11,475 nucleotides of DNA from contig JAKQBN010000003.1 of NCBI GenBank assembly GCA_029559475.1, positions 1-11,475 on the forward strand, given 5' to 3'. The translations under genes were made by a program, and so were the position numbers. This DNA comes from a bacterium. GTDB taxonomy: Bacteria > UBA4055. Every line of letters starts with the position of its first letter. Position 1 is the first letter of the stretch. A model generated the notes under the pieces. It worked only from the letters and a program-made list of their open reading frames with translations, did not search any database and was not told where the DNA came from. Shown in pieces: positions 1 through 11,475 of this stretch.

Positions 1-1962
1 GATCCCTTCAACTACACTAATCTTCTTACTACCGAATTCTGGAACAGGATCACCGAGATAACCGATCTCAATAACGAAATATACTACGGAACTACTGTGA
101 CTGTCGAACCTGACACATCAGAGATCGTTATTAAATATGCCAAAGAGTATTTTGCGGATCTGAGATCGTCTTTAGGATCTTCCGCGCAACCTGTACCAAG
201 ATTCAACGACGTTTACAACAGCCCTTATGACACTCCTGTTGTATTTGACGAATTCGAAGCCTACTGTACTCCGAGACATCTCGGTTCGAATACCGACGAG
301 TCAATTCTCGGATGGACAACCGGTCATTCGCCTTCAGATAATCCGTCCGACTATGTTGAATTCATAGGATCTTATACTGTTTATAGAGCTCCTGTTGCAA
401 TGTATCAGGGGGTTCCGAACATCAGCGAGATCACTCACGACGGAGGCATCTATTCAACATGGAAAGATAACAACAGGAACGGAACATACGATGCTTCCAA
501 CGAAATATATGACGCCGGCGAAGATTATGTTGATTATAACTATAATGACACATGGAATAAAAATACCGGATTTTTAAGACCGGGAGCATATCTTGACGGA
601 ATACAGTACAGCGACTTCAACAACTCCGTTATGAAATTCAAAGGAAGTTACACTAATCAGATAAACAGATTCCATATGATCAAAACGGGATTCGAGTTCG
701 TAATGAACGACCTTGATTATTACAAGATCACTAATCCTTATTACTATTATGACACGGATTCTTACGACGTAATTGAAGGCGATCCGTACCCGACAAGAGG
801 GGAGGAAAAAACTCAGTATAAATACGAACCGAAAGAATTCTCGTGCTTCCTGCAGGATAAAATGGAGTTCGAAGACCTTGTTGTCAATGCCGGAGTAAGG
901 ATGGACATGAGGATCCTTGATGATAAATCTGTTGATGAATACGAAAAGAAATATGATGAAGGTGAATTCGGATACGAAGAGGCTATAAACAAATACACAA
1001 CAGCCGTCAGCCCGAGGTTCGGTATATCTCATTCGATCTCTGAAACGTCAAAACTTTTCTTCTCTTACGGACATACATATCAGCTGCCTAATTATACTCT
1101 CGTTTACGACCCGAATACAAAATCAGGAAGAAATCCGCTTTTCGGAAATATGAACCTTGATTATGAAAGGAACGTTTCGTATGAGCTTGGTGTAGTAAAT
1201 GAAGTAGGCGAATACATGATAGACGTAACAGGATATTTCAAAGATATCTACGATATGATCAATACTAAAACATACGAATACGGTGTTACCAACGCTTCGA
1301 TCTATTACAACTCTGACTACGGTAAATCAAGAGGTGTTGAGATCGCTATCGACAAGTCCTTAAGCAGCCACTATATGTGGGGAGTTTCCTACGACCTGTC
1401 TTACGCTTACGGAAAATCATCCAGCCAGGTGTCAAACCTCGAGGACGATGTTTACGAAGTAAAAGAGTTCCCTCTTAACTGGGATGAAAGACATTCTCTG
1501 TCAACTTACTTCACTTTAGTATGGGGAAGAGGCGAGACGCTTTACGGAGTACCTTACACGGATGACTGGACTTTGAGTTTCAACACTGACTTCGGAAGCG
1601 GCAAGCCGTTCACTCCTTCAAAAGAGTATTATAACAACAAAGTAGCTACAGAAGACATAGAGACAAATTCAGAAAGGCTTCCGTGGACATCGACAACCGA
1701 CATGAAACTTTCAAAATCGTTCGCTTTCATGGGTGAGAACGATAAATCATACGGAAAACTTAAATTGGATTTCGACGTGTTCAATCTTTTCAACAAAGTT
1801 AACGTGCTCTCTGTATATTCAGATACCGGAAGCTGGTGGAAAAGAAGCGACGAGTATTATGAGCAGTCTGAAGAACTGTCGAACCTGATAGATGTTTACA
1901 AGAATCCTGAAAATATCGACGAAAGAAGGTATTACAGATTCTCTGTAAGCTACATGTGGTAA
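1..1962 (+). CDS. TonB-dependent outer-membrane receptor, C-terminal part (5' end outside window)
   Basis: The frame is open from the first base, so the gene starts upstream; 653 codons are present. Receptors of this class form a 22-strand outer-membrane barrel that imports ligands using TonB energy. Seen here: many alternating aromatic/polar strands; the typical mid-barrel signature SPRFGIS at fragment residue 337, followed by FSYGHTYQLPNY and then GNMNLDYERNVSYELGV; the late motif FDVFNLFNKVNV from residue 591; and a final strand ending in an aromatic residue (SVSYMW), as expected for outer-membrane insertion. The plug domain and any TonB box would lie upstream. One extracellular loop carries an acidic, Ca-site-like stretch, D156-x-N-x-NG-x-x-D164, followed by more Asp/Asn/Tyr repeats. 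It is first in a compact run; the next start codon lies 35 bases on with no terminator between. The ligand cannot be deduced. The family call is secure; the exact subfamily is not. Confidence 0.95.
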   Translation, partial: DPFNYTNLLTTEFWNRITEITDLNNEIYYGTTVTVEPDTSEIVIKYAKEYFADLRSSLGSSAQPVPRFNDVYNSPYDTPVVFDEFEAYCTPRHLGSNTDESILGWTTGHSPSDNPSDYVEFIGSYTVYRAPVAMYQGVPNISEITHDGGIYSTWKDNNRNGTYDASNEIYDAGEDYVDYNYNDTWNKNTGFLRPGAYLDGIQYSDFNNSVMKFKGSYTNQINRFHMIKTGFEFVMNDLDYYKITNPYYYYDTDSYDVIEGDPYPTRGEEKTQYKYEPKEFSCFLQDKMEFEDLVVNAGVRMDMRILDDKSVDEYEKKYDEGEFGYEEAINKYTTAVSPRFGISHSISETSKLFFSYGHTYQLPNYTLVYDPNTKSGRNPLFGNMNLDYERNVSYELGVVNEVGEYMIDVTGYFKDIYDMINTKTYEYGVTNASIYYNSDYGKSRGVEIAIDKSLSSHYMWGVSYDLSYAYGKSSSQVSNLEDDVYEVKEFPLNWDERHSLSTYFTLVWGRGETLYGVPYTDDWTLSFNTDFGSGKPFTPSKEYYNNKVATEDIETNSERLPWTSTTDMKLSKSFAFMGENDKSYGKLKLDFDVFNLFNKVNVLSVYSDTGSWWKRSDEYYEQSEELSNLIDVYKNPENIDERRYYRFSVSYMW

Positions 1963-1984
1963 TAATATAATATATTAATGTAAT

Positions 1985-1990
1985 AGGAGA
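1985..1990 (+). promoter_or_regulatory. Ribosome binding site that fixes the start of the 1998-5267 gene
   Basis: AGGAGA lies 7 bases before the ATG at 1998. An in-frame TTG at 1995 directly precedes that ATG, but it would leave only 4 bases to the binding site, so the ATG is preferred. Confidence 0.75.
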
Positions 1991-1997
1991 AAAATTG

Positions 1998-4900
1998 ATG
2001 AAAGTCTTAAAAACGCTAACCATATTGTTGCTTGTGGCGTTCGCTTTCTCGGCAATGGCAAGGACCGCGCCGGGAAAAAACGTTCCGGGCGATAAATCGG
2101 TTACAGATTCCAAGGCTGTCAAACCTGTTCAGGAAAACCGTGTTCACAGGGCAGGCCTTTTCTGGCTGAACGTAACCAACAACGGTTATTTCGGAAACCC
2201 TGACAATTTGAATGACGGCTGTACTGGAAAACAGGCCGTGTCGGGAGAATTGCCGGGCGGAACGGGAACGGACTTCCTTTTTGTAGGATCGCTTCTCTTC
2301 GGAGGGTATCTGAACTCGGGGATAGATTCTGTTCAGGCATCTCATCCTCATATTTTCGAGGGACCGCTCGTAAGTACATCTTATGAAGGATGGACAGGAG
2401 AGGCGGGACCGGACGAGATGGCAAGAGAGTGCTGGCCGATCAGTTTTGATGAAGATCCTAACGGAACAAAACTCGGTCACATCAAAGAAACATCTAACGT
2501 TGAAGGCAGAATAAGCTGTCTTTTCGAAGACGTTTACGATCCTTTCGCAACGGCTGAAGAGCAGTTTAACCTGATGTATACTGATAAATTCGTTCAGAAG
2601 ACGCCTTATACAGGTATGGATGATTTTGACGAAAGGGATCATATACCTCTGGGAATAGAAATAAGGCAGAAAAGCTATGCATGGTCTTACGATTACGCAC
2701 AGAAATTCGTGATCATTGACTATACTCTTTATAACAAAAATACAGATATGAAAGATATCTACGATTTCTTTATGGGAGTATATCTTGACTGCGATATCGG
2801 TATGACCTCCGGAGGCTGGACTTACAACCATGCTGACGATCTGGGCGGATTTATCCAGAAGTGGGACAATTACATCGATCCCGCGACCGGACAGTTAAAG
2901 ACCGTGGATCTGAACCTAGCATGGGCCGCTGACAATGACGGAAGGAACTATACGGGTACGAATTATTATTCTGCATCCGGAGAGCCCGGCGCGGGAAAAC
3001 CTCTTGACGGAGCTACTTCCATCGCAACTATCCGTGTTTTGAGGAACCCTAATCCGAACCTGAGATACGCTTTTAATATGTATGTAGCTCATTCCGATGA
3101 TGAAGCTATCGACTGGGGTCCGAGATGGAAAACAGGTCTTCACGCTGACTGGCAATACGATCTGACTCCTGCTCAAAAAGGTTATGATGATAATAACCAT
3201 GACAATTTGAATGTAAACGGGAACGACGGATCGTTGCCGTTATACGGCGGAAGAACTGAAGGAAGGCCCTGCGGAGATAAAGGGCGTTATATGGTTTTAT
3301 CCAACGATGAGTTCGACTACGAACAGTATAAATTAAGAGATCTTTACCTGGGTTCATTAACAGATCCTCCCGGTACCGAACCTCAGTATGCTCAGGCTGC
3401 AAAATGGCAGAAATGGACAACATCTGCTGATATCGGACAGCCCGGATTCGGAGAAATCGCTGACGGAACGATAAAGGAACTGAATGATCTTGCGAATGGT
3501 GCTGACGTTAAATATCTGCTTTCGTTCGGACCTTTGGGAGTTGAAACAACGGCTAACGTTGCAACAGACACGAATAACGACGGAACTACCGATAATTTTA
3601 TAGCAAATAAAAAAGTATGGAAATTCCAGTACGGAGATTCATTAAAGCTGACTCTGGCATTTATCGTTAATGAAAATTTCCATACATCGCTCGATCAGGA
3701 TCCTAATTATGCTGATGACGGCATAGTCGATCCGGAAGACGGGCTTAATACCGAGCTTTACAACAAAGGCTGGTACGACGCTCTTTACAACGTTGTCTGG
3801 GCTGAAAGAGTTTACGATATCCCGATGACGGACACACCTGTTAAAAAATTCGGTAAAGAGATCGGAGACGGCTGGTACGGCGAGGACGTCGGAAAAGACG
3901 CAATATTCGGCGATCTGAGGAACGACCCTTACTGCTGGTGGCTGAATACCGAATATTCAGGACCGGATGAAGGTGAGGGTGATTTTGAAGTTACCACATT
4001 CGATACTACGATAGTCGATATTGACGGAAATACCGCGGCAACCGAAGATCTCATTCTTCCGTTCGGCAGAAAAACAGCCAGCATGGACGGTAACTACGGA
4101 ATAACTGGAGATGATCTTAACGGCGACAGGGACGGTTTCGGATACATGGTTAAATATGATAAAGAAGGCGGATTGTATCCTATCGGCACATGGGTAAGAT
4201 ACGGATTTCACAACGGAAAACTTGATACAGGAGACGGTGTTCCTGACTTTACCGGACCGCCGCCGCCGCCGTCACCAAAGATCAATATTTCTTATGACAA
4301 CAATAATGTAGTTGTCGAGTGGCAGTCCCACGAATTTTTCAAAAAGGACGACGGATTCGAAGCTTATTCAGGACCTGAGAATTTCTATGATCCTTTTACA
4401 AGGACAAAGGATTTTGAAGGTTATCAGGTTCAGTTATCACCTAACCAGAACTCTCAGAACTATGTCGAAGTATTCTCAGTTGACGAAGTAAACTACATTT
4501 ATGAAAATGTAAGCGAAACCGGCGACTATCTGGATATTCCTGTTGATCAGCAGAGATATAATACTCTGGTTGCAAACGATTCAATAGTGATAACCGCTGA
4601 AGGAAAGATCTGGCGCTTAAAAGAGTTCGGAGACAACAGAGATATTCTTGCCTCGCATTCGAAAGACGGAGTTTATACCTACACTGCAGAACCTGCCACC
4701 AGAACAATAACCGTAGCAGCAGGAGTTCAGGAAACTGTAGATTATTACAAATACAAATTTACTCTTCTTAACAAACTTTACGCAAAAGAGAATTACATAG
4801 CTGTTACAGCTTCTGACTGCGGAGATCCCGAAACCGGAACGCCAGAACTTAAATCTAACCCCGCGATAAACGGAAGTTCTGTAATACCTACAAAGATCTC

Positions 4901-5267
4901 CGGCACAAAAGATGTCGTAGTTGTTCCTAACCCGTACAGAGGCGATGCCGACTATGAAACAATGGGCTGGGAAAACGTAGATCAGGCTGACACTTGGGAA
5001 GAGCAGGACAGAAAGATAGTTTTCATGAACGTTCCTTTAAGATCGGTCGTCAGAATATACACTCTCGCAGGTGACCTTGTAAAAACCATAGGCCATAACG
5101 GCAATTCAAGAGTAACCGAGAGATATCAGTACGGAGAATACGGAGTCGCCTGGGATCTTATCAACGATAATAATCAGGCCGTTTCATCAGGACTGTATCT
5201 CTTCAGCGTTCAGGACGTTGATGATGACAGCTACGAGCAGATCGGTAAATTTGTGATCATAAAATAA
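1998..5267 (+). CDS. Large secreted multidomain protein with Fn3-like and FlgD-like C-terminal domains (uncharacterised family)
   Basis: The predicted protein has 1089 residues. A signal peptide (residues 1-21, SAMA before R22) sends it through Sec. The N-terminal half has hallmarks I recognise from large uncharacterised proteins of FCB and candidate-phylum bacteria: an opening with NNGYFGN, a LLFGGYL segment, and the strongly conserved core LGIEIRQKSYAWSYDYAQKF at residues 218-237, leading into IIDYTLYN. A Ca-loop-like D524-x-N-x-DG-x-x-D532 sits in the middle. A proline linker (P754-P758) leads into an Fn3-like region ending near AVTASDCGDPETG. The C-terminus (about 972-1089) begins VVVVPNPYRG and ends GLYLFSVQDV...GKFVIIK, a FlgD-like/T9SS type A-like fold. 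This suggests export to the surface, but it is less canonical than the domain of the gene at 7499. It lies 12 bases before the lipoprotein gene, so co-transcription is likely. Biochemical function is unknown; a structural or adhesive role is possible but unproven. Confidence 0.92.
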   Translation: MKVLKTLTILLLVAFAFSAMARTAPGKNVPGDKSVTDSKAVKPVQENRVHRAGLFWLNVTNNGYFGNPDNLNDGCTGKQAVSGELPGGTGTDFLFVGSLLFGGYLNSGIDSVQASHPHIFEGPLVSTSYEGWTGEAGPDEMARECWPISFDEDPNGTKLGHIKETSNVEGRISCLFEDVYDPFATAEEQFNLMYTDKFVQKTPYTGMDDFDERDHIPLGIEIRQKSYAWSYDYAQKFVIIDYTLYNKNTDMKDIYDFFMGVYLDCDIGMTSGGWTYNHADDLGGFIQKWDNYIDPATGQLKTVDLNLAWAADNDGRNYTGTNYYSASGEPGAGKPLDGATSIATIRVLRNPNPNLRYAFNMYVAHSDDEAIDWGPRWKTGLHADWQYDLTPAQKGYDDNNHDNLNVNGNDGSLPLYGGRTEGRPCGDKGRYMVLSNDEFDYEQYKLRDLYLGSLTDPPGTEPQYAQAAKWQKWTTSADIGQPGFGEIADGTIKELNDLANGADVKYLLSFGPLGVETTANVATDTNNDGTTDNFIANKKVWKFQYGDSLKLTLAFIVNENFHTSLDQDPNYADDGIVDPEDGLNTELYNKGWYDALYNVVWAERVYDIPMTDTPVKKFGKEIGDGWYGEDVGKDAIFGDLRNDPYCWWLNTEYSGPDEGEGDFEVTTFDTTIVDIDGNTAATEDLILPFGRKTASMDGNYGITGDDLNGDRDGFGYMVKYDKEGGLYPIGTWVRYGFHNGKLDTGDGVPDFTGPPPPPSPKINISYDNNNVVVEWQSHEFFKKDDGFEAYSGPENFYDPFTRTKDFEGYQVQLSPNQNSQNYVEVFSVDEVNYIYENVSETGDYLDIPVDQQRYNTLVANDSIVITAEGKIWRLKEFGDNRDILASHSKDGVYTYTAEPATRTITVAAGVQETVDYYKYKFTLLNKLYAKENYIAVTASDCGDPETGTPELKSNPAINGSSVIPTKISGTKDVVVVPNPYRGDADYETMGWENVDQADTWEEQDRKIVFMNVPLRSVVRIYTLAGDLVKTIGHNGNSRVTERYQYGEYGVAWDLINDNNQAVSSGLYLFSVQDVDDDSYEQIGKFVIIK

Positions 5268-5279
5268 AGGAGTAAGGAA

Positions 5280-7481
5280 ATGAAAAGAGTATTAGTATTA
5301 ATTGCGGCCGCTATCGTTTCGTTACAGTTTTTTTCCTGCTCTACCGATTATGACGGTTCAAAACCTGATAATAAGGCACCGATCATAAACGTTTATGATA
5401 CTTCAGATATCACAAGCAGTAAAAAGACAAAGATACAATGGTACGGCAATGACGTTGACGGATCAAAAATGACATATTATTACGCCGTTACAACAGATAC
5501 TACAGTAAATATAGACAACGTGCTGAGCAGAATGCCGCTTGACGGCCAGACCGTCGAAGGCAGAAAATACTGGACAGCTACGGATAAAACGTTCGCATAT
5601 ATTTCTATGCCTTATGCGCCGTTCCCTTCCGAAACCACTCAGATCTTCTGGATAGACACTCTTTATAACGAGGGCGGACAGACAGCCGCATTCAAAGCAG
5701 CTTTCTCAAAATTCTTTGTTATGGGAAAAGACGAGGGCGGTAAAACAACGGATATTACAGAAAAAATGTTTAAAAGAACGAACAGAAAACCAAAATATCC
5801 GATGGTATTTTCAAGCAAATTATCATGCAACGGCTACGACCAGAACTGGATGCTCGTGACAAGCGATTCCGCTCAGATGGTACTTAAGCAGAAAACCGAA
5901 TTCTGGCAGCCTTTTGATTTTAAATGGATGGGAGAGGATCCTGACGGTACTGATGTTGACCTCGAATTCAGATGGGAGCTTCACGAAAGAAAATTCAGAT
6001 TTACAAGAGATGACGGAGATACTGTCGACGAGATCGAGGCAAAGAATGACAGTGTCCTTGTTAAATCTTCCGCAGGATGGAGCGTAACGAACCTGTCGGC
6101 CAGTTTCGATAATGAGATATTCGATCATAACCCTCAGGGAAAGTATGCTTTCAAGGTCTTTGTAAGAGATGATGCATTCGAAGAATCGGAACTTCACAGC
6201 ACAATCTATTTTGAAGTGTTCGCGCCAAAGCTTGATAAAGGGATTCTTATTATAAATGACACAAATCCTACATTAGCAACGAACACGAATATGAAAGTCC
6301 GCCAGGGTAATCCCGACGGAACTTTAGTAACTGATTTTTACAAATCGCTTCTTTCTGCAGCGGGATACAGCGAAAATGATCCTGATCCTTTAAAAAAATA
6401 CAGCATGGAGACTTTCTCTGTTGCGACTGAGATAATCGGCTACGATACGACTTTCGCGATCGTCGGAGCGGATACTACAATAACAGCTATAGATACAATA
6501 AGGGTAAGCTCATATTATCCCAACATAAGAAAACTTTCCGAGTACAGGCTTGTTATAATAGCTTCGGACGACAGAAGCAACGAAAAGGGCGTGGATTATA
6601 CCGGAACGACAAATGTGGGTTATATCAGCTATCTGTCTCAGTATCTTGACGTAGGCGGAAAAGCCTTCATAGTAGGAAACTCAACGCTTATGGCAAAATA
6701 TCCGTACACTCTTGAAGTAGAATCATATAAGGCTCCGAGAAGGCAGGTGTTCGAACCTTATGCTCAGGATGTTGTCGAAATAGCTGACGCAACGCTTGAT
6801 TTCTTCAAGGATTATTTCGGTATATATTCAATGAGTTTCGCCGAAACGAAAACGTGGTTCTGCCCGGATATATGGAATATCGGAGTTCAGGGTCAGAATG
6901 TTACGCCAAAAGATTATTATCTGCAGGACAATTATGATTTTGTTGGTGTCACGCCTTACGATCATATTTCTGATTCAAAGATAGCTGCATTAAAGGTTGA
7001 CAGCGCGAAAGTCAACGACTGCTGGTTCAACTACCCGGCAAAAGTCGGACCCTTTAATGTTTTAATGACGTTCCAGGCGAAAGAAAACGGTACTGTAATG
7101 ACAGGTATTCCCGTTATCGAGGCATTTAAGGGCGAGACCGTATATAAATACAAATCGATCTATGATCTGCCGAGAGTTGAAGGAGATAACGATACCGTTT
7201 ACGATACCGACGACAACGGTACGGTCAATCATTCGCTTAAGTACATCGATCCTGTTACCACAGACGGCGATAAATCAGGTTACATTTTAAGAAAATCCGG
7301 TTCTGTTGCTACAAGATACATCTCCGAAGGTGATGTTTTCAGAACAGCATTCTTCACCATACCGCTGTATTTCCTGGACGACAACAGAGATTTAAACGGC
7401 GATTCGGAAGGCGATGTGACAGGAATGTTCAAAGCTATGATCGACTGGTTTGACCTTGAAGTTAATCCGTTAAATAAATAA
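5280..7481 (+). CDS. Outer-envelope lipoprotein with two Ig/Fn3-like modules and a Rossmann-like (GATase-like) region
   Basis: The predicted protein has 733 residues. The start is fixed by AAAGGAG 7 bases upstream of the ATG. A hydrophobic leader ends in LQFFSC, making C20 the likely lipidated residue; the lipobox is slightly atypical (Phe at -2). Two modules share the motif W-x-G-x-D-x-DG, at W54-G61 and W216-G223, each followed by beta-rich sequence, consistent with tandem Ig/Fn3-like domains. From about 318 the sequence LDKGILIINDTNP begins an alpha/beta region with a second hydrophobic strand (YRLVIIASDD) and then YLDVGGKAFIVGNS at 455-468. This pattern resembles glutamine-amidotransferase-like/ThuA-like Rossmann folds, but I see no clear catalytic Cys. 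There is no sorting domain; it ends MIDWFDLEVNPLNK. It is not a recognisable SusD, although it follows a TonB receptor in the same run and could be a surface partner of that receptor. That role is inference. Confidence 0.92.
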   Translation: MKRVLVLIAAAIVSLQFFSCSTDYDGSKPDNKAPIINVYDTSDITSSKKTKIQWYGNDVDGSKMTYYYAVTTDTTVNIDNVLSRMPLDGQTVEGRKYWTATDKTFAYISMPYAPFPSETTQIFWIDTLYNEGGQTAAFKAAFSKFFVMGKDEGGKTTDITEKMFKRTNRKPKYPMVFSSKLSCNGYDQNWMLVTSDSAQMVLKQKTEFWQPFDFKWMGEDPDGTDVDLEFRWELHERKFRFTRDDGDTVDEIEAKNDSVLVKSSAGWSVTNLSASFDNEIFDHNPQGKYAFKVFVRDDAFEESELHSTIYFEVFAPKLDKGILIINDTNPTLATNTNMKVRQGNPDGTLVTDFYKSLLSAAGYSENDPDPLKKYSMETFSVATEIIGYDTTFAIVGADTTITAIDTIRVSSYYPNIRKLSEYRLVIIASDDRSNEKGVDYTGTTNVGYISYLSQYLDVGGKAFIVGNSTLMAKYPYTLEVESYKAPRRQVFEPYAQDVVEIADATLDFFKDYFGIYSMSFAETKTWFCPDIWNIGVQGQNVTPKDYYLQDNYDFVGVTPYDHISDSKIAALKVDSAKVNDCWFNYPAKVGPFNVLMTFQAKENGTVMTGIPVIEAFKGETVYKYKSIYDLPRVEGDNDTVYDTDDNGTVNHSLKYIDPVTTDGDKSGYILRKSGSVATRYISEGDVFRTAFFTIPLYFLDDNRDLNGDSEGDVTGMFKAMIDWFDLEVNPLNK

Positions 7482-7498
7482 AAAAAGGAGGGTTTTGG

Positions 7499-9664
7499 AT
7501 GAAGAAACTATTAACTCTGGCTTTAATGACAGCGCTTGCATTTTCCGTTTTCGCGGATATGAGCGCTGCAAGAAAAAGCGCGATCATCCCTGCAGCGAAA
7601 AAAGTAAATCCGGACAACATACAATCCGGTTCTGCAAAAGGGCCTTATACAGGTCTGATGAGCTCTGAATTCGACAGAGCAGGACACGGCAACGGCTGGA
7701 TCTACGGCTATAACAGAAAAGTTCAGTGGAATCAGAAGCTTGCTGACAATACTGATATGCCGATGGTAGGATCCCTTTACAGACAGCTTAATCTTGCTCT
7801 TTACGGTACGATAGGCGGAATGATCGGAGATTACAGCGCATCACCGCTAAGCAAAAAAACAGAAACTTTATATGCTACATCGCAGTTCTGGGGAGCTAAA
7901 CCCGGCGGAAGATATCCGAACGCCAACGAATTCATTAATGGTTATTTCTTCGGATGTTTCAATGATTTCGATACTGTAACTGACACAAACTCATGGGGTA
8001 TGTTCACAGTAGCCGACGCTACTTGGGGATATGACTGGTCATCGTGGACCGTTCCAAAAAGAACTGAAGCAACAGAGGGCGGCGCATCAGTTCCCGGAGC
8101 TTGGACTGAAACAGGAGATGTGGTTTACGATCCGGCGACTGAATATTACTACTGGACACAATCATGGGGTGAAGGCGGACTTTCGGGCGGTATTGACGGC
8201 GCTATTAATTCGGTAGTTGTTGGAAGAACTCTTACTCCTGCCGACAGAGACAGCTGGGTATGGTCTGATTATAAAGACCTCAGATTTGACGGATCAGACG
8301 ATACAGCAGGCATCACAGCTATTAATGAGTTCCATGTTGCTTACTGTAAGGATACTTTCGGAAACGGAACCGGATATGGAATCGCTATGGCAGTCTGCAA
8401 CGACGTTGAGGATTCCATAATGGTAAATGACTCTACTGTTGTTGTGCAGAATCCTAAACTGAGCTGGATGTACACTACTAACTGGGGCGGAGACGACTCA
8501 AGCGGAGACTGGAAACCAAATTGGAGAACTCCCGGACCTGACAAACTTTACAGACTTGAAATGAAAGACGTTTTCGATTGGTATGGCGAGAATTTAACAT
8601 CAAGAGATTCGATCGGATGGGACGAAGTGAACAACGTCATCATTTGGGATACAACAGAAGTTGTCATATTGAATGATCCTTTCATTACATGGAACATATC
8701 CAACGTCGCAACTGAGAACAATAATGTACATGTATTATTCAAAGCATATCCCGGAAATGCGGAAGGTATGTATCTAGTAACTGATGCCGGCTTTAGAGCG
8801 GGTTATTATGCTTTGAAAGGAACTATCACTTCAGGCGGAGTTGTATGGAACGGCAAAGCGCGTTTCGTAGGATCGATCGTAGATGCTGATCAGGGATGGG
8901 ATGTCATTGAGAATGTTGCTTCTAACAGAAATAACCTGTGTATGGGATATGCAGGCGACGACTTCCAGGGAAGAGAAGTCGTTTACGCAGCTTGGCTTGA
9001 CAAACCTTTGAGCAGAGCTCAGGCAAATCCTTACGGCCAGGAATCGATCTGGCTTGACGACGCGTTCTTTACATCATCTACCGACGGCGGAATGAACTGG
9101 GACAAATTCAGCGTTGTTGAATTTGAAACCGGCGATGAAAATTACCCTATCTGGACGCAGACATATACTTACAACATTACCAAAACAAGCGCTGTTCACG
9201 AAATGGGATTCTGCCTTGCCAACCACGGAAAAGTAGATCCTGTAACCTGCGCTATAGAAACATACGGAGCTCACGAGCAGGCTGATAGAAACTATCCGAC
9301 TGAACCTGTTACCGATCTGAACGATTTCCAGCAGACCCTTCACGTCTGGAAAATCACCGGCAGTCCGAATGGAATAGAAGCTGAACAGACAACTTTAGCT
9401 AAGGACTTTGTTCTTTATCAGAACTATCCTAACCCGTTCAACCCGACAACTGAGATAAAATTCAATCTTCAGAAAGATTCACAGGTAAAACTTTCTGTTT
9501 ATAACACGAAAGGCGAGCTTGTATCAAATCTGAAAAATGAAAAAATGGCAAAAGGCAGCCATTCGGTGAACTTTGATGCAGAATCATTGAACTCGGGAGT
9601 ATATTTCTACAAACTGAACGTAAACGGAATGACAGAAACTAAAAAAATGGTACTGACGAAGTAG
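7499..9664 (+). CDS. Secreted protein with T9SS type A C-terminal sorting domain; possible beta-propeller body
   Basis: The predicted protein has 721 residues. A very strong ribosome site (AAGGAGG, 7485-7491) precedes the ATG by 7 bases. The signal peptide is residues 1-19 (SVFA before D20). The C-terminal 85-90 residues are a classic T9SS type A sorting domain: LYQNYPNPFNPTTEIKF from residue 639, VKLSVYNTKGELV, SGVYFYKL, and the end KKMVLTK. In known systems this domain guides passage through the outer membrane and is then usually cleaved, with the cargo released or anchored. The body is rich in Trp, Tyr and Gly and has one exact Asp-box, S527-x-D-x-G-x-x-W534 (STDGGMNW), the blade motif of sialidase and BNR-type beta-propellers. 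One box does not prove an enzyme, and no sialidase Arg triad is evident. It is last in the run and is followed 7 bases after its stop by a strong terminator. Substrate and function are unknown. Confidence 0.94.
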   Translation: MKKLLTLALMTALAFSVFADMSAARKSAIIPAAKKVNPDNIQSGSAKGPYTGLMSSEFDRAGHGNGWIYGYNRKVQWNQKLADNTDMPMVGSLYRQLNLALYGTIGGMIGDYSASPLSKKTETLYATSQFWGAKPGGRYPNANEFINGYFFGCFNDFDTVTDTNSWGMFTVADATWGYDWSSWTVPKRTEATEGGASVPGAWTETGDVVYDPATEYYYWTQSWGEGGLSGGIDGAINSVVVGRTLTPADRDSWVWSDYKDLRFDGSDDTAGITAINEFHVAYCKDTFGNGTGYGIAMAVCNDVEDSIMVNDSTVVVQNPKLSWMYTTNWGGDDSSGDWKPNWRTPGPDKLYRLEMKDVFDWYGENLTSRDSIGWDEVNNVIIWDTTEVVILNDPFITWNISNVATENNNVHVLFKAYPGNAEGMYLVTDAGFRAGYYALKGTITSGGVVWNGKARFVGSIVDADQGWDVIENVASNRNNLCMGYAGDDFQGREVVYAAWLDKPLSRAQANPYGQESIWLDDAFFTSSTDGGMNWDKFSVVEFETGDENYPIWTQTYTYNITKTSAVHEMGFCLANHGKVDPVTCAIETYGAHEQADRNYPTEPVTDLNDFQQTLHVWKITGSPNGIEAEQTTLAKDFVLYQNYPNPFNPTTEIKFNLQKDSQVKLSVYNTKGELVSNLKNEKMAKGSHSVNFDAESLNSGVYFYKLNVNGMTETKKMVLTK

Positions 9665-9670
9665 TTATTA

Positions 9671-9711
9671 TTCGGGGCATCCGGCATAGACCGGCTGCCC
9701 CGGATTTTTTT
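9671..9711 (+). terminator. Intrinsic terminator closing the four-gene run
   Basis: A GC-rich hairpin pairs 9673-9684 with 9691-9702 around a 6-base loop, with one mismatch (9680 against 9695), and is followed by seven T. It starts 7 bases after the stop of the T9SS cargo gene and separates that run from the PorV-like gene. Confidence 0.9.
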
Positions 9712-9787
9712 ATGTTTCTCTTCCGGTATTGTAAAACAGTATCAGTAAAGAAATATAAAAAAATTGAAATAAATAAAGGGGTTCAAA

Positions 9788-10801
9788 ATGAAAAGAAAGC
9801 TTCTTCTCGCGATGTTACTCGGACTGCTGGCATCAGTATCTTTTGCACAGGACAAAGCCGGTACGGCAGGTATGACATTTTTAAAAATGGACGTATCCGC
9901 CAGAGCTACAGCACTCGGAGGTTCTTTCATCGGTCTGTCCGATGACGCTTCGTGTCTTTACTACAATCCGGCTGGTATGATGAATCTGAAAAACATGGAA
10001 TTCATCGGATCGTACAACATGTACATGGCTGATGTAATGTACACCTATATGGGCGGTACCTATCCTATACCTATGCTCAATGCGTCTGCCGGTATTCAGG
10101 TCGCGTATTTAAATTCCGGCGAGATCGATGAAACCACTCCGTTGAATCCGGACGGAACCGGCAGAACGTTCAAATTCAGCGATATGATGGTCGGATTGTC
10201 TTATGCTCAAATGCTTACGCCTAAATTCTTTGTCGGCGGAACTTTAAAAATGATCAAGGAAGATGCCGCAGATGAAGGTGTTTTTGTAGTTGCCGGCGAT
10301 GTCGGAACATATTATAACACGGGCTGGAAATCTCTTATATTCGGTATGTCTATCAGGCACTTCGGATCGAATTTCACATATTTTGATGAAGATACTCCGC
10401 TTCCTATGCTCTTTGTGTTCGGAGCAAGCTATACAGCTATGAATGACGGCGTAAACAAAATATCCGTTCTTGCCGAGGCTGCCCATCCTTCCGATAACGC
10501 CGAATACGTAACGCTCGGATGCGAGTATTCGTACAATGATATGTTTTTTGCAAGAGCCGGAAGAAAGATCGATAACGATGAATACTGGCTAATAAAAGAT
10601 GACGGAGTTGATTTCTCGGATAACGCGGATCCTGAAGATCCCGAACTTGATTATTCTGACAGCGGAATAAACTGGATGGGAACCAGCTTAGGACTCGGAT
10701 TTAAAATGAATACGATGGGTCTGAAAGTTGATTACGCATGGAAACATATGGGATATCTCGGGATAACTCATATGATAACATTTGGTTACGAACTGAAATA
10801 A
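9788..10801 (+). CDS. PorV/PorQ-family outer-membrane barrel protein (FadL-like)
   Basis: The predicted protein has 337 residues, a usual length for the family. AAAGGGG (9775-9781) lies 6 bases before the ATG. The signal peptide is residues 1-20 (SVSFA before Q21). The mature N-terminus carries the family signature: GTAGMTFLKMDVSARATALGG (about 25-45) and then DDASCLYYNPAG (52-63). The rest is short beta-strands ending GITHMITFGYELK, as expected of a barrel. In Bacteroidota, PorV shuttles T9SS cargo from the translocon to the sortase PorU, while PorQ and other paralogues have less defined roles. A gene next to a T9SS cargo gene fits such a role, but these barrels are often multi-copy in related lineages, so this one may be a cargo-specific or unrelated paralogue. 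It stands between two terminators and so is probably its own transcript. Family call is firm; which paralogue is not. Confidence 0.92.
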   Translation: MKRKLLLAMLLGLLASVSFAQDKAGTAGMTFLKMDVSARATALGGSFIGLSDDASCLYYNPAGMMNLKNMEFIGSYNMYMADVMYTYMGGTYPIPMLNASAGIQVAYLNSGEIDETTPLNPDGTGRTFKFSDMMVGLSYAQMLTPKFFVGGTLKMIKEDAADEGVFVVAGDVGTYYNTGWKSLIFGMSIRHFGSNFTYFDEDTPLPMLFVFGASYTAMNDGVNKISVLAEAAHPSDNAEYVTLGCEYSYNDMFFARAGRKIDNDEYWLIKDDGVDFSDNADPEDPELDYSDSGINWMGTSLGLGFKMNTMGLKVDYAWKHMGYLGITHMITFGYELK

Positions 10802-10824
10802 TGATAATCAATATTTCCATAAAC

Positions 10825-10850
10825 GGGGGATTTATATCCCCCTTTTTTTT
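10825..10850 (+). terminator. Intrinsic terminator after the PorV/PorQ-like gene
   Basis: The six-base arms GGGGGA and TCCCCC (10825-10830 and 10837-10842) flank the loop TTTATA and are followed by eight T. It lies 23 bases after the stop codon. Confidence 0.92.
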
Positions 10851-10884
10851 GTTTAAGAAGTCATATTCAAGATGAGGGTGACCG

Positions 10885-11475
10885 ATGAATAATATATTAA
10901 CAGTTCTGATCTTTGTTCTCACGGCAATACCGCTTTTTGCAGATCATTTTACAGCTGACAGCATAAAAAAATATTCAGGCAGGAACAGCACAGGTCTCAT
11001 TGAACTTTATTCACAGGCAGAGAACGGAGAATACATTAAGTTCATTCTGGATAATTCCTCGCCTAACGATCTGGCTGTTCTTACGCCCGAAATGATAAAG
11101 TCGAATATCGAACTTGCTATGAAGACTAAGGAATTCAAATATTCATCGCTGTACGGAGAGGACATATTTAAGCATTTCGTTCTTCCGGGCAGGATCACAC
11201 AGGAACCTTATGAGAACTGGCGGGAAAAGTTCTATAAAGAGATATCTCCGCTTGTAAAAGATATTTCCGACATCGAAGAAGCCGCGATAATAGTAAATCT
11301 CTGGGCGCAGGAGATGATGACATACAAGCCGACGCACGGAAAGGATCAGGGACCCCTTACGACGATAAAGAGAGGCTACGGAAGATGCGAGGAGATGATG
11401 ATCATCTACATGGCTGCCGCGCGAAGCGTGGGGATCCCGGTTAGATCGGCCGGAACTTCACTCTGGAACTTCACC
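10885..11475 (+). CDS. Exported transglutaminase-like protein, N-terminal part (3' end outside window)
   Basis: The frame is open from the ATG at 10885 to the window edge (197 codons). GAGGG (10874-10878) lies 6 bases before the ATG. The signal peptide is residues 1-19 (IPLFA before D20). The next stretch matches the usual N-terminal part of bacterial secreted transglutaminase-like proteins: FILDNSSPNDLAVLTPEMI and then VLPGRITQEPYENWREKFY (99-117). The papain-like core follows: PLTTIKRGYGRCEEMMIIYM with the predicted nucleophile C168, then AAARSVGIPVRSAGTSLW. In this family the catalytic His and Asp come shortly after, in a segment like NHAWVE, which falls just outside the window, so activity cannot be judged. 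Members may act as proteases, crosslinkers or peptide-modifying enzymes, or may be inactive. It starts 34 bases past a terminator, so it probably has its own promoter, though none is clear. Confidence 0.9.
   Translation, partial: MNNILTVLIFVLTAIPLFADHFTADSIKKYSGRNSTGLIELYSQAENGEYIKFILDNSSPNDLAVLTPEMIKSNIELAMKTKEFKYSSLYGEDIFKHFVLPGRITQEPYENWREKFYKEISPLVKDISDIEEAAIIVNLWAQEMMTYKPTHGKDQGPLTTIKRGYGRCEEMMIIYMAAARSVGIPVRSAGTSLWNFT

Follow-up and report, generated by a model that had tools for sequence, protein, structure and literature searches.

The stretch of DNA analysed here (the window) is one whole contig, C58, of 11,475 bases, from an assembly of 2.28 Mb in 83 contigs. It encodes, in this order and all on the forward strand, the C-terminal part of a TonB-dependent receptor (A), a large protein predicted to be exported (B), a lipoprotein (C), a type IX secretion system (T9SS) cargo protein (D), a PorV/PorQ-family outer-membrane barrel (E) and the start of a transglutaminase-like protein (F). 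Feature coordinates are collected in Table 1. The gaps between A, B, C and D measure 35, 12 and 17 bases, the first of these presuming that B starts at its ATG and not at the in-frame TTG just before it, and GGAG-type sequences resembling ribosome sites are found upstream of B, C and D. The hairpin in the interval between D and E folds far more stably than its shuffled counterparts (shuffle mean −12.1 kcal/mol; z −5.68), and it was not picked up as a terminator by a pattern scan. The short gaps, ribosome sites and terminator given in a preliminary description of this DNA are all borne out by the open reading frame coordinates and the folding comparison. Predicted promoters number 26 in the window and 23.2 in shuffles, so that there is no excess, and the prediction speaks neither for nor against internal promoters.

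Table 1 Features of the window, with coordinates on the forward strand.
Feature	Coordinates	Strand	Remarks
A, TonB-dependent receptor, C-terminal 653 aa	1..1962	+	PF00593 E 1.5e-27; open at 5′ end
B, 1090-aa exported protein (predicted)	1998..5267	+	start TTG 1995 or ATG 1998; FlgD_ig/PorU/PorZ-like C-terminal domain
C-terminal domain of B, proposed contact to barrel E	4917..5267	+	VVVVPNPYR...GKFVIIK; weak NCBIfam matches, own clade
C, 733-aa lipoprotein	5280..7481	+	LQFFSC lipobox, Cys20 invariant
D, 721-aa T9SS type A cargo	7499..9664	+	PF18962 E 1.3e-12, TIGR04183 E 2.2e-11
Intrinsic terminator, D/E interval	9670-9711 (approx.)	+	hairpin −25.2 kcal/mol, then U-run
E, PorV/PorQ-family outer-membrane barrel, 337 aa	9788..10801	+	NF033709 E 1.9e-52
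Second terminator-like hairpin, 3′ of E	10825-10850	+	
F, start of transglutaminase-like protein	10885-11475	+	full relatives ~860-900 aa

As the window is an entire contig, with a contig end at base 1, the receptor gene is truncated at its 5′ end. Full-length relatives of A are about 1250 residues long and comprise CarboxypepD_reg, Plug and barrel domains. Their likeness to SusC/RagA is confined to the N-terminal part, where TIGR04056 gives 65 bits against a cut-off of 368, and the RagA match covers the same region.

Profile searches returned no family match for B apart from a weak one to its FlgD_ig-type C-terminal domain (CTD). When this domain was searched in isolation against NCBIfam, the CTD ends of the PorU (9e-4) and PorZ (7e-3) models matched weakly, and divergent relatives of B also weakly match the C-terminal ends of both models. 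The PorZ and PorU models align to B by their C-terminal ends only, scoring about 9-27 bits where the cut-offs are 260 and 420, so that neither gives a full-length equivalog match, and the PorZ and PorU bodies are absent from B. A specifically PorU/PorZ-like character of the B CTD was considered and is weakened by a profile comparison, which puts the domain no nearer to PorU than to ordinary cargo. In a tree of CTDs, those of the B proteins form a separate clade, apart from ordinary cargo CTDs, which is partly by construction since the B set was selected with a B CTD model. The tree shows no particular tie of this clade to PorU or PorZ. The B of the window lies below every sorting-domain cut-off, and a divergent protein in the B position (L180) exceeds that of TIGR04183. 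B is an expanded family, with eight matching places in the genome of the window. One contig of this genome (G000:C10:1-11818, L121) carries a tandem series of three adjacent B paralogues of full length plus part of a fourth, with no TonB receptor in view.

C matched no family in the profile searches, SusD included, and SusD-like_3 (PF14322), the one SusD model searched, gave no match in any of 17 genomes, whereas the Bacteroides control was positive. The lipoprotein had already been described as not recognisably a SusD, and these searches agree. For D, the sorting domain scores well over cut-off with both PF18962 (48.2 bits, cut-off 27) and TIGR04183 (43.6 bits, cut-off 23), and the body of the protein is conserved in 11 aligned relatives. 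The initial assignment of sorting-type C-termini to both B and D thus holds for D, while the CTD of B groups apart from those of cargo. Structure predictions from two-row alignments were unusable for B (mean pLDDT 26.0) and for C (28.7), and profile searches of solved structures yielded no credible hit to B, C or D.

The barrel protein E reaches 178.9 bits with the family model NF033709 (cut-off 90) and remains below the PorV and PorQ equivalog cut-offs. It is not the best PorV-family match of its genome, as the family model gives a higher score to a copy on contig C47. That top-scoring gene is followed by one resembling a T9SS-dependent family of M6-like inactivated metalloproteases (L170:2552-6528, G000:C47). 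F comes after D or E in most relatives. The preliminary description had closed the set at base 9711, and this boundary is wrong. In related contigs the C and E genes overlap, with 4 bases shared at the end of C in G000:C57 and G011:C157 and an overlap also in G008:C90, leaving no room for a terminator, and E is therefore part of the set past the terminator seen in the window.

Conservation was surveyed in 13 genomes of the window's family, in which several contigs end inside the set. We see that B directly follows A in 10 of the 12 A places, with C intervening in the other two, and that C lies next to B in 16 of 20 C places. E lies no more than 1.6 kb from D in 9 of 11 places, and from C in 3 of 11. 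A scan for B over named genomes led to a single record, MAG UBP11_UBA4055, where UBP11 is presumably Delongbacteria; a contig of this MAG (G005:C55, L124) carries A-B-C-D-E-F in identical order. D is the loosest member of the set, and D-family genes are found also away from A and B. There are 40 B places, some of them fragments, compared to 12 A places, and both solitary and tandem B copies occur. In one family genome (G004) an E-like gene is present, and A, B and C were not found by these queries. Overall, the proposal that A to D form a joint unit stands with respect to gene order, which is kept within the family and recurs outside it, and needs amending in that it omitted E and included D on a par with the others.

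Beyond the family, A, B and E make up the most closely knit unit, joined in some cases by C; this unit is found in several lineages, and E is the most consistent partner. Genomes G015, G021 and G037 have A-B-E, with C following in the first two, and G019 has A, a β-helix lipoprotein gene, B, E and, further on, C. The lipoprotein gene of G019 lies at L103:5938-7881, between receptor and B. The order in G042 is A, exbB, exbD, tonB, B. The placing of exbB-exbD-tonB between an A-type receptor and B (L106:7481-15125) suggests a dedicated energising set in this genome. In several outside genomes the neighbouring genes of A-B-E either overlap or lie up to a few tens of bases apart, and T9SS cargo is often encoded downstream of the trios. 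In the open-licence literature, preprints aside, we found no description of the A-B-E trio.

Two genomes, G057 and G013, are rich in trios, with at least 12 in G057. Across 12 trios of G057 the A, B and E distances are correlated with one another (Mantel r 0.82-0.93, p about 0.0002-0.0004), a pattern that would also be expected from duplication of whole operons. This genome has 18 PorV-family genes of about 145 bits or more, and 15 of these sit beside A or B. Counting only receptors fetched for matching A alone, to limit bias, we see B or E adjoining 8 of 12 strong A-type receptors compared to none of 8 weaker TonB receptors (p 0.005). When G015, G019, G021 and G042 were searched genome-wide for A, the top-ranking receptor in each was the one lying near B, and the runner-up was many orders of magnitude weaker.

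The presence of B was also compared with T9SS gene content. SprA is over cut-off in all 13 family genomes, that of the window included, and the PorU sortase in 8 of the 13. Beyond the family, an SprA match was obtained in each of the 10 genomes chosen for B (8 over cut-off), a set in which the B matches of G018 and G041 cover mainly the CTD, compared to 1 of 8 genomes without B, that one marginal. G030 gave 14 PorV-family matches and none to SprA, and such barrels may function there without an SprA translocon.

Barrel shuttles draw T9SS substrates from the SprA translocon. Type A CTDs pass to PorV (PMC12618676, PMC9143113). Type B CTDs instead pass to cognate PorP/SprF barrels, which are usually encoded adjacent and on which the substrates apparently remain anchored; it is for this type that a shuttle adjoining its CTD substrate has been shown experimentally (PMC12618676, PMC9143113). 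The CTDs of PorU and PorZ are uncleaved and are kept on PorV and PorQ, respectively, and cognate PorV-like barrels have been suggested to shield CTDs from cleavage (PMC10202324). By analogy with these systems, and drawing on gene linkage, co-divergence and the families to which the proteins belong, we propose that the locus may encode an outer-membrane complex powered by TonB, in which a protein delivered by the T9SS is the surface component, in place of a SusD lipoprotein. We give this reading slightly less than an even chance of being correct. B would be exported by Sec and would cross the SprA translocon via its CTD. The PorV-family barrel E would be its cognate shuttle, taking up B and holding it at the surface, much as PorQ holds PorZ and PorV holds PorU. 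There, B would partner the TonB receptor A, its most likely task being to capture the ligand within an import complex, and C and D may be accessory surface or secreted factors.

The data here fit uptake, adhesion and surface assembly alike; uptake is the leading candidate role, but is unproven, and several observations weigh against the proposed complex. The excess of B over A within the family indicates that B has roles with no A nearby. Family members have E adjoining C or D rather than B, and a terminator separates E in the window. The profile comparison also fails to bring the B CTD closer to PorU than to ordinary cargo. Operon duplication offers another source for the correlated distances, and no ligand, enzyme or structure backs uptake. 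We also considered that B might be a structural surface protein, such as a surface layer component or adhesin, with A and E serving its display and A acting as a scaffold or signalling receptor. The eight B places of the window's genome and the three adjacent full copies on C10 would suit such a protein, and those type B T9SS substrates that have their own shuttles are adhesins, either known or predicted (PMC12618676). However, distant lineages keep a receptor with plug and barrel beside B, the two co-diverge, and the G042 locus includes exbB-exbD-tonB, so we regard a purely structural B as rather unlikely.

A further reading would make A, B and E a specialised attachment branch of the T9SS, resembling PorU/PorZ and PorV/PorQ; this branch would process or anchor D and similar cargo, and A would be an accessory barrel in it. 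The matches of the B CTD to the ends of the PorZ and PorU models, the membership of E in the PorV family and the frequent presence of T9SS cargo after the trio all point this way, but those PorU/PorZ matches are weak and limited to the CTD, and the genome has both PorU and a better-scoring PorV-family gene elsewhere. Moreover, many paralogous trios per genome are a better fit to substrate-specific modules than to one core machine, and we consider an attachment branch improbable. That A to D are mere neighbours among general surface proteins, with no joint function, is already unlikely given the linkage data and seems to us very improbable, for although D is often apart from A and B in the family and many B copies stand alone, the order is kept over many genomes and the trio co-diverges.

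Returning to the proposed TonB-powered complex, we tentatively extend it to the possibility, which we would place somewhat short of probable, that in T9SS lineages without SusD, T9SS-delivered proteins on dedicated PorV-family barrels replace SusD on TonB receptors. If true, this would be another outer-membrane uptake architecture, one that occurs in several lineages and in many copies in some genomes. The trio ties TonB-dependent import to type IX secretion, two outer-membrane systems that are usually treated apart, and offers a testable idea of how uncultured SusD-less T9SS lineages assemble receptor complexes and why they have so many PorV-family barrels. It would also provide natural substrate-shuttle pairs from beyond the well-studied model species, useful for tests of CTD recognition.

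Among known systems, the SusC/SusD (RagA/RagB) loci of Bacteroidota are alike in having a TonB receptor, for which full-length relatives of A show a CarboxypepD_reg-type N-terminal extension, a co-encoded surface partner and many paralogous loci per genome. The early comparison with a SusCD-type locus is apt for the layout, relatives of A having both CarboxypepD_reg and a SusC/RagA-like N-terminus. The difference is that here no SusD was found with the one model searched, and the receptor's neighbour carries a T9SS-type CTD and is followed by a PorV-family barrel gene. The locus may work like SusCD, but by the tests run it is not a member of SusCD. Type B CTD proteins with their cognate PorP/SprF barrels (SprB-SprF, Fjoh_3952-Fjoh_3951 and PG1035-PorP) share the side-by-side arrangement of a substrate and a dedicated barrel, whereas here the barrel belongs to the PorV family, the CTD looks more like those of type A, PorU and PorZ, and the first gene of the set encodes a TonB receptor. 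PorZ-PorQ and PorU-PorV also place a CTD protein on a PorV/PorQ-type barrel, as proposed for B and E, and show weak CTD similarity to B; unlike them, B has no PorZ or PorU body, is multicopy and often lies beside a TonB receptor. In short, the locus is best described as a TonB receptor module linked to the T9SS, a new arrangement of known parts in which what resembles a substrate-plus-shuttle pair is joined to a TonB receptor.
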